Source: Spizellomyces punctatus DAOM BR117 (lineage: Eukaryota; Chytridiomycota; Chytridiomycetes; Spizellomycetales; Spizellomycetaceae). Taken from it: a stretch of 64,000 nt of DNA. Below the pieces are notes generated by a model, which did no database searches, was not told the origin of the DNA, and saw nothing but the letters and a program-made list of their open reading frames with translations. Below are positions 1 through 64,000 of the stretch, in pieces (the first letter of the stretch is position 1; each line of letters starts with the position of its first letter). The position numbers and the translations under genes are program-made. Location of the stretch: positions 585,961 to 649,960 of the forward strand of contig NW_015971537.1 in NCBI RefSeq assembly GCF_000182565.1. The letters are read 5' to 3'.

Positions 1-129
1 ATCTGACTTCTGGGACCACCGCTGTGAACCGCGCTTTGCGACGTCTGAACAAGGAAAGTGCTCCATCGAGGACTCGCCGAGATTTATCTTTGAGGCATAT
101 CAATCTCTCGATGGCCCTACCAGTGATAA

Positions 130-1060
130 TTCAAATTCGTAAATCAGCTTTATTTGTTGAATACATTGAGAGATTATACGACCAGTTGAGCAGACTACCA
201 TGAATGCGCTTTGAGATCGGTGAAAATGTACGAAAGTTCCTAGCACAAGCTCACCATCGAGCGCCTGGAAAAAGCCAAGGTTGGGCGGTCTTTAGAAGAC
301 TTACCATATGCTCATGGTTTATTTGGGGTGTAATGTGGCCTAGATGGGTAGCTCACAATGATAGTGGAACCGTTTCAAATAAATCAGACATTACCCTTGA
401 TACTTGAAACATCATCTGCCCATTCAAATGCGAAATCAAACTGTTTAAGATGCACTGGCTCGTCCTCTTTCCAATGGTCAGCCCCCAGATACGGATGCGC
501 CAGAGCTTCCAGGACCGTGATGCCTTTGACGGCTGAAAAAGAAACCTTTTCAACACCATTGTTCTCTAAGAGGAGCCACCGAGAATTGACCTCGGGACCT
601 ACATAGTGCGATACCACTGATACTCACTATTTAGTGAATACATTGACAAGATTATATCACAAGTTGAGCGGAAGGACTATCATGAACGCGTTTTGAGACA
701 AGAGCTAGGACAAATGTTCACCGTTGGGCTGAGGTGAACACGATTCGAGACAGTGACCCTGAGAAAAACTAAATCCGAGTAAACTGCTTTTATTTAATAA
801 ATAGATTGACAAGATAGTACCACAAGTTTAGCAGAGGACTAACATGGATGCGCTTCAAGACCGTTCAGAAACAGCAAAGTTTCTAGGACCATCTTACCAT
901 TGACGTTGCGAGACGGACAAAACTGAGAAAAACTAAATCCGAATAAACTGCTGTATTCAATGAATACATTGACAAGATAATATCAAAAACACATTGAGCA
1001 GAGGACTAACGTGGATACCTTTGAAGACCGCAAAGTTTCTATGACAGTCTCACCATTGAA
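130..1060. repeat. Diverged tandem repeats, about four copies
   Basis: A module of roughly 110-170 bp recurs near 130-270, 610-740, 765-910 and 920-1060. Shared landmarks are a run reading like 'aaactaaatccgartaaact', then 'aatacattgacaagat', then 'gagcagaggactaac', then 'gcgctttgagac'. The copies are in the same orientation and differ by many substitutions and small indels. No convincing coding region was seen here; the short open frames do not conserve a reading frame between copies. The function is unknown and an old local duplication is likely. Confidence 0.6.
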
Positions 1061-1139
1061 TTACTGTGAACACGGTGCAGAGATGGCGTGGAATACCTGT
1101 GGCCCCTGTTCTCGTCCGTTAATTATGGGCTTTGATTTT

Positions 1140-1245
1140 AACGAGATATCAAGTGACAAATCGTATCACTCCTACACTGTTAATCGCCGGGCACCTTTTA
1201 TGGCACACTGCAACTGAGATTGAAACCATGCACTTACCGTGACTG
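1140..1245 (-). repeat. Copy of a dispersed repeat, also near 37.7 kb
   Basis: The stretch containing 'cctacactgttaatcgc', then 'cttttatggcacactgcaac', then a tract of the type 'gcacttaccgtgac' matches in inverted orientation the block at about 37690-37805. Shorter related pieces lie at 1319-1345 and at 2890-3990. It is not tRNA-like and encodes nothing. It is probably a small non-autonomous element, class unknown. Confidence 0.55.
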
Positions 1246-1659
1246 AGAAGATGTGAGCAGTGACTGCGAGCATTTTGATAGAGTAAATCCATTACAATCA
1301 TTACCTAGATTTTGAGGTGGCCGATGATAAACAGTGTAGGAGTGGTACATCCAAGTTGGAAATGAAATGATTGGACATGAGTTGTTCCTGAGGGTCGGCT
1401 CTGGACGAGTTACGAGAGATATAGTGTACAATTATTTTTCCTGGGTACGACCGACTTTTACTTTTCCTATCCCAACTATATATGAATGTACGTTATCTCT
1501 TTAGTACGGTATATTTCCTATCCTAACTATATATGAATATACGTTATCTTTCTTTTTAGTACGGTATATTTCCCATCTTTACTGTACACCAGATTTGATA
1601 TAATAGAATTTCTTTTCATCCTATCTTTATTATTCATGATCTATACGTTTGGGTTAAAA

Positions 1660-2660
1660 AACAATTCCCAGAGGCCGAGATTTGATCTCAAGACCTGTGC
1701 GTTTCTACCATTAAGTGCATGTTACCGATACTTTTAAAATAAAGTATTTGCAGTGGAACTGGAGAGGACTCCCCATCTGCCCATGCCACCAAAATTCAAC
1801 CAACCGAAAACAAAAAAACTTTTTGCATTAGTCTCAGAGAACCGAGATTTGAAGTCGGCGGTTACGGCAGTGGGACATGTTTCTACGCGCATTACCAATG
1901 GTTTACAAATGACTAAGAAAAACAGATCGTTCTTGGGTGTCCCAAACTCTGGCATTACTCTCAGAGGACCGAGATTTGAACTCGGAACGGGTGCGCTTGT
2001 TACGGCAGTGGACATGGTCCACCGCGCGTTACCAATGGCTTACGAACGACTAAAAAAAAGATCATTCTTGGGTGTTGGGACGTGGTCCTACACGCCGCGT
2101 TACGGCAGTGGACATGGTCCTACGCGCGTTACGAATGGCTCATGAATGACTAGAAAAAAAGACCCGCCTTTGGTGCCTAGAGGACTCACTGAGATTTGAT
2201 CCTGGGAGCCATGCGTTTCTACTACCAAGGGCATTAAAAAAAAACGTCCCCCAATCACACACCCTCCCCTCCAAAATCATACCATTTAACTTTTATTAAC
2301 ACCATGACGATAGTTGAAAAAAGACGGATTTCCCTCGATTCACAAAGGAACAGTTGCGTTTCTAGGTAGGACCATACTCACTGCCGTAACCGCGTTACGG
2401 CAGTGGGACATGGTCCTGCGCGCTTTACCAATGGCTCACCAATGGCCAACAAAAAGCAGATCGTTCGTTGGTGGTGGGGATGGCTGAAAAAAAAAAATCG
2501 CTTTTGGGAGTCTAGGGGGATCACCGAGATTTGATCCTGGGACTCCTGCGTTTCTACCACCAGGCGCACCCGCTGTGAACGCGTTACGAATGGCTAAAAA
2601 AAAGTGTTGGGCGGGCGCGTGGAGAGGACTCACCGAGATTTGAACTCGGGACCTATCGAT
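1660..2660 (-). repeat. Array of degenerate tRNA-like / tRNA-derived repeats
   Basis: On the minus strand, T-arm-like blocks (plus-strand form 'ccgagatttgaactcgg') recur near 1675, 1833, 1968, 2185 and 2530. Each is followed by 'tgcgtttctaccac' or by 'ttacggcagtggacatgg' plus 'gcgcgttaccaatggct'. Only the copy at 2625-2696 folds as a real tRNA; the others lack paired acceptor or anticodon stems. The pattern suggests decayed tRNA copies or a tRNA-derived SINE-like family amplified locally. The open frames across the array are incidental. Confidence 0.55.
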
Positions 2661-2696
2661 CTGCAGTCGATTGCTCTACCACTGAGCTATAAGTCC
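2625..2696 (-). tRNA. tRNA-Cys (GCA)
   Basis: Read on the minus strand this folds as a complete cloverleaf. The acceptor stem is GGACTTA paired with TGAGTCC (one G-U). The D arm is GCTC-AGTGGTA-GAGC. The anticodon stem is ATCGA/TCGAT around the loop CTGCAGA, giving anticodon GCA. The T stem is CCGAG/CTCGG around TTCAAAT. The A box (TAGCTCAGTGG) and B box (GGTTC-like GAGTTCAAATC) are intact, so internal RNA polymerase III promoters are present. No intron was seen. CCA is not encoded, as expected for a nuclear tRNA. Confidence 0.93.
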
Positions 2697-2888
2697 CCGT
2701 GTTATCACTTCCCATTTCGTATTGCTCTACCACTGAGCTACAAGTCCGTGCTTACCACTGAGCTATAAGTCCCCGTGTTATCACTTCCCATTTCGTATTG
2801 CTCTACCACTGAGCTACAAGTCCGTGCTTACCACTGAGCTATAAGTCCCCGTGTTATCACTTCCCATTTCGTATTGCTCTACCACTGA
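2697..2888 (-). repeat. 76-bp tandem array of tRNA-Cys 5'-half copies
   Basis: Directly upstream of the tRNA-Cys (minus strand), a unit containing 'actgagctataagtcc' and 'gttatcacttcccatttcg' repeats with exact 76-bp spacing (anchors at 2701, 2777 and 2853). Each unit carries two tRNA 5' halves (acceptor strand plus D arm), one reading 'ctataagtcc' and one 'ctacaagtcc'. The copies are nearly identical, so the amplification is recent. None can form a full tRNA because the anticodon and T arms are missing. Confidence 0.8.
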
Positions 2889-2889
2889 T

Positions 2890-4000
2890 CATTATGACAG
2901 TACACCGGAACCTATCGGTCCTGGTGTCCTGTCATAACTTTTAGCCTACCCCCACCTACACCGTTAATCACCAGGCATCCCAATATGCTCTAATGCGTTA
3001 ATGCACGCGGTCACTACCGGTCCTGGTGTACTGTCATAACTTGTCGCCTATCCCCTTCCCTCCTGTACACCGTTAATCACCGGGCATCCCAATATGTACA
3101 CTCTGGGAAGATCAAACTATTGCCATGTTTGGCACGATTCTGGTTCAAGGTGAAGGGAGAGTCCACTTATGATCGTTAATCCAAATTCGTGCCATCCAAA
3201 TTGCAAGTTTCCTCTGTCCCACGCTGGAGGACCTCCTCTTCTACATCCCACCCTTTTCATCTGACCTGTGTTTTCCCGACGACACCTTTGGCAGCATTAA
3301 ATAGCACATTTTTGGCCTGCATATCATTTCCACTCCTACCAGACGACACAGATAGTGCATGAGCACTGACCGTTGCCAGATTTTTGTTCTTCTTGTTGCC
3401 CTTTCCGGTGGTGTCCGGAATGGTTCTGATTCCAATCCGTGATCTCTGGCAGAGCTTTACGTATTTATGACAGTCTACGGCATTCAAGATGTTTGACCAA
3501 TCTTGAACATTGTCAACTCTATCAACCCGAATGACATTGCTGCTGCTTGGACTACTTACAAGCAAACTATGCGTGTAAGAGTTTGCGAAGCGGCAAGCAG
3601 AACAACAAGGACTAGCAAAACCCTCCCGCTCTTGGATTTCAACGATTGGTGTGGGGGCGAGCAAAGCTTGGTCAGCAGACGAGTAAATGGTTGCGGTACT
3701 TGATTGCCGTACCATGAACTTCTCAGTCGTGGTCGTGGTCGTGGCTAGCTGCATCAACTCAATTCAATGCACACGGTCACGATAGGTCCTGGTGTACTGT
3801 CATAACTTTTAGCCCACCACTCCTACACTGTTAGTCACCTTAGTGTAGCTAATGATGAGTATCGTAAGGTTGTATCAAGATTTCAAAACCAACCTTTAAC
3901 AGTTGATCCTTATGTATTGGAATTTATGGTACAGTACGCTCTACTCCATCAACTCAATTCAATGCACGCGGTCACAGATAGGTCCTGATGTGCTACTCCT
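2890..4000. repeat. Several copies of a dispersed short repeat
   Basis: Blocks with 'ggtcctggtgtactgtcata', then 'acttttagcc', then 'ctacaccgttaatcaccrgg' and 'catcccaatatg' occur near 2910-2985, 3005-3095 and 3767-3845, with a shorter piece near 3955-3995. They are preceded by 'atgcacgcggtcac'. The same family appears inverted at 1140-1245 and again at about 37690-37805. No terminase or polymerase coding sequence is present, so these are non-autonomous copies at best. Confidence 0.6.
3257..3757 (-). CDS. Hypothetical protein, weakly supported
   Basis: An uninterrupted 166-codon frame opens with a Thr-rich stretch and contains basic Lys/Asn-rich and Ser-rich segments. I recognise no domain. 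It lies inside repeat-rich DNA between copies of the dispersed repeat, and its last part overlaps a low-complexity boundary. No intron signals, TATA box or homologous neighbour supports it. It could be a chance frame or the remnant of a mobile-element protein. Confidence 0.2.
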   Translation of the reverse strand: MMQLATTTTTTEKFMVRQSSTATIYSSADQALLAPTPIVEIQEREGFASPCCSACRFANSYTHSLLVSSPSSSNVIRVDRVDNVQDWSNILNAVDCHKYVKLCQRSRIGIRTIPDTTGKGNKKNKNLATVSAHALSVSSGRSGNDMQAKNVLFNAAKGVVGKTQVR

Positions 4001-4084
4001 ATCGATGTATTCATCGGACAAGCTGAGCACTGGTTCGAGGACAAAGCACAGGAGAGCCATTGATGGGTGCGCCTATCGTGTCCA

Positions 4085-4930
4085 AATGTATCGGTCCGGT
4101 TCCTAGCCAGAATTTAGCATTCCCATGCTCGCAGGAGGAAAGGCTTAAGGATTCTAAAAAGGGTGTTTCTGTTGGTTGTTTGGGGGCGAGAGGCAACGAA
4201 AATTGGATATAGAGTGAGGCGGTGCGCCGATCGTTTGTCGGGTTCCAGCCAGGTTTTACGCATTCCCGTGCTCACAGGACGGAGATCCTAAAAGAAGGTT
4301 TCTGTTGGCTGTTTGGGGGCAAAAGGAATTGGTTGGACCAGGTGTCACAAATGCGTTCTTTCCCCGTTTCTTTGTGGAAAACACCAGAGACTACTTGGGA
4401 ATATCGAGTTTTCTGATACCACCACGAGACTCGACGGCGTACGAGATCGTATACCAATGTAGACAATTGTGGTGTGCTTGCTGCTTTTTTCGGTGCAAAT
4501 AGTTAATGCCTTCTATGGCGGTGCTCTCGTATATGGCTCCGGTGGACCTTTTTATTTCTTTAAACCCAAGCAGCAAATGTCACACTGGTGGGTGATCAGT
4601 CCAGCAGATGCGTACGGCCAGGTTCCTGTTAACCAGAGGTTGGCGGACAAGCAGTTTTTCGGATTTTGAACCATTTTTCGGATTTTGAACCATCACACTG
4701 CAGATCAATCGCTCTGACCACTGATGAGTCCTACTTTATCCGACAAACAGTGTTCGAATTTGAATTATCACACTGTAGCTCTAACAAATGAGCTATAATT
4801 GTATCGAATTTAATGATTGGACTCCGCAGGTTTTTAATTATTCCTTGCGGGCGAGAAAGGCCAAAGAATCCAAAAAAAGGATGTTAGAGTTGGGGGCGAG
4901 AGGCAAAGAGACTTGGTTAGGGGTGAACCG
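4085..4930. repeat. Diverged repeats with tRNA-like debris
   Basis: Two direct copies of about 130 bp (near 4095-4205 and 4240-4335) share 'gttccagccaggttttacgc', then 'tcccgtgctcacaggac', then 'gtttctgttggctgtttgg' and 'gggcaaaaggaattgg'. A third partial copy lies near 4845-4920 ('ttgggggcgagaggcaaag'). Between them, 4680-4800 holds two decayed tRNA-like fragments ('cactgcagatcaatcgctct' and 'ctgtagctctaacaaatgag'). No gene is supported. Confidence 0.5.
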
Positions 4931-4989
4931 GGCAGGATTTGGGGGGCGGGCATGGTAATCAGTCCGGTGGTGCATGCGTGCGCGATACA

Positions 4990-7900
4990 TAGAACTCGGC
5001 CATTGAATCCACCAGGGATGTCTTCATTTGTTATCTGGTATTTGGATAACTCAAAGACCGGTTGGTACTAAAGTAAATTTATTTGTTAAATCACATCCTG
5101 TTACTGTTTACACTTTTCGAGAGCTGTCTGTCTGTCCCCATTATGGGTTCAAAGTCTCATTCCGCAAGGAAGGTGTGCGAGGTAACGTACCAACATTTCT
5201 CATCATTTACTGTACACTACTCTTCCATCCATCTGGCATCATGGATAGAGTTTTTGGCTCGGCACAGAGCCCAGCCGTATGCGGCACCACTCGTTGAATG
5301 GGGTGCAGTAGATGCTCGGCAGGTGCGCCAGCTGCTGGTCAACATTGCAGCCCTGCGTCGTACTCTAGCATCATAGAGGAAGCAAAAATGTGTGAGAGAA
5401 TCCATAAAAGATTGACATCGTATCGGCCGACGGGTTGAGTCCCTAACAAAATCTGCTCTACCTTCATGTATACCATGCTCTGATATATCTGGTGTCCTGG
5501 ATCGACAATGTTTAGCCCACGCAAATGCCTTTTTCTCCTTGGACAATACACATCTTCTCACTTTACATCGAGCTTTGTATGCATGCATCCATGTCCGCTC
5601 AAGCTCAATGAATCCACTGCCGAGATTTGACCTCCATTCTTATTCCCCCCATAAGCTCTCCGTTATATATCCACTTCACCTCGACATGCACAATCTCGCC
5701 TTGGTCAGCTCAACTTAATTACACACCACCGAGTTACGACCCATTCTTGAATATATCTTTTTTAGTTAGTAAGGATGGAGGTCCAGTCCTTGGGATGGAA
5801 GAGTGGGCTAAATGCATTAAAGAACCAGCGGTGAGAAAAAACGATATGTACGAACGTTAGTGAGCAGATACGTGGTGACTCTTTCCAGCAAATGGTACTG
5901 AGCTTCATAGGGCAACCTTTCATGCACAACTTTAGTACCATACTCCCTAATGCACTCGCCATCATCTTGCTCCCTCCATGGATGAACGACAGTTAGAGTG
6001 CACTCCGTATGCTATCCACTCGTCATATCCTAATGTCGCACTCCACTTATTTCCATGATAAGTGTAAGCAACGCTGCCCCTCCCTTTGCTCTCCACTCGA
6101 CATAGCTCAATGTCGCTTTCCACTCTATCTCCATGATGAGTGTACAAGTTATGGCCCTACCCGAACCCAAACCTCAACCTGAAACCTAACCCTAGATGCT
6201 AACCCGACCGCGAACACTAAACCAAACCCTAACCCGGAATGCGACAGGCTAACTCTAATCCAAACCCAAGACATGAGAGGTGAATCTCTATTGCACTCCA
6301 CCCGAAACCACTCCCATTCTTATTCCCCATAAGCAACTCTTCTTAATATATCCACCTGCACACCTCACCTCAAGCTCGGGCCAATCAGTTGCAGACAATT
6401 CCATACCACAGCCTTACAACTCCCAAATCTTATCCCCCTAACACAACTCACCCTGATATATCTATTTACATCGGGCTCAAGGCACGCTCAACCCCACTTT
6501 TATATATGGGTATCCACATGTCAGCTTGAGCTCATTTGATGGCCACCGAATTAGGACTCCCAGTCTTAATTCCCATCTACACAATCCAAGCTGAGCATTC
6601 GTGTATCTACACCTCAGCTCGAGCTCAAGACTAGCAATTGCAGACACCACCAAGCTATAACTCTGCGCCTTAATCCTGTCCATACAACCTTGATCTAGTT
6701 AGTTGGCTGCCTGATCAGATGGCACCAAGGGAAAACTTGACGGTTTAACTTTGATCTCTTCAGTTGCTTGCTTTCTACACATGGCAAATATTCAAAACAA
6801 GGTGTTGAATTGTATTTCTGAAATTATGCTTATTATCTTGTTCCACAGTACTCTTGCTTTTATTTAGTAATGTTGCGTATTTTCTTGTTGAAATGCTTTT
6901 CATCAGGATGGCAATAACTAAGGGATCAGCCTTGGCCGCTAAAGCACTAGCAGCTAAATTCACAGTCTCGAGGTTGGTTACGTTTTCAACTAGTTGGACC
7001 TTGTCAGTTACTACCATTATTCTGTGTTCCTGAAGCATTGACACTTCACCTGCTGTTCTATAGATTGTATTCACAATGATTCTTTTCCACTGCTATGCCG
7101 ACATTCATGATTATCTGGAGTTTCAGTAATTCTTCTAGTGCCATTTTGATCAACCATGTCATACTGCCATGAAATCTCTTGAGTTGCATAAAAGCATGTT
7201 GGGTTATCTTCATGTTCTGATCGACTGCAACTCTCCTAGTGCATTACCCCAATTTTGAGACTGCCATCTTGAACAAGGTACAACCATGTCATGCTCGTGC
7301 TGACCTTAAGGATATGCCATTGAATCTCTCGAGTTGCATAAAGGTCTGTTGGGGTTCCCTTTTTGTTCTGAGTTTTTCTTGTAATTGACCAGAAAGCTAC
7401 TCTGGCGATGATGCGAAATGCCAAAAAAAAAGTGCGGCTCAAGTTACAAAAGGATTGAACCTGGTAGGATCAACTACAGCCCATTTTTATGGTGGTCGAT
7501 CCTTGCATGGCAGAGGCAAGGGCAGATCAACTGCCATCTAGAAATATCGCAACCATGAGGAAAATCTTCATTCTTTTAGGTTGCATATCGAGCATTGTTT
7601 TGTTGACGGCGTCCATTTTATTACCCGGAATATTCACACCTGATTTGAAAGAGTGCAAACCCACACTTGCATCGTTCGTGAGCTCTGCAGCAACAAGGGA
7701 AAAGACACAACTTTGTACATACAGTCCATGCTTGTGAAGTGCAGATTTTTTTCTTGCTGTGGTGCGAACTTTGATAATGACAGATGCTAATCGCACTGCT
7801 TTCAACGGCACTGCTTTCTGTGTATAATGAATACTAGCATCCTGAAAAGTTTTCCATTTCACCATGATCGGTTGATTCGAAAGTAAAAGTACAACGATCG

Positions 7901-8280
7901 GAGCAAACCCGTCCCGCTGGACATTCATCGACAAAGCACAACGTGTGCAATGTGTTTGCTTTATCCTCCTTACACACCGTCCAATGATATATGAATGCTT
8001 GCTAATGGGCCAAACCTACTACTATCATCTGGAGTCAACAACATGTATACCCCATCAAACCCGGGCGTGTTTTCAGCTGCGAAAAGTCTCGTTTATCTGT
8101 ATATATGGATGGTGCTCCAATGAGTTTTCTTATGCAATCTAAATTACCAGCCGTGTAGAGCCATGTGTACACTACAAAGTTCACTAATATATATTATGGT
8201 AAATGAATTCTGTAGGCAAAGTTTTCTTATTAGCATATGGTAGTGACTTAATATCATTAAATACAAAGCTGCCTAATGGT
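4990..8280. other. Repeat-rich stretch without a convincing gene
   Basis: Short diverged duplications dominate. A 77-bp pair lies at about 6010-6145 ('tccactcgacatagctcaat' type). Units of about 110 bp with 'cccattcttattcccc' and 'aatatatccac' lie near 5630 and across 6300-6670. A pair lies at about 7155-7220 and 7272-7375 ('tctctygagttgcataaa'). Telomere-like sequence lies at 6170-6240. Open frames at 6775-7074 (minus) and 7489-7737 (plus, with one hydrophobic stretch) have no recognisable domain or splice support, so I do not call genes. Confidence 0.5.
6165..6245. repeat. Degenerate interstitial telomere-like tract (CCCTAA type)
   Basis: A C-rich stretch has repeated variants of CCCTAAC ('cctaaccctagatgctaacc', 'aaaccctaacccgg'). 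The units are mutated and interspersed with 'gaaccc' and 'caacctc', so it is not a functional telomere end. Comparable tracts occur inside the ABC transporter intron and near 42060. Confidence 0.6.
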
Positions 8281-8382
8281 CCTTCTGCGGCTTTCAATTC
8301 TGACTTTTGCCCTCTTCTCTCTCTCTCTCTCGCTCTCGCTACGTCTGCTCACACTTGGTCCCAAACACACTGAAATTCCACA

Positions 8383-8853
8383 ATGCGCCAAATCCTGGAA
8401 AACTCCCGCTCAGAGGTAACTCCCAGTAGAGTACCCTACACGATGGCCCTCCGCCAGTCGTATTCCTTGCGGACGTTTCCACATGTGGTACAAGAAGTAG
8501 ATCAGGCCAGCTTGAGGTTGCTTCGGGCCACCGTACATCGGACGATTGTTGAGAGATTCACAAGGAATAATCTCGATGTATCTCGGTTGGTGGAACAACT
8601 GACCACCTTCCTGTGTCCGCAAGAGGAGGCCACGACCGAAGACCTCTACCGGTTCCAGAGGCTCTTGGGTGAGCACTTGTTCATCTCGGACAATGACATG
8701 GCAGAGGCGTTGCAACTAGAAGAGCTGGACGAAGCCTACCTCCCAGAGGAAGGTTCTCAAGTCCACCACATCCGCAGCTGGGCCCTTGCTGTGAGTGATA
8801 TGCAACGGCTCCTCTCCCAGTGGGACTTCTCCTTCAATCTTCCACATTGTTAG
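8383..8853 (+). CDS. Hypothetical protein, intact member of an inverted pair
   Basis: This is a 156-codon single-exon frame starting MRQILENSRSEV, preceded by a CT-rich tract typical of upstream regions here. It has no recognised domain and is mostly helical, with acidic Leu/Glu-rich parts near residues 90-130. A diverged copy lies in inverted orientation at about 9700-9210, and the two share protein-level similarity (ALRQSYSLRT, HVVQEVDQASLR, LYRF, AEAL). Conservation of the frame in this copy beside decay of the other argues that this one is or was a real gene. Its exact C-terminus is uncertain because similarity to the copy fades after the AEAL segment. Confidence 0.4.
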   Translation: MRQILENSRSEVTPSRVPYTMALRQSYSLRTFPHVVQEVDQASLRLLRATVHRTIVERFTRNNLDVSRLVEQLTTFLCPQEEATTEDLYRFQRLLGEHLFISDNDMAEALQLEELDEAYLPEEGSQVHHIRSWALAVSDMQRLLSQWDFSFNLPHC

Positions 8854-9209
8854 TCCCCGAATCTTCACTGGAGGAATCCTCACTGGGGAAACTGCTGTCC
8901 CCACCTCCACCCTCACTCCCATTCCCACCCGCACGACCATCCGCATGACCACCCGCATGACCACCCTCACCCACATCTCCACGCACGCCTACGGCCACGG
9001 CTTCTCCGTGCCGCCGCGTCAGCCCAGCCCGATGCAGCGATTCCAAGTGCTGGCCCCTGGTAGGTGGAGACTGTCATCGTATCACTGGGACAGGTGCCTT
9101 TTGGATATCCGTTACGGCCGTAGAGGTAATACACCTGGCGAGGGCTCCACCACACTTGCTCGTCGAACTAGCTTGATCTTCATTCGATGAAGGCCCCAAT
9201 GATACTTTG

Positions 9210-9705
9210 CTACCTCTTCACTTTGCAAGACGTCGCCGTTTGTCTTCTTTTCATGTCATTTCCCCCAAACTCCTCCACACTGATCTCCAGACCCTTTGGG
9301 GCCAGTTGTGCGCGAGCAATGGGAAAGCCTTCTTCATTTTGCAGCATCCGGTCGCCCTCATCAGGTTCGTCGAACTCCAAAGCCTCTGCTATCTCATTGC
9401 CGGAGATGAACAAGTGTGCTCACCCAAGAGCCGCCGGAACCGATAGAGGTCCTCGGTCGCGGCATCGTCTTGCATGTACGGTGTCAATTGTCCGACCAGT
9501 CGAGAAACATCGAGATTATTTGGGTGAATCCCTCAATAATCGTCCGATGCACTGTAGCCCGAAGCATCCTCAAACTGGCCTGGTCCACTTCTTGGACCAC
9601 ATGTGGATATGTCCGCAATGAGTACGACTGGCGGAGGGCCATCATGTAGGGTACTCTTTTGGGAGTTACCTCTGGGCGAGACTTTTCGAGGATTTAGCAC
9701 ATGGT
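9210..9705 (-). pseudogene. Broken inverted paralogue of the 8383-8853 gene
   Basis: The minus strand matches the 8383-8853 gene over most of its length. At the start codon region the second and third codons read TGC TAA where the intact copy has CGC CAA, giving an early stop. A loss of about one base near 9525 ('cacccaaataatc' versus 'cacaaggaataatc') shifts the frame. A 2-base insertion near 9415 ('gagcacacttg' versus 'gagcacttg') shifts it again. The downstream part (FISGNEIAEALEF) then reads in frame. This supports a pseudogene, although an alternative start or intron could rescue part of it. Confidence 0.55.
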
Positions 9706-9709
9706 GGAA

Positions 9710-10930
9710 TTGGTATATAGGAATAGGTGAGAGAGACAGAGAGCGAGTTGGCCAAGTGGGCGAGAGCAAAGAGAGGAACGGTTTATATCCAAAAAAAAAG
9801 AGAAAAACTCAGCCATGCGGATAAAGGGAAGAGTTGTCTCATGCGCCCCGAACCCTACCATCGCGGGGAAATTGGAATAGCGCGACAACATATTTGGACT
9901 TTTGACGGCTGTCACTTGCGTTCTGAGAAAGCAAATATCATTTTGCCGTCGAAATGTATGTGGTTGGATGGAAGCAGCCCCCAAAGAGGTGAATCTACCA
10001 TCTCTTCTCACCCGCTGCCTTAGTGTCAAAAACCCGTTCGCCTAAACAGAACGTGGAATATATCAAAGTGTGGAAGCATTCGATGGCATCAGGCAAATGG
10101 TACTAGACGGTATACGAGCACAGCTTCTACCGCGTAAACTTCAATCGCAAAATCAGAAGACAAGGAAGGTCCTGGAACAGTGCACCTATCCAATGCCGTT
10201 AATAATGGTCGGTGTCTCTTGCCCATTGTAAGAATCTTTTATGGATAAACAAACATGGCCTTTCACATCGGCCATACTTTATCACATGACAGGTGTCTTA
10301 ATAGATGCAACTACCGGTATGCAATTGCATGTATTGACACACGCTCTGCCGAAAGGCTTGACGTTATGTCAAATTAGCACCATGCTTCACAGTGCAGAAC
10401 AGGGCAGTCAGGTGCTTCCTGGATGCTCGTGGGTTAGCTCCTCAAATAATCCTGGCAGGGCGCAGGATGATACCCCATTCAGCAGGGTGGGCAGGGGGTA
10501 GGCAAGTTCTAACCCCATCGCACTACTGTTGCAGTACTGACAATACACAAAGTAAATACGGTAAATTGCTGCCAGAATTGATGTGTCTGTCATTAACCAC
10601 GGCCAACACTCTTGCAAAGATTCCAGGGTTGTGGTCCATGCTTACAAATGGATTACCAAATGGACGGGCAAATAGGTCCGCATATAGATACCCTGATTTT
10701 AAACTATGCTTATTATTATTATTTATATTTATACTGAATACCCTTCCCTTCAATTCGTGGCATCAATTTACCCAGGATGCGAATATTCGTTGATACCTCG
10801 GAATATCGGAGTGCAAATTTAACCCTGGCGATAAATATTCTTTGATATCTCAAGAGGAATACAATTGCCTGTGCACTAGGAGGCTGCCCTCTTTCTCTAT
10901 TCTCCTGATTAAGGTGATCCTCTGACAATC
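9710..10930. other. Intergenic stretch upstream of the GPCR gene
   Basis: Two open frames (10241-10501 and 10392-10793, plus strand) have no recognisable domain and no splice support. The last 200 bp upstream of the receptor gene is AT-rich with two similar 'gcgaatattcgttgatacct' / 'gcgataaatattctttgata' segments (near 10777 and 10829), a short direct repeat. I see no other feature. Confidence 0.4.
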
Positions 10931-10936
10931 GTCAAG

Positions 10937-13900
10937 ATGTCACCGATCTACATCATCCTTGTCCTTGTCGCCACTGTGCTGGCCGACGATCCTTGGCCTT
11001 CTTGGCCTACCCCATACCCCATGTATCAAGGATTGGCGGCCGATGGCACTATATTTCCAAACCCCCCAAATACGAGCACTCCCTTTTTCGTCCCGTACAA
11101 TGGATCCTGGTCAGCTCCAACTCGCTCGTTCCCGCTTCCTGCGGTAGGTCCCGCCAGTGATGCCCGGAAGGCGCTTAACAAATCCATCACCCTCCGTGTG
11201 GGTGTCTCCGTATATGGGAGCGTTTGTACACCTGACCTCGACTTTTATTCGCCGCCCGACTGTGATGTACTGACTGAAACGCGAACGGCGACATTGCTGG
11301 CCCAAGAAGAGATCAATGCAAATCCATTGATTCTGCCGGACGCCAAACTTGAGGTGGTTTTCCTCGGTAAGTACTACAGTTGAGAATAGATGTAAGAGAC
11401 TCGCTTCTGGGGGTTGTGATGTTTGCTAAAGAGTCTGTGCCCTGTTTTATTCGTCTCCATCCAGACAATGACTTTCCTGACTTGACAATCCGCTCAACCG
11501 TAACGGGCTTTACGGTGGCAAACCCACCTTTATCCTTGATGCTGGGATCAAGTCTAGATTCCGACACGATGGTAACAGCTGCATATACCAGCGCCTTCAG
11601 CGTAAGTGCAAGCAGCGGGATCCGGCAAGATAGAGTGCGTTCTAACCTTGGTCTGTCAAATAGTTCCCTCAAATTGGCGTTAGATCGGACTCACCCGTAT
11701 TCACAGCATATCATGACAACTACAAGGTGATATTCGCTAGCGCTTTCTGGTCAAATCCTCCCATGCTCTGGACCTGCGCTAATATTTACATCGCTCCATT
11801 TAGTATTTTTGGCGCCCCTCCAGTGGAGGACAGCGTTACGTCAACATGGCTTTGATTGCACAATCCTTTAACTGGAAACAGGTGGGCATCATCGGCGGAC
11901 AAGATCAGTATTCGACCACGGGTAAGCTCCATTAATTTGCACTGTGAGCCACTCTTTAATACCTTGGCTTCCAATCATTTCTCATCTGCCGCGGTTTTAT
12001 TTTACATACAGCTGCCCAACAGCTTTCGGATGCATGTCATGAAATGGGAATCACAGTCATATCGCAGCTTGCCTTCAAATGGAGTGTGTCAAAAAGGGAT
12101 CCCACCGCCTGTTATTGTTTAAACTGTAATACTATGAACCCGGACTGGAATGCGATCAACATGACGACATGCAAGAGAGAGCTTTCTTCAGGATTTGCTC
12201 AATTGAAGGGAACGGATCTTCGAGTGTTTTATGTGCTCATGGGAGGCGAGTACCTGATAGATCCCCTTCTGCTTTATTTTACTGCAAGGTAAAGCCAAGT
12301 TCCATTGCATTTAATACTGCGTCTAGAAATAGTGGCAAAAACAGTGTTGTTAATCGCTTCTTCCCACGTCTACAGCGAATTCGGTTTGGTGGGCGAAGAT
12401 TATGTCTGGATTACAAACTTGGTAAAAGAAATGGGTCTTTTCGTTGAACGGTTTTATCGCACGGTGATTTTTGATTTAACCTTTTTTTGTTTATTATTCA
12501 TCCCACAGCCCGTCAATAACTATCCTGATCGTTATATGGTCACAAATTTTGGTAAAGACTACCTCCCAAAGTTACGAGGACTGCTGGTACCAGACGATGC
12601 ACCGACCATGAACGATGAAACCAATCCAACAGAAGCGCTACAGCACCTTTTGGGTATATGGCCATCATTCGTTGCGCAGAATTTAGAACGGTAGGAATCT
12701 TGTAGTTGGGGGTATGGTCAACGTTTTTGCGGAGAATGGTGCTTGACTCGTATCTGTGTTCTCTAGCGTTCAGACCAGTGGCTCCATAGGGGATTTCAAC
12801 GTGCCGTCTCTCCGTATTAGGTACGTAAATTCTGCATTGGTTACAAGGATGATCAGCTAGTTTGCCAATATTGACAGAATTCTATCCTTTCTAGAGATTA
12901 CTATGACATTATGTATTATTGTACGTTGATGCTGGGAGCTCGCAATATTTTTTGTTCTGAACAATGTATATTTTCTCCAGTTGCCAATGCCGTCGATCTA
13001 ATCCTCAACAGCCAAAACCTTACAATGAACGACTGGTATTCCGAGAAGCTTTACAAGCAGCTTACGATAGATGTCTGGAATTCTACTGGATACATTTCGA
13101 CTACTGGACAGTACATTTTGACAGAAAATGGCGATAGAGTAATGTAAGTGGGGTTTTGGCGTTCGGTTTCTTGTTCACGGTATGTGCAACGTTTACTCAC
13201 ATATGCATTTTTCTTTTGTTGTCAGTCCGAGCTTTGTTTACCAAATGGATGGAATTAATTGGGACACATCGCCCGCTATTGCTGCAATTGTTGAAAACAC
13301 TCTAAAGTTCGAGGGCCATTCCGGAGCTACATGGTAAAGAAAACCAGTTCCATTACGACTGTAATATGTACTGGCCTTTGTCGCATGCTAAAAGTTTTCT
13401 TGCCGCCCTCTTTTGTATCTGATCAGGTTTGGCAGTCGGTTGACCGTCCCTCCCGACCATCCTATCCTGCACCTACAACAAGTTTCCGTCCACGATGGTC
13501 TCGGTGCAACGTTCACAGCCTTATACACAGCAGCCATAGCGGTCTGTACGGCAAGTCTTGTCACCATTGTTGTACTGCGAAAGGATAAACGCATGACAAA
13601 ACGTAGCCCTGTGTTCATTGTCAATATCCTGGTGAGAAAATCCATTCTGTTCGTGATACTTTGTCCCGATCATCTACGATTTTTATCTAATATTGTGGGG
13701 TATCTTATAGTTGGGATTAATATGTGTCTTGGCGACTATATACCCGAATGTCTTTGGTACAACGCCTCAGACATGTGCGATTGAGCGATGGACTCAAGGC
13801 ATAGGATTTGCGGTGGTCATGGTACGTTTGCCGCGCAATTTATTAAACTGATTTGATGGGCAAAAGGTCATGAACGATTGATGCGCTTCTTCTTTTACAG

Positions 13901-15241
13901 GGAAATGTTGCAGCAAAGGCATACCGTATTTGGCGGATTTTTGGTACGAATTTTGTGAATGTTTACTTACCACCACCAACTTTTGACTCATTCCACTCAC
14001 TAAACCTTAGACAATGCTAAAATGAAGACCGTCAGTATACCCAATAGCGAGCTGATGAGATTTAGCGGGATTATAATGCTCATCGAAATCGTGAGTATCT
14101 CGAGTCCGCGGGAAATAATCACAAGTGTAAAGGTCTAATTCTACTTTGGGACAGATTCTGTTGGGCATTTGGACTGGCGTGGACTTTCCAGTCGTTCTTA
14201 TGGAGCAAAGTGGAACAAAGTATAGATTCGTATGTGGAGCGCGAAACGAAACGGTCAGCACGGTTCTTACTGCCATTGTCTATGCGTGCAACGCGCTTTT
14301 GCTGTTTGGAAATGCGTTTTTGGCTTGGAAGACCCGGAATGTGGCGACAGACTATGGGGAAGCAAAGCATATTGCGTATACAGTGTAAGGACAGGTTCCA
14401 AAGCCTTACCGCGGGTGTGGGGTAACACTCACAGCATACCCTCTTTTTGATGATCTCGCAGATATAACGTTGTGGTGATATGTCTCATAGTGGTCCCTCA
14501 AGCCTACCTTAGCACCTCCACATCAGCTACTCTTGCATTCGCAGTGCGATTCTCTCTGTCGCTGGTCGCAATCGTCATAGCATGGGCCTTACTAGTCGGC
14601 AGCCATCTTTATATGATCTTTGTTCCACCTAGCGGAGACCATTTGAACATGAACATTTCCAGCATTGGACGGGCGCCCTTTAATAGTTTGACGAATACAA
14701 CCGTGACGAGCCTGGCGGATGCATCTACAGTCAAGGTTTGTTTGGATTCAAAAAAAAAAAAAGATTGGAGTTAAATAGTTTGCAAGAGTATTGACGTGGA
14801 TGCATTTTTCATTTTTAGTACCTCGTCGGGGACTTTTCCTTTCGCGATGATTCAAAGTTCTTTAGTGTGTGGAAAAGTTGTCAGCTGCACATTATTGGTG
14901 CCTCGCGGTGTTCACTCATGATTCGATACTTGTCACAAAATAAGGTATGTAGATGCAGAACGGGGTTTTCCAACAAACTCTTGCACTCATTACATTGCTC
15001 TTTTTGTTGGCACTTTTGGTAGACACCCGTCCACAATGTTATCGAACTTGCCGACGTAATGGCCGTGGAAAGAAGTAAAGCTGAAGAGGACGAACTAGAC
15101 ACCTTTACCATTCAAACCAAGTCTTCGAGATTGACTTTCCAGGCCAAAGATGTCAAGGAAGCCAGTTCGTGGGTAGTTATCTTAAAGGCGTTAGTAGAGT
15201 CAAAAACACCTGGAAGTAGCGCCGCTGCAAGCGCAACTTGA
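10937..15241 (+). CDS. GABA-B-like class C GPCR with C-terminal PH-like domain
   Basis: A 19-exon model encodes 963 aa. Exons: 10937-11366, 11465-11601, 11664-11726, 11804-11921, 12012-12288, 12376-12421, 12509-12690, 12767-12820, 12895-12920, 12981-13143, 13226-13333, 13427-13631, 13711-13821, 13901-13943, 14011-14090, 14155-14384, 14462-14735, 14819-14944, 15023-15241. All junctions are GT-AG and the total is a whole number of codons. Residues 1-16 look like a signal peptide. About 75-500 is a periplasmic-binding-like ligand domain (RVGVSVYG, FPQIGVRSDSPVF, NWKQVGIIGG). Seven helices span about 555-815, with GABA-B-type landmarks (RIWRIFDNAKMKT, AKHIAYTVYNVVV). Residues 850-955 end with a PH-domain-like strand and helix (LTFQAKDVKEASSWVVILKAL without the final motif break). 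It probably sits in the plasma membrane and couples to heterotrimeric G proteins; the ligand is unknown. The PH identification rests mainly on the C-terminal helix pattern. Confidence 0.88.
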
Positions 15242-17316
15242 TTGATTTTTGGATCTGGGATCGATCTCGACTGTTTCAAGGGCATTTGGAGATTAAGTTT
15301 TAATTAGAACTGAATTAAACCTGCTTCAACACAACATGTCATCAACATGCAGTATAGAAACATAGCTCGTCCCTTCCGTCAGCAGCTTCCGTTGAACTAC
15401 GAGGTTACGAAAAGTCGTTGCTACTTCTTTGGTATACCCTGGGGATAGTGCACACGTGGGTTCCATAATCGAAAGGTCGACAACACCATCCTTACGTAGG
15501 AAAGCTTGGTAAACCAGCTTAAATTAAATTTTACCTCATACCTTACTTTACGTTAAGGTTGAATATCCAGATCGCATAGTTACGCGTCAACATCAGGGCA
15601 TTATAAATTTTCTCGTCATGATTGACTGGTAACGATATTCCTTTGGGATACCTAGTGCATATACACATCGAGACTATTTTCTCGAGTTAACATGAACGTT
15701 TCCCTATCGTCAATATAATCTCCATTGCCCTTAATTCGATCTTTGGTGTTCTCTCAGGAACATATGCAATATTACATAAAAAATGTGTTGTTTTCACCTT
15801 CACCATTGAGGTGACTTACTAGTACTTTGCGAAACACTTGACGTGTACATACCATGCAGCCCTCCGTAGCGACAATACCAGTCACACGGGAGTGACAGAT
15901 TAGGTTTGATGATATATTTCCTACTTACCTATCGACCTTGAAAACAGATATCCATGACACATAAAGAGGTAATCACTCATTCTTTGCTCTCGACAAGGGT
16001 ACATGGTTTGGGTACACCTATGCTTTTGATATTTTTCGCTGGGTTAGTACTCGCTTCAACTGACATGTCTGTCATCGTTGTCCTTTCCAAGACATTTAGG
16101 TAACTTACCGCAAAGCTAGACAATTTAAAATGCTGTAAGCTATGAGAGTATGTGAGTGTGGTGATAGCATGCAAGGTAAGTAACCTGCTGGGATCGTCAG
16201 AGGAAGCACCTTTTGCAACTAGTCGCGCAAGATATTACACTTGCTCATTTTGGTTCCGGGTACATAATTACGATAAACATACGTAACATATTTTAAAAGT
16301 CAAAAACGCCAGAGAATCGATACATCATGGGTGAATCAAAGTACACAGAGACTCATCATAACGACCAAACAAGGAACGTTGCTTACATGTTTTTGCATCT
16401 CGCCATTCTTGCCTTACGAACCTGGGTGATAGGGTTCTCTGTTTCATTCCCCAAAAGTATCGTTTTCAGCCTTGTTGATAATGAAATTTCGATGCATTAT
16501 CAATGACAGTCAACAATCTCCTCGTTACCTTTAACGACACTTTCGACATAGGGTATCAAAAACTGACATCTCGTACACCAAAAGTAAAAAAGCCAAGCAA
16601 AATTGTATGGATATTTAGACTCCAATAAAAAGAACAACCAAGTTTCGAGTGGACTTGATTATAATGAATAGAAACATGTTTTTAATACTCTGCATTTGGG
16701 AGTTTGTTGGATTATTTCAAACATCAAAATACTGGGCAGCGAGAGAATGAGGGGGGTTTTTCCAAAACTGATAAAATATCTACATAAAAAATGGGCAGAT
16801 GTGCATGGGGTACGACTTTCATTTTTTTATAGCTACACTGATTTTCCAGGTCTCATACGATTGAATGAGATTTTTCCATTTTATAAACCTCTGTCAGTGA
16901 GTCCCCCACAAAGAAAAACGATAAGATTTCGATACAATAAGCTGCACCATTTCTGTATGTACGCAACAAAAAAGTACAGGTTCAACCAAATTGTAGTTTC
17001 GTGCATTTTGCATGGACGATTTAAATGAGAGTAAAATATAATATGTATATACACAATCGATAAACTCTATAAACAAGAGTCTTTTGGTGAGGTTAAATAA
17101 ATAAAAAACGAAACGTCTACCAAAAAGACAATGTTTTCGTCAACTTTTCAAAACAACATGGTTTTCATAGTTCTACATTGTACATTGTCCAAACCAAAAA
17201 TCTTGCTTTTCCCAAAATGTACTTGTAGGCCATTACAAAGTCTATAGCCATCGTATACAAAAACCTTTATTCAACACGCCACCCCAAAGAAAAACCTCCA
17301 TCATCAAACCCGCTTC
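15242..17316. other. AT-rich intergenic region, about 2 kb
   Basis: I see no gene, RNA or clear repeat here. One open frame (16696-17028) lacks recognisable domains and is AT-rich, probably by chance. The region separates the 3' end of the plus-strand receptor gene from the 3' end of the minus-strand ABC transporter, so it must hold both polyadenylation regions. Confidence 0.4.
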
Positions 17317-20300
17317 TCAAACCTGCCCCTTGGCAAACCCAATAAAAACCTGCTCAAGCAAACACTGACAAAACACATACTCCCCAACCGACTCCAAAAC
17401 CTTGAAGACTTCACCAAGGGATTTATTCTCCACATCCATTTTCGGAACCGAGTATCGATACATGGTTCCAAATGACTCCACCAATGTCGCATTGGGAAAA
17501 ATGTGGGATAGGACGGGAGGTGAATTGGATGTGATTTCGAGGTGGTAGCCGGATGAGAATCGGGTTTTGAGGTGTTGGGGTGTGCCGATACATACTAGGC
17601 GACCAGAGATTTGGATGGCGATGCGGGTGGAGAGGGCTTCAGCTTCTTCCATAGAATCTATTTTTCAAAAAAATCAAAACTTGTTAATACGCAAAAAATA
17701 AAACATAACAAACACACCAGCAAAAAACTTACGAGTAGTCAAAACTGTCGCTCGATGTCCACTCTTGAGTACACCCCACAATAACCTCTTTGAAGCCGGA
17801 TCCATACCCGTACTCGGTTCATCCAAAAACAAGGCAGAAGGATCCCCAACAATCGAAACCGCCAGACTCAATTTACGTTTATTCCCCCCCGAGAGTTGTC
17901 CGGCGGGTTTTGACAAGTATTCAGTTAAGCCTAGTGCGCGTGTTAGGTGGTCGATACGGGTTGGTATGGCGGTGGGTGTTAGGCCTTTGAGTGTTGCGTA
18001 GTAGGCAAGGTGTTCGGATACCGTAATATGGGGCCATAAAGCGTCAAATTGGGGACAATATCCCACGTGGTGGAATGGGGTTGTTGAAGTGTATATGGAG
18101 GTGTGGTGAATGTATACGGTGCCGTGGGTGGGAGGTATCGCTCCAATGGCGATGGCCAAGGTGGTTGTTTTACCGGCGCCGTTGGGACCTAGGAGGGTAA
18201 AGAGGTGGCCTTTGGGTACACCCCAAGATGTCCATTCCACAGCCGTTTTGTCGTGATAGGTTTTGCGAATGTCGTGGAGGATGATTTCGTCTGTTGTAGA
18301 TGGTGACTCAATATCGGATGAATGGGGGAGACAATTGACTTGGTCATCTACACGACGTCGTTCGGCAATGACGTCCACGTCGTCTCGCTCATTGGGATCC
18401 ATGGAATCATGGCGTTGGGATTCGAGGGAGCGTTTAAGGGTGGGATCCCACGGTGCAACATTTCGAACTCGAGTCCTCCAGAAATCCAATACGTAAATCC
18501 CACAAGCAGCCACACCCAACTGCACAAACGCAATCAAAACAGTCGGAAACATGTTTTTATCAAACCCAAAATAATCCGATACGGTCAATGCAGGTGCACC
18601 CGGTAAACTATTATGAATCAGCGCTTCCATGTTGGTATAGTAGAGGACACCTGCGATAGGGTAATACGGATCCAGGACCGCAAAGATATAGTGGCATATT
18701 TTGGCTGCAGAGCGAGAAACGAGGACGTCGAGGAGGGAAACGAGAATGTAGGGAAAGAGGGTAAAGAGGGAGAGACCGCTGCCGAGAACTGTGCGCGCCG
18801 TGTCTTGGGTTTTGAAAAATAGGGATAGAAAGTAACTAAAGAGGAGGGCGGAGGGGAGGGCGATGATGAGGGAGATGAAAACAATGGGAAAGGCCGCCCC
18901 CGTGAAAGCTGTCAAAGGAATCGCCCAGATACAGATAATGATAATCACTACCAAAAAGAAATAAAAATATTAAACAATCCGCTACGGACAGCAACAAGAA
19001 AGAAAAAAAAAAACACGTTTTGATACTCACCAGGCAAAACCATAAACAAACTCAAATCACACAAAAAAGCAGCCCCCCAATAAACCCCCCTCGTCAACCC
19101 CATCACATGCCCCAAATACACAATCTTTGCTTCCCGTTCCCCAACAATCGCAATTCCATTCGCACCAGCCGGCATCCCCAACGCCAAGGCAATCAGTAAA
19201 ATCGATACATACGATCTCGAATCCCATGGGACGCGGGATAAATTCGGGAGGGGTTTAATGGAGGTTGTGATACGTGTTGAGGTCGTTTGGGATAGGATGG
19301 CGTTGGAGAGGGTGTGGGCTGTGGAGGGGAGGGTGGTGGAGGGGGTGGAGGTGTTGTAGTAGAGGGTGGGGAACAAAGTGGTCGAAAAGGAGGAAAGCGC
19401 GAATCCGCCTTGGTGGGGAGGGTTAGCAAGAACCCAGTCTTGCCAATCACCAGAAACGGTTTGGACAGGTGGAGAGATACTAGATGCAATCACATTGGCG
19501 TTGCTTGCGTTTCCACTTGGATCAAAAAAGAGGGTAGGTGTGTCGAGGGTTGTGGGGGTTGTCCCAGAAACGGTACTCGTCATGTCCCCACTGGGAGCAA
19601 TGAGGAGACCCGCGAGGAGCATGGCGATGGGGATGATGATGGCGTAGATGAGGGCCCGGATTTCGCGAAAGTAGAGTTTGTAGCGGATGTGGAGGGTCGC
19701 GGTAAAGAGGGCGCGAAAGGTGACGGGTTGTTTATCAGTTTCTAAACAAGAAAAAAAAAAGAATTAAATACGTGATTTATAGATTTCTCAAATGGATTTT
19801 CGTCTTTTGTTTTTTACCTTGAAGATCCGGTAATGGACCTCCAACATGCCGTTCATCCATGACCGCCTCTTCCTCCGCCCTCCGCTCCATCTCCTCCATT
19901 TCAGCACTCTTTAAAAAAACCTGCTCAAGCGTCGGCATACTCACGCCATACGACTCGATCCCCACCGTCGGTGCAACCCGATCCAAATCGTTAAAAAAGG
20001 CCGGAAACGACTTTGTACGATTCGACGGGATTTCCCATTGACTGTTTGTTGTCTCGTTCACGTCGGGGGGGTACGTAATGGGTGCATCGGCCAGGTGGGT
20101 TTGGAGGAGCTCGCGGACAGCAAGACGAACAGGTTTAGTAGCCGGTGCCGAATGGGCGATATCGAGGTGATACCCGATGCCAAACCGTTTCTTTAAAAAG
20201 AGGGATGTACCCAAGCATTGGAGTCGACCACGGGAGAGAATGGCTTTTCGGTCTGCGAGAATGTCGGCTTCGTCCATAAAATGGGTTGAGAGAAGGGTGC

Positions 20301-23300
20301 AGCGGGTATGTTTGGACGAGGAAAGGAGGTCCCAGATTTTGCGGCTAAAAATCGGTTCAACTCTTTTAAAAGTGTGTTCATTTGTTGGCAACCAGTTTTC
20401 GAGTTTTTACGTTACCGCGAATAGGGATCCATCCCCGAGGTCGGTTCATCCAATAACAAAATCTTTGGACGTCCAATCAATGCAATCCCAACGCTCAATT
20501 TCCGTTTTTGACCTTACGTATTTCAGTGTTATAATACTCGTCATTCAGCAAGAAAACAGCACGTCAACATACCTCCACTCAATTCTTTGGCTCTCGCCGT
20601 CTTTTTGTCCACCAAGTCCACGTCAGAGAGGACTTGATCGATGCGCGTATCAACATTCTCGTCAGTCGTAACGCCCACGCCCTTTAATCCAGCAAAGATG
20701 CGTAAATGCTCTTCAACGGTCAGCTCATCATAGAGAATATCGTGCTGGGGGCATACACCTAATCCAAAAAAGAGTGAGCGGTATTTGATGAGTAAAACTT
20801 GGAGCGGACGAACAAATGTGCGGAACAGCTTACCCATCATTTGACGAATTTGACGCATGTCGGTTTGAATGTCGTGGTTGTAGATGAGAGCTGTTCCGCT
20901 GGTGGGCGGGTATAGACCGCACAGCATGTGAATTGTGGTGGATTTCCCAGCACCATTGTGTCTAAATATCGGGCACATGAGCATACAAGCCGAGCACACA
21001 AGCCAACATTGACCGTAGAAAGGAAAGAAGCTACAAACCCCAATAATCCAAAGACCTCTCCTTCAAAGATCCCCAAACTCAGACCTCGAACAGCGACTTT
21101 TTCCTTATTGGTCCCCTTTTTGACACCCGGATGATATACTTTGCGCAAATTGCGTATCTCAATAGCCTTGAACGCTCCATGCGGTTCAGGTTCCACATCT
21201 TGTTCGTCCGTATCATCAGGATTCTCCTCGGCATGCATGACGACGCCCATACTAGATGCTCGGGAAGCCATGACAGAGTACCGGTGCGGCCGGACGAGGG
21301 CAACAAATGGAAAGTACCACGGTTTACGGATGCCGTATTCGGAGGGTATCACGGCGTCTAGGTAGAGTGCCAGTAAAAAGTAGAATGGGACGGCGAGGGC
21401 AAGGCCGAGAACGTAGTAGTTGGCGCCGGAAGACGAGAGGTTGCTGAATTGGAGGCCTGTGCCAGAGGTTTCAAGCCCGACCGTCTTGTCCATGGTCAAT
21501 GAGAGCGCCATGGGACTCAGGAGCATGGACAGCAAGACACTTGGCCCAGCCGACAGATTAGCGCCCTGTGTTTTTGAAAAGATATTTAGTATAAAAAAAC
21601 ACACGTTGTGTAAAACAAAGAATGGACATACGCGAATGGGGATAAAGAGCACGCCGGGGACAATGGACAAAAAGGGGCCGACCACGGTAGCCATTTTGGC
21701 TTTTGAGAAAAAGGTGGTCAGAGCGAATGCCAATGCGACGAGGGAGAGGGTGTAGAGGTAATAAATGATGACGAGGAGCAAAAAATTGGATTGCGGAAGA
21801 ATGGATGCAAAGTGAATGACCACCTAAAAGTTTCGAATGAGACACACGGGAGAGAGAGAGTAAGAATAAACACGATTTTAGCTTACCGTGATGAGGAGAA
21901 CAACGACCAAGAGCGTTCCAGCATATGAGACGGCCCACGACAACCAAAACGCAACTGGATGCAACCCCATCATCAGCATGCCCTCTTTAATCTTTTTCTC
22001 CTTTTCCGTGACCAGATTAAACAGCAAGGATGTTAGGAAGGGGGAAAAGGCAATAGTAATGTAAATGGCGGTCTGAGTTGCGCCGCCGTCCGACTGACTG
22101 GAAGGGGAGAGGTTGGCAGCTGGGAGTGGCATTTGCAGCGTGTATGGGCGAATGGTAATGGGGGATCCCGAGATGCGGTGAATGATGGCGCTGTCGACGG
22201 CGGCTTGGAGGGTGAGGAGCCCGCTGGTCAAGTACTTGTCGGTAGCGCATCCCGAGCGATCGCTGGCAGTGGAGCGGCACTGGATGCGGTCTGGGACAGA
22301 GTTTGAAGGGAGGGCAGATGCATTGTAGCGAATGGCGTAGGATGTGGGCGAGGCAAAAATGAGACCTGCGTAGAGGGCTGTGGGGTTTCTAGCGTAAAAG
22401 TCTTCTAGGGCCGATTCCGATGCAAAGGATTGTGTCGTAACGTTGCCTACCAGAACAATAAAAAGAGGGAGGTGTCAATATAGTGTTTACAATGGTGATG
22501 ATGATGGTGACAAGGAGCAGGAAGAGAATGAGATGGTCTATCCAAGGAGCAGGAAGAGAACGAGCGCATCCAACGAGCATGCTCCTTGACGAGCGGAGCG
22601 AGTCATGGCCCTATCTCAAACCCCAACTTGGACCGACACAAGCCGAATCCAACACGGGAGGAGAATGCGATGGCCAATCCAAAGAGCATGCTCCATGACG
22701 AGCGGAGCGAGTCATGGCCCTATCTCAAACCCCAACTTGGACCGACACAAGCCGAATCCAACACGGGAGGAGAATGCGATGGCCAATCCAAAGAGCATGC
22801 TCCATGACGAGCGGAGCGAGTCATGGCCCTATCTCAAACCCCAACCCGAACCCAACACGAACACGAACCCAACTTTAGCCATACCCTAACGAACACGAAC
22901 ACGAACTCTAACCCAACCAAACCCTAACGAACCCAACCTCAACCCAACCTTAAAACGAACCCTAAACCCCAACCCAATCCCAACTCTAACGAACACGAAC
23001 CCTAACGAACCCTAACCTGAACCTAAAGACTCACCAAAATTTGACAAAATGCCTTGAATCTCTCCCACAATGGCATCGAACGGAGACCCTTCTGGAGCAT
23101 AACCGAGGATGGATCCTAATCCATTCTGACCCAGAGACAAGCCTGCCTCTAATCTCGGGAATCCTCTCACCTCTCCATAATACTGAGGCTTGCTCAATCC
23201 ATTAATGGCAATGAGGGGAAGGATAAATACGAGAGGAAAAAAGATTTCCGCAAAGACTTGACGCTTGTTTCTCCTTCTGAGCCATTGATTTCTGCGAACG

Positions 23301-23398
23301 AGGACGCGTAGTTGAGCCCAGATGGATGGAATGGGAATGGAACAAGTAGTAGGAGCAGGTATACGATGCGTTGCTTCTAATGATGATGCCTTGTCCAT
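17317..23398 (-). CDS. Full-size ABCA-family lipid-type ABC transporter
   Basis: An 11-exon model encodes 1615 aa. Exons (5' to 3'): 23398-23035, 22446-21887, 21823-21632, 21565-21039, 20961-20834, 20758-20573, 20512-20416, 20344-19818, 19741-19031, 18947-17733, 17657-17317. The order is TMD1-NBD1-TMD2-NBD2. A first membrane helix near residue 55 is followed by a large lumenal loop, then a helix bundle. NBD1 has Walker [10 protein letters not shown], signature LSGGQKRK and Walker [14 protein letters not shown]2 has [26 protein letters not shown] and an H-loop THSMEEAE that is split by the last intron. Both sites look catalytically intact. ABCA proteins move lipids across membranes; substrate and membrane are unknown. 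The first intron (22447-23034) is filled with tandem and telomere-like repeats. The ATG at 23398 was chosen because the frame upstream lacks an ATG. Confidence 0.93.
22447..23034 (-). repeat. 109-bp tandem repeat plus telomere-like tract inside ABC intron 1
   Basis: Units starting 'gagcatgctcc' recur at 22575, 22684 and 22793, an exact 109-bp period. The third unit is truncated near 22843 and merges into a degenerate telomere-like tract (aaccctaacg, aacccaacc, cgaacacgaac) up to about 23030. Each unit contains the palindrome GAGCATGCTC and an inverted repeat CATGAC / GTCATG flanking 'gagcggagcga'. A shorter duplication ('aaggagcaggaagagaa') precedes it at 22513-22562. The donor (gtgagt) and acceptor (tctggtag) of the host intron remain intact. 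Confidence 0.85.
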
Positions 23399-23522
23399 GT
23401 TCAATGCGTGGTGATATGATCCGTGTTTAAAGTGCGATCAGAGACGTGGCCGCTGACAAGTGTGGATAGAAGATGGGGATAATATGTATCTAAAACGTGT
23501 GTTGCAATAACTTGTATGTATG

Positions 23523-23553
<31 letters not shown>

Positions 23554-23821
23554 GTGGGAATTTATATAAAAATGCATAGTCCCCCATCTACTCATTATAA
23601 AATATGAGGCAGTGTGTGTAGCCGTTAACTAATCCCCCGTGGGAAACACAAATGCCAAGTGAAAGTGCAGCAGTAACTCGTATGTGTGCCAAGTGAGAGA
23701 AAGAGAGAAAGAATATACCAAAAAGAAATACGCGTTTGTGTGAAATGCATGTGATAATCAACACAATTGAAATGGCTACAACCAACAACAACAACAACAA
23801 CAACAAGCCCTCTCTCTCTCG

Positions 23822-23861
<40 letters not shown>

Positions 23862-24361
23862 AGAGAGTAAAGGGTAGTTATAGAGAGAGAGAGAGAGAGA
23901 GAGAGAAAAGGGAATTTGTCTAATTTATTTCTTTTTTCACACACACACACACACATTTACATTTACATTTACTCTCTCTATAACTACTCTCTCTCTCTCT
24001 ACTCTCTCTCTCTCTCTCTCTCTATAACTACTCTCTCTCTACTAATACGTATGAGTATCTAGTAAAAAGTATATTTAAATAATAAACAGTGATGGGCGTG
24101 TGTCTCTTGATTTTTTCCACGGGAATTTTCCCCCTTTTTTATTATTATTTTACCCTTCTCTCTCTCTTCTTTCTCATAGCAGTTGCAGTAGTAGTAGGCA
24201 GGCAGGGCTTGGAGTAGTATTCCCTTCTTGTTTCTTTTTACACACACACACACACACACAGCTCGAGTTTTTATCAGAGAGACAAGACAAGACACACGCC
24301 ACGCACACAGGGAGAGAGAGCGACAGGGCTTTTTTTTTTTTTTCAAAGGCAGATTTCTTTT
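23399..24361. repeat. Microsatellite-rich divergent promoter region
   Basis: This lies between the start codons of the ABC transporter and SKN7. It holds (GT)n at about 23525-23550 and 23822-23858, (GA)n at about 23883-23905, (CA)n at about 23938-23956 and 24240-24261, and (CT)n around 23990-24045. The purine/pyrimidine-strand asymmetric tracts could affect chromatin or promoter structure. The open frames over them encode only low-complexity sequence and are not genes. Confidence 0.7.
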
Positions 24362-27300
24362 ATGGCGTCCTCATCGGGATCGTCCTCGTCCACGTCGTCA
24401 TCAGCATCCCCTCCTCTCTCAGCACTCCCTCCTTCTCTACACCCACAACAACCACAACCACAACAGTATCCTACGATGCGTCCCCTCCCACCGTATCCGC
24501 CTCCTCCTCCTCCTCCTCACTATCCACAGGGTTACGCTCAGTATCGTCCTCATCCCCTCATGTCGACGCATCATTCTGCTCCCATCCCTCCACCACCGCC
24601 CCCACCCCACGCTCACCACCATCCGCACATGCACCCATACCCAATGCCCATCCTCCACGGACAATACCCGCCTCCTCCTCCAGTTCATCCACAACAACCA
24701 CAACAACCACAACAGCCGCAGCAGCACTATGTGCACTACCCACAAGGCTCGTCGATTCCACAACCGCGTCCCATACCCAGGCCGCCGCAGCCGCAATCCA
24801 GTAATCCCCCATCGCATCATCACCACCACCATCACCACCATCCACAACAACAACCGCCAGAACAGCAGCAAGCACCACAATCGCAACAAGGATCGCAGCA
24901 ACCCTCACAACAGGGACAATCGTGTGCGGCGGTGACTGGCGGCAGCAGCTGCTCTACTCAACAATCAGAACAACAGATTCATGCCCACGATGCTGCGCAC
25001 AAGACGAGGCAACCGCATCCCACGCCCGTCTCGCCCACATCCGCCAAACCTTCTCTCTTGGCCGACGCAAAGAGCCCCACACCGCTACAAGACAATGACG
25101 ACTCTGACCACATTTCCGGTGCCTCGTCATCCACTGCATTGACAACAACAACGCCGGCAACAACAACGTCCAGCGGTGTTCCCGATTTTGTCAAAAAGCT
25201 CTTTAGAATGCTCGAAGACACATCCTATGCCGACATTGTCTCGTGGGGTGTACATGGTGATACCTTTGTCGTCAAAGAACCTAATGAATTTGCCAAAAAT
25301 GTCTTGCCAAAGCATTTCAAGCACAATAACCCGGCGAGTTTTGTTCGGCAGTTGAACAAGTATGGCTTTCACAAGATAAAGAGTCAGGACGATGGGAGGC
25401 TTTATGGAGATCAGGTAAAAGAACGAGAGTTTTTTGAATGCTTGAAAAAAACAAGTGCATAAACTTTCACCCTCTTGTCTTTTAGGCTTGGGAATTTCAG
25501 CATCCAAATTTCCAGTACAACAAAAAGGAAATGCTTGAATCCATTCGTCGCAAAACGCCCGCCTCCAAACCAAAGACGGTTGCGACGACAGGCAATGGCC
25601 CGGCCTCTGGTGTGCAGGACGCCTTGACCACCGAGCTGCGCAAAGATACCAATGACTTGCAAACCCAAGTAGACAGTTTGACCAAATTGCAGTCTGACAT
25701 TGCATCGTATTTGCAAGGACTGAGCCGCAACTATCGCATGGTGGTCGAAGAGATTCTCAATTTCAGGAAAAACATGGTGGCCCAAGATCAGGTCATTCGC
25801 AACTTGGTGGATTACATTGTTGGAAAAGATTCTGCGAGTAAGTCTACACGGGAAACGATTGCAGCCGTGGTTTGTTTCAAGGTTTCTCACATTGGAACAT
25901 TATTTTAGACGAAAAGTTTCAGCTGCCCAACGCATCGCGGATGGGGCTGCCGTCAGCATCAGCAGAAGCGTCCACCGTGGCCGACGAGAGCTCACCTTTT
26001 ATTACACCGTTTGCCTTTACAAAGACGTCGATACCCTCGTCATCACCCCTGTCCCAGGCCTTTAATGGCCTGCAACCCGACCTCAACATGAACACCATCA
26101 TGAACCCGTCGGCACTGGATTTGCCAAAAGAGCAGGCCCAAAAACTATTGACAACGTATCAACAAGTCGCACGAGCGAGTTTCCACCAAATGAATGAAAT
26201 TAGCCGTCATGTCCGGGAGGCCTATGGCATGATGCAGACGCCGCCTCCTGGCTTGAGCCCCACGCCAACGGATAATGTGCCCATAGACGCTCGCTCTGGG
26301 GAAGGCTTTTTAAATGGAGATGGTGTCAGCGGACCCAACGTTAGTGGCAGTAGCAGCAGCAGCAGCAGCACGACGGCTGCAAGTAGTAGTACGAGTGCGG
26401 GTTTCTCGGCCAGCGCGGCATTTGCTTCCCAATTGAATTCTCAATTGATGCAAACCCAACAACAAGGCGGATTGACCGTGTTTACCGTGGGTGGATTTGC
26501 ACCTCGGCGGGACGATGGCGTGGACGAAGGAGACAGTTCGGGAACGGGAACGGGGGGATCCCCGCGGCCTCCCAACAGTATGCGCGTCACGAGGGCCACC
26601 TTTGTACCTCCTTGGTGAGTTTTTATCCTTTGCACATTTGTGCAAAACCATTAACTTTGTATCATATGCCAGGTCTGTTCCACCCAAAGTCCTCTTGGTA
26701 GAAGACGATGTGACCTGCCGCAAACTCTCGAGTAAATTATTGCAAGTCTTTGGGTGTTCGTTTGATGTTGCCGTGGATGGACTAGATGCTGTGGAGCGCA
26801 TGAACGTGGGCAACAAGTATGATATTGTTCTCATGGTATGTATCTTATCTGTATCGTGTCGTCGTCCGTCATTGTCGTAGTGATTTTTATCAATGTTAGG
26901 ACATTGTCATGCCAAATTTGGATGGAGTAACCGCCACAAACCGTATCCGACAATTTGATCAACTGACGCCCATCATCTCCATGACGTCCAATACAACCGA
27001 AAATGATTGTATGACGTACCTTGCGAATGGGATGAACGATATTTTGGCCAAACCCTTTAACAAGCATAGCATGTTATCCATGATTGAGAGGTATGTTTAG
27101 GCTGCATGTGACAACATGATGTACAAAGCTCAAACGAAAATGTACACACTATGTAGATACTGCAACCACCTCGTTGGCCAACGCGCCGCCGCCCTCGGCA
27201 TCCCCCCCGCCATCGCCCAACGCCGCCTCCTCCAACCCGAACCCAGCCGCATTGAAGAAGTTGCAGAAGACGAACCCATGGACCTCAAAGACCCCCTCTT

Positions 27301-27571
27301 TTCTGAATCCAACTTTACCGACATGCTCAACATGCCCATGGGCGAACTAGGTGGCCTCGGCATCCAACCCTTTCAATACCTATCCCCATTGGATCTCGAC
27401 TCTTTTGATGGGTTGAATGCCCCTGCGAGTGATTCAGAGAGTTCGCTGAGTGGATCTCCAATGGAGAGAGCCGAGATGGAGGAATTGGGGTACGAGTTTT
27501 CGGGACGGAAACGAGAGGCTTGTGAGTTGGGGTTGGCGATTGGGATGGGAGTGAAGCGACGGAGGGCCTGA
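24362..27571 (+). CDS. SKN7: SKN7-type HSF-domain response regulator
   Basis: A 6-exon model encodes 959 aa. Exons: 24362-25414, 25486-25837, 25909-26614, 26673-26835, 26900-27090, 27157-27571. Residues 1-270 are low-complexity Pro/Gln/His/Ser. About 273-385 is an HSF-type DNA-binding domain (VPDFVKKLFRMLED, NPASFVRQLNKYGFHK). A coiled-coil follows near 400-455. A Ser-rich linker leads to a receiver domain at about 706-820, with acidic pair VEDD, phospho-acceptor Asp in DIVMPNLDG (about D759), Thr/Ser in ISMTS and Lys in LAKPF. This is the Skn7/Prr1 architecture: a nuclear transcription factor acting below histidine kinases in osmotic, oxidative and cell-wall stress. It is longer than yeast Skn7 because of the N-terminal tract and a 140-aa tail ending in the basic GMGVKRRRA. 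Confidence 0.95.
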
Positions 27572-28372
27572 GCTGTTTGATTGTTTTTGTTTTTGTGTGT
27601 TGTTTTGTTGAGGGGATACCAATGTTTTATCTTTTTGTTTGTTTGTGGTTTTCTTTTTTGTTTTTGTTCTTGTGGGGGATACGGGGGCGGAAAACTTGAA
27701 AACAATGAGAAAAGAAGAAAAAAAAAAGACGAGGAGGAGGGTTTTTGGATATCGGGGTGGTGTGTTTTCGAATTCTTACTGTAAATGATTTTATCTTTAT
27801 GTTTTTTTTTTTTTGTGTGTGTGTGTGTGTGTGTGTGTGCTGTTGTTTTGTCGAGTGTTGATTTGTTCTTTTTAAAAGAATAAAAAAAAAACGATATGGA
27901 TTTCTTTAATTGTTTTTCTCCATTCTTCTTTCTGCTTTTTGCCGAACTTTTTTAAACCCATTGAGGGAGTTGTAAATGAAAATTGAATCCGTTGTCCTGT
28001 GTTCTACTCATTCGATGTATTCCAGCAAAATGGGATGCTCAACCGGATGATATATGCTCTCATTACTGCCATCAATAATACGGATTTGTCTTGTCTACAG
28101 TATACTTATAAGTGGGATTTTCGTGAGGGGTTCTAAAGTGTAGGGTATCGATTCCGTTTTGATATTTTATGCGTTCATGAGAGGTTGTGCCTTCCATTGT
28201 CCACGCAGAATATTACATACCATGCATTGCATACAGTAAAAAGTTGGGTATATAAAGTGTATAGTATGTATTTTACTGCAATCGTATTACAGATAAAAAA
28301 AAAAAAATCTCGCCATACACTCAACTTTGCATTCCTCACAAACCACCACACCATTCAACACCAATCAAAAAC
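27572..28372. other. 3' regions of SKN7 and the WW gene
   Basis: Convergent intergenic DNA of about 800 bp. It contains T-rich and GT-rich tracts, including (GT)n at about 27817-27839, and A-rich poly(A)-signal-like sequence ('aataaaaaaaaa' near 27880). No gene is seen. Confidence 0.5.
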
Positions 28373-28953
28373 TCATTTAAAAAACCCTCCTTTAAACTTT
28401 CCAAACTTGCCGCCCTTCCATTTTCCTCCCCACTTACCACCCCACTTGGGTCCCTTGAACCCCTTGAATCCCTTCCTCTTCCACTTTTTATCATGTCCAA
28501 ACCCATGATGCGGACGCAACATACCCGACAAGGCATACATACCCGCCGCACCACCCAACGCACCAGCCGCCATACCCATCCCACTAGAACCATGGTGTGT
28601 CGACATGCCGGGTATCCCCATTGGCATTCCCATTGGCTTGGCTTGTTGGTACTGTGGTGCATATTGTTGTTGTTGGTGTTGTTGTTGGGGAATGTATGTA
28701 CTTGGTTGTGGTGTGTATTGGGGTGGAGGTGTGTGGTGGGGTGCTGGGTAGGAAGGGGGGTAGTAGGATGGTGGATGGTTTGTGCGGGGGTCGGTCCAGG
28801 TTGTTGTTTGGGTTGTCGTGTCTAGTCGAGATGACATGAGTGATGGGGAATAGGGTGGCGGAAATTCTATTATAACTCACCGACGAAAAAGTAGCGTTGG
28901 TAGTTTGGATCCCATTGGGTTATCCAGCCTGGTGGGAGTGGACGAGAATCCAT
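28373..28953 (-). CDS. WW-domain protein with Lys/Gly/Phe-rich tail
   Basis: Two exons (28953-28881 and 28821-28373) encode 173 aa. The intron splits the WW domain, and joining restores PPGWITQWDPNYQRYFFVD through TTWTDPR, with the two signature Trp residues at about 10 and 33 and the final Pro. A Pro/Tyr/Gln-rich middle follows (PPPQYTPQPSTY), then a Met/Gly-rich short segment and a basic tail of repeated KGFKG, KWGGKWGGKW and FGKFKGG. The build resembles fungal Wwm1-like small WW proteins, which bind Pro-rich partners including metacaspase in yeast. That functional transfer is inference. It is divergent to the BET1-like gene, with 211 bp between starts. Confidence 0.85.
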
Positions 28954-29164
28954 TATTGAATCTATTTACTGTTCAAGAAACTTTTGGTGGAAGAGGATTG
29001 CCAAGATGCAAAAGACAAACGGCGAGCGTGTTTGGACACCCCGCCCGTGTTTACCACCTTGCGAGGCTGAGTTTTCAACACGTGACAAGTCAATGACACA
29101 CGCACAAGCGCGTTGGGTTTTCAACAGAAACTCTCACATCTGCATTTGTCTATCGCACGCAAAC

Positions 29165-29694
29165 ATGTCGAATAGGTAAAAACCGCAAAATGTCGATTCC
29201 ACAAACCAATACCACTCACCTTTTTCATAGATACGACCCAACAGACCGCCTCCTAGACCAAAACGATGAATCCCTATCCAATCTCACCTCAAAAGTCTCG
29301 ACACTCAAACACGTATGTCCCTTTTCTCATTCTCACACATGCAAGATTATAAACCATTGCGAGTAGATTTCAATGGACATTTACGATGGAGTCCAAGAGG
29401 ACCACCGGTAACGTACTCGTCATCCCATTTCATTAACGCAGTGGTATTCATACTTGTATGTGTAGACGATTAGATGACATTGTAAGTACCCAAACTGTTG
29501 AAACATTACGAAATGGACGATACTCATGAACCACCTAGTCAACGACATTCACATCAGCGCGGACAGAGGTGATGGCATCTGCTCGACGGCTGCATACGAC
29601 CTTGACGGTGCGGTATGGGCGGAATGCTTGGAAGATTGTTGGGTGTTTGGTAGGGGTTGTGGTTGTTTGGCTTGTATGGAGACGGTGGAGTTGA
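29165..29694 (+). CDS. BET1-like (Qc-type) ER-Golgi SNARE
   Basis: Five small exons (29165-29175, 29231-29312, 29367-29407, 29466-29481, 29539-29694) encode 101 aa. The protein begins MSNRYDPTDRLLDQNDE and carries a SNARE helix (LSNLTSKVSTLKHISMDIYD, then VQEDHRRLDDISTTF). It ends with a single membrane anchor (VGCLVGVVVVWLVW) and a 3-residue lumenal tail. Length and layout match the BET1/SFT1 family, which acts in ER-Golgi or intra-Golgi fusion. The layer-zero position appears to be Asp rather than Gln in my alignment (VQED), which needs a proper alignment. The 11- and 16-bp exons make this gene easy to miss. Confidence 0.85.
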
Positions 29695-29800
29695 CGAGTT
29701 GTATTGCACAAGTTGTCTGGTATGCTACTACATCCGACATGACACACACAACATATAATGTATATAGCCAAAAAAAAAAAAAACGAAAAAGAAACTTTTG

Positions 29801-32800
29801 TTAAAATGCTACTTCGTCTTCACCTGCAATCGGCATGGCAACCCGTTTTGCATCCCGTTTTCGATGGACTTGGCCTATGATGGATTGGAATAATGCGTGG
29901 GGGATGAGAGTCTCGATTGTGTCGGGTGGTAAAGTCGTTAATGTCGTAAACTAAGTCATGTTTCAAAAAACGTGGTGTAAACATGAGATTGAATATGAAT
30001 AAAAACAATAAAGGGAAACGTACTCGCTTAAGAACAAGAAACGCGGATTCTAAATGTTTTGTTTGCAGTTCTTTATCCGTCATTCGATTGACTAACCGCA
30101 TCAACATCGTAGAAGCCACCTAAAAACACATACCATCAAAAAAGCATCCCAACACCAATACAAACACCACCAAAAAAACGTACCTTACAAAACTCCTTTT
30201 CCCCCTCAGTCCCCCTCAAAAGCACCGCCCAAGCCTCCGCAAGACAATGCCCATTATTCTCCAACCCATCAATAAACGCATTGTAAGCTCCACTCTCATC
30301 AAATGCCACATGCCATAATTGGGTTGTGTAGAGGTAGGGGAGGAGGTTCCAGAGTCCTGCATCGGACGTTCCGGTCGTGATACCCAGTGCGCTTGTGATG
30401 CGTGTGTCGATGCGGGTTGTGAGGCCTATATCGTTTGCGAGGGTGTCCACGGCCTTTTAAAATACAGTGCTTTGTTAGTATTGTTATTTGCATTAGGGGG
30501 TCAACGATATGTCGTGTAGTTTTTCTTACCCTGAAGGGCCGCACACCTGCGATATTGGGCGCGTAATGCCGATGCGCCGTCTCAATGCACGCAAAAAGAT
30601 GACTACATTTTTCCGACAAGACTTTTTGGACGGCTTCAGAGAGGAGGTGTCGGAATGTGAGGATAAAGCCCAGCGTAATTGTTTTAGAGGTATGGTCCTT
30701 GATATCTTTGTAAATTTTTATAAACAACATGTTAGATTACATGCCGAAAAATCAAATGACTCGTCAATAATACTTACTTTTAAACTTTTTCAAAATCTCT
30801 AAACACCTCGTTTCATCCGTCCATGATGCCTTGAGTCTCTCCAATACATCTTGATGTTGCAACAACATATCCTACATAGGCATAAAGAACATCCAATTAA
30901 AACAACGCCCTAGAAAAAACACTCTAACTAAAACCAGAAACAAAAAAAAAGTAACATTACCCTGGTCGCATTCACTAACCCCCCAATCATCCGCACAAAC
31001 TGCTCATCCATAAACCGTGCACCGTGTGGACCCACCAATTCGCACAATGCCGAGAGTTCTTACAAAGAAAAAAGAATTAAAAAAGTTGGGGACACAAATA
31101 GATATAAATATCAATAAGAAAAATGTTACCATTGATATCGGTAAATGTTTCGGCTTGCAGGGATAAATGCCCACGACTTAGAAACGCACGACGGTTGGGT
31201 GAATAACATATTGTTCCTGTCGTTGCGCGTGAGCCAATTAGTTCCGAGTACCTTATCAAAAAACAACAAAAAGAAATTAATATAAAATAAAACAAGGCTT
31301 TGAGTTAAAGCAGAGGTTGTTTGTTTACCATGCCATGTAAATAACCAAAAAAGGCTGGTTGGTCCCAATGGGTGGTGGCTTCGATTTAGGTTTTTTGATC
31401 GGTTGACTGGCGGGGTAGACCATTTGATCTGTTTGTGCATCCGCATAATCCCTCGCCCTACGATTTTATAAAGTTTAGTCCGCAAAACGGCATAGTGCTT
31501 ATTTGAGGGGGACCTTACGCTGTATAGTTAACAGCTTCCAATAACACCTCTCGAATTGCCAATGTACAGCTCATTGGAACTACAAAAAACCCCCAAAACA
31601 TATTAGCACCAACACACCCGTACACGCAACAAAAGCAGTTGAACTATACCTAGGTTATCCATAAACCGAACGGCAGAGAGGTACCCCCTCACTTCATTCA
31701 AAAACACAGAAGGCCGCTTTACGTCATACGATAATCCTTCATCTGTCGGATGACTCCCTCCTAGTCCAGCGAAACCGGATGGACTCGGCGTATCGGGTGT
31801 TTTATAAATAGATGAAGTAAGATGTCTAAAGCACCATCATGAGCTCCAAATAACAAAAAAAAAAAAATAACGTATGTAACATACGATTGGAACCGCTCCG
31901 CGAGCGTCTCGAGAAAGAACTCAATAGGATGAAATTCAGAGTCGTATACAATGGTCGTGATGGGGTTAGAAAGTGCAAACAGTAGATTTCGCAAGAGTTG
32001 TTTCTGTCGTTCCAGACTAGAAATGAAATTACCAAATCAATCACCCCCATCAAAAAACAAAGGATATAAATAAACTCCATACCTCCTGGCTCCTGGATCC
32101 ACACCACTCAAAACACTCTCCCACCCAGGTTTCGCAACAACTTTTTCCGCAGCCTGTTTCTTTTTCTTTTTCCTATCCCCCTTTTGTGAGACGGCTTCTT
32201 GTGTCAGTGTTTGATTCGTGTAGGTGATCATGTGTAAGGCGATATCGTGGGCAAGGCTTCCGGCATATTGACCAAGAATGGAATAAACTTCGGTTGCAAA
32301 GAGGACGGAATGGATTGTTAGGTGTTTAGCCTGTTTTGTTTGGAATATATATGAGTGGAAAAGATACCAAAAAAAATACGGGAAACGAACTTTAAGTACC
32401 TCGGCAGGCCACGATGGACTGATATTGGACAAGAATTCCTCAGCGAGGGACCCCAATGCCCCTGTATATCGTACCCATTCCGGAAAACCATCCATACATT
32501 CCTTCAAATGCTCGTGTAGAGCGTTTTGGTAAAAGCATAATTCACGTAGACTTGAATGCTGCTCAATGCAATCATCAAAATTGTCCAACCACCTACGGAA
32601 ATGCCAAGGACGTTTAATATAGTTCTGCCGCCATACCACAAACGTTCAAGGTAATCCAGTGCTTAGCACACATGTAATACACTACATACCGTGATCGTTC
32701 ACAGAGATCCGTCATGAGCCATGTAATGTCTGAAATATTGGCGACACCCCCCGCAGAAGGTAATGCCGCGCATACTTGGAAACGAAGCCAGTTGAGTCGT

Positions 32801-35082
32801 AATGCCTAAATCAAAAGCACACACATCAAAACCCAACAATAACAAAAAACCAATCTGAAAATTATGAGCAAACAAATGGGGTTAATAGTTTACCTCTAAC
32901 CCACCACCATCAATCAACTCCCCCATCTCATCCGTCGTAAACATTGTAATCAACCGATGTATTTCCTTTAACAGTATCCCCATGTTCTCCACCTCGAGAT
33001 CAGGTCCCAAGGCATTATCAATGAGTTGTAACAGATTTGGAGCGTAAAATTGAGCGATTTGGCTGGCAAAATGGTCTCGGATGACTAGAACAATGTTAGA
33101 AATATTTCCTTTAGCACTCAAACCAAACGAAAATAAACAATGGAAAAAAAAAACAAACTGTGGATGTAAAACATACCATCAACATTTTTGCGTAAACTTT
33201 TAGCCAAATCCTTGATAAGCCAAATCAACTCTACGACACCAACATCCAACAACCGAACATCCTTTTTCCCTTTTCGTTTCCCCATAGCATCCATATCAAG
33301 ATGATAAAAGTACCATAAAATCTCATCTCGCGCGAATCCCATGGCGCTTGCCACCATCTGCTCCAAAAACACATATTTTAAGAAACATAAATATCAATAT
33401 CATACATATTGAGACCTTACCGGGAATTTACTACAAAGAATCCGACGCTCCCCGCATAGACATAGCATTTGTTTGATTTGGTGTCGGAGGTAGTCTCGTC
33501 GTTCTTTATGAAATATCGGGGCGGTTGTTGCCGTTACGGTGAGCGTATCACTAAAGTACACACACATTTCAACAAAAATTTTAAATAATTTGAAAAGTAG
33601 GTTATACCTAACAACCCCCTTCATATTCGCCAACTTTTTGTATGCTTTGGAAGAGTGCTCATATTCGCCTATAATATTCAACATCTATTTCAAAGTGTCA
33701 GCTGACTTGTTTCATCCATGGCACGGTAGTCATCACTGTCGTAAATGTTTTTTTTTTTACCTCGTTCCGAACCAAGGGCATTGCATATCCATAGCTTAAC
33801 CCCTGCTTTAACAACTCGATACAGGCGGGTTGTTTCCCAACTTCGGATGGACACACCAAAAATCCAATCACCAGAATATTGAATTGGCGATTCATGACGG
33901 TCAATCCTCTCAAATGCTACCACAACCCCAAAAAATAAAAATAAGAAAACAATAAACAAACAGGACAAACACATAAAACATTACAAAACTATGTAGTATC
34001 TAACCTTTTCATCAGGCTCGGGCGCCTTAATCCCACTCATCTCAGGCGTCAAACTCAAAATCGCCATTTTCCGAAAATTATCGGCAGTCATACACAACCT
34101 TTGATCCAAGTCCGGTTTCATCTCCAATAGCAAGGATATAATCTTTGGTGCGAGTGTTGTGCAATTGTCTTGGATGACTGGTAGTGGTTTCTCATACGTT
34201 AATAGGAATTTCGAAAGTCTATAAAAAAAAAAATCAATAACAGTTTTTGACCTTTTGCTAGTTGTAAAACAGACTCACCTATTGAAATTCCGCTCTGGTT
34301 CTCCAAAATCCACCAACCACGCCTTACAATACCCAGCAGCAATCAATTTCCGCTCAGGTCCCAAGGACGCCAACATGTAAATAACCGATACATGATCCAC
34401 AAGTAAATCCAAAAATAAATTGACGAGATCGGGGTTGATATCAGACTACAAAAAAAAAATAACAACCTCCTCAAAATCAACAACGCTACTTTATTTTCTT
34501 TACGCACGATATAATGTTGTTTGTTACGAATACTTACACTGAAATTCACAAGATTAATCGAATCTTGCAAAATAACCAAACTAATCTCGACGAAATCCAT
34601 AGCGGCGACGAGGAGGGTGTAGTACGGCCGAAGTTCATCCAATACTTGTACATGAACATCACGAAACGCCTGAGCCCTCGAATCCTACACACATAATAAA
34701 AAAAAGCAACCATTAGGAACAAAAAAATAAAAAAATAAATGTACATGTATATACAAAAAAAAATTCAAGATACCTTGGTCAATTCTGCCAACTCTGGAAA
34801 CTTTTTCATCATCTTCTTCCAAACCTCTCCCAAATTCGGATCGTTGAGACATTTTATTTTTTCAAGTGCTGGGCGGGAGGGGGATACGGGTGTGAGAGAG
34901 GCACCGTTATAAGTGTACGATACGTCTGGGGAGCCGCCTTTGGAGAGGATATCGGTCGGTGATGTGAGGGGTGTCGAGACGTCAGAGGCGATGGCATGTT
35001 TGGCGCAGTAGAGAGCTGTCAGGAGCCCGCGGGCGTGGGAGTGGAGAGAGAGAAGATGGTCGGCCCACTTGTTCATGTCCAT
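29801..35082 (-). CDS. NCKAP1: NCKAP1/HEM (NAP1) subunit of the SCAR/WAVE complex
   Basis: About 23 exons run from ATG 35082 to a TAA at 29801-29803. Approximate coding blocks: 35082-34774, 34686-34540, 34447-34290, 34219-34003, 33913-33763, 33685-33610, 33552-33421, 33360-33178, 33085-32895, 32805-32691, 32594-32402, 32332-32084, 32017-31883, 31826-31653, 31578-31516, 31457-31327, 31253-31130, 31061-30962, 30873-30781, 30689-30527, 30453-30183, 30120-30024, 29951-29801. Family landmarks occur in order: MGFARDEILWYFYHLD, VVELIWLIKDL, then LCEFVGPHGARFM and TLGFILTFRHLLSEA. These align with human NCKAP1 FARDEIIW, LGPYGMKF and VILSFRSLAQEA. The protein scaffolds WAVE with CYFIP and drives Arp2/3 actin branching for amoeboid movement. 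It is all helical without membrane segments. Individual splice sites were not all verified. Confidence 0.9.
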
Positions 35083-35437
35083 AGTGTCCGCAACCTACCA
35101 ATAGTTGAAAAGATAGCAAGTATCCTCGCAGCGTTGAGCAAACTGTTGAGCGTGTCGCTGATTACGCGACCTATTATTCAAGCATCCACCGGGACACGTG
35201 GCTGGCCTCAAAGCTTAAACAACTCATGACTTTTTCTCAGTAAACCAGGTGGACCTTTCAGAGGAGGACACACACAAGAACGCACTGCACACACTTTTGT
35301 GATGACTCAAAAAGATATATTCAAGAAGCGAACGGGATATGAAGGTAGGGCAAATTGCACCCAAAATATACAAGTAATTATGGTAATAAAAAACGTCACT
35401 CAAAAAGCTATATACAGAAAACCACGACCAGGTCCCA

Positions 35438-36763
35438 CTATCGGTACCTCATCACAATCCGTGGCTTGTCTCGTGGCGATCCACAACACACGGACTGGCG
35501 AAGTAACGCAGCGGCGTTCGACTGAAAGTCAGTTCCCTCAAACTCGCCGTCCTCTGCCAAGACAAACGGGTCTTGGACAATCTCCGCCGCAGTGATGCGA
35601 CGAGACGGCTCTACTTCAAACATCTTAATGAGAAGCTCGGCTGCGTACGTTACGACCGGACACCATGGATCTTCGTATCCAATCCGTTGGGTGTCGAGAT
35701 GGTCCTGAATTTTGCGGGTAATGAACGAAGTGGTGGAAGAGCGAACGAGTTTCGAGCCGAGGTAGCTCAAGGAGCAGTCTGTGAGGTAGGGTTCCAGCCA
35801 CTGCCCCATTATGACACCAGCGGAATATATGTCGGGTGCGGTACTTGTCGCCGTTCCAGCGTACATTTCGGGTGCAATGTAGCCGGGAGTACCTCTTCCA
35901 ATTGGATGAACATGGGCGGGATCACAGAAGCGAGCAAGACCCCAGTCAATGATGACCAGGTCATCGTTCTCATCCAGCATTAAATTGGATATTGAGAGGT
36001 CTAGGTGAGCTAGACCGATTGCATGCGCTGCTTGAAGTCCGGTCGCGAGCTGTTTGACATACTTTGCCACTTTGACAAGATCAAGCTTGTTACAGTCAAA
36101 GCGCTTCAATTCGGGGAAAACGAGTACACGTTCGCCGGTAACGGGGTCTTCAAAGGTATCCCGTAATCGCAGCACGTGGGGAAGGTTAGCTTCATTTATC
36201 TTTCGAAGGATTGCAAGCTCGTGTTCCGCAGTCTCGGGACTGTTGAGACGCTTCAGGACGACGGGCTTGTTCCCATCCTGGGTATCATATGCATGCTCAA
36301 TGGAAGACAACTCAGTGTTGACCTTTTCAAAAGAAGAGTTGACAGTGTATCTGGATCCAGCTTTTGGTTTTTGTCCTTCTTGCTGAATTTTAAGTTCCAG
36401 TTGAATAGCTCTCGAAAGCGCTTGCCATGTTGCTACAGCGGCGGGCGATTCTGAACGACGAAAGGCTGTGCAACTTTCAAAAGAGCGGGAGGACTCGACA
36501 CGAAGCATGACGGTGGGTATTGTGGAAAGGGAAGCGTGCTTGCGAGCGGTGGTTGGGGAGGCGTTGGAAGAACAAGTGCGTGCTTTCTTCAAGGAACTAG
36601 TGGACGATGCGCGTTCAGATTTCAGTGATATGCCGGCAGAGGAACAACACCGACGATCAGTTCGACGGGAAGGTAACGATGATTGTGAGTGGGATCGGAC
36701 GTGGGAGAGGGGCTCAGCGGGAAGTGCAACCAGGACAGAGTCGAATGAACAACTACGAGACAT
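35438..36763 (-). CDS. Protein kinase with CK2-like DWG motif
   Basis: A single exon encodes 441 aa. Residues 1-140 are Ser/Arg-rich and disordered. The kinase domain follows: Lys in PVVLKRL, alpha-C Glu in AEHELAILRK, catalytic loop HLDLSISNLML (Asp and Asn kept, HRD Arg replaced by Leu), metal-binding DWG in IDWGLARF, and activation segment GTPGYIAPEMY. DWG instead of DFG is known in CK2, but the GTPGYIAPE segment is of the general Ser/Thr type. No glycine-rich loop is obvious. An active Ser/Thr kinase is likely; its pathway is unknown. The lack of introns contrasts with most neighbours. Confidence 0.85.
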   Translation of the reverse strand: MSRSCSFDSVLVALPAEPLSHVRSHSQSSLPSRRTDRRCCSSAGISLKSERASSTSSLKKARTCSSNASPTTARKHASLSTIPTVMLRVESSRSFESCTAFRRSESPAAVATWQALSRAIQLELKIQQEGQKPKAGSRYTVNSSFEKVNTELSSIEHAYDTQDGNKPVVLKRLNSPETAEHELAILRKINEANLPHVLRLRDTFEDPVTGERVLVFPELKRFDCNKLDLVKVAKYVKQLATGLQAAHAIGLAHLDLSISNLMLDENDDLVIIDWGLARFCDPAHVHPIGRGTPGYIAPEMYAGTATSTAPDIYSAGVIMGQWLEPYLTDCSLSYLGSKLVRSSTTSFITRKIQDHLDTQRIGYEDPWCPVVTYAAELLIKMFEVEPSRRITAAEIVQDPFVLAEDGEFEGTDFQSNAAALLRQSVCCGSPRDKPRIVMRYR

Positions 36764-38522
36764 GAAAATGCCAAAACAACGTAAAAGTGCGTATGTGAAA
36801 AAAGAACAAGATTAGTGTAGAGTAGGAAAGGTTCAGCCTCGTCTTTATATTTGTTTGCCGTGTCGATTTGTCCCGATCGTCGTCGGTTGATTCCGCGATG
36901 TCCCATCAGAAAAAGATAACAAAAATATTCAAGATAACGCAAGCCAGGAACCGAAACCTTGGTATGTCTCAAAGATAAGAGGAACCCCACACCCTTTTCC
37001 CCTCCTTTCACATGCGCTCACGCCCAGCTCATTAATGTGGGGTTTCCATTTCTGGCTTGGGCGCGACAAGAAAATTTACCCAGTGGCGTAGTGTGGGGGG
37101 TTATCTGACGTGATACCAGTGTTTTGCCTTTTGCCTCGTATCCGCAAATTCCAAAATGACTCGTCCTACTGCGGCCATGGCAACTGACTGGAGTCTTCAA
37201 TTGGCCCCACAAGCTATTTCTATTTGTGAATGACTGGCTCTCGTACCAAGTGGATAACTTGTGTCGTACTAGCCCTATGGGTCCCTTGTGCGTATGGCAT
37301 CCCTGTGTGTTTGTGTGTGTGAAGAAGGGCCAATCTTGTGTAGATAGCGGTCAGACCACAGTCCAGAATCAAAACGACCAAGAACTTTCATGTGCTTTGG
37401 AAGGTTGAGGGGGAGGGCCAAGTGGGGAGAAGCCCAAATCTTTGATCGTGTGACGAAGGGCCCTAATCTCACGTGTGACAGCCGGGGGACAGAACCAAAC
37501 TTGGCTGAGGCTTACGTATCTCATCTTTGTGTGACCCTGGCAGCTCGCGGGCCTTTGCTGATAACCGATGAGCGTGATCACATGATTAACGTTAAAGGCT
37601 GGATTATGGAATCCAAAGTACGTCATATTTACCATTCATGCCATCAACCACTGGCCATCCCAATGTGGAGGTTGAAGTGCATTTAACCCAATCAAGTGCA
37701 CGCGGTGACTGCCCACATCTTATCAGTCACTTTAACTGCGTGGTTGCAATCTCAGTTGCAGTGTGCCATAAAAGGGTGGTCGGTGATTAACAGTGTAGGA
37801 GTGGTGGGACCCCCATATGAATGAATTCATAACGCAGAGGACAGTTAACCTACCTACGACGATCTGAACTTTAAGGGTGGTTTTCATGGAAGCATTATTG
37901 TGGCTATCTTGCCTCTTGTTTGTGGTAGCGTTTTCGTCATTATTGAAATAATTTAAACTGTAAACAAGCGGATAGGGACAATGCGCAAGATCCCCGGGTC
38001 TTTCAAGGAAAGGGAGTGAAAGGGACGCAGATGGAGGGTCCCACTTACCTACCGATTTGGTTCATACCAGTTGCCATTACGATTTAAACCCCCATATCAG
38101 CCATTCCACACCACTATATCGGCTGCAGAGAAACTCTCAGAGTCTCCACACATTAGATCTCGTTGAGACAGTGACTAGAGCTGCCCCATCACACTCCTAG
38201 GAAAATTGACCAACGCAGATGAAAGTTGAGGCTTTGCTCATATAGTTCATTCCCTGCAAATTGCAAGTTTGATTTCCGGTAGGATGCTGAGGCCATCTCA
38301 CTTTTTGGTCCCAAAGACCTCCATAGAGACTTCTTTGAGCGAGTGGCCAGTACTACATTGTAGATTAACAAAGCAGGTTAAAAATCGTAGGGACTACTCT
38401 TTGCATCTTCTATTTCTGCCTGTGACACGTGATCGCTGGCCATCGTGACTTGCACCCTCTGCTCACGTCACAGCGAACACCACCACTTGCTGCCAAACTC
38501 AATCTGCAAAACATCTGCGAAA
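36764..38522. other. Intergenic region with one dispersed-repeat copy
   Basis: About 1.7 kb between divergent genes. Block 37690-37805 ('gtgcacgcggtgac', 'gttgcagtgtgccataaaag', 'gtgattaacagtgtaggagt') is a copy of the repeat family seen at 1140-1245 and 2890-3990. An upstream CT-rich segment lies at 36800-36840. Open frames at 37226-37686 look incidental. No RNA gene is seen. Confidence 0.5.
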
Positions 38523-39566
38523 ATGAAGTGGCTCCTGTTGTGTTTCCTCGTCCTCATTGCCACTGCACAAGCACACAAGAATCACAAAAGTCGGGTCGTC
38601 GAGTTGACAGATGCTAACTTAGATGAATTGGTGTCGAACGGTCGATGGGTTGTCGAATTGTGAGTCAAGATCGTCGTGACTTTGAATGTCAAAAGTAAGC
38701 CCAGTCTGAATATATTTTCCTGTGCACGTTACCTTTCCATAGCTATGCCAATTGGTGCGGCTTCTGCAACAAATTTGCGCCCGAATATGAGAATCTTGCT
38801 CGAGACGTTGCGAAAGAGCTGCCAACGGTACGCGTTGGACGCGTAGACATTGACCAGAATCCCGCAGCTACATCGCGCTTCATGGTCCAACGGTAAGCGC
38901 CTAGGATCCATGTCTGATTGATCTTGACTGTGGAAATAATTCTTGATCCACGGCAGACTTCCATCGCTGTATTTTGTTGATAATCAGCAAGTTCGTTCGA
39001 TGGAAGTGACCCGGCAAGCCAGCAGTATTCTGGAATATCTGAAAGAGGAGAAGTGGCAGGCAGAAAAACCTTGGAACCAGTGGTTGTCGCCTTTCTCGAT
39101 AGGGTGAGACAGATTTCACATTGACTATGCTTCCCTGATCTCCGATTGCTTATTGTTTCCTGGTGAAATGAAGAATGAAGCTGTTGGGTGCTGGTACGTC
39201 TGATGCAAATGTCTACACAAGTGTTTCAATAAGCTAATCTTGCTACTCGGCAGTGGGATCATTTGGACAAAAAATTGTTTCCCTCACCAGTCATTTTAAG
39301 GATACGGTCCCGTAAGTAGTGTCAGGCATACTCGATCACGTCATTAACGCTAAGCAATCCTGCCTGGTTTTCTAGTGCTTGGGGGTTTGTTGCTATTGGC
39401 GCCGGGGTTTTGCTGGTATGTGACCAAAATTTACCGTGTACATGTTTCAATCTGAAATGTCCTGACTTTTTCACTAATCTAGGTGCTAGCGGTACTCGGC
39501 CGAGTACTTGCACCCGCACAGCCGTCCCCTATTCAGCCTCTTAAGGAAGCCAAAAAGACCCAATAA
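38523..39566 (+). CDS. TMX-type transmembrane thioredoxin (ER oxidoreductase)
   Basis: Seven exons (38523-38659, 38743-38892, 38957-39103, 39174-39193, 39254-39311, 39376-39415, 39483-39566) encode 211 aa. An ER signal peptide (MKWLLLCFLVLIATAQA) precedes a single thioredoxin domain with active site WCGFC (residues about 49-53) and the cis-Pro loop RLPSLYF. One C-terminal membrane helix (VAIGAGVLLVLAVLGRVLA) and a short Pro/Lys-rich cytosolic tail follow. This is the TMX1/TMX4 layout, type I in the ER membrane, reducing or shuffling disulfides of client proteins. The CGFC active site differs from the CPAC/CPSC of animal TMX1/TMX4. The ATG at 38523 was chosen because it starts the signal peptide; an in-frame upstream ATG is absent. 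Confidence 0.9.
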
Positions 39567-39804
39567 ATTATGTCCCCACGTCTCAGCCTACTGATGGCCT
39601 TAATACTAGAACACATCCCGGGCTTGGGGCCATTTACAGCCAAGGAGTGGATTAGTGCCATCCACTTTAAACGGCCGACAATGCCTTAAATTGTTCGAAT
39701 ACTCATTAGCTTATAGCAGTTTTGTTGCCATGGATGCAGTTATGACTCATCTATCTCATCTGCCATGATCCAGCCAGCTCTTCCTTACCAGATACGGCCC
39801 CAGC

Positions 39805-41662
39805 ATGCGCCTTCTTCGGCTTCGTGGCAGAATACCTGGCTGCTTGAGCGCAAGCAGCCAAGGACGTACTCTACCCGCTTCCCTCGCAGCCTGCCCGCGT
39901 ATATTTGCACCTCGGCGCTCTTTCACAGTTGCAAGGACTTCATGTGCAGCCCATTCCCCCGTTTTAACCGCCGACCGCTATCCACACTTGAAGCGTGACA
40001 CACGATACAAGGCTCTCACAGATGAAGATATTGCGTTCTTCAAAAGTGTAATCAAGTCAGACGCGGGGGTGATAACCGCAGATCGTCCCGACGAATTGGA
40101 GCCCTTCAATGAGGTTGGTGAACTCAAATGTTTAGCTTGGTGCTCTCTGTATCGGTCACCATGTGGTGCCTTACCAACTGCACAATCAATAGGACTGGAT
40201 GCGGAGATTCAGAGGGCAATCAAAGGTTGTTCTTCGCCCAAAAACAGCCGCTGAAGTGGCGGCGCTCCTCAAGTATTGCAATGAGCACCGTCTGGCGGTG
40301 GTACCTCAAGGAGGCAATACTGGCCTGGTGGGAGGAAGTGTACCTGTCCATGATGAGATTGTTCTTAGTTTGCAGAACATGAACGAAATTAGGAGCTTTG
40401 ATGAAGTGTCTGGGATCTTGACATGCGATGCTGGTTGCGTGCTGGAAGTGCTGGATAATTGGTTGGCTGAGCGAGGTTACATGATGCCTCTTGGTAAGTC
40501 CTTAAACAAGATTGAGGAGCGATGACATTACCAGATACTGATATGTATCTCTCTAAGACTTGGGAGCAAAGGGGAGCTGTCAGATAGGCGGTAACGTTGC
40601 GACAAACGCAGGAGGTCTGCGTCTATTGCGGTATGGGAGCTTGCATGGCACAGTACTATCAATGGAAGTCGTACTGCCAGATGGTCGGATAGTGGAGCTG
40701 GGACAGCCGCTGAGAAAGGATAATACCGGCTACGATTTAAAGCAATTGTTCATTGGATCTGAAGGCACGTTGGGTATCATTACTGCCGTTTCCATATTAA
40801 CACCTCGAAGGCCGAAAGCGGTGAACGTTGGTAAGAGCTCTTTTGCTTGTCGTGGTCAGTGGTCAACGTTTTAGCTGACGAAGAAATATATGCAGCAATG
40901 TTGGGAGTCAGCACATTTGAAGGCGTCCAAGAGGTGTTCAAACACGCTAAAGGCGAGCTGAACGAGATCCTCTCTGCTTTTGAATTCTTTGATCATACAT
41001 GCTTGAACCTGGTTAAACACCATATTCCGAACGTCCGCGAACCCTTCACCACCCAAACGCCCTTCTACGTCCTCATAGAGACAAACGGATCCAACAAGGA
41101 CCATGATGATGAGAAGCTTGCCGTGTTCTTAGAAAACCTTATGACGGAAGGGGTGGTGGAAGATGGTGCTCTGGCGCAAGATTCGACGCAAGCTGCTGGG
41201 ATGTGGAGCATTCGAGAAACGATTACAGAGTCACTAGCCAAGGAAGGAGGCAACTACAAGTACGATCTAAGTGTTCCTGTTCCTCACCTGTACAGTGTTG
41301 TGGAGGAGATGCAAGAGCGGCTCGCCTCTGTTGGACTATTTGACAAGAATGGATCTGCGACAGGCCGAGTGAAGCATGTGGTTGGGTTTGGTCACATGGG
41401 AGATGGCAACCTACATTTGAACCTGACCTCTACGGGATGGGCAAAGGACATTGACGAGGCTATTGAACCATTCCTCTACGAAATCATCCAAAAGCATGGA
41501 GGTTCCATCTCTGCTGAGCATGGATTGGGGCTGATGAAGGCGCCGTACCTTCAATACTCCAAGAGCGAAGCTTTCATTGAATTGATGAGGAGCATGAAAT
41601 CAGTGTTTGATCCAAACGGCATTCTGAATCCATACAAGTACTTTCCACCTCTAAGTAAATAG
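39805..41662 (+). CDS. D2HGDH: Mitochondrial D-2-hydroxyglutarate dehydrogenase
   Basis: Four exons (39805-40113, 40193-40493, 40558-40830, 40896-41662) encode 549 aa. The first 45 residues are Arg/Ser-rich without acids, a good mitochondrial presequence. The FAD-binding PCMH domain follows ([45 protein letters not shown]). The C-terminal cap has the [10 protein letters not shown] metal site and SAEHGLG. The enzyme oxidises D-2-hydroxyglutarate to 2-oxoglutarate and passes electrons to ETF or, in yeast Dld2-type enzymes, to other acceptors. Human D2HGDH aligns almost end to end ([19 protein letters not shown] region), so identification is strong over other D-lactate dehydrogenases. Confidence 0.95.
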
Positions 41663-42166
41663 ATACTACAAATCATGGGGATCTGTATGTAGAGTGTGAT
41701 AATCGCATGTCCAATGAGGTTCTTCGTCTATTGCAAGTCATGAAACATGTGACTGGAAGTCAGCCCAATTATTATCAGGACTTCGCGGAATTACTGCCAC
41801 CTGGTGTGCGACATAAAGTTGAATATCGATGTTGAAGCAGAAGCATTATCTGCCTGATTCTCATAACATCTGGCCTTGTGTGCCGGTACCAGGCACGCCG
41901 ATAAATGTCGAAAAGTCAATTGGAGCTCTCCATTCGGATAGTAAATAGAATGCTTAGATGCAGTCAAAATTGCGGTGTTAATACCCTTAGAATATTTTAT
42001 CAGAAGGAGATTTAAACAGGAGTTATTGTACGCATTCGAATATAATTATATTATGAAAGGTAGGGTTAGGGTTAACGCTCACTGTAAGGTTACGTAACGC
42101 CCGCCGACGCGTAACTAACACCACTGCATTTCACCAAAAGATGGTGAAGTGTAAGAGACGTCAAGA
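41663..42166. other. Intergenic region with a short telomere-like motif
   Basis: About 500 bp between D2HGDH and TMEM231. At 42058-42075 the sequence reads 'aggtagggttagggttaacg', that is two to three TTAGGG-type units. It is followed by 'gttacgtaacgcccgccgac' and a start-proximal region. No gene is seen. Confidence 0.55.
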
Positions 42167-43391
42167 ATGCCAATTCTTCATAACGAGCCATTTGCACGAA
42201 GATACCATGCACCACTCATATCTACGGCCTCATTGCTCGGTGCGCTCGCAGCGATAGCAATCCTCATCCTCCCGTTTATCTTTGCCTATGTTTCTGGATG
42301 TGAGTGTCACGGCGGCCTGTTATGTCACAAGTGTCCATGTATTGACTATATGAATCATTACGATCAGCGTTCTGGTTGAAACAGAATTCATTTAGAGAGC
42401 AACCGCAAGTCATGTACAAGCACGAATTTATGCTGCTTCTCGAGGGTGTGGATAGAGTGTCCAACAATCCAGTCGCGGTTGTGTGGTCATCAAGTCCCCT
42501 GTATAACCAATTACACGAAAGAACTTCTAGAGTCGCAGCACTACAGGTACTTTCTGAATCTGAAACCTGGTTCGGATACTCCATTGTATTAACATGAACA
42601 TTGGCATCGTAGACGTCGCAGATCGATGTGCAACGGGATGGAAAATATGACTACCTCACTTTCAGCGCATCAATTCCTCTATTACCGACCGAGGCAATAA
42701 CGCACGTTCGGCTCGCACTTTTCTTTCAATACTCTCTTTCGGTATGTTCATCCATTTTGTAGAACTCGACATTAACGCTGATTGATAAACATACAGGAAA
42801 GGCTACGTCTCCAAATGCAATCAATGGCTCTATTCGACTCCTCAACAGCTTTGCCGGCTTCGTCTGTTTATGTCGATGGAGATTTGCGCTTAGTGCAACG
42901 AGAGTTGCTGAAACGATATGGAGATAATTCTGCCTACAATGTTCCCGTTGTGAATTTCACCAAAGCGTTTGGACCGGATCCTAATGCGTTAACGTGGAGT
43001 TCGATTATGGCGGGGTATGCGCGCCGAGATGGTGGGTACAAGTTTAGTATAGTATCAACTTCCATACAGGTCTTTTCCAAAATACTAACTTTCGAATCCA
43101 GTGCGCACTAACTTTGCGTATGAGACGCCCATCTGGACAACAGGCAGAGCACCAACAGAGCCATTTACCATATCCGGCCGGGTAGCATATTCGACCGACA
43201 CGATCCAATACCTTCCCGGGGCATGGGAGGTACTGAAGAACGGGTGGATTCAGTATCTAGCGTATCTGATACTGGTTGGGGCGGTGATTAGCTGGATTTT
43301 GGGTTTTGCCTTCCGAAATCAGGTCGTTCGAACCGCGGTTCGGGTGGATCAGATGCCACGGTACGGAGGCTTCAAGGCTCATGCTTTTTAG
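42167..43391 (+). CDS. TMEM231: TMEM231, ciliary transition-zone membrane protein
   Basis: Five exons (42167-42299, 42368-42546, 42613-42741, 42797-43031, 43102-43391) encode 321 aa. The N-terminal membrane helix is LLGALAAIAILILPFIFAYV. The middle matches the family (SFWLKQNSFREQP, LQMQSMALFDSS, SVYVDGDLRLVQR, IWTTGRAPTEPF). A second helix (IQYLAYLILVGAVISWILGF) precedes the FRNQVV tail motif. Human TMEM231 shares FWLKRSSYEEQP, VNGDLRL and FQNQVV at the same spacing. TMEM231 belongs to the MKS/B9 complex at the base of cilia and flagella, gating membrane protein entry. Its presence implies a flagellated (zoosporic) life stage. Confidence 0.95.
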
Positions 43392-43509
43392 CATGCGGTG
43401 TGATCATGGCAGTACTGAGACTGTGATAGGCTCAGCGTTGAGTGAGAGCAATTGTATTTAGATACAGTGATACATACAATGAGTAATATAAATTTCAAAA
43501 TCCTAATGG

Positions 43510-45423
43510 CTACCATGCCAGAATTGCTTGCAATAGAAACCGAATAACATGCACAAACCCAGATAATACTATGAGGGACAATGTCAGCACACCGCAGAGA
43601 ATCTTCAGGTGATCGAGAACAAGATTTTCCCCTGCTAATTCTTGAACTTGGAGAACACGATGTCGACCCACAATCTTTCCAGCAAAAGCAAGAGGAGGAG
43701 GGGACACAGGGTCGCTCAAATCCGGGAGAAGTATGGATTTGCCCACTGGTAATACTATTAGACGGGACGATACAAGCAACCAGTATGAACGTGAACGTAC
43801 CGTTGGAGCAGTCAGTGACATCCAGCAGCGATAAATCTTTGCATCGTCGTATTAGTCTCGCTACGGTTGCGTGGGTCAAGCTCCAATTTCCCCGTAGATA
43901 TATTGATGTGAGATAAGGGAAATAGATTGCAACAATCAATAAGTGACTGTTGTCTAATTTGGTATCGCTCAAATCTAAAACTTGGAGTGGAGGAGTTCCG
44001 GGATCAATTCCAACCGCCCCGTCCGTATCTGTTCCAGCGTTCGATCCTGTGACGTGAACATCATATAGGCTGAGCGCCAACGAAGCCGCACTGCACCCTG
44101 CAAGATTTAATTGACGTATTGGAAATATGGAACGCTTCTTGAACACGTAACACAGCTCCAGTGCTTCAACATCACTGAATGATAAATCCAGATTTTCCAA
44201 CTGTCCGCAAAGATCCACGATGCTCATTAAACCAGCAACGTGCCTGCAGTGCGACAAGCTCAGCGACTTCAACGTCTTTGCGAATACAACCGCCACTTCG
44301 ACCAGTAAGGTTGACTTTAAGGCGAAATCGTTTCCAAAGAGGTCTAAGCTTGTCAAGTTCGCATAATACAGGAAAGAAACGTGAAAGGGTGATGGCTTGT
44401 GATCGAACACGTGGGAATATCGTCTAAATCTCATCCGACGAGCTGACCGACGTTCGAAACGAGCGAGAAAGCCCGCGGTCATGCCTAGTTTGAGGTCCAC
44501 TAGAGTAGGGCACTTTTGCGGTAGATCGACGGTTAATGCTACGGCCGATAGTCGTAGACAGCCTGATAGGTTCAAAGATTCAATATTAGGGGTGTACTGC
44601 AAGGTATGCGTTAATCTTCGATATCATCGCCACAGCCGCCAAATCACTCGATAATCATACCTCGATGATGGAATTGAATACCTCATCAGTTATGCAGCAT
44701 GCACCAGCAAAACTCAAATGCTGAATATTACGCCCATACGATTGCAGAGTCATTTTCGATGCCGCAAAATCATGTAAGTCTTGGTCGTTTCTAATCTTTA
44801 GGGAACGGAACACCCGAGGACCTAGCATATGAGCCCACCGCGAGTTCAACAGTCGCAGTTGTCGCATTTCGTCGCTTGGTATGTACGGCCATACTATCAT
44901 ATCCAGCAATTCCATCGGAAGGCGGGAAGCGTAATCCGCCGGCGGTGCTGAACTACACCTTGCTGGAGGACTCTCATGATCGTCACAGGCGCATGCCATA
45001 ATGATCCTCTGCCACATGCGGTTAGCGGTCCAGTATACACAAGTCCCCGCAAATGTCAATAAGGCAGTGGCAGACTTGCAAATGGCCACATCAATATCGT
45101 CAAAGGGAACTATGAAGCAGAAAACCAACGGTTAACAATACGTTATGGTCGCTCAGAAAAAGCGCACGCTCAAACGTCGACCTACATGCGAGCTTGAACC
45201 AGAAAACATTTACGAGATAGAGAGGATTCAAGCGGATCCGAGCATAGCGATGACTCAGAATCGTCATCAACAACGGGGCACCGAATAGCAGAAATGTCAC
45301 TCGTGGACGGCGCCGCCGTCCTGATATCACCGCAACATCCACGCGGAGCTCTTTCGCTATATAGCTTGCTATAGTTTTGGTCAGTTCCCACACTAAGAGG
45401 CTGTTAGCTATGGATCTGACCAT
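43510..45423 (-). CDS. F-box/LRR protein with N- and C-terminal membrane segments
   Basis: A four-exon model (45423-45186, 45109-44661, 44596-43801, 43745-43510) gives 572 aa. The F-box is at about residues 145-185 (LPMELLDMIVWPYIPSDEMR). Leucine-rich repeats follow (IQHLSFAGACCITDEVF, IESLNLSGCLRLS, LTSLDLFGNDFA, LQVLDLSDTKLDN, DLSLLDVTDCSN). The C-terminal exon has a strong hydrophobic helix (LKILCGVLTLSLIVLSGFVHV). Upstream of the F-box the frame continues through a canonical intron into two hydrophobic stretches (FLLFGAPLLMTIL and ATALLTFAGTCVYW). F-box/LRR proteins recruit substrates to SCF ubiquitin ligases. The start is uncertain: a shorter form could begin at ATG 44999. The LRR exon may hide another intron near 44400. 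Confidence 0.75.
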
Positions 45424-46105
45424 TAACAGAATCAATATGTACCGAAATAAATGGAGCAAACAACATTTGACAGCGCAACGAAGTCTAAGAATTGCTGAAG
45501 AAATATCGGAAAGTAGCTGGATCTATATCCACACTTCAGAATGATGAAATCACAGAGCCGCAAAACAGAGTTTATGCTTACACAGCACTGTAATAGAGCA
45601 CAATGGCGCACGTCGGGAGAACTTTTCGTTGTTCGAAAGCGTCAATACCACTATACATGACACAGCATCAGAGGGACCAATACCTACAATTCATGAGGTA
45701 TTCTATCGATGTGTCGTGAAACCTTCTACCGGACACTAGCGAGTCGAGGTTGGAGAGCCAGCTGAGGTTAATTGTCGCAGCAAGTGAGAGCTGCGAAACC
45801 ATTGGTGACAGGATAGACGAGAGTTCATGCGGGTGATAGTATACAATGACATGCAGGATGCAGCTTTGGTGACGATGCGACGGCAGAAGTCAGTACGTGC
45901 ATGAGGTGCTTTGTGGTGTCCGCGTGCTCATGTGCTCATGTGTGGCCGGCAAGATGCTGATATCTGTTTGTCCGTGCGTGACACAACATGAAACCGGTCC
46001 ATTATGTAATCATGATGGTGGCACAGCGAATTCCAGACGTCGCTGAAAAGTAAAAACTCAAAAGGTATTGGGAGCCTCTAGTCTATCTGATATATTTGCA
46101 AGATC
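45424..46105. other. Intergenic region, F-box gene to RlmN gene
   Basis: About 680 bp between divergent genes. No coding frame, RNA gene or repeat is recognisable. A 'gatatatttgcaagatc' segment lies just ahead of the rlmN start. Confidence 0.4.
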
Positions 46106-47657
46106 ATGTCTAGAGCCCGTCCTTTGAACCCAAAGCCCATATTTGACGAGGAGCTAGTCCTTGAAGCATTCAGGAAAAACAAGATCAAAGAGTCCAATGC
46201 TGCTAAACTTTGGCGTTACCTTATACAGCAACCCGAGAAAACTATAGACGAGATTCCCGACTTCCCAAAAGCGGCGAGAAAGCTAATTGATGATGAGTTT
46301 GTGATAACGACGTCAAAAGTAATATCTCGCACCGATGCAAAGGATGGTAGTACGACAAAGCTACTGATAGAGCTACAGGACGGGCAGCGGGTGGAAAGTG
46401 TAATCATGCGTTATGGAGAGGTTGAACTGGACTGTTTTCCAGAAGAGGAGGAGAGAAGGAAGAGGCGACGGAGGGAAGGGAATGGAGAAGATGGAGAGGA
46501 AATACTGGAGTTTCGATCGAATAAACGAGCCACGTTGTGCGTTTCGTCTCAAGTAGGGTGTGCCATGGGGTGTACATTTTGTGCAACAGGAACGATGGGA
46601 CTTCTTTCAAACTTGGCAGCTGGTGAGATTATCGAGCAGCTCTATCATGCGAACAAGATTGAGAAAATCCGAAATATAGGTTGGCGCAGTCATTTCTCTC
46701 CTTATGATGCTACAACTCATTTTATTGACGAATTCTCCTGATTAAGTGTTCATGGGTATGGGAGAGCCACTCGACAATTATAATGCAGTCATGGCAGCCG
46801 TCCGAGCCATGGTTGATACTGGCCGGTTTGGCCTTGCCCCTTCAAGGATATCTGTCTCGACCGTAGGAGTCGTACCTAGAATCCATAGTCTGATCAAGGA
46901 TGCTCCCAACATAGGCCTGGCGCTTTCCTTGCATGCACCAAACCAGACCCTTCGCCAGCAAATTGTTCCTACCGCCAAAGCTTGGCATGTGGATAGAATA
47001 CTTTCCGCTTGTGACGCGTTCATAGATCACCAGAACGGGTTGATCAAATCTACGAATCGGCGTCGCCATATTCTTGTTGAATATGTCTTAATCAGGGACG
47101 TCAATGACTCCCAAGAAACCGCCCACGAATTAGGCCAACTGCTGAAGGGGCGACATGTTCTCTTGAACGTCATTCCATATAATCCAACATCAGTACCGCA
47201 TGATTACAAGACTCCGAATAGAGAAGACAGTCGTCGCTTCGTGGAGACGGTGCGGGAATACGGCGTTCATACTCTCTTGCGTCAAACCCTAGGAGCAGAT
47301 GCAGCCAGTGCTTGCGGTCAGCTAGTCATTGATAATGGCGGACAAAAGACCAGCGGACAGTGTGGGGACGATAAGGGCACAGGAAATGGAGTCGCCGATC
47401 TGGAAGATTTGCTACAGAATACTGGAGCTGGTAAAAATGGAGTAAAAGTATCCATCAAGTATCGCAAGAAAGCCCCGTCACTCGCCACTCCTACTGGTGT
47501 GGAACGAAATCCTCTGGACACACTCCAATCTGGCACGGCAGCTCTTACCAAGAGAAGGTCACGGCTGAAGGTGGCAACATTGTGTGCTTTATGTATATTA
47601 TTTGCTGTGGTGCTGGGTAGGGTAGTCCTAAGATCTCTGGGTTTGGCAACTGTATAG
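46106..47657 (+). CDS. rlmN: RlmN-type radical SAM RNA methyltransferase with C-terminal anchor
   Basis: Two exons (46106-46679, 46747-47657) encode 494 aa. The N-terminal 130 residues match the RlmN accessory domain. The radical SAM cluster motif is CAMGCTFC. The two Cys used in catalysis are present: one in [12 protein letters not shown] and one in [28 protein letters not shown] and NVIPYNP complete the family pattern. Bacterial RlmN methylates C2 of A2503 in 23S rRNA and A37 of some tRNAs. In a fungus the target is probably organellar rRNA or tRNA, which is inference. The last 110 residues are additional and end in a hydrophobic helix ([17 protein letters not shown]), suggesting tail anchoring. 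I see no obvious mitochondrial presequence. It ends 107 bp before the Fanzor element. Confidence 0.9.
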
Positions 47658-47764
47658 CATAGAAGATATATTTGCATTATTTCATTTGTAACATAGGCGT
47701 GGATAATGAGGGGATGTCTTCTGGAAAGGAGAATGGGATTTGGAATTACAGGAAGATTTACATA

Positions 47765-47794
47765 GTGCGGAGCCGATGGGTATTGGCACTAGTA
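47765..47794 (+). repeat. Left terminal inverted repeat of the Fanzor element
   Basis: Starts GTGCGGAGCCGATGGGTATT and continues 'ggcactagta'. It matches the reverse complement of 49871-49900 with mismatches at positions 11 and 29 only. The preceding four bases are CATA. Confidence 0.92.
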
Positions 47795-47868
47795 CATAGA
47801 TTCCAACCAATTTAATCATAATTTTACTCGATTTAGACTCATGAACTGTGGTTTGATCCAAAAAATCC

Positions 47869-47876
47869 TATATAAG
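47869..47876 (+). promoter_or_regulatory. TATA-box candidate of the Fanzor gene
   Basis: TATATAAG lies 71 bp upstream of the Fanzor ATG, at a distance expected for a short 5' leader. An out-of-frame ATG at 47924 could act as a short upstream frame. Confidence 0.4.
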
Positions 47877-47946
47877 TCATCGTGCCCATTTTCCCAGGCT
47901 TTCGTCTTTTTCAGATATCATCAATGCCACAGATACAGATATCATC

Positions 47947-49813
47947 ATGCCGCCAAAGAAAAAGCAAAAACTCGAAAAACTCGACAAACCCACCTTACAT
48001 ACCTGCAACAAAACTTCCTTTGCAAAAGCTTTCCTGCCAAACTACCACCAACGGCTTCTAGATTACATCGCCATCATCCATCAACTTGCCGACCACGCTT
48101 CCCACGCTCTCAAATTCTACATCCTATCTGCACCATCCTTCACCGTGAACGAGGAGACCATCGAAGCGATTCTCTATCTTCTCAACAAGGGGGAGGCTTG
48201 GCATCCAAGAAAGGAAGCAAAGAAGGCATGGCAGGATTGTTTGCTGCCATATGTTCAACAGTACTGCCAAATCGTCGGCTTCGTTCACCCAAATCTACGA
48301 GGCGAGCAGCAATCAGTCAATTACCTGACAGCGAGTATGATGATGAACCTAAAAGTCAACGTTCAAGAGCATTTCATGCAGATGCTCCTTCAGTATATCA
48401 ATCTGCAGCTCGATGTGAAGAGACAGAAGCAACTGCCACTGAAAAGCGATGCACAGAAAGCTTTCTTTACTCGACTATGCTATTTGAAGTCAGTTTTCCT
48501 TTTCGAAACCATGCCAGAATCGCTGGATGACTTGAGCATTCTTGAAAATGAGATTTTTAGAAGAGATCTGGACACTTAACCTGCCATTTCCTGATCAAGA
48601 CAAGCCACTTGCCTACCTCATTGCCATTGACGCGATGTCCTTCTTGCCTGCTTACTGTCGGTTGTCAAGCCTATATGAAAAGCATGGATTTCAACGGTTC
48701 AGTGCCATCCCACTTCGCTGCTCCCTCATCCAAAGCCATATTCGCATCGACACGGTCATTCTCTACGCCCACATCCTCTGCATCACCCGCCAAGGAGCAG
48801 AAGCTGTAGAGAAGGTCGATTTATGGTTGCGTGTCTGTAATCTGCGGAACAAGGCTTTTAGATCTCGCCGCGGTATGCAGTTTGAAGGCTCGATCACAAC
48901 GGATGGAACCTCAGTGTCTGTATACCTAAAGCACCCAGAAGCAGACAAGTATGGAAAGCGCGGAGCGAGAAAGTCAGCAAAGAGTTTAGAGGACGAAGTT
49001 AAAGTGCAATACATGGAGAAAAACTTACCTGCTTGTCGAGCAGCAGAGAATGTCGTTGTTATCGACCCAAACAAGCGCAATATTCTCTACTGCCAAGACA
49101 ACAGTGGTGTGACATTTCGCTACACCGCCAACCAGCGAGCCATGGAGACTGGAAGCCATCGATTTGCAAAAGAACGGCAGCAGATGAAGAAGGAAGCGGG
49201 AATTGACCTCATAGAATCATATATCCCTAGTCACAAGACAATGAACCTCATGGACTTCATGCGCTATCTCCTCGTTTGCCATCATGCAGATTCGGATTGT
49301 CGCAAGGAATTCTACTCCCACCCTGCCCACACGCGATGGAAATGGCACTCCTTCATCAATCAGCAGCAAAGTGAATCAAACCTCATATCCAACTTGTGCA
49401 ACAAATACGGTGAAAACTTTACCATTGTGATGGGTGATTGGAGCGATGCCGGTCGAACTGCAAGATTTCAGACCTCATCAAAGACAAAAGGTTGGCGCAC
49501 CCTCTTTAAGCGCAACAGGATCAACTGCTTCCTTCTTGACGAGTATAAAACCTCATCTGTCTGCCCTCACTGTTCCTCTGGCATTGAAAAAGGCTTCAAA
49601 ACACGACCTCATTCAAGACCTTGGCGCCGTCGCGAAGGCAAGATTGAAAAAGTCCATGGATTGCTGGGTTGTACCAACCCTAACTGTCAGCAAGCCTGGA
49701 CGATGCGCTACTGGAATCGAGATACACTGAGCACCTGCAACATGCTGATGATCGTGCAATCAATGTTGGATGGACATGGTAGATCAGAAGTGTTCAGCCT
49801 GTTCCAGCCGTAG
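47947..49813 (+). CDS. Fanzor RNA-guided nuclease (TnpB-like), one frameshift
   Basis: Two overlapping frames together encode about 621 aa: 47947-48579 (211 codons) and the rest to 49813, joined only by a one-base shift between 48536 and 48576. Residues 1-11 carry a nuclear localisation signal (MPPKKKQKLEK). RuvC-I Asp lies in VVVIDPNKRN (about D373). The canonical RuvC-II site reads MGDWSDA, without Glu. The alternative Glu lies in LLDEYKTSSVC (about E532), the rearranged site described for Fanzors. The zinc ribbon is CPHC plus CTNPNC. RuvC-III Asp lies in WNRDTLSTCN (about D592). The set of motifs matches characterised Spizellomyces Fanzor1 proteins: RNA-guided DNA cleavage using an omegaRNA from the element's 3' end. 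The frameshift probably sits in the T5 run at 48553-48557; it may be a real mutation, an assembly error or programmed shifting. Confidence 0.92.
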
Positions 49814-49900
49814 CGTAGCGTAGATTAGTTTTTCCGAACCGGTTGTCGCCGGTTTATTCCCTGGTGCGGGTGCTAGTGCCAATACCCATTGGCTCCGCAC
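49814..49900 (+). ncRNA. Candidate 3' end of the Fanzor omegaRNA scaffold
   Basis: Between the Fanzor stop codon and the right element end lies a perfect 6-bp hairpin (AACCGG, loop TTGTCG, CCGGTT; 49837-49854), preceded by 'cgtagcgtagcgtag' and followed by the right inverted repeat. In Fanzor and TnpB systems the omegaRNA covers the 3' part of the element and its guide is the flanking sequence just past the right end, here beginning 'tattttgagttaccc'. The scaffold probably extends upstream into the coding sequence. This is inference from position and structure. Confidence 0.5.
49871..49900 (-). repeat. Right terminal inverted repeat of the Fanzor element
   Basis: The reverse complement starts GTGCGGAGCCAATGGGTATT and matches the left end over 28 of 30 positions. 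It is followed by TA, the presumed target duplication. Confidence 0.92.
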
Positions 49901-50043
49901 TATTTTGAGTTACCCTTTTGGATTCACCGTACTTCATATGCTTTGGAGGCCAACTTTGGTGTCACGTGAATATACAAGCTCCGTATGTTGTTTGTTGCGA
50001 CAATTTGGTAGATTCATAACTCATCGTTAGATCGACACCAATA

Positions 50044-50748
50044 ATGGAACCTATAAACAGCGTGGAGTCAGTAGACGATCCCTACCTGTTATACCCCGAA
50101 CTTGCCATCGCCACACCTCCAACCTCACGCATTAGACGGCTTGTCGCTTACGACTGGGCAAACGGCTTTGTTAGCCCATTCAGAGAAACCCCAACCGACG
50201 TATGCACGTCATTGGCAGAATACCTCCGCCTTCACTCTCTAGTTTCTGCTAGAGATAGCTTGTTGGACTTGGGATGCGGGAATGGAGCTTTGCTTTTTGG
50301 TGTGGTGAAAGCTCTTGGCCCTGTGGCGACCTCTTGTTCCCTGGTGGGTCTGGATCTCGACCTAACGTTGGTTGAGGAAGCTGCCAAAACAGCGACAGGG
50401 GATGCGATTATACGCAATCAACGAGTTCAGTTGTTTGTGGGAGATATTGTGAGCCGCAATCCTGTTTCTCAGGTGCATCCACGTTTGAGATCAAACATCG
50501 ATGGCATCTCCATGGTGTCGACAACAACCACTGTTGATACCCTCCTAGATGATGCTTCAGTAATACTGCTATATCTATTACCAGAAGCAATAGGAAAGCT
50601 TTTGCCGAGTCTTCGTCATCAAATCCATCTTGGCAAGTTGGTTGTAAGCATTAAATGGCCATTAACATCTCCGGATTTGGATCTCTCCGAGTTCCTCTGC
50701 ACACATCAGGATGGATATCTGGTTTACAGACGTAGCATTAAGGCTTAA
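50044..50748 (+). CDS. SAM-dependent methyltransferase, class I
   Basis: A single exon encodes 234 aa. A Rossmann methyltransferase core is visible: motif I LLDLGCGNGALLFGVV, motif II acidic turn LVGLDLDLTLVEEA, motif III FVGDIV, and a later strand VILLYLLPEAIGKLLPSL. The first 80 residues are a helical cap. The build (LLYLLPE after motif III, small size) recalls lysine- or small-molecule methyltransferases, but I cannot name the substrate. It is convergent to ARP4, with 57 bp between stop codons. Confidence 0.8.
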   Translation: MEPINSVESVDDPYLLYPELAIATPPTSRIRRLVAYDWANGFVSPFRETPTDVCTSLAEYLRLHSLVSARDSLLDLGCGNGALLFGVVKALGPVATSCSLVGLDLDLTLVEEAAKTATGDAIIRNQRVQLFVGDIVSRNPVSQVHPRLRSNIDGISMVSTTTTVDTLLDDASVILLYLLPEAIGKLLPSLRHQIHLGKLVVSIKWPLTSPDLDLSEFLCTHQDGYLVYRRSIKA

Positions 50749-50805
50749 GCATTTACATCGCGTATGTACATCACAAGCAATCCAACACACGCATTCTCCG
50801 GGGTC

Positions 50806-52716
50806 TCAATGCAGACGGTTCTCGACATTCACCCCACACTCTGCATACTCCTGCTTCGAGATCCACAGTTGATGGAAGGTCCCTAACGAAGCAAGAATGG
50901 AGCCGCCAATCCACGGACTGAAGCGCCGTTCTGATGTTTGTCCAGCAGCCTGGATTTTCGTTTTAAACTATGTGGTGCAACAGTGATTAGTTTCGTCCGT
51001 TTGCTTATAGCAAAAAGAAAGGCCAACCTACCCCTGGTGCCGATGATAGGAGTTCGTAATGTACGCGATCTGCAAACCCGGGGAGGAGCGTATTTGCACC
51101 CGTCAGCACTACATTAGGATATAGCTGTGTTCGGAGATCTGGGTCGCAAGAATTTATGCTATTTTGAATTAGCTGGGTAACGCTCAACGGTTGCGGGATG
51201 GCTGTATCTGAGGGTTGTTTGGGGTCCTAGTAACAAATGGCAATACCACGTTAGACAGCTAGATATACTGGTTACGAAAAAATGCTTTGCAACTGACCTG
51301 CAACATGAACTTCGGAGTAAAAAGAGATTCTGTAATTTTGAAACGTTCTATTCCGAAAGAATTATTGTAGCCATCAGGGAATTCAAAGTTCTTCACCGGT
51401 CTCTGCGATAACGTCCTAAGAAGTATGAGTCAGATAACGTTTTTGGTACAGACAGATCAAACCCACAACATACTTTTCATCAAATTGGAACTCTGACACA
51501 TGACAAACAGTCTCCTTAAACTCGTCAATCGCTCGCTAAAAGGTGGATGAATAAAATCGTCCAGAATGACGATCAGCGACACGTAGGCAAGCATACCTCA
51601 ACAGCCAGATTATGGTAACTCGGTGCCGTATTTGGCCTGTCTCGTAGGTCATACCGCGCGGGTTGTCCTGCATCCACCGCAGACTTCTTTGAGACAAGAT
51701 ATTGAGGAGTTACAGTTATGCCCATTTCTTTGAGGTATAGCTGTGCTTGATTTGAAATGAAATTTCCGGCAAAAGGCTGTTTCTGGATTGCTACATTTAC
51801 CCCCCATCGGTTAGCCTGTGGTTGCGCACCCAACTCTCGGTATTCGTCTCACCTTTTTTTAGCACAAATCCATCAACCACTGGTACAGCACTCGTCATAG
51901 AGCCCCCAGAGTCTAACACAAGCGCAGTGGAGCGACCAGCTGCGAATCTGTAATTAAATCAGCTTCGCTGCAGAGAGCACGAAAATGCGAAGACCATCTT
52001 CACCTACGCCGAAAGGACAGCACTCCGTGCAAGATAGAAGCATGGAACGTCATACTTCTCAAATGCTAACTCAATTAGCTTTTCGCGTGATTCTCTAGGA
52101 TTCCATGACGGCTCGCTCAAGAGAAGGGGATGTTCGCTGGATTCAACTCGCAGACGTGAAAACGCATGATCCCAAAGCGTCTCATATACGTCCCAATCCT
52201 CCACTATGCACATTAATAAGTTGCGTTCAGAATTTGTGCCAAGAAGTAGAATTTAAAGGCTGGACTCTGAAGTACCGACCTACACCCTCTTTAAGCGGAT
52301 TCTTGAGTTCCATGTTTTCCCTCCAGCAATAGATCTCGGTTTCCCCAACGTATCGCTTCGGCTTCCTTCGCTTAGATACAGTCTTTCGGGTCTCCCCGTT
52401 TGCATCGGTCATTTCCACATCTCCATTTTCCCCTATAAGTCCACCGCTATCTTCCCCTGCTGGCTCATCTACATCCATGGCTTCTACTCCACCATCACCA
52501 GGAATTCCGACCCAAGAGGGGTAGACAGCCTTTGGAGTATCTTCGCCTGCATACCCAACTTTACTTGTTGACGAGCCAATATCAAATACGAGGGCTGAGA
52601 CTTCGTCTAATTGACATCACGCGCGCCAGAGGGCAACTGTTTAACGAAGTGCGCGCTTTCGCGTTTTCTCAACAACGTAAAACATACTGACCTCCACCAT
52701 ATGTTGCCGTTGTCAT
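50806..52716 (-). CDS. ARP4: Actin-related protein 4 (ARP4/BAF53)
   Basis: Nine exons (52716-52692, 52606-52280, 52203-52008, 51947-51853, 51790-51597, 51535-51474, 51415-51298, 51226-51032, 50967-50806) encode 457 aa. It begins [21 protein letters not shown], like BAF53. Actin-fold motifs follow: [17 protein letters not shown] (second phosphate loop), [12 protein letters not shown], and C-terminal [10 protein letters not shown]. An acidic and basic insert ([10 protein letters not shown] through KRRKPKR) lies at residues about 45-90. ARP4 is a nuclear subunit shared by NuA4, SWR1 and INO80 complexes. The divergent pairing with VMA12 (184 bp between starts) suggests a bidirectional promoter. 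Confidence 0.93.
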
Positions 52717-52900
52717 TTTCGCTCTAAGAACAAAACGTTGGCGAAGTCGAAGCGTGAAAGGCAGTCCCACGGACAGACCAAATGGCGGACCAAATGGATG
52801 GAGGACCTGGGACGTTGGACATTGTTGCCATAGGAATCTCACGTGTTAACCGCGATAGACCCCACGAGAAAGCGTTGACAGTTAACATCATGATAATCAA

Positions 52901-53792
52901 ATGGTGCGCCTAGTTGTCACCGAAAAAATACGATCGGCCATTGAGCTGGCCTTGTTGGAAGAAGCACTGGATACTTCGCTTGCAGAGAAGCTGAAGCCCT
53001 ATTCTCAGAGATCGCGTAGTGAAAACCGGCCAGATGCGGAAGATCCTGATACAATATCCCACGAGTTGCTTAACGAAGTCTCAAAAGCTCTGCTACACCA
53101 GAGAGCGGACGATGGTGCGCTAGTTCTCGTTAAGATACTTCCTCGATGGGCAAGCGGTGCTGATATTTGCTGATAGATAGACAGGACTTCTACTTTCACG
53201 AATTGGTAAAGGGAAGTGAAGTCTACATGGACAAACCTAAGCCGAGGGTCAAGGTATGAGATGCGTGGATTTATCCTCTTTCAGTTTGCGGATATCAGAT
53301 CTCTCATGAGTATTACTCGACAGAGTCCCGAGCTTATTCAGCTACTGGACGCCATTCGCGCAGATCTTGCCAACAAGGAGTATGCCGAGATGGTTCGCGG
53401 TGTGTCCTTAAACCGAGAAGTTCAACCTTTAGTGCCTATTGGCGGCGAGCTTCGGAATGCTTTCCGGCAGATTTCTTCCGTAATCAATGTGCTATTCTCC
53501 ATAGCGGCTACCTTTGCAGCCGTCTTCTGGGTGTCAGGAACCGTTACTAGAGACGTTGGCATGGTACGGCACTAAATTCATATATCACAAACGTTTTTCA
53601 TGCCCTAATGTCATTCTTTTGCTACAGAGAACGCTCATTGGTCTTTTCGGGGCACTGCTTGTGGCGATAGCCGAGGGATGGTTCTTTGCACGGGATTGGC
53701 TGTTTGACGAACCGCCCAATCCATCCGCCAAGCAGACCCGGCAGCTGAATCTGCCCATTCAGCTGAAAGAGCCCTCGTACCCCAATAGCTGA
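52901..53792 (+). CDS. VMA12: VMA12/TMEM199, V-ATPase assembly factor
   Basis: Four exons (52901-53114, 53177-53253, 53324-53563, 53628-53792) encode 231 aa. The N-terminal half is cytosolic and helical. The family motif reads FYFHELVKGSEVY followed by KPKPRVKSPEL and EYAEMVRGV. Two membrane helices (INVLFSIAATFAAVFWV and IGLFGALLVAIAEGWFFA) make a hairpin, and the tail is short. In yeast Vma12 with Vma22 assembles the V-ATPase Vo sector in the ER. Exon 1's end is inferred: the donor 'gtgcgc' is weak, but it gives the only continuous frame. Confidence 0.88.
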
Positions 53793-53931
53793 TAGGGACG
53801 CAGCCACTATTTGTATATATTCGAAGTTTGTCGCGCTCAAATGTCAGATTTAGCGACGAATGTGACTAGAGTGCAATTGAATACCTTTTAAATACAAATG
53901 TACATACAAATATCGATAATCTTCTGGAAGA

Positions 53932-55045
53932 TCATGACGGCAAGGGCACAGCCAAAGCGACTAAGGTTTGCCCATCATCTGCTTTTACCGGACCAGCAGA
54001 AAATTGTGGCATATATACGCGCCTAAAGCGTCCTGTGCGGTTGGGCGTACTACAGTGACGCACATATCCTGACATGAACAGGATCGAGCCTGCTCGCATA
54101 TTGATTGTGATAGCAGACGGGTTAGAGTGCGCCAGATATCGCGCTGCTTTCCCAGTATGCAGATAATTGTACGTTTGAAGGTCGTCCTCTTTCTGCTTGG
54201 CTGTATCGGAAGGCGGTACGACTGGGCAGTACGGCTCGACTTTCACGGTGCCATTATGCTAGTGAATGTCCTACATGAGACTTTTTCTCCTTCAAATATC
54301 CATTCAACTCACCTCCGAAACGTCATCTAACGCAATCCAGCATGCGATGGTTGGAACCGACCGACTTACATCTGACATAAACTGGGAATCCTGATATATT
54401 GAGGTGCCGAGCCAATGAGCCAGAAATGACATTTGTTTGAATATGAAGTTTTCCAACCTGATGCCATTGGAAGGCTGACTGAGGTCCAGCATGCGGAGGT
54501 TTAATAATGTACTGCTCATTAAACTGAGGGGTGACGAACATGTAGGATTAGTCATTGGACGAGGTGAAAGGTACTGTTTGCTGGGCACCTGCCAAGCACA
54601 AGTCTTGGGTGGGAGGTAGCAACAACCGTGCATACGGTGCCACCGAGCTTGAGATGATCGAAGCAGCAGGTCCGGAAGCTTCGGTTACCAGACTCCGTCT
54701 GCGCTGATATACGTCGTACATCGTCCGTGCAGCGTGCTCCAGATTATGTACCGGTTCCACCTTAAGGGATTCCGATATCAGAGTGACTCCTGCGGCCTAA
54801 TATCATTAGTCGCGCACATACAATGCATCCTAGATCCTCAACAACATCTTCCTCGAGATCATTAAAAAGGGCGTCACATTCTTTTTGAAGAGCTTTCAGA
54901 TGGTTGCTTGAAAGCGCTGAGGATGGGTGGTTGGTGGAGAAGGTTGGGTGTTCCTATCATCATCTCCACTGGACCTACCATCCAATACTATTAGGTATCC
55001 TGATTCATGAAAACGGGTTATTTCAGCTTCAGTCAAGAGAGCCAT
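53932..55045 (-). CDS. Phytanoyl-CoA dioxygenase (PhyH) family enzyme
   Basis: Exons: 55045-54979, 54916 to about 54575 (internal intron near 54800 not resolved), 54523-54458, 54390-54313, 54258-53932. It starts MALLTEAEITRFHESGYLIV, typical of PhyH proteins. Fe(II) ligands are the HxD in FQWHQDSQF, which is split by an intron, and the distal His in VRHCSTPNRTGRFRRVY, whose Arg would bind 2-oxoglutarate. IACWIALDD is the conserved strand. These enzymes hydroxylate diverse substrates; the substrate here is unknown. Near 54788-54812 the frame continues only if 25 bp (gtatgt to attag) or a longer 49-bp piece is removed. It is divergent to AUH. Confidence 0.85.
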
Positions 55046-55246
55046 GAGGGTGTCAGTGACATTATCGAAAATTCCATTTGCTTGCTTCCTGCATCGTTGG
55101 CGAAAGGTCCGCGCTTGTGGCCGAGGTGGCGCATGTGGCACAACGATCTTACCCAACCACCTTAAGTTCAAGTGTTGCTGGCCTGTGTTCAGCGTTTCCG
55201 ACCATCCTTCAGTCCATTTGCTGTCCGTAGAAAGAGAAGTCAAGAC

Positions 55247-56782
55247 ATGATTAAAGGGTTTGGAAGCTTAACTGGAGCAGCTCAACGTGTTGTGTCTGCT
55301 TCGTTGGTCAAACCGTGTTTGACCAACTCCTTTCGGCGTATGTTGAGCACGTCAGTACAAGAGTGCTTTATAGAGCGTTTAGATGGAAAGGATACAGGTT
55401 GGTCTCGCTTTCCCGTAATAGTGTTTATTTTGATTGTTCAAATATTATCTTCTTGATTTGAGGCATTTCTGTGCTGAATTTTAACCGTCCCGCCGCGAAA
55501 AACGCATTGGGCCGTGTGTTTATGAAGCAGTTTCAGGATGCTCTCGATGAGATGCGCTTTGATGAGTAAGTATCATTCAAAGGAAATATTATGGATGGTC
55601 ATTTAACGGCCCCAAATACGTCCTGGATATAGCCAAGTTCGGGTTGTGATAGTCCGAAGCTTGGTCAACAAGGTGTTTTGTGCCGGTGCGGACTTGAAAG
55701 TACGGTGATAGTAACTTAAGCTGTTGTTGAGGCCCTCCTCCGTATTTACTTCTTTCTGAACGTCGCAGGAGCGGGCTACCATGACACCTCCTGAGGTTGC
55801 AGGATTTGTGTACGGACTGAGAACTGCGTTTGGAAATCTTGAGGTGAAATGACATGTTCCCGCTAGTTTTTGAATTTGGCTGAGGCTTGGCATTGAATGC
55901 AAACTAGTCATTACCTGTCCCTACCATTGCAGCGATTGACGGAGCTGCTCTCGGTGGTGGGCTGGAGGTTGCTCTATCTACGGACATTCGGGTTGCAGGT
56001 ATCAATCAGTGCGAACCTCCCGGTGACTGCTACACCATAGCTCATATTTTTCTTTCAATCCAGGGGCTGGAGCCAAATTGGGGCTACCTGAAACAAGGCT
56101 TGCGATTATTCCAGGGTTGGTTCGTTTTATCCTGTGATTCGCTTTCTCGCTGATGGTGACAGGCTCAACTGGTGTTGCAGAGCTGGGGGCACTCAGCGGC
56201 TTCCCAGACTTATCGGCATCCCAAAGGCGAAGGAATTGATATTCACAGCTCGGACGCTGAACTCGGAAGAAGCGGAGAAAATTGGTAGGGAGACGTCCTC
56301 AGAAGTCAACTCAGAATGATTTGTCTTCTCACACGGTCTTTGCAGGGCTGGTAAACCATGCTACCGCCGGATCGGCGTACAACAAGGCTTTGGAGCTCGC
56401 TCGTCAGATCCTTGACAAAGGTGAGTTCGCAAGTGGTTCCCTTCGATGTCCTCAGCTGATGGCAACATAAACTGCTACACCTCGCGAAATAAATAAAGGT
56501 CCGGTGGCTATCAAAATGGCGAAGCTCGCGATTGACAAGGGTTCTCAAGTGGATATGTAAGGCTTGATCAAAAATTTCTTGGTGAATCACTCTAACGATC
56601 ATACAAGATCCTCCGGCCTAGCATTTGAGCAGACCTGTTATGCGCAAGTTATTCCCACAGAAGATCGTCTTGAAGGTACTATTCACCTGCAATGTTACAT
56701 AGTTTACGTTGTAGCTGATCGTCCCCGTCCAGGACTGGCTGCGTTCAGAGAAAAGCGGGATCCTATCTACAAAGGTCGATGA
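55247..56782 (+). CDS. AUH: AUH, 3-methylglutaconyl-CoA hydratase
   Basis: Eleven exons (55247-55397, 55463-55565, 55633-55699, 55769-55843, 55908-55998, 56064-56115, 56181-56284, 56346-56420, 56499-56556, 56608-56675, 56733-56782) encode 297 aa. The first 35 residues resemble a mitochondrial presequence. Crotonase motifs: [27 protein letters not shown] (oxyanion hole and first Glu), [18 protein letters not shown] (second Glu), and [18 protein letters not shown] near the end. The match to human AUH is nearly colinear. It hydrates 3-methylglutaconyl-CoA in leucine breakdown. The start shares about 200 bp with the divergent PhyH gene. Confidence 0.93.
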
Positions 56783-57415
56783 ATCTGGGCGCCAAGGCAC
56801 GGCAAGCGAGCAAGTCCACTATTCTAGAATCTCAATGGCTCTTATCGAATCCGAGAAGTGCATGATCGCTGATCGAAAGCGCTCAGAGTTGTAATATCCC
56901 AACCCATTGATCGGTCTTCACTTCAAACCACTCATTTCCGGGCCGATCATAACGATACTGGTCATGAGAGGCAATCTTTATATTGGCTACTGTTGCCGTA
57001 AAGCCCCCAAAATGGAACGTGAAAACTTTACATCCCTGAGCACTCTGAGTGCTGCACAAGGTTACTGACACCACAACCAGTTGATAAAGTATTGCGACAG
57101 TTTCCAAAATTGCCCACATCACGAAACTCTATTAATATCAACAGCGAAACTCGTCCTAGTGTGGGGAAACCAGGTATGTCCTATGGACAATTTTCATTTC
57201 TATATATGCATGACGGGACGAAGCCGATAATCGTCGATTTCAGTCATGTACGTGGTGCGGCCACTGATAGTCACTGCAAGAGATTCCACAACCAAGATTA
57301 ATCAAGACCAGGGTCGTCTCTGCCAACCAATATGTAGTCGCAACTTGCAATCTGTTCTTCTGGCAATTAAACGCCAAGAACACGTTGCGGTACGAACCCT
57401 TTCCAGTGAAATAGC
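56783..57415. other. Intergenic region between AUH and SERF
   Basis: About 630 bp between convergent genes. A minus-strand frame at 56883-57122 encodes 79 aa with an N-terminal hydrophobic stretch (AILETVAILYQLVVVSV) that resembles a signal sequence. I see no domain, splice support or promoter, so I leave it uncalled. Confidence 0.4.
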
Positions 57416-57728
57416 TCATTTCTTTCCGGCTGCTTCTGCTGCCATTTTTGCTGCTTTTGCTGCTTGCTTTTCTTGAAGCATTTTCTTGTCGCTACCAAGT
57501 AAACGGTCAGGAATAAGAAATGAAAGAAAAGTAAAGTTAGAAAGCTTACTGTTCTTTCCGCTGGGCATGCGTCATATCATCCTTTCGCACACCCTTCCCT
57601 GAATCCCCAGCCTTCTTTGCCGCCTTTGCGCGGGCAAGTTCTCGTTGGTTGCCACCTTTGTAAAGAACGGTCAGTGCACCAGTGCAGCATTCCGAGGTAG
57701 TTCCCAAGAAGAGAGACTCACGAGCCAT
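57416..57728 (-). CDS. SERF-family (4F5) small protein
   Basis: Three exons (57728-57722, 57655-57550, 57491-57416) encode 62 aa. The sequence starts MARGNQRELARAKAAKK, then DSGKGVRKDDMT, and ends in a Lys/Ala/Gln-rich helix. This is the SERF/MOAG-4 family pattern ([M]RGNQRELAR.K...KG.R.DD). These short, disordered proteins bind nucleic acids and modify amyloid formation. The first exon has only 7 coding bases (ATGGCTC), so the gene is easily missed. It is divergent to POLD4, with 238 bp between starts. Confidence 0.9.
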
Positions 57729-57966
57729 TCCACAGTAGTGAGGATGAGAAAACCTATGGCGAGGGTCGGGAAGCTTGGAGGAAACGCCGGGGACTGGCCG
57801 CGATGTACAAAAATGCTGAGATCGTCCGGTAATGGTTGGAGCAAATCTCACAGAAACGCCTAGAAACCCTAAATTTGCTTACCTAAGCAAATGCTCACAA
57901 TGGTTACTTCCCACGCTCCCATGCAAGTCTGGGATCGCATCTACTTTCCCACGTTTTGCAACTATC

Positions 57967-58692
57967 ATGCCGAGGTCGACTAAATCTACAGTACTCTTGG
58001 GGCATCAGCGCAAAAAGCCATGTCGCTCTCCGTCAAGCATATCGCGCTTGCCACAAGCCGATAAGAAAGGAACAGTGCCAACCAGGAAGACTGGGCATAT
58101 AAGCACAGTGAGAGCTGGGAGCCGCTCTGGTACATCTATAGGTGTGACTACCCCAGCAGATTATCGGACATTGGGTAGGACGACAGATGAAGAGGTAACG
58201 CGTTTAAATCTTGGGCTCATAGCGACGAAGTAGTGAAATCCTTTGGCGAACAGAAGAATTCTATCGCCAACATCTATGACGAAGAGTGCCGGAATGTTCA
58301 GCCTGATGCTCTCTCCCAGTCGCCAACTCGGAAGACGAGTTCATCAAGTATATGACAATTGTAAAATTGACCATCCGTGTTCCTTTACCCTAAACTTCAT
58401 TATGTGCCCGATATAACATTACAGACGGTTTGTTACCCGATTCGACGACTCTTTTGGAATGCTTCGACATGGACATCACTTATGGGCCAGCAAGTATCTC
58501 GTGTATGTACTGCCGCTTTTTACCCGCGGCTGAAGACTTACATGTATCCAGTGCGTTGGCATTTCGCGATTGGACCGGTGGCGTCGTGCAGAGAAATTCG
58601 GTTTGATGCCTCCAAGATTGATTTTCGAAATTCTGACGATGCATCATCATGATGTTGTATCAATGACATCCTTGTTCGAGAAACGAGTGTGA
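57967..58692 (+). CDS. POLD4: DNA polymerase delta subunit 4 (POLD4/Cdm1)
   Basis: Four exons (57967-58174, 58234-58347, 58425-58489, 58552-58692) encode 175 aa. The N-terminal 110 residues are basic and Ser-rich; the PIP-box-like start is not clear. The conserved C-terminus reads LLECFDMDITYGP-CVGISRLDRWRRA and FGLMPPRLIFEIL, matching the family pattern FDL..YGPC.GI.R..RW.RA...GL.PP. The last intron is GC-AG (donor gcaagt at 58490), which is needed to join YGP to CVGIS. The subunit stabilises Pol delta at replication forks. Confidence 0.88.
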
Positions 58693-58923
58693 AACGTTCA
58701 TATAGGATGGTCCAAATCGGACCAGGCAGAGTTTTCGGAACGCGAACGTGGTGTTACTATTACTAGGTCGTTAGATGCGGTTACCTATAAGTTACATGTT
58801 GCATAGAGAAACTTCCATATCTGAGTCGCCTATTCCATTAGGCAGTAAATTGCAATACCCTATTGTTCTAGTCTGTATACAAAGAGATCATAGTCTATTT
58901 ACACGTATCAACAGCCAATTCTG

Positions 58924-60837
58924 TCAAATCTCACTGCCATTCCATTTAACAAATCGCGCGTCGATGACCTCCAGGTCCAATTGTAGGAAGCCACCTTTCA
59001 GGGCCGGAGCGGCCTCACCACCTTCTTCTCCCACTTCCGAAGACAACGTTGTGATCAATGAGAATCTCGGGGCACTTTCTTCCTCGCCCGAGCTAGTGTG
59101 GCGTTCCGTGACAGGAGATTCGACAGGTTTTCGGTACGGTAGCAAGTGCATCAAGTCACTAACATTTATAAAAGGGACGGCGTGTCCGTCCTTACCGTCA
59201 GCACCATACTCTACTCCATGATCAGCAGGAACGTGCAGGAATTGCTGGGTGCTGCTTTCATCGTCCAGGTACGCACTACTTTCCATCAATAACCTTTTGC
59301 CAACTGCGCGCCCCAACGTATGTTTTCTTCTCGACACTTTGGTGGCAGCAACTTCTTCACGGAACAACGCGTGCAACTTCGCGAGCTCACTGCGTGACAG
59401 TTTGGAAAGACCCAGCTCTGCAGACAGCATCCCCAAGAGATCAGCAAATCGGTGATTTAACGGGAGAGAGACGGAGGTTTCAACACGCGGTGCGACAGGG
59501 ATGTGAGATAGTGGGACAAGGCCAGATTCGCTTCGAACAATAGCGGCCGGAGCCGAAGGTGGAAGGTACAAAACACTCGGAGCCGCATCTATGAGATGTA
59601 TCCCTTTACTGCTACTCGGCACGCTGGCAACATCGGAGAAAACCTTCCCGGTGATATGCCCTCCGAAATGCGCAGAGGGGGAGAGGAAACCGGGTATGAG
59701 GATTAAAGCAAACGAGAAAAAAAATGCCTAGGAGATGGAGTATGAGGTTTGAAATTTGTGTTATACTGGATCAAAAGCTCGGTTAAAGCTTACCATAAAA
59801 ACAGCTCCAATAGCCTTCCTGCCACCATCCTCAAACGGCCCTATCGATTCTAGTATGCGACGTGACAATACTCCTCCTTCGAAATCAGAGCATCGTGCGC
59901 ACAGATTTGATAATTTTCCTCTCAGGTTCATGTTCTCTTCTGTCAACGCCTTATTTCGCATTCCCAAATCGGCGATTTTTGCCTTCAGTTCAGCATTTTC
60001 ATTGGAAAGCTTCTCCGCATAGGTTTCCAGCATCTGTTGCTGCTCTCGTTTTCGCTTCCGCGATTCCAGCGCAGCCGCTCTGTTCTTTATCAACCGCTGC
60101 GTACGCTTATCTGCTGGGGTCAGATGATGATTGAGATCAGGAAACGCGGTGGCGGGTGGGGACGGTTGGTGGAACGCTGTCGTGGCCGGACCATTTTGAT
60201 GGTTATTTCCAGGTTTTGGCACCGGCAATTTCGGTAGTATCAATGGCCCCACGGCTATCGGCTTTGCTTCTACTTCATCCGTTTTGATGTAAACTAGTGG
60301 CTGGCTTTCATGTTCTTCTTTCTCCACCTTCTGTTCGCCAGACACAGAACAGTTTACAAACTTCCAAGATACTGAGTTATCAGAGCCGGTCACAGCGGGT
60401 ATGGGTATATCGACGAGGCTGTCAGGGGACTTCAGACATGGAGTAAATTCTTGCAGCAACGGTGGTGGTGGAGATAACAGGTTTGCTAGTTGGGCCTGTG
60501 GATGAGAACCAGTTGGTATAAGCAAACCATAACGCAAAGGTAACTCCGCTAAGCCCAACTCCACCTCATCAAAGTCTAGTCTCCAGTTGGGGGTAGGTGA
60601 GGCCACAGAAGATGCAGACGAAGGCGACGACGGTGTGAAGCCGCATATCTCGCTCCTTGGACTTTTCGGGGATGTCAGGCAAGCAGCGGACAGATATTTA
60701 ACTGTATTGTCGGCACAATGTTCTTTCTGATCGCTGCCTAAATTCTGAGGTTCCTGTCCTTCCAAGACATCTTCGTTTAAGAAAGATCGAAAGAGCTCGT
60801 CGTCCGCAGCAGGGCAGAAAGTAAGCTCCGCTTCCAT
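58924..60837 (-). CDS. Membrane-tethered bZIP transcription factor (ATF6/CREB3-like layout)
   Basis: Two exons (60837-59794 and 59727-58924) encode 615 aa. Residues 1-240 form an acidic, Ser/Pro-rich activation region. The bZIP at about 244-312 has basic region LIKNRAAALESRKRKR and a leucine zipper. Joining the exons creates a hydrophobic helix at about 341-362 (GAVFMAFFFSFALILIPGF), placed 30 residues after the zipper. A 250-residue C-terminal domain follows and would be lumenal. This order (activation, bZIP, membrane helix, lumenal domain) is that of ATF6 and CREB3 proteins, released by regulated proteolysis in ER stress. The first half alone looks like an ordinary bZIP; the splice reveals the anchor. 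Confidence 0.85.
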
Positions 60838-61130
60838 GTTACGAGAAGAGATATTGCAGCAGTATTAAGCGCAAAGGAACGATAAGGATGTGACGCTATC
60901 AGAGAATGTCAATGTTCAAATATTATGGTTAGATCTTTCATGAACCTTCCTCAACGACTGTCCTTCACACTTGAACAGATCCCCAAACAGCAGCGCCAAA
61001 CAGTCTCAGCCTGTCCACGTGACGGCACCCTGTTCTGTGTGTCACGAGCGTCCCAGCGCCATTTCATTATACATTCGCACTGTATGGAATATAAGATACA
61101 TTATATTATAATAAAATAGATCTGGTAGCA

Positions 61131-61692
61131 TCAATCGTCCTCCGCCTCCTCTTCTTGTCGTCGTTTAGCTATGTCCGCAAAATGCGTGGGATACTGTGTA
61201 CCGACTTTGGTTCGAAGGGCTCTAATCGGCACTTACTTCAGATTGCTAGAGCAGCGTTATCCTTAAGCATAAGTCGCTGTACCTTATTCTCTTGAAAATA
61301 ATGTCCAAGTCCCCTTTCATGTCTCGGAGTAGTCGTGTGTGGTTTTCCAGATTCTTAGCACATTGAGCATAGCGTACGGCAGAGAAGTCGTTAAACTTCG
61401 TAAGACTGTGATTGGTGCTTTGCAAGGTTTGCAACCTTTGAGGGGATAAGAATGTGAGAGAACTATCAGCGCGCACTTCGTATTAGAAACACACGCCGTA
61501 CGTTTCTCCCTGACATTCCAAGATCTTCGACATGGTTGCGTCGTCCACCATGTCGCAAAGCATGCTGGTCAACTTTTTCGGTCCAGAAGGAGCAGAGTTC
61601 TCCAGGATGCTGCTCGAGCTTGACCCCGATCGGGTCATGCATGTGTCCAGCCGAGGCGGATTTGCAGTTGTTTGTTCAAGTGGCGAGTCCAT
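61131..61692 (-). CDS. KXD1: KXD1, KxDL-motif subunit of BORC
   Basis: Three exons (61692-61502, 61435-61283, 61221-61131) encode 144 aa. The N-terminus is Ser-rich. The helical core reads LQTLQSTNHSLTKFNDFSA then LRDMKGDLDIIFKRIRALRT, containing the KxDL motif (KGDLD) and the R.IR signature, and ends HFADIAKRRQEEEAEDD. It matches human KXD1 (EMKRDLDSIFRRIRTLK). BORC links lysosomes or vacuoles to kinesin movement through Arl8. The start lies 94 bp from the SNF8 start in divergent orientation. Confidence 0.9.
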
Positions 61693-61786
61693 TCTGAAGA
61701 CCTAACGTTGATTATCCCAGCACGATTCGATCGTGGCTGCGCGTCTTTCCTGACACTGGCTGACGCAGCAAAAAGTAGTTTCAGCA

Positions 61787-62780
61787 ATGTCGCGACGACG
61801 AGTAGGAATACACGGCCTGCAGCAACAAGCCCGCACAAATGCCGAATTCCAAAGAGCGGGAGAGGCACTTGCACACCAACAGCTAGAACAGGTGAGATGT
61901 TGCAGCATTGCCAAAGAAATCTCCCTTTTCCTTGCACTCAGACATCCATTATTAGCTGAAAACGCAGCTGTCAGTGTTCAAAACAAATCTAGAGGACTTT
62001 GCTCGCAAATACCGAAAAGATATCAAGCGTGACCCAAAGTTTCGGATGCATTTTCAGCGAATGTGCACGAATATTGGCATTGACCCACTCGCTTGTATGT
62101 GACCACGTCGACACTTGAGTTTTTTGCACACGCAGCTCTCTGTGATATGCTAATTAACTTTCCATATTAGCAAATAAAGGGTTCTGGTCGGAACTTTTAG
62201 GTGTTGGAGACTTCTACTATGAATTGGGTGTACAGATCGCCGAAATATGTATCGCTACGCGTGAACGGAACGGCGGGCTCATTGATATCACTGATCTTAA
62301 GCGCCTTCTGGAGAGACTACGTGGGCGCAATGCGCAGGAAATTAGCGAGTATGATGTGCGTTATGGTGATTCTCCTTCTCTCTCTGTTAATCGCTTGTGT
62401 GTTGGCGGTTTAGGGACGACATCGTCCGCAGCATCAAAAATCTCAAACCGCTGGGGAATGGGTTTGATGTAGTGCAAATTGGATCTCGAAAGCTCGTACA
62501 ATCCGTCCCAAGAGAGCTGAACGTTGACTTCTCCACTGTACTGAATTTGGCGCAAGTTGTCGGATTTACAACTATTCGGGAAGTCACTTCTAAGCTGAAC
62601 TGGGATGCGGATCGGTCTCAAAGGGTTTTGGTACGTCATGGTCTTACAACGGGCCTATGTCAAGACTCGTATCTGATTGCTTTTCTACAGGACGACTTAC
62701 TGAAAGACGGTATATGTTGGATTGATATGCAAACAGAGCCGGCGGAGTACTGGGTCGCAGGATTCTTCGCGGATTCATGA
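61787..62780 (+). CDS. SNF8: SNF8/VPS22, ESCRT-II subunit
   Basis: Five exons (61787-61891, 61968-62094, 62171 to about 62357, 62414-62630, 62691-62780) encode about 241 aa. MSRRRVGIHGLQQQ starts the family N-terminal helix. It continues NLEDFARKYRKDIKRDP, FRMHFQRMCTNIGIDPL, DFYYELGVQIAEIC, SIKNLKPLGNGF and QSVPRELNVDFS, ending in winged-helix segments (DDLLKDGICWIDMQ). ESCRT-II sorts ubiquitinated cargo into multivesicular bodies. At the third intron a normal GT donor (62356) leaves the total one base off; a GC donor at 62358 restores the frame (EYDV-DDIVRS). Confidence 0.92.
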
Positions 62781-62986
62781 GAATGGGTTCCCTGCAATGT
62801 ATATATTTATCTTGTATACCATACAGCTAGCTACTACTTGGTCAGCATTTTCTGGCATATTGGAAAGCTTTGAGTCGTACAGAGGGCCATCTTTCGACAA
62901 GTTCTATTCACTGGACAACAATTTAAATGACATTCATGTATGATGACAAATCTGATCATTCATCAGTTGTACATCCCATTGATGCA

Positions 62987-64000
62987 TTATTTACCTATGT
63001 AAGAAAGACTCATTAGGAACCCATTCTGTCCAACCTTCGCATGCAAAGAACTCACGTTCTTAATGAACTTATACAGGGTCCCCTTGGTGGCCTTGTAGGG
63101 TGGTGCCGACCATGACTTCCGCCGGTTTTCAAACTCGGCTTCAGAAACGTTTACGGAAATGGATTTAGAGTTTGCGTCGATGGAGATGATATCTCCGTCG
63201 CGAATGTGAGCAATGGGACCTCCGACCTGAGCTTCAGGGGTGATGTGGCCAATGATGAAGCCCTGTGCAAGGATGCATAAGCCAGGTGAACCAGACCATG
63301 AGAATAGCACGTCCGGCTCTTACGTGGCTTCCACCAGAGAATCGTCCGTCCGTCAAAAGGGCAACATCTTTGCCCAATCCCGCACCCATTACCGCACTGG
63401 TTGGAGTCACTTTAAGCAGGAAGAAGATTCAGGCGAATTTACGACTAATATGAATTTAGTTGTTTGTTCCTTACACATTTCGGGCATGCCAGGACCCCCT
63501 TTAGGGCCCTCATATCGGATGACGACGACGTCCCCCTTTCCAATTTTCTTGTTCTCTAAGGCAGCAAGCATATCCTCCTCGCAGTCAAAGACCTTGGCAG
63601 GCCCCTCAAAGGCTATCCCTTCTTTACCAGTGATCTTCGCTACCGAACCTTCCGGAGCTAAGTTACCCTTCAAAATCTGGATGTGACCAGTTGATTTGAT
63701 AGGTTTGGACAGAGGGCGGATGATTTCTTGGCCAGGTTTAAGCCCGGGAAGGTCCTTCAAGTTCTCTGCTAACGTCTTTCCGGTCACCGTAAGACAGTCA
63801 CCGTTCAATAATCCCTCTTCAAGAAGGTACTTCATCACTGCGGGAATGCCACCGATTTCGTGAAGGTCCGCGAATACATACTTTCCACTAGGGTAAATTG
63901 AAGTAAGCCAACTGTCACATAAAACAGTCGACGAGCATTGACATATACCTAGGTTTCAAGTCAGCAATCAAAGGAACACGGTCGCTAACAGCCTGGAAGT
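62987..64000 (-). CDS. ILV3: Dihydroxy-acid dehydratase, 3' part (5' end outside window)
   Basis: Four exons are visible: beyond 64000 to 63949, 63887-63475, 63409-63324 and 63262-62987. Motifs: [84 protein letters not shown]. The catalytic Ser lies in GRFSGG. The enzyme removes water from dihydroxy acids in valine, isoleucine and CoA biosynthesis, using an Fe-S cluster, normally in mitochondria. The N-terminal half, including the cluster cysteines, lies past the right edge. The C-terminus is complete (SLSYIGK). Confidence 0.95.

Follow-up and report, generated by a model that had tools for sequence, protein, structure and literature searches.

Guided by RNA, the nuclease TnpB of the bacterial IS200/IS605 elements cuts the vacated donor site again behind its target-adjacent motif (TAM), and in this way keeps or copies the element. 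The study by which Fanzor came to be recognised as an RNA-guided nuclease summarises this role and describes the biological role of Fanzor itself as unknown (PMC10432273). In Spizellomyces punctatus, the transposon SPu-1 was described with 33-bp repeats and putative TA duplications, and three Fanzor1 families were counted in the species (PMC3627910). The SpuFz1 family comprises 42 full or partial Fanzor loci and 134 ghost loci, with a conserved CA at the left and, as reported, no transposase within the repeats (PMC10432273). The TAM of SpuFz1 measured in vitro is CATA, which is needed for cleavage; the RNA scaffold is 75 nt long with a guide of 14-15 nt, and RNAs from ghosts guide SpuFz1 in human cells (PMC10432273). 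RNA-guided cutting behind CATA was established in vitro on designed targets (PMC10432273), and the TAMs TTAAN and ATN are known for the Fanzor1 proteins GtFz1 and PpFz1, respectively (PMC10432273, PMC11423790). A further Fanzor1-only element with inverted repeats is the Fanzor1 transposon of the Spodoptera frugiperda ascovirus, in which, as in other Fanzor1 RNAs, the repeat and the duplicated bases lie within the RNA scaffold (PMC10711439).

The locus studied here belongs with SPu-1/SpuFz1 and its ghosts, sharing with them the genome, the repeats, the TA, the left CA, the 75-nt scaffold, the geneless ghosts and the lack of an internal transposase (PMC3627910, PMC10432273). It differs from the published form in that its gene is frameshifted and its RNA core is of the ghost type. 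A reading of the locus made from the sequence alone was largely right, and its central point was already in print, since the CA conserved at the left, CATA as the TAM and the absence of a transposase have all been published (PMC10432273). What is new here is a test of the side on which the flank motif stands, and a natural swap of the right end. Neither the one-sidedness test nor ghosts with an exchanged right end appear in the accessible parts of the SPu-1/SpuFz1 account (PMC3627910, PMC10432273), an exchange of RNA modules on a common left end is not described in those of the ascovirus report (PMC10711439), and a literature search that excluded supplementary files and most subscription papers returned nothing on the test or the swap.

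A decayed Fanzor1 transposon

The window is the whole stretch of S. punctatus DAOM BR117 DNA that was analysed, 64,000 nucleotides long; the names under which proteins of other copies are recorded point to this genome. The element at 47765-49900 belongs to SPu-1/SpuFz1, the Fanzor1 transposon already described from this species (Table 1). Its inverted arms (47762-47795 and 49870-49903) are 34 nt long and 94% complementary, including the inverted repeats of about 30-33 bp typical of SPu-1/SpuFz1; CATA directly abuts GTGCGGAGCC at the left end, and the right end GGCTCCGCAC is followed by TA. The sequence-only reading had described repeats of about 30 bp, TA on both sides, CATA at the left end and no transposase, all of which we recovered, no transposase being seen by eye among the frames of at least 60 aa inside the element. 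It had also proposed a search of the assembly for other copies, which yielded at least 91 matches to the element in the same genome (40 of the 195 first-look candidates scored). The flanking TA would represent a target-site duplication, and a TA owned by the element would give the same picture; the repeat-rich flank of L009, considered as internal evidence of the duplication, was ambiguous.

Table 1. Features of the Fanzor1 element and its flanks, in window coordinates.
Feature	Position	Strand	Remarks
CATA left flank	47761..47764	+	identical to the published SpuFz1 TAM (PMC10432273); contains the TA taken as putative target-site duplicate on the left
Left terminal inverted repeat (GTGCGGAGCC...)	47765..47794	+	
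Fanzor1 N-terminal third, residues 1 to about 215	47947..48579	+	frame stops past the frameshift
Remainder of Fanzor1 (about residue 210 onwards), with the RuvC and zinc-ribbon part	48542..49813	+	
Putative omega-RNA scaffold (75 nt), which takes in the right repeat and the TA behind it	49828..49902	+	length from PMC10432273
Right terminal inverted repeat (...GGCTCCGCAC)	49871..49900	+	
TA 3' of right repeat	49901..49902	+	putative target-site duplicate on the right; base-paired in the closing stem of the RNA
Putative guide of the window copy, right flank, 15 nt	49903..49917	+	inferred; guide length of 14-15 nt from PMC10432273

The transposon had been called complete, which does not hold for its gene. 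A frameshift near 48,550 leaves the two halves in different frames, and tblastn returned them as pieces corresponding to residues 1-215 and 210-635 that overlap at 48542-48558. Comparison with characterised Fanzors, as the earlier reading had suggested, identified the solved structure of SpuFz1 (8gkh) as a match to both the N-terminal frame (E 1.4e-106) and the second frame (E 1.5e-233), and neither of the two frames matched a Pfam family. The longest ATG-started frame of this copy is 421 aa, and a frame of at least 600 aa is present in 11 of 19 long copies checked. The residues named as TAM contacts of SpuFz1, R96, Q129, Q130 and N133 (PMC10432273), are retained in the first frame, as judged by eye in the alignment. 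The broken gene reflects decay of a member of SPu-1/SpuFz1 rather than a separate family. Since its own gene is frameshifted, retention of the window copy would need protein supplied in trans.

Two open frames adjoin the element at window 46106-47657. Judged from a CxxxCxxC motif, they resemble an RlmN-type radical SAM methyltransferase.

As candidates for a Tc1/mariner-type DDE transposase that may act on these repeats, we identified two matches to DDE_3 in the genome (four candidates scored), 0.8 and 2.1 kb downstream of ghosts on C3 and C5, positions that may be due to chance. At the C3 match (L091:1327-2544) the frame is open over 405 aa and includes HTH_23; the C5 match (L092:1501-1596) is a short remnant containing a stop. 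The DDE_3 gene by ghost L086 was rejected as an autonomous partner, as none of 16 inverted pairs in L091:1150-2740 resembled the family repeats by eye. A small ghost-encoded protein was also rejected, an early stop being present in one of the two ghosts read by eye. Two further loci, L089 and L090 (C3:1224 kb and C3:1262 kb), hold the same ghost with the same flanks, so that a segment of some 1.4 kb or more has been duplicated.

Structure of the right-end RNA

An alignment of 32 right ends, drawn from Fanzor copies, from ghosts and from a third type of repeat, spans 81 columns and contains two stems, which RNAalifold also predicts. In this structure, which was drawn on the same 32 sequences used for its test, 99.0% of cells are paired, compared with 31-50% when the stems are slid, and 30 cells are changed on both sides, compared with 10.5 in shuffles; none of 500 shuffles was as high for this count, or reached the covariation score. 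Four pairs have changes on both sides, which is no more than shuffling gives (269 of 500 shuffles had at least as many), and 470 of 500 shuffles equalled or exceeded the observed number of pair types. The subfamilies differ in their repeats and the pairing nonetheless persists, indicating that the RNA stem has been kept. The right TA (alignment columns 80-81) pairs in the closing stem; target-duplication bases in a Fanzor1 RNA stem have been reported earlier (PMC10711439).

Judged from its sequence, the right end of the window copy would form the stems of the SPu-1/SpuFz1 family. Its RNA core, GGTTTATTCCCTGGTG, is of the ghost type and is unique among 40 aligned Fanzor-type right ends; the same core occurs at 102 places genome-wide, and its reversed control at none. 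A ghost-type core stands between Fanzor-type repeats at window 49851-49866, and such a mosaic suggests that Fanzor copies and ghosts have undergone gene conversion with one another. The B-box-like GGTTCAATCCC in the RNA core was dropped as a candidate Pol III promoter, as the ghosts and the window copy read GGTTTATTCCC. A third right-end type (...TTGCCAATACACTA) is found on the same RNA core in L072, L078, L082, L084, L028 and L036, of which L028 and L036 contain Fanzor gene sequence. A comparison of 141 guides with 366,661 bases (some counted twice, about 1.5% of the genome) found no match elsewhere, which says little.

The flank motif is enriched at the left only

Insertion at TA that is blind to orientation would place CATA at the left and its mirror TATG at the right equally often. 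Among Fanzor copies with a readable left end (which omits L043, with an eroded end), left CATA is present in 31 of 34; the expectation that all copies follow CATA held for these, and failed for the other three, which read TATA. The right mirror TATG is present in 5 of 41 Fanzor copies, a count that includes L035 and L058, two loci with a common right flank. For ghosts with a SpuFz1-type right end, CA precedes the left TA in 67 of 73 (among 100 of 119 left ends listed, from one ghost subfamily with at most 3 mismatches), and TG follows in 5 of 100 ghost right ends, which come from a separate list (100 of 108, one pair on C3 being duplicates) and are not the same 73 elements. As background, CA precedes 7.5%, and TG follows 7.0%, of the 3,295 TA sites in the window. 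The left excess over background is about 130-fold in odds, and the right flank is at background (p 0.21 and 0.56). Because CATA is the TAM of SpuFz1 in vitro (PMC10432273) and is enriched at the left only, the left flank is best read as the nuclease's own target-adjacent motif, as the sequence-only reading had proposed.

Beyond the CA, position -3 of the left flanks is A in 47 of 75, and position -4 is A or T in 63 (among 100 of 119 left ends listed), a context wider than the published 4-base TAM (PMC10432273).

Ghosts with an exchanged right end have a different left flank

Ghost left ends preceded by CTTA, ATTA or TTTA form a separate class (among 100 of 119 listed). The single element of this class that was read through, L093, has a ghost-type left end and body, 88% identical to L083 over 569 columns, and a different last 190 bp. 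This other right end occurs at 25 places genome-wide by pattern and at 27 by DNA search, one of them partial.

We paired left and right ends by position and strand, using the 100 of 119 left ends listed. With a SpuFz1-type right end (n=73), the two bases before the TA position are CA in 67, TA in 3, AA in 2 and TG in 1, and TA is intact in 71; with the exchanged right end (n=19) they are CT in 8, TT in 6, AT in 4 and CA in 1, and TA is intact in 17; and with neither right end (n=8) they are CA in 7 and AT in 1. T thus precedes TA in 18 of 19 exchanged elements and in 0 of 73 SpuFz1-type elements (Fisher p=3e-18, same 100 of 119 left ends), the sole CA among the 19 being followed by GA. Six more exchanged right ends, besides that of a gene on C7, have no left end among the 100 of 119 listed. 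On the other side, A or T stands 3' of the exchanged right ends in 24 of 25, compared with 77 of 100 other right ends (100 of 108 listed).

The exchanged right-end RNA module therefore goes with a changed left flank, which supports the view that the motif follows the RNA and nuclease module rather than the left end. As the left end is constant while the right end and the left flank change, a preference exercised via the left end does not explain the swap. A nuclease programmed at the right end and reading its TAM at the left does explain it, and retention is the simplest account. The ghosts differ in this from IS200/IS605, in which TnpA itself inserts behind the motif, so that the motif alone does not demonstrate nuclease action; in the ghosts the motif changes on a constant left end.

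The rival that survives best is that the inserting enzyme itself picks CATA on one side, the exchanged ghosts having been moved by another enzyme that prefers T-TA-W. The exchanged right ends do differ in their repeat too, they show an A/T excess on the 3' side, and the context at -3 and -4 described above extends past the TAM. However, the left end is common to the two classes as far as the search pattern shows, and yet the flank of that end differs, and CATA coincides with the TAM of the nuclease in vitro (PMC10432273), so that we regard selection by the inserting enzyme as unlikely. The A/T bias 3' of the exchanged right ends may still reflect the inserting enzyme, perhaps a different one.

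A second Fanzor1 gene carries the exchanged right end

The only match in the genome over the cut-off for PF07282 (TnpB/Fanzor zinc-ribbon) lies at C7:74605-74832, and a copy of the exchanged right end starts beside it, at C7:74896. Read by eye, this locus (L094) encodes the C-terminal half of a Fanzor1, with GVDPGR, DEFRTS and CSHC followed by CNDLC, HWNRD and a stop; the CSHC and CNDLC parts are separated by an apparent 63-bp intron. From the last ten codons to the right end, 173 of 175 bp (99%) equal L093. The C7 Fanzor, read without its middle (C7:73,280-73,899), is 24% identical to SpuFz1 over 240 columns and matches the solved SpuFz1 structure (E 5.6e-8). It is probably one of the other two Fanzor1 families of S. 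punctatus (PMC3627910), and the exchanged elements look like ghosts that took over its right end. From 18 of 19 left flanks (100 of 119 left ends listed), the TAM of this second Fanzor would be HTTA.

Upstream of the C7 gene we found a single terminal-repeat-like sequence (about C7:72,778, L095/L096), which is preceded by CATA, not HTTA. In alignment, this stretch resembles a segment of another subfamily that has been inverted and rearranged. The gene's own left flank is therefore ambiguous, and it may read CATA, which counts against the retention account. A tandem unit of about 30 bp (ATTGGACCCGTTTTCATGCTGGCCACACAT) is located 5' of the C7 gene at L095:301-381, and several of the longer Fanzor copies, L019, L043 and L048 among them, have related units in their left part.

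A left flank that does not confirm HTTA would also fit an origin of the T-TA class through a different nuclease or through past recombination, with the C7 Fanzor a bystander. We give this reading about as little credence as an insertion preference, if not marginally less, as the C7 gene holds the sole PF07282 match over the cut-off in the genome, and shares 99% identity with L093 across its final codons and right end.

Discussion

We consider it likely, and the best explanation of these data, that the element in the window is a decayed SpuFz1 copy from a family in which RNA-guided retention sets the left motif through the right-end RNA module. Under this model, a transposase acting in trans would insert elements at TA, and the right-end RNA, running into the right flank, would carry a guide against the element's own empty site. 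Fanzor would cut the empty site only if its TAM stood at the left, and repair from an occupied copy would then restore the element. Insertions behind the TAM of the nuclease would persist and others would be lost; and since the RNA module at the right end would set the motif, ghosts with the module of the second Fanzor would persist behind a T before TA. Counted against this explanation are the three TATA Fanzor copies, which misfit a TAM needing every base, unless they mutated after insertion.

That CATA belongs to the element as a conserved terminus (left end CATAGTG..., without TA duplication) is highly improbable, for although CA is nearly invariant beside SpuFz1-type elements, it lies outside the inverted repeat, exchanged ghosts keep the terminus TAGTGTGGAGG but lack the CA, and the nuclease needs CATA next to its target (PMC10432273).

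The sequence-only reading had further proposed that the nuclease favours retention of its element. The one-sided motif and the swap speak for this in the family, but the window copy, with its frameshifted gene, cannot do so itself. A one-sided motif that follows the RNA module favours retention, recutting of native empty sites being a step that we infer.

More broadly, and with a little less assurance than for the explanation above, we think it probable that two Fanzor systems share one transposon chassis in one genome, that swapping the right-end RNA module swaps the motif at an unchanged left end, and that the sites at which eukaryotic DNA transposons persist are determined by RNA-guided cutting, which would act in trans and even for geneless elements. 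The relatives of the window copy suggest that the cutter, rather than the jumping enzyme, decides at which sites elements survive. A motif found on the nuclease's side alone and varying with the RNA module provides evidence, across the genome, that Fanzor has a role in keeping DNA transposons in place, a role that would extend to elements without a Fanzor protein, and suggests that Fanzor TAMs may be readable from the flanks of ghost elements.
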